Positions 1-9,560 of a stretch of DNA of 9,560 bases are shown piece by piece. The number at the start of each line of letters is the position of its first letter. Position 1 is the stretch's first letter. The notes under the pieces were generated by a model that searched no databases, was not told the DNA's origin, and saw nothing but the letters and a program-made list of their open reading frames with translations. Source of the stretch: Lachnospiraceae bacterium (GTDB lineage Bacteria > Bacillota > Clostridia > Lachnospirales > Lachnospiraceae); the NCBI GenBank assembly GCA_024694785.1, contig JAILJL010000063.1, forward strand, positions 1 through 9,560, read 5' to 3'. The position numbers and the translations under genes are program-made.

Positions 1-1287
1 AGTAGGTTCAAGCCTGTACCTGTTCAGCAATTCTCTGATCTTAGCCGAGAATTCCATCCTGTAGAAGTTAATTCTCGATATATTAATCGATATCGGAACT
101 ATCTTAACACCCTTGTCCAATTGTTCGCGTTGGAACCTGCATACTTCCTCACACACAAACAAATCCAATATCGCAACGAATCCGTTCTTCTCACACAAAG
201 GAACAAAGATACCCGGATTAATGGTTCCCTTAATCGGATGCTTCCACCTTATCAAAGCTTCCGCCGAGACCGTCTTGCCCGTCTTGGTATCTACGATTGG
301 TTGAAATACCACAAAAAACTGCTTATGATTAAGCGCCTGCTCCATCTCGATTACAAGTTCCTGCTCATTAAGGATATCTTCCTTAAGCTTCTCGCTATAG
401 TATGCGGATCTTATAAGATAACTATCCTTTATTGTCTGCAATGCCATATCGGCTCTGTCACACATAAGATATACTGGCATATCAGGATCGACAACCTCAT
501 ATATACCCATATGAAGCTGCAGGGTATAATCTATCGGGCTCGTGTGATCCTGCCCGGTTAAGATCCTCTCTATCTCAGGCATTATCTCATTAAGATATTT
601 CGTTGTCGTACAGAATACGAAGCTATCCGCTTCTGTTCTTGTACAGATGCCGTCATTTTTAATAAGATCTATAAGCTGATGAGCTATATTACGTAATACC
701 TGATCACCCAGCCTGCTGCCGAACAATTCGTTAACTACTTTAAATCGGTCTACGTTCCAGATCGCGATTGCGCATTTATCATCATGTGTCATAATGAATT
801 CACGCGCTTCTCTGTAAAATGTCTCTCTATTATATAATCCGGTCAATATGTCGCGTTGAGTTACGAACTTAAGCTCGTCTATCTGATGCGACATCTTAAA
901 CTGCGTATATATTACCTTATTAACCACATTTGAGACACGACGCCTTACAATTCGCTGATTATATGGCTTCGTAATGAAATCGTCCGCGCCAAGCTCTAAA
1001 GCTTCAACCTCATTATCTTCATCGAGCTCTTCGGAATTAACCACAATTGCAATGCTTTTAAATGCTTCATCTCTCTTGACCGCTCTCAAAAAATCAAATC
1101 CGTTCATCTTAGGCATGAAGATATCAAGAAGTATGATATCTATGCGAACCCCACTTCGTAATAACTTCAAGGCCTCATCGCCATCTCCCGCCTCGACTAT
1201 ATTGTACTCATTAAGAAATATACCGCGAAGTATCGCGCGATCGATTGCCCTGTCATCAACGATCATCATCGTAAGCATTTGTTCCAT
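1..1287 (-). CDS. Response regulator with receiver, degenerate GGDEF and EAL domains (c-di-GMP phosphodiesterase), 3' end outside window
   Basis: A cytoplasmic c-di-GMP signalling protein; 429 residues are visible and the frame is still open at base 1. Residues 1-120 form a receiver: acidic pair D11/D12, phospho-acceptor D55 in LLDIFMP, S85 at the switch position, and K107-P108. Residues about 140-290 form a GGDEF domain (RDILTGLYNR at 145-154), but its signature is EADSF (219-223), so cyclase activity should be lost. From about 305 an EAL domain begins, with SAEALIRWKHP (341-351) and INIS (401-404); the remaining metal and catalytic residues lie off the window. The likely role is phosphorylation-controlled hydrolysis of c-di-GMP, with the dead GGDEF possibly acting as a GTP sensor. 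The start is set by AAGGAG at 1295-1300, 7 nt before ATG. It sits 44 nt after larC2 with no clear terminator between, so co-transcription is likely. The domain assignment is firm; activity is inferred. Confidence 0.93.
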   Translation of the reverse strand, partial: MEQMLTMMIVDDRAIDRAILRGIFLNEYNIVEAGDGDEALKLLRSGVRIDIILLDIFMPKMNGFDFLRAVKRDEAFKSIAIVVNSEELDEDNEVEALELGADDFITKPYNQRIVRRRVSNVVNKVIYTQFKMSHQIDELKFVTQRDILTGLYNRETFYREAREFIMTHDDKCAIAIWNVDRFKVVNELFGSRLGDQVLRNIAHQLIDLIKNDGICTRTEADSFVFCTTTKYLNEIMPEIERILTGQDHTSPIDYTLQLHMGIYEVVDPDMPVYLMCDRADMALQTIKDSYLIRSAYYSEKLKEDILNEQELVIEMEQALNHKQFFVVFQPIVDTKTGKTVSAEALIRWKHPIKGTINPGIFVPLCEKNGFVAILDLFVCEEVCRFQREQLDKGVKIVPISINISRINFYRMEFSAKIRELLNRYRLEPT

Positions 1288-1331
1288 ATAATTACTCCTT
1301 ATATGACGTGCCATGCACTTACCGAGATTAA

Positions 1332-1793
1332 CTAACGCTTAATCTCACACTGTAGCTTCACTATATCAAATATCTCCTGGTATGTCTTATTGTGCTTCTC
1401 CGAGAGCGCTTTTACACTCTCATATTCAGGATAAAAGCGCGTCTTGCCGTTAGGTAACGTGCACACTTTGACCTGTACCTCACCAAGCGGTGTGGGTACC
1501 ATGACCTTCTCGCGTTTTAATATGTCACGTTCCCAGGCGGTCTTCCTTATACCGATTGTGGTCGTCTCAAGAAATATCAATTTCTCAAGTGCCTCCGCCT
1601 CTTCTTCATGACAGATAACCGAAAGCATGAACGCCGGCCGATTCTTCTTCATGAAGCAAGGCGTATAGCTTACATCAAGCGCACCTGCCTTAAGCAATCG
1701 CTCCATAGTAACGCCGAGAACTTCCGGAGACGCATCATCTATATTGGTCTCTAATTTAATCACGGTATCGTGTATGATATTCTCATTATTCAT
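1332..1793 (-). CDS. larC: LarC C-terminal domain (LarC2), nickel-pincer cofactor cyclometallase half
   Basis: This 153-residue protein matches only the C-terminal half of LarC (DUF111 / nickel-insertion family). Full LarC inserts nickel, with CTP hydrolysis, into the pyridinium-dithiocarboxylate nucleotide to give the NPN cofactor of lactate racemase (LarA). Visible family motifs are ETNIDDASPE (15-24), MKKNRPA (48-54), ETTTIGIR (76-83) and YPEYES (121-126). Usual LarC is about 400 residues, so the histidine-rich N-terminal LarC1 part is absent. In Lactobacillus the two halves are joined by programmed frameshifting, but here larB ends only 9 nt upstream, leaving no room for LarC1 in this operon. 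The ATG has AGGAG about 6 nt upstream, overlapping the larB stop codon, so the two genes are translationally linked. The family call is strong; whether the short form is functional alone, or pairs with a LarC1 encoded elsewhere, is unknown. Confidence 0.88.
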   Translation of the reverse strand: MNNENIIHDTVIKLETNIDDASPEVLGVTMERLLKAGALDVSYTPCFMKKNRPAFMLSVICHEEEAEALEKLIFLETTTIGIRKTAWERDILKREKVMVPTPLGEVQVKVCTLPNGKTRFYPEYESVKALSEKHNKTYQEIFDIVKLQCEIKR

Positions 1794-1802
1794 AGTATGC
1801 TC

Positions 1803-2534
1803 CTATTCTTCCTTCACTCTGCCAAGTACTGCAAGACGGTTAATCTGTGTCGCCATATAACCGGCACCGTATCCGTTATCAATATTTACAACCGCTATCC
1901 CATTAGCGCACGAATTAATCATTGTAAGCAACGCGGATAATCCGCCAAGATTGGCACCATATCCGACAGATGTCGGTACTGCTATAACCGGCTTATCGCT
2001 AAGGCCGCCAATCACGCTTGCAAGTGCTCCTTCCATACCTGCTATCGCGATAACCACGTTAGCTGCATTAATATCATCCACCCTTGAAAACAGACGATGA
2101 ATTCCGCTTACTCCCACGTCATATATTCTCGTAACCTTATTACCGAAGTATTCCGCGGTAAGAGCCGCTTCTTCGGCAACAAAAAGGTCCGCTGTTCCTG
2201 CGGTACAGATAGCGATATTACCTATCGGCTGCTTATTGGCTCTCGGGTCCTTATCATCAAGCTTAATCTGCAGGATACGTGATACCCTGTCATATTCCGC
2301 CTGCGGGAATTCCCTCCTTATAAGCTCTGCCTGATGCTCTGATGCTCTCGTTCCGAATACACAGCCATCATGCTCATAAAGTCTTTTATATATTTCTACC
2401 AGATGTTCATCATTTTTGCCCGCACAAAAAACGACCTCCGCAAAACCGGTGCGTCGCTTCCTGTCCGTGTCAAGCTTTGCAAAGCCCATCTCATCATATG
2501 TCTTTCCTGATACGTTAATTTCTTCCGTTGTCAT
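1803..2534 (-). CDS. larB: LarB, NaAD carboxylase/hydrolase of nickel-pincer cofactor synthesis
   Basis: LarB carboxylates the pyridinium ring of nicotinic acid adenine dinucleotide and cleaves off AMP, the first step of NPN cofactor synthesis; LarE then adds sulfur and LarC nickel. At 243 residues it is full length for the family. The N-terminal part carries VVFCAGK (34-40) and VFGTRASEHQ (59-68). The C-terminal half is a PurE/AIR-carboxylase-like domain with AGTADLFVAEEA (112-123), IAGMEGAL (164-171), PTSVGYG (187-193) and NIDNGYGAGYMA (217-228). C209 in NSCANGI is a candidate for the reactive cysteine known in LarB, although I could not align it. The ATG is preceded by a modest AAAAGG about 11 nt upstream. 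It is the first gene of the operon, behind a good promoter at 2605-2633. LarA and LarE are not in the window. Confidence 0.93.
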   Translation of the reverse strand: MTTEEINVSGKTYDEMGFAKLDTDRKRRTGFAEVVFCAGKNDEHLVEIYKRLYEHDGCVFGTRASEHQAELIRREFPQAEYDRVSRILQIKLDDKDPRANKQPIGNIAICTAGTADLFVAEEAALTAEYFGNKVTRIYDVGVSGIHRLFSRVDDINAANVVIAIAGMEGALASVIGGLSDKPVIAVPTSVGYGANLGGLSALLTMINSCANGIAVVNIDNGYGAGYMATQINRLAVLGRVKEE

Positions 2535-2604
2535 ATCTTATGCTGCCTTTTCATAATTAATAGTCTTAATGCGATCATATTACGCACTTTTCCACCGTAT
2601 TTTC

Positions 2605-2633
2605 ATTCTATCACCGATTATTCCCACTGTCTA
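2605..2633 (-). promoter_or_regulatory. Sigma-A promoter of the larB operon
   Basis: Read on the minus strand, TAGACA (2628-2633) is followed after 17 nt by TAGAAT (2605-2610), with a TG one base before the -10 (extended -10). Five of six bases match consensus at each box. The predicted transcription start near 2598 gives a leader of about 64 nt before larB. Confidence 0.7.
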
Positions 2634-2639
2634 TGCCAC

Positions 2640-2843
2640 AAATATTGAATAAAGTGTGTTGCGTTACACATTATCTATACCTATGGTTTAAAAAAAATCC
2701 GATGTACTACATATGGTATGCTTTTTCGGCTTAAGCGCATAAAAATCCGCGAATTTTCAAAAATACAATCCGCGCAAATCCTTGAAAACACAAGGTTTTT
2801 TAAATGACCGTTACAGATTTTTCAAAAAATAACGGTAAACCAC
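2640..2843. other. AT-rich intergenic DNA between the divergent larB and RNA promoters
   Basis: No coding frame or known RNA is visible here. It contains A/T tracts, a weak hairpin CCTTG/CAAGG followed by six T (2780-2801, plus strand), and a perfect 7-bp inverted repeat, ACCGTTA (2807-2813) and TAACGGT (2830-2836), ending 7 bp before the -35 box of the RNA promoter. It most likely serves as upstream regulatory DNA for the RNA gene. Confidence 0.5.
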
Positions 2844-2872
2844 TTTACATTTATGTAAAACTTTTGTAAAAT
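2844..2872 (+). promoter_or_regulatory. Sigma-A promoter of the non-coding RNA
   Basis: TTTACA (2844-2849) and TAAAAT (2867-2872) are separated by exactly 17 nt, predicting a start near 2879-2880, where the first hairpin of the RNA begins. The -35 box lies within a perfect dyad, TTTACAT-TT-ATGTAAA (2844-2859), so a repressor or activator could act here. Confidence 0.75.
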
Positions 2873-2879
2873 ACTAACT

Positions 2880-3168
2880 GTAGAAAGTGATTGCTTTCTA
2901 CACCAGATTCGCTTCTTGACGGAGGGGAGTCGGAATTTGAATAATAGTCGTTGCTTATGCAACCTACCAGAGACCATTAGGAGAATGAAGATGAACCGAA
3001 ATTAAGATTCGCATCGCGTGTACCAGGCAATCCACGAGATTCCTGGCCTTCAGGTATCTGAAGATCTGGAGGCCGAGCGCAAAGTATCTTTGCGCTTATA
3101 ATTTAAGTGCTTGCTAACCCACAAGCACACGAATCTTATAAGATGAGAACTGCTTCTCATCTTTTTTT
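2880..3168 (+). ncRNA. Free-standing structured non-coding RNA of about 290 nt, class unassigned (raiA-type is one candidate)
   Basis: A complete RNA transcription unit with no long reading frame. It starts with a perfect 8-bp hairpin, GTAGAAAG/CTTTCTAC (2880-2901). A purine-rich segment GGAGGGGAG (2921-2929) and hairpin GTTGC/GCAAC (2950-2963) follow. A 9-bp long-range stem, TAAGATTCG (3003-3011) with CGAATCTTA (3130-3138), encloses four hairpins: CCAGG/CCTGG (3023-3046), CTTCAG/CTGAAG (3048-3063), AGCGCAAAG/CTTTGCGCT (3076-3096) and GTGCTTG/CAAGCAC (3107-3128). An intrinsic terminator closes it. Nothing on this strand follows until 7171, so it is not a leader of a neighbouring gene. It lacks the hallmarks I know for tmRNA, RNase P RNA, small SRP RNA and 6S RNA. 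Its size, isolation and Clostridia context would fit the raiA motif, but I cannot confirm that from memory. Confidence 0.78.
3141..3168 (+). terminator. Intrinsic terminator of the non-coding RNA
   Basis: Perfect 9-bp stem AGATGAGAA (3141-3149) and TTCTCATCT (3154-3162) with a CTGC loop. The last T of the stem begins a run of seven T (3162-3168). Read on the minus strand it lacks a T tract, so it acts in one direction only. Confidence 0.88.
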
Positions 3169-3172
3169 AATT

Positions 3173-3233
3173 CAGACAGGCATCTCGAAGTGACGGGGCC
3201 TGTCTGCCACGACGCACCTTACACCGCAGGTGC
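3173..3233. repeat. Two hairpins between the converging RNA and hpt genes
   Basis: CAGACAGGC (3173-3181) pairs with GCCTGTCTG (3198-3206) across a 16-nt loop, and GCACCT (3214-3219) pairs with AGGTGC (3228-3233) across an 8-nt loop. Neither is followed by a T tract on either strand, so they are not classical terminators. They could form the 3' end of the hpt transcript or act as barriers to convergent transcription. Confidence 0.5.
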
Positions 3234-3237
3234 ACTT

Positions 3238-3576
3238 CTATGCAGTAAGTCTTCGCACAAGCTCTCTTAATGTTTCGATATAATTCTCAAAGTCTTCTTT
3301 GATGTATGACACATTTTCTTCTCTTGCGGCAAATTCATGTAACCTCGAGTGCTCCGAGAAATTCTCCGCCCCGATTGTCTTCGCCGTAGTCTTAAGCGCA
3401 TGAGCTTCTACCACATAATTCTTCCAGTCTTCTGCGTTGAAGTATTTGGTAAGCATCGAGATACGCTCCTCGGAATCAGTAGCAAAATCCTGAATTATCT
3501 CATCATACAATTCTTCCATACCACCACAGAAATTAATTCCCACTTCTCTATCAACGATAAATTCCTGTTCATTCAT
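3238..3576 (-). CDS. Stand-alone Hpt (histidine phosphotransfer) domain protein
   Basis: A 112-residue cytoplasmic protein that is essentially one Hpt domain, the four-helix bundle that passes phosphate between receiver domains in a phosphorelay. The phospho-accepting site is H59 in VEAHALKTTAKTIGA (56-70), a close match to the family pattern AHxLKxxaxxxGa; helices rich in E/K/L follow. An upstream in-frame ATG at 3678 would add 34 residues, but that stretch crosses the ydjH terminator. The ATG at 3576 has GGAG 8 nt upstream and is preferred. No histidine kinase is adjacent; the only receiver in view is in the GGDEF-EAL protein at the left edge. It is separated from the ydj operon by a terminator and probably has its own promoter, with a dyad at 3593-3620. 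The domain call is firm; the partner is unknown. Confidence 0.88.
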   Translation of the reverse strand: MNEQEFIVDREVGINFCGGMEELYDEIIQDFATDSEERISMLTKYFNAEDWKNYVVEAHALKTTAKTIGAENFSEHSRLHEFAAREENVSYIKEDFENYIETLRELVRRLTA

Positions 3577-3584
3577 AATATCAT

Positions 3585-3588
3585 CTCC
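3585..3588 (-). promoter_or_regulatory. Ribosome binding site that fixes the hpt start
   Basis: GGAG on the minus strand lies 8 nt before the ATG at 3576. The longer in-frame start at 3678 has no comparable site and lies within a terminator hairpin. Confidence 0.75.
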
Positions 3589-3592
3589 ATCC

Positions 3593-3620
3593 TGATAAAT
3601 AATCTGCAGATAGTCTATCA
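3593..3620. promoter_or_regulatory. Near-palindromic operator candidate upstream of hpt
   Basis: A 28-bp dyad centred on CTGCAG (3604-3609): arms TGATA (3593-3597) and TATCA (3616-3620) match, the core ATCTGCAGAT (3602-3611) is perfect, and 11 of 14 base pairs are symmetric overall. It overlaps a possible extended -10 on the minus strand, TG-A-TAGACT, for which I found no convincing -35. The arrangement suits a repressor or an activator-dependent promoter. Confidence 0.4.
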
Positions 3621-3656
3621 CGAAGTTATGAAGAATATGCGTCTTAAGAATACGGC

Positions 3657-3700
3657 AAAAGGCAGTTCTTTTGCACAATCTCGCGCAAAAAGAACCGCCC
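3657..3700 (-). terminator. Intrinsic terminator after ydjH
   Basis: On the minus strand GGC and GGTTC-type bases pair with GAAC and GCC around a 10-bp stem (3665-3674 with 3685-3695, one bulged A), followed at once by TTTT (3657-3660). The T tract is short but the stem is long. It separates the ydj operon from hpt. Confidence 0.65.
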
Positions 3701-3714
3701 TTAAACTAAACTAT

Positions 3715-4530
3715 TTAAAATGATCCGTGACTGCCGCCATGACTTCTTCCGGATGAAGATGTATGTGTCGACGATCCGCCGGACGATGTCTGCTTCGGTC
3801 TGGCTCTCCTTGTTACCGATGCATAAAGGAATGTATCCTTACTCAGGCTAACGTTAATTGAATCAGGATCCACATAATTATTGGCGTCCGCCGCAAATCT
3901 TACGCTCTTTAACTGCTTCTTCAAATGCGCCGTATAGATAAGCGCCACAACAAGCCCCACTATAATAAACATAACGACGCCCGTACCCGGATTATAAGGC
4001 TCCTTCGGCGGTTCATAAATAACGCCTTCCTCATATGACGCCATTACCTGTTCAGCATGATCGACCAATGTCGAGAATGCCATATAATAATCGCCGGAAC
4101 TAAGATATGGCTTTACGTAGCTCATTATATAGTCCTGCGTCGCATCGGAATATGCTTCTATCGCCTTACCGCAAGTGCTTATCGCCCACTCGCGCTCTTC
4201 CATCGCGATAACAAATTCCATTCCGGTATAATCATCGCCGATACCATATTCCATCTGATCATAGATATCATCCGCAAAAGCAACGATATCGGTATAACCA
4301 TAATCAGCCATATTCTCTTCGGTAATGATTATAAGATCCATTCCGTATTTGTCTACAAGCGCATTAATTCTGTCCTGTAAGCTGCTTGCCTGTGATTCAG
4401 TCAGAAGATTGGCCAAATCCTGCATACGATAAGTCTCTTTCTCAGACTCCGCATGTACGGATACTGCATTTAATCCCATGGTCACTATAAGGAGTGCCAC
4501 GGTAATAATAGATAAAAGTGCTTTCTTCAT
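3715..4530 (-). CDS. ydjH: Secreted/membrane-anchored TPM-domain protein, YdjH-like
   Basis: A 271-residue TPM-domain protein (the YgcG/Psb32-type fold). Residues 1-27 are a signal peptide (MKK, hydrophobic core, VHA then E), so the TPM domain lies outside the membrane. That domain spans about 34-170: DLANLLTESQASSLQDRI near the start, YGMDLIIIT (62-70), and AMEEREWAISTCGKA (109-123). One membrane helix follows (about 183-201, VVMFIIVGLVVALIYTA). The inside tail ends in a low-complexity Ser/Gly/His segment (249-271), a feature common in TPM proteins. AAGGAGG is 7 nt before the ATG and only 15 nt separate it from the upstream gene, so the two are translated from one message. In B. subtilis the counterpart works with YdjG and YdjI in positioning PspA at the membrane. 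The biochemical activity of TPM domains is not settled. Confidence 0.82.
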   Translation of the reverse strand: MKKALLSIITVALLIVTMGLNAVSVHAESEKETYRMQDLANLLTESQASSLQDRINALVDKYGMDLIIITEENMADYGYTDIVAFADDIYDQMEYGIGDDYTGMEFVIAMEEREWAISTCGKAIEAYSDATQDYIMSYVKPYLSSGDYYMAFSTLVDHAEQVMASYEEGVIYEPPKEPYNPGTGVVMFIIVGLVVALIYTAHLKKQLKSVRFAADANNYVDPDSINVSLSKDTFLYASVTRRARPKQTSSGGSSTHTSSSGRSHGGSHGSF

Positions 4531-4545
4531 GTCCGTGCCTCCTTA

Positions 4546-5631
4546 CTATATTAACCATATAAGATACGACAATGCCGCACCTATGATTCCCGCAATTGCG
4601 AATGATAATGCAAAGTACTTATTCTTAAGTCCCTTATCCATCGGAAGATCTCCGACGAACTTTCCGGTCTGTCCATTCATTGCAAACGTATAATTTGTTC
4701 CGTTGTATGTAGTATTAAGTATCCACACAGGTAGAAGCGCATACTTCGCATCGGCCCCCTCGACCTTAATGGATGAAGCCTCCGGTGTAACTGTTGAATA
4801 CTCCGTTACCGTATCCCTGAAAATCTCTTCAAGCGATCTCTTGGCGCGCTCATCCGCACGCTTAATCGTCTCTTCATCGGATACATCGTACTTATCTGCC
4901 AGGAATCCCGAGAGATAAGCCGTCTGGAAGTCTACTGCCTCGCTGTAATCAAACGGCTCAATAGATTCCATAAGATCGTCTGCCATCCTCTCAGAACCAT
5001 CAATCGGAATATTGTTAAACTTAACATCTCCGCCACGTACTACCGAGTATACGCTTGTCTCGGTATAATCATAATCACCGCTTGACCAGCATCTTAACTT
5101 GGTCGCCTTATATCTTACGATACCGCTTGCTTCAGTATTGAAAAGCCAGAACGGCACATATACACCTTTAATCTCATCAAGATGATTCTCATCCCTAAAG
5201 GTCTTAGGAAGAAGCTTCTTACCCTTATAATGCTCAAGCAGCTTCGCTTTGGCAGCCTTCTTATCGAGCTTAAACGGAATTACAAGATCAGGCTTAAGCA
5301 ATCCCTTGAACTGTTCCATCATAATAACGGGATTGCCGCAATAAGGACATGATGTCGCTCCCGTTGTCTCTTCTGCAATTATCTCGCCGCCGCAGGATTT
5401 GCAGACATAGCTTCTAAGTCCGGTCTCCTCATCAAGATTCCATTCTTCCTTATCACCAATATTCCAATTAGTATCATCTTCAGTATCATTCTGAAGGTCC
5501 TCGTCATATGCCTTAAGCGCTTCCATCTCGTATTCCGTATCACAGAACGGACACTTGCACTTCTGGAGGGTTGTATCGAATTCAACCTTACCGCCACAAC
5601 AAGGACACTTATATTCCTGTAAAGTAGACAT
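4546..5631 (-). CDS. ydjG: Double zinc-ribbon protein with C-terminal membrane anchor, YdjG-like
   Basis: A 361-residue protein starting with TFIIB-type zinc ribbons: C9-x2-C12 with C27-x2-C30 (CPCCGG and CPFCDTEYE), then C77-x2-C80 with C95-x2-C98 (CKSCGG and CPYCGN). An acidic linker (43-69) separates the two. The middle (105-335) is a conserved globular region with no motif I can assign to an enzyme, including VYVPFWLFNTEASG (157-170) and YALLPVWILNTTYNGTNY (297-314). One tail helix (about 338-359) ends at the C-terminus, so the protein should be tail-anchored with the ribbons in the cytosol. The start has AGGAG 7 nt upstream. It lies between the SPFH-like and TPM genes, the same gene trio as B. 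subtilis ydjGHI. Despite the ribbon name it is unlikely to be a transcription factor; it more likely links membrane and soluble partners. Confidence 0.82.
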   Translation of the reverse strand: MSTLQEYKCPCCGGKVEFDTTLQKCKCPFCDTEYEMEALKAYDEDLQNDTEDDTNWNIGDKEEWNLDEETGLRSYVCKSCGGEIIAEETTGATSCPYCGNPVIMMEQFKGLLKPDLVIPFKLDKKAAKAKLLEHYKGKKLLPKTFRDENHLDEIKGVYVPFWLFNTEASGIVRYKATKLRCWSSGDYDYTETSVYSVVRGGDVKFNNIPIDGSERMADDLMESIEPFDYSEAVDFQTAYLSGFLADKYDVSDEETIKRADERAKRSLEEIFRDTVTEYSTVTPEASSIKVEGADAKYALLPVWILNTTYNGTNYTFAMNGQTGKFVGDLPMDKGLKNKYFALSFAIAGIIGAALSYLIWLI

Positions 5632-5654
5632 ATATCTCTCCTATTTCATTACTT

Positions 5655-5688
5655 AAAATGCGCTCTCCAACGCTTATCGGAGAGCGCA
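5655..5688 (-). terminator. Attenuator-like hairpin between ydjI and ydjG
   Basis: Perfect 10-bp stem TGCGCTCTCC (5659-5668) and GGAGAGCGCA (5679-5688) with a 10-nt loop, followed on the minus strand by TTTTAA (TTTT at 5655-5658). No new promoter is evident before ydjG, so this is best read as a leaky terminator or processing site that makes ydjI message exceed ydjG-ydjH. Confidence 0.65.
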
Positions 5689-5704
5689 CATATTGAACTT
5701 TTAT

Positions 5705-6928
5705 TTAGTTACCGAGTGCCGGATTCTTAGCGCCGCAATTAGTACAGAAGTTACCTGTATTAACCGTTCCGCATGCACATGTCCAGCCTGTCGGCTGTGG
5801 CTTTGCAGATCCGCAGTTAGTACAGAAGTTACCTGTGTTAACCGTTCCGCATGCGCATTTCCAGCCACCCTGAGCCTGTGCAACACCTGCGCCCATCATC
5901 ATGTTAGCCTGCTGCTGCTCAGCTGCTGCCTGCTGATAGAGGTTACCCGGTGTCATGCCTGAAGCATTCATAGCCATTCCCATACCCATGAAGCCTGCCA
6001 TAGCGCCGTTAGCATTACCTGCTGCCTCGCCCATAGCACCTGCAGTAGCACGTGCCATAGCGCCTGCGCCCATTCTTGCATTGCCGTAAGCAGCGTCTGC
6101 CTGAGCATTCTTAAGAAGTGCTGCATCCTCATCAGGTAATGTAACAGAACCGAATGCGATACTTACTACCTGTAATCCGCGAAGCTCGCCCCACTTCTGT
6201 GAAAGTGATTCGTTAAGAGCATTCTGAACATCCACGTTATGAGCGATGATCTGGTTCGGTCTTAATTCCATCTCGGATAACTTGGCAAGTGCCGGCTGTA
6301 AAGCATCGATGAATTCCTGCTTAAGCTGTGTATCAAGCTCTTCGCGTCTATACTCATCAGCTACGTTACCTGCAATGTTGGTGTAGAACTTAATAGGGTC
6401 TACAATCTTATATGAATATACACCGGAGCATCTAACCGATACATCAAGATCCATACCCACCTTAGAGTCAACTACTCTAAAAGGTACAGGATTGGATGTT
6501 CCGAACTTATTATCGATAAGCTCCTTGGTATTGATATAATATACTCTCTGGTCCTTACCTGTATCGCCGCCCAATGTAAAACGCTTACCGATAGTCTTAA
6601 AGGTTTCCTTTAAAGCTTCGCCAAAAGGTCCTGTAAATAAGCTTGGCTCCGATGATGTATCATATGTAAATTCACCCGGCTCCGCACAAACTTCAACTAC
6701 CTTACCCTGGTCAACGATAAGCATACACTGTCCGTCTGCTACAACGATACCGGAACCATTGGTAATGATATTATCACTTCCCTTGGTATTGGAAGATCTC
6801 TTACCGATTCTCTTCTGGCCCTTAACCATAAGAATCTCTTTATCTATCGACTCGCAGATAAAGAACTCTTTCCACTGATCGGCGAGTACGCCGCCTGCTG
6901 CGCCTAAAGCTGCTTTAATAAGTCCCAT
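5705..6928 (-). CDS. ydjI: SPFH / virion-core-like protein with tandem C-terminal zinc ribbons, YdjI-like
   Basis: A 407-residue YdjI-family protein, often annotated as virion core protein or SPFH-domain protein. A short hydrophobic N-terminus (MGLIKAALGAAGGVLA) precedes an SPFH/band-7-like region (about 25-275) including GSGIVVADGQCMLIVDQGKV (58-77) and VVSIAFGSVTLPDEDAALL (254-272). A long Ala/Gly/Met/Gln-rich linker (280-354) follows. It ends in two nearly identical zinc ribbons: C358-x-C360 with C369-x2-C372, and C384-x-C386 with C395-x2-C398, each within CACGTVNTGNFCTNCG. SPFH proteins form oligomeric membrane scaffolds. AAGGAG is 7 nt before the ATG. It leads the ydjI-ydjG-ydjH operon, whereas in B. 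subtilis the order is pspA-ydjG-ydjH-ydjI. The family call is strong; the role in membrane-stress organisation is by analogy. Confidence 0.86.
   Translation of the reverse strand: MGLIKAALGAAGGVLADQWKEFFICESIDKEILMVKGQKRIGKRSSNTKGSDNIITNGSGIVVADGQCMLIVDQGKVVEVCAEPGEFTYDTSSEPSLFTGPFGEALKETFKTIGKRFTLGGDTGKDQRVYYINTKELIDNKFGTSNPVPFRVVDSKVGMDLDVSVRCSGVYSYKIVDPIKFYTNIAGNVADEYRREELDTQLKQEFIDALQPALAKLSEMELRPNQIIAHNVDVQNALNESLSQKWGELRGLQVVSIAFGSVTLPDEDAALLKNAQADAAYGNARMGAGAMARATAGAMGEAAGNANGAMAGFMGMGMAMNASGMTPGNLYQQAAAEQQQANMMMGAGVAQAQGGWKCACGTVNTGNFCTNCGSAKPQPTGWTCACGTVNTGNFCTNCGAKNPALGN
5733..5866 (-). repeat. Tandem duplication encoding the two zinc ribbons of YdjI
   Basis: Copies at 5733-5788 and 5811-5866 repeat with a period of 78 nt (26 codons) and differ at only 4 of 56 positions. 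High identity at the DNA level suggests a recent duplication or ongoing gene conversion within the gene. Confidence 0.88.
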
Positions 6929-6972
6929 TTTAATTCTCCTTATAATTGTTATTAGTTATCTGCTAAACACCA

Positions 6973-6993
6973 TGATGCGAAGATCCAGCATCA
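6973..6993 (-). promoter_or_regulatory. Hairpin in the 5' leader of the ydj operon
   Basis: TGATGC (6973-6978) and GCATCA (6988-6993) form a perfect 6-bp inverted repeat with a 9-nt loop, about 45 nt upstream of the ydjI start. It could be an mRNA-stabilising 5' hairpin or an operator. Confidence 0.4.
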
Positions 6994-6997
6994 CTTC

Positions 6998-7025
6998 ATA
7001 ATAATAACACATTTTAACTTATAAA
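6998..7025 (-). promoter_or_regulatory. Possible promoter of the ydjI-ydjG-ydjH operon
   Basis: On the minus strand TTTATA (7020-7025) lies 16 nt before TATTAT (6998-7003), which would start transcription near 6990, at the 5' hairpin. The -35 matches only 4 of 6, and the AT-rich setting offers other choices. Confidence 0.35.
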
Positions 7026-7101
7026 TGGAAATAAATTCATAGTTTAGCTCTTATTAGTTATTAAGTTTCACAATTTAAACACATTTTATAATACATCGGC
7101 A

Positions 7102-7130
7102 TTGCATATTAAGACTTCTGTAACTATAAT
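7102..7130 (+). promoter_or_regulatory. Sigma-A promoter of the phosphofructokinase gene
   Basis: TTGCAT (7102-7107), a 17-nt spacer, then a consensus TATAAT (7125-7130). The start near 7137 gives a leader of about 34 nt, and AGGAGG (7158-7163) lies 7 nt before the ATG. This is the strongest protein-gene promoter in the window, as expected for a glycolytic gene. Confidence 0.82.
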
Positions 7131-7170
7131 GATACAAGGAACTAAATCATAAGTAACAGGAGGTTATATA

Positions 7171-8430
7171 ATGCCTGCACACAAGAAAAAAAATGTCATC
7201 GTCGGCCAGTCCGGCGGCCCTACTGCTGCCATCAATTCCTCGCTTGCCGGCGTATACAGAACCGCAAAAGACAGAGGATATAACAAAGTATACGGAATGA
7301 TCCATGGTATACAGGGACTTATCGAGGGAAGATATACAGACCTTTCCGAGCATATCCAGGATGGCCTCGATATCGAGCTTTTAAAAAGGACTCCTGCTGC
7401 ATACCTAGGCTCATGCAGATATAAATTACCGGAGATATGTGAGAACAAAGAATTATACGAGAAAATCTTCGATACACTTACCAAGCTCGAGATTGACTGC
7501 TTCATATACATTGGCGGCAACGATTCGATGGACACCATCAAGAAGTTATCCGATTATGCAATCGTTAACGGTTACGACATCCGCTTCGTAGGATGCCCGA
7601 AGACAATCGATAATGACCTTGCATTAACCGATCACACACCGGGTTACGGCTCCGCCGCCAAATATATCGCAGCATCGATAAAGGAAGTTATCCGTGACGG
7701 CTATTCTCTCGAAACCGACCACGGTCAGGTTATCATTATTGAAATCATGGGAAGAAACGCAGGCTGGCTTACCGCTGCCGCAGCGCTTTCAAAGTGTGAA
7801 GACTGCGACGGACCTGACGCAATCTATCTTCCCGAGATACCATTCGACTGCGATGCTTTTATCAAGAATGTGAAAAAGCTCCTTAAAGAGAAGGCTTTCG
7901 TAACCATCGCAGTATCAGAGGGACTTACCCTTGCTGACGGAAGATATGTAAACGAGCTTTCTAATGAAGTAGGCTATGTAGACGCTTTCGGTCATAAACA
8001 GCTTACAGGTACCGCAAGCTATCTCTGCCACCTTGTCGCAGAGAAATGCGGCTGCAAGACGCGTTCAATCGAGTTTTCAACCTTACAGCGTGCCGCAAGC
8101 CACCTGGCAAGCCGTATCGATATCATGGAAGCTTATAACGTAGGCGGTGCCGCAATGATGGCCGCCGATGAAGGCGATACAGGTAAGATGGTTGTAATCG
8201 TTCGTACATCCAACGATCCATACCAGTCAACAACAGAGGTTAAAGACGTTCACCGCATCGCTAACGACGAGAGACTCGTCCCGCGTGAGTGGATTACCAA
8301 GGATGGTACTTATGTAACCAACGAATTCATCCAGTATGCGAAGCCTCTTATCCAGGGCGAAGTTGCACCGATTATTGTAGACGGTCTTCCGAGACACCTC
8401 TACAAGCCGGGCTTCCACGATTTATTGTAA
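7171..8430 (+). CDS. pfp: 6-phosphofructokinase, probably pyrophosphate-dependent
   Basis: Phosphorylates fructose 6-phosphate to fructose 1,6-bisphosphate in glycolysis in the cytosol. PPi-dependent forms use pyrophosphate and work in both directions. The 419 residues exceed the roughly 320 of bacterial ATP-PFK and fit the longer PPi-type group. Motifs are GQSGGPTAAIN (12-22), IGGNDSMDT (114-122), PKTIDND (143-149) holding the catalytic aspartate D147, MGRNAGW (193-199), SEG (249-251) and TLQRAASH (304-311). Two positions separate donor classes: ATP enzymes read GGDG and PGTIDND, whereas here D118 replaces the second-motif glycine and K144 replaces G, both PPi-type. N117 stands where most enzymes have a metal-binding Asp, a variant worth noting. 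It is monocistronic, with its own promoter and a bidirectional terminator. The PFK fold is certain; PPi specificity is inferred. Confidence 0.93.
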   Translation: MPAHKKKNVIVGQSGGPTAAINSSLAGVYRTAKDRGYNKVYGMIHGIQGLIEGRYTDLSEHIQDGLDIELLKRTPAAYLGSCRYKLPEICENKELYEKIFDTLTKLEIDCFIYIGGNDSMDTIKKLSDYAIVNGYDIRFVGCPKTIDNDLALTDHTPGYGSAAKYIAASIKEVIRDGYSLETDHGQVIIIEIMGRNAGWLTAAAALSKCEDCDGPDAIYLPEIPFDCDAFIKNVKKLLKEKAFVTIAVSEGLTLADGRYVNELSNEVGYVDAFGHKQLTGTASYLCHLVAEKCGCKTRSIEFSTLQRAASHLASRIDIMEAYNVGGAAMMAADEGDTGKMVVIVRTSNDPYQSTTEVKDVHRIANDERLVPREWITKDGTYVTNEFIQYAKPLIQGEVAPIIVDGLPRHLYKPGFHDLL

Positions 8431-8500
8431 TTTAACCGAATCTGCTGCCGTTTTACGGCATGATTACATACTTTTGAATATAACCCGTAATAAGACAGAT

Positions 8501-8539
8501 AAAAAGGGACGGTTCTCACAGAACCGTCCCCGCTTTTTT
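8501..8539. terminator. Bidirectional intrinsic terminator between pfp and the diguanylate cyclase gene
   Basis: Perfect 10-bp stem GGGACGGTTC (8506-8515) and GAACCGTCCC (8521-8530) with loop TCACA. On the plus strand six T follow (8534-8539); on the minus strand five T (8501-8505) follow directly. It serves both convergent genes, and the minus-strand stop codon lies at its edge (8538-8540). A smaller hairpin, TGCCGT/ACGGCA (8446-8460), precedes it without a T tract. Confidence 0.9.
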
Positions 8540-9560
8540 ATTCTGTATAAAATGCGCATCCGTTGCGCTGTTCTTTCATTCGATATAGTGTAAGGTCTGC
8601 ATGACGAAACATCGCATCGAAATTCTTCTCACGAGTACCGAAAACGACACCTGCACTGATTGATGCTTCCGGCAAACCATCTCTTGTATCATGCAACGCC
8701 AAGTTGACATTCTTAATTTTCTCTCTTATAAGACCCCTACTCTTCTTATCAGTATTGGTCATAAATATAAGGAATTCATCGCCACCGATTCTACAGATAT
8801 AATCTTCTGTACGGAATTCTCTCATTAAAGAATCTGCAAGCTTGATAAGAATCTTATCGCCAATCTCATGGCCCATGGTATCATTAATATTCTTGAACTT
8901 ATCGCAATCGATAAGTATCATTGCCGAAGCCTTAAAATTGATTGCATTTTTGATATAATCATATCCTGTTCTGTTATATAGGCCGGTTAAAGCATCATGC
9001 GTCGCCTCGAAGTTAAGATTCTCCAGGTTCTCCTTCTGAATCTCGTACATCCTGTTGTAAGTCCTTGCAAGTGACCTTAACTCACTTCCACCAATAACAT
9101 CAAGCGGCTTATCTTCAGTAATCCTCTTAACCGACTTATGCAGTGGATTTATGATAAGGATAATCGTAATCACTATTACAAGAAAGATTGTCAACAGGAG
9201 TAATCCGATCTCCCACATTAATATAAAAAGCGTGTCCTGCATACTTTCGCCGGATTCTATCTGTATACTGTGCGTCTCTTCTTCAAGATCCTCCGAGCAT
9301 TCCGACATGCGGTTCCTTATTACGGTCTTTTCTTTATAATAGAAATTGTCGTGCACCATTTCCTGGGCACGTTTAAGCTTCTTTTCACCGCTTCTGTTAA
9401 TATCTTCATCCGAAAGAACAACATCTGCAAGTTCCTCCGGGTATTCTGTTATATTACAAGCAACAAGTACAAGCTTCATCGCATAGTATTCACGCTCCAT
9501 AAGCTTCATTGATGCATTATATGCAAGTTGTAATTGTTGAAAGGCCCTCGTGTCTCCTGC
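8538..9560 (-). CDS. Membrane-anchored diguanylate cyclase with GGDEF domain, 5' end outside window
   Basis: Makes c-di-GMP from two GTP at the inner face of the membrane. The frame stays open to the window edge: 17 residues (AGDTRAFQQLQLAYNAS) precede the first internal Met at 9509. That Met has no clear ribosome site, so the true start and probably a first membrane helix lie beyond the edge. Counting from that Met, residues 1-90 look like the end of an extracytoplasmic helical sensor domain. A membrane helix spans about 93-121, then a short linker or HAMP-like segment (122-165). The GGDEF domain covers about 168-323: THDALTGLYNRTGYDYI, LIDCDKFKNINDTMGHEIGD (199-218), and an intact RIGGDEF (240-246). 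RTED (233-236), five residues before GGDEF, is the RxxD inhibitory site, implying product feedback. The ligand sensed cannot be told. Confidence 0.92.
   Translation of the reverse strand, partial: AGDTRAFQQLQLAYNASMKLMEREYYAMKLVLVACNITEYPEELADVVLSDEDINRSGEKKLKRAQEMVHDNFYYKEKTVIRNRMSECSEDLEEETHSIQIESGESMQDTLFILMWEIGLLLLTIFLVIVITIILIINPLHKSVKRITEDKPLDVIGGSELRSLARTYNRMYEIQKENLENLNFEATHDALTGLYNRTGYDYIKNAINFKASAMILIDCDKFKNINDTMGHEIGDKILIKLADSLMREFRTEDYICRIGGDEFLIFMTNTDKKSRGLIREKIKNVNLALHDTRDGLPEASISAGVVFGTREKNFDAMFRHADLTLYRMKEQRNGCAFYTE

What the first reader, a model, noticed from the sequence alone, without database searches (positions are those of the whole stretch)
2844..3168. Complete, isolated, strongly structured RNA gene of unassigned class
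Seen: a sigma-A promoter with ideal 17-nt spacing, a first hairpin starting at the predicted +1, a 9-bp long-range stem enclosing four hairpins, and a terminator with seven T. No protein gene follows on that strand for about 4 kb. Inference: a dedicated non-coding RNA, not a cis-regulatory leader. Known: Clostridia carry several poorly understood large RNAs of this size, including the raiA motif, but I cannot match the conserved core from memory.
Basis: partly seen in the sequence, partly recalled or inferred. Interest (0 to 1): 0.8.

Follow-up and report, generated by a model that had tools for sequence, protein, structure and literature searches.

The report
Orphan folded RNA of rumen bacteria
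This stretch holds a roughly 290-letter RNA gene, likely transcribed on its own, whose promoter and core are kept in four related gut bacteria (likely rumen Lachnospiraceae) while the DNA around it has drifted, which matches no family in the Rfam library, and which would likely work by folding and binding a still unknown partner.

Summary
Window 2844-3168 has a promoter (TTTACA-17-TAAAAT), a strongly folding ~290-nt body (z -6.65) and a terminator with seven T; the next + strand ORF with family support is at 7171. No Rfam family matches. Homologs occur in 3 of 6 other genomes of the genus; none was found elsewhere in what I searched. Promoter identity is 97-100% and RNA 79-86% in two of them, flanks 31-65%. 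A 29-nt core is identical in the three and differs at one base in the window. P3, P4 and the terminator show compensatory changes. In the fourth species the unit, promoter included, lies on the other strand relative to the same neighbours, so it is a gene of its own, not a conserved leader of larB or hpt. No reading frame is kept; raiA and 6S models do not match; Hfq was found in 0 of 7 genomes of the genus; GGA sites are not enriched. Best reading: a narrowly distributed, independently transcribed structured RNA, likely acting in trans through its near-invariant core. Transcription, fold and partner are untested.

The parts
2844..2872 (+). promoter: TTTACA, 17 nt, TAAAAT; contains the near-palindrome TTTACATTTATGTAAA (2844-2859)
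   Evidence: once in each of 4 carriers, 0 of 3 non-carriers of the genus; 97% and 100% identical over 2844-2877 in G001 and G003
2879..2902 (+). P1, 5' hairpin (10 bp) at the predicted start of transcription, loop GATT; G004 has an 85-nt insertion on the 5' side of this loop
   Evidence: 37 of 40 cells paired over 4 sequences, no compensatory change; insertion read
2903..2933 (+). P2 hairpin
   Evidence: 30 of 30 cells paired in 3 sequences, one-sided changes only; G004 left out of the count
2933..2950 (+). core strand A (GAWTTTGAATAATAGTCG)
   Evidence: 17 of 18 columns invariant over 4 sequences
2950..2963 (+). P3 hairpin; much longer in G004
   Evidence: compensatory changes in 4 of 5 pairs on the hand alignment, in 2 pairs of this stem on the MAFFT alignment
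2963..2991 (+). core strand B (CCTACCAGAGRCCATTAGGAGAATGAAGA); predicted to pair in part with strand A
   Evidence: 28 of 29 columns invariant over 4 sequences; the helix varies too little for covariation to speak
3027..3032 (+). GCAATC, candidate pseudoknot partner of the P1 loop GATTGC (2889-2894, its last two bases shared with the P1 stem)
   Evidence: first 5 pairs standard in 4 of 4, two of them kept as wobbles in G003; sixth broken in G003; chance control 12-39%, so suggestive only
3045..3074 (+). P4 hairpin (11-bp stem GGCCTTCAGGT / ATCTGGAGGCC)
   Evidence: 44 of 44 cells paired, 1 compensatory and 2 one-sided changes; a stem this long kept in all four arises in 0 of 500 column shuffles
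3075..3097 (+). P5 hairpin, position kept while the sequence has diverged
   Evidence: hairpin in 4 of 4 folds; z -6.1, -3.0, -2.8, -1.7 against mononucleotide shuffles
3107..3128 (+). P6 hairpin, stem GTGCTTG/CAAGCAC invariant
   Evidence: 28 of 28 cells, no variation
3140..3168 (+). P7, intrinsic terminator with seven T
   Evidence: 36 of 36 cells, 1 compensatory change
1803..2534 (-). neighbour: larB (orientation reference, not part of the RNA)
3238..3573 (-). neighbour: small Hpt-domain protein, converging on the RNA (orientation reference)

Best explanation
Window 2844-3168 carries a likely independent non-coding RNA gene of about 290 nt that is predicted to fold around a near-invariant core and would act in trans by binding a protein or other partner, in the manner of raiA/ModT. 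Shown by sequence: promoter, body and terminator conserved together; two near-invariant core strands; compensatory changes in peripheral helices; no reading frame kept; orientation flipped relative to the same neighbours in one species. Inferred: that it is transcribed from about 2879 to 3168; that core strands A and B come together in one irregular helix next to P3; that the peripheral helices (P1, P3, P4 loop, P5) are length-variable struts; that the P1 loop and GCAATC at 3027 close a pseudoknot; that the core is a binding site rather than a base-pairing seed. The partner is unknown; no Hfq was found, so an Hfq-type sRNA mechanism is the less likely one.
For: Homologs in 3 of 6 other genomes of the genus. 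Identity to the window in G001 / G003: promoter 97 / 100%, RNA 86 / 79%, flanks 31-65%. Core strand B identical in the 3 homologs, one base different in the window. On the core alignment 97.3% of cells pair (shuffled 94.6%) and 3 pairs change on both sides (shuffled 0.7), each reached by 7 of 500 shuffles; whole-molecule table; the 11-bp P4 stem is longer than any in 500 column shuffles (longest 9). Fold z-scores -7.2, -6.0, -3.8, -5.3 for the four RNAs (100 dinucleotide shuffles each). Same promoter-RNA-terminator unit on the opposite strand relative to TPM, hpt and larB in G004. No frame kept in the four. No Hfq in 7 of 7 genomes, control ringing in 5 of 14. The core reads as a sense Shine-Dalgarno-like string, not the anti-Shine-Dalgarno string of a common sRNA seed (inference).
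Against: Only 4 sequences, 3 of them close, so covariation is thin: the number of further pair types is no higher than in shuffles (320 of 500 reach it), and counting all stems of 5 or more pairs with two or more variable pairs gives 4 against 2.1 expected, reached by 18% of column shuffles. The central core helix hardly varies and cannot be tested. The pseudoknot is within chance. RNAfold's global folds of the four differ. No transcript, probing or genetic data. Invariant partly unpaired stretches are equally what a base-pairing sRNA would show. The narrow range gives no sign of a general function.
Confidence: 0.5

Rival explanations
1. A trans-acting base-pairing sRNA: the invariant stretches (CUACCAGAG, AGGAGAAUGAAGA) would be seeds that pair with target mRNAs without Hfq.
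For: Conserved, partly unpaired strands (unpaired probabilities); own promoter and terminator; Gram-positive sRNAs can act without Hfq (general knowledge).
Against: Near-complements of one 15-base piece of the core (1 mismatch allowed) gave 5 places besides the RNA itself in 4 genomes, with no DNA similarity between those places; several conserved helices and 6 pairs with compensatory change (hand alignment) exceed what a seed needs. Only one piece of the core was tried.
Confidence: 0.25
2. A regulatory leader (attenuator or riboswitch) of larB, as its position in G004 would allow.
For: In G004 the RNA lies on the larB strand and its terminator ends about 75 nt before the likely larB start.
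Against: In G000, G001 and G003 the RNA points away from larB and runs towards the 3' end of hpt on the other strand; the promoter pattern and a terminator of nearly the same sequence occur in all four.
Confidence: 0.04
3. A sponge for CsrA or another GGA-binding translational repressor, mimicking a ribosome-binding site (AUUAGGAGAAUG).
For: CsrA is encoded in 3 of the 4 carriers (G000, G003, G004; not found in G001, 62% complete); one AGGA is invariant.
Against: GGA is not enriched in any of the four RNAs (p 0.3-0.7 by dinucleotide shuffle); only one GGA is kept in 4 of 4 (read); CsrA also occurs in G002 and G006, where no such RNA was found.
Confidence: 0.07
4. A far-diverged member of a known housekeeping or orphan class (raiA/ModT, 6S, SRP, RNase P, tmRNA).
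For: Size and style (own promoter, conserved loops) resemble raiA; no raiA was found in 60 relatives including the 7 of the genus (but no control genome rang, so absence is not shown).
Against: No Rfam family at gathering threshold; at E up to 5 (window) only 5 weak hits far below their cut-offs, none of these classes, and none at E up to 1 in 3 homologs; no tRNA/tmRNA; a 6S over the cut-off lies elsewhere in G003 and G004 (none found in the incomplete G000 and G001).
Confidence: 0.06
5. A short coding transcript (AGGAG at 2979-2983, ATG at 2985-2987, or a GTG start near 3018).
For: AGGAG and ATGAAG are invariant; frames from a GTG at the matching place reach 51 aa in G003 and 54 aa in G004.
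Against: AGGAG sits 1 nt from that ATG; its frame has 6, 4, 4 and 8 codons and only the first two residues are common to all four (read). The GTG frames are 27, 13, 51 and 54 aa: G001 and G004 read one frame, the window and G003 another, because of a 2-nt indel.
Confidence: 0.03

Closest known systems
raiA motif RNA / ModT (RF03072)
   Same: Standalone, structured RNA of Bacillota with highly conserved unpaired nucleotides and pseudoknots in its core (PMC11751092, passages; PMC11706538, abstract and passages); ModT acts in trans.
   Different: No covariance-model match; raiA of C. acetobutylicum is 210 nt and the class is known from over 2,500 species, this one is 291-425 nt and found in 4; pseudoknot here only suggested.
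6S RNA (RF00013)
   Same: Independent RNA gene, present in the same genus.
   Different: Different fold (several hairpins, not one rod; recalled); no match; G003 and G004 have a 6S elsewhere.
ROOL / GOLLD / OLE large ornate RNAs
   Same: Orphan structured RNAs; ROOL stands for Rumen-Originating, Ornate, Large (PMC12286853, search listing).
   Different: Much larger and with Rfam models (both recalled); nothing in Rfam matches here.
Hfq-independent base-pairing sRNAs of Firmicutes
   Same: Own promoter and terminator, intergenic (recalled).
   Different: Those keep a short seed (recalled); here several helices and two core strands are kept. Not excluded.

Membership tests
raiA motif RNA (RF03072) | scores above the gathering cut-off of the raiA covariance model | tested here: not met
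   cmscan: no raiA hit at gathering or at E up to 5 in the window, nor at E up to 1 in 3 homologs; genome search RF03072 0 of 60 (none of the control genomes rang)
raiA motif RNA (RF03072) | loop pseudoknots in the core | tested here: inconclusive
   GATTG x CAATC pairs in 4 of 4, but chance gives this in 12-39% of column shuffles
raiA motif RNA (RF03072) | acts in trans on growth transition via c-di-GMP | not testable with these tools
   needs genetics; known for ModT from PMC11706538 (abstract, passages)
6S RNA (RF00013) | scores above gathering | tested here: not met
   no match in the RNA; 6S found elsewhere in 5 of 7 genomes, among them G003 and G004
tmRNA / tRNA | ARAGORN or Rfam match | tested here: not met
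Hfq-dependent sRNA | Hfq in the genome | tested here: not met
   0 of 7 genomes of the genus, control rings in 5 of 14
CsrB-type CsrA sponge | many conserved GGA motifs in hairpin loops | tested here: not met
   no enrichment; one GGA kept in 4 of 4 (read)
cis-regulatory leader | same strand and upstream of a conserved downstream gene | tested here: not met
   holds for larB only in G004, opposite in G000, G001, G003
independent structured ncRNA gene | own promoter and terminator, conserved structure, no conserved frame | tested here: met
independent structured ncRNA gene | a discrete transcript | not testable with these tools
   no expression data at hand

The most novel reading that the evidence does not exclude
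A founding member of a new class of compact, pseudoknotted RNAs with a near-invariant core: a raiA-like trans-acting RNA machine that arose in, or survives only in, one genus of rumen Lachnospiraceae, travels as a self-contained promoter-RNA-terminator unit that can be inverted in place, and serves a partner still to be found.
Probability: 0.35. Interest if true: 0.65.

Novelty: new member of a known kind. Interest (0 to 1): 0.45.

Why it matters
An orphan structured RNA, raiA, turned out to steer growth transitions (PMC11706538, abstract), yet such classes are mostly found when common enough for cross-phylum screens (general knowledge). This one was found in 4 species only, with a promoter among the best-kept sequence of the locus. 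If real in the cell, it would show that narrowly distributed genera carry their own elaborate RNAs; the four sequences are enough to seed a family model and to test the core by probing and mutation.

Tried and rejected
Weak DNA hits: 46 of 60 genomes matched at E up to 1, but only G000, G001, G003 and G004 have a match below 1e-6 (next genome 0.006). Around four of the weak ones (G000 contig 134, G005 contigs 27 and 28, G006 contig 20) core strand B is absent at up to 9 mismatches; the other weak hits were not looked at one by one. Weak model hits: G079 (31 bits, at the start of a uvrA-like ORF), G036, G032, G005, G029 (16-21 bits) and G379 (24.6 bits) likewise lack strand B. Viral contigs (exact 21-mer), plasmids and phages (blastn): no match. 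Promoter palindrome as a regulon marker: besides the RNA itself only 2 places with 2 mismatches in the own genome, and 1 for the reversed control, so no regulon seen. Antisense targets of one core piece: no shared place. Flanking inverted repeats that could explain the flip: only a 16-nt 81% pair in G003 and a 12-nt A/T-rich pair in G001 lie on both sides of the unit or its end, neither shared, and none in the window or G004. A CsrA sponge, a peptide, a larB leader, 6S and raiA were considered and set aside as told above.

Literature: two topic searches (15 of 20 papers listed, 10 of 26 listed) and three on raiA; no listed title or abstract start describes such an RNA.

Full report
What is there. 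On the + strand the window has TTTACA-17-TAAAAT at 2844-2872, a 10-bp hairpin from 2879, a chain of hairpins, and a terminator stem at 3140-3163 with seven T ending at 3168. The 290-nt stretch folds at -102.2 kcal/mol against -69.4 +/- 4.9 for shuffles (z -6.65); its reverse complement also folds well (z -6.06), so strand is set by promoter and terminator only. A promoter-like match alone is worth nothing here (26 found, 22.7 expected). Neighbours: larC2 1332-1793 (-), larB 1803-2534 (-), an Hpt-domain protein 3238-3573 (-), a TPM-domain protein 3715-4530 (-); the next + strand ORF with family support is a phosphofructokinase at 7171, and five + strand ORFs before it have no Pfam match.

Known families. 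No Rfam family reaches its gathering score in the window; at E up to 5 the stretch 2700-3400 gives 5 weak hits of unrelated families, far below their cut-offs; three homologs give none at E up to 1. ARAGORN finds no tRNA or tmRNA.

Homologs. A DNA search of 60 relatives gives E 1.5e-84 in G001, 8.7e-56 in G003 and 4.5e-7 in G004, all of the same genus; the next genome has 0.006. An exact 21-base core pattern in the collection of 84,980 species genomes hits 3 records, whose contig lengths equal those of G001, G003 and G004; they are titled Lachnospiraceae MAGs RGIG8260 (water buffalo rumen), Tb.RUG.265 and RGIG2939 (goat omasum). The 29-base core with up to 3 mismatches is in 1 of 397 genomes of the family, the own one (G001 to G006 were not in that draw). 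A covariance model of the core, R1, finds in 97 relatives the four it was built from (126-175 bits) and five others at 16-31 bits, and in 397 family genomes the own one and one at 24.6 bits; these six weak hits lack core strand B at up to 9 mismatches. The genome searches use a loose first look and strict filters, so a far-diverged homolog could be missed. In G002, G005 and G006 larB sits beside a full-length larC, no Hpt- or TPM-like ORF is among those listed around it, and core strand B is not found there.

Conservation against background. In a three-way alignment of the larB-hpt intergenic region, identity to the window in G001 / G003 is 64 / 64% for 2535-2699, 65 / 56% for 2700-2843, 97 / 100% for the promoter 2844-2877, 86 / 79% for the RNA and 40 / 31% for 3169-3240. 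The 29-base promoter pattern occurs exactly once in each of the four carriers and in none of the three others.

Orientation. In G004 the order is TPM, hpt, RNA, larB, larC2, all on one strand; in the window and G003 the genes are in the same order but the RNA lies on the opposite strand, and so it does in G001, where no TPM ORF was listed before the contig's end (the G003 Hpt match, 23.0 bits, is just under its cut-off). Promoter and terminator went with it. A role as leader of larB, or as antisense partner of hpt, can therefore hardly be the conserved function. No shared inverted repeat that would mediate the flip was found. All four are draft assemblies.

Structure. On the core alignment (4 sequences) 97.3% of cells pair (shuffled 94.6%) and 3 pairs have changes on both sides (shuffled 0.7), each reached by 7 of 500 shuffles; the number of further pair types is not above shuffles (320 of 500 reach it); sliding the partners by 1-3 columns lowers pairing to 33-59%. 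By hand alignment: P3 20 of 20 cells with 4 compensatory pairs, P4 44 of 44 with 1, terminator 36 of 36 with 1, P6 28 of 28 without variation, P2 30 of 30 in 3 sequences, P1 37 of 40 without compensatory change; the hand alignment was made by fitting stems, so it leans towards pairing. Over all ungapped columns, stems of 5 or more pairs with two or more variable pairs number 4 against 2.1 in column shuffles, reached by 18%; but the 11-bp P4 stem exceeds the longest of 500 shuffles (9). P5 is a hairpin in all four with diverged sequence; z -6.1, -3.0, -2.8 and -1.7. Core strands A (2933-2950) and B (2963-2991) can form an irregular helix around P3; one pair varies U-G to U-A and one is broken in the window, the rest is invariant and untestable. 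The invariant P1 loop GATTG can pair with CAATC at 3028-3032 in all four, G003 keeping it through two wobbles; column shuffles give as much for this loop in 12% (with two variable columns) to 39% (any) of trials. This is a lead, not a result. RNAfold's own global folds of the four differ.

Not a protein. The frame at the AGGAG-ATG string has 6, 4, 4 and 8 codons (read). Frames from a GTG at a matching place are 27, 13, 51 and 54 aa, but a 2-nt indel puts G001 and G004 in one frame and the window and G003 in another.

Mechanism. What is kept most is the promoter, two core strands, P6 and the terminator stem; what varies are helix lengths. That is the style of structured RNAs that bind a partner through a core held by variable struts (inference), as in raiA (8 conserved helices and two pseudoknots in cryo-EM, PMC11751092, passages; in C. 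difficile ModT acts in trans and changes c-di-GMP, PMC11706538, abstract and passages). Hfq is not found in 7 of 7 genomes; CsrA is present in G000, G003 and G004 but also in G002 and G006, where the RNA was not found, and GGA is not enriched. A base-pairing sRNA remains the main rival; one 15-base piece of the core gave no shared antisense place. A 6S lies elsewhere in G003 and G004; none was found in the incomplete G000 and G001. raiA was not found in 60 relatives, but no control genome rang, so its absence is not shown.

Verdict. A conserved, independently organised, narrowly distributed RNA gene outside the Rfam families tested; kind known, family new as far as these searches go. Transcription and function untested.

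Noticed in passing
window 1332-1793: The gene after larB encodes only the LarC2 part (profile positions 237-374 of 375); G004 has the same, while G002, G005 and G006 have full-length LarC beside larB. LarC1 was not looked for elsewhere.
   Followed up: partly
window 2640-2700: Between larB and the RNA promoter two short blocks (AAAGTGTGTT and TATCTATACCTATGG) are kept in G000, G001 and G003 over drifting sequence; perhaps a regulator site of larB.
   Followed up: no
window 2905-2911 and 3005-3011: AGATTCG occurs twice in the RNA (also in G001 and G003); in the window either copy could pair with CGAATCT at 3130-3136, just before the terminator, which would allow a switch; the partner is not kept in G001 and G003.
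   Followed up: partly
L033 843-927: In G004 the P1 hairpin carries an 85-nt insertion that RNAfold gives hairpins of its own.
   Followed up: no
window 1-1314, 3238-3573, 8538-9509: A response regulator with GGDEF and EAL, an Hpt protein and a GGDEF protein lie around the RNA; ModT in C. difficile works partly through c-di-GMP (PMC11706538, passages), but nothing here links them.
   Followed up: no
window 8505-8531: An 11-12-bp terminator-like hairpin with T runs on both strands lies between the converging phosphofructokinase and GGDEF genes.
   Followed up: no
window 4546-5631: A 361-aa protein without a Pfam hit, with CxxC zinc-ribbon-like motifs near its start and, by eye, a hydrophobic C-terminus.
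   Followed up: no
L048 2300 (G008): Core strand A with 3 mismatches, without strand B; probably chance.
   Followed up: no
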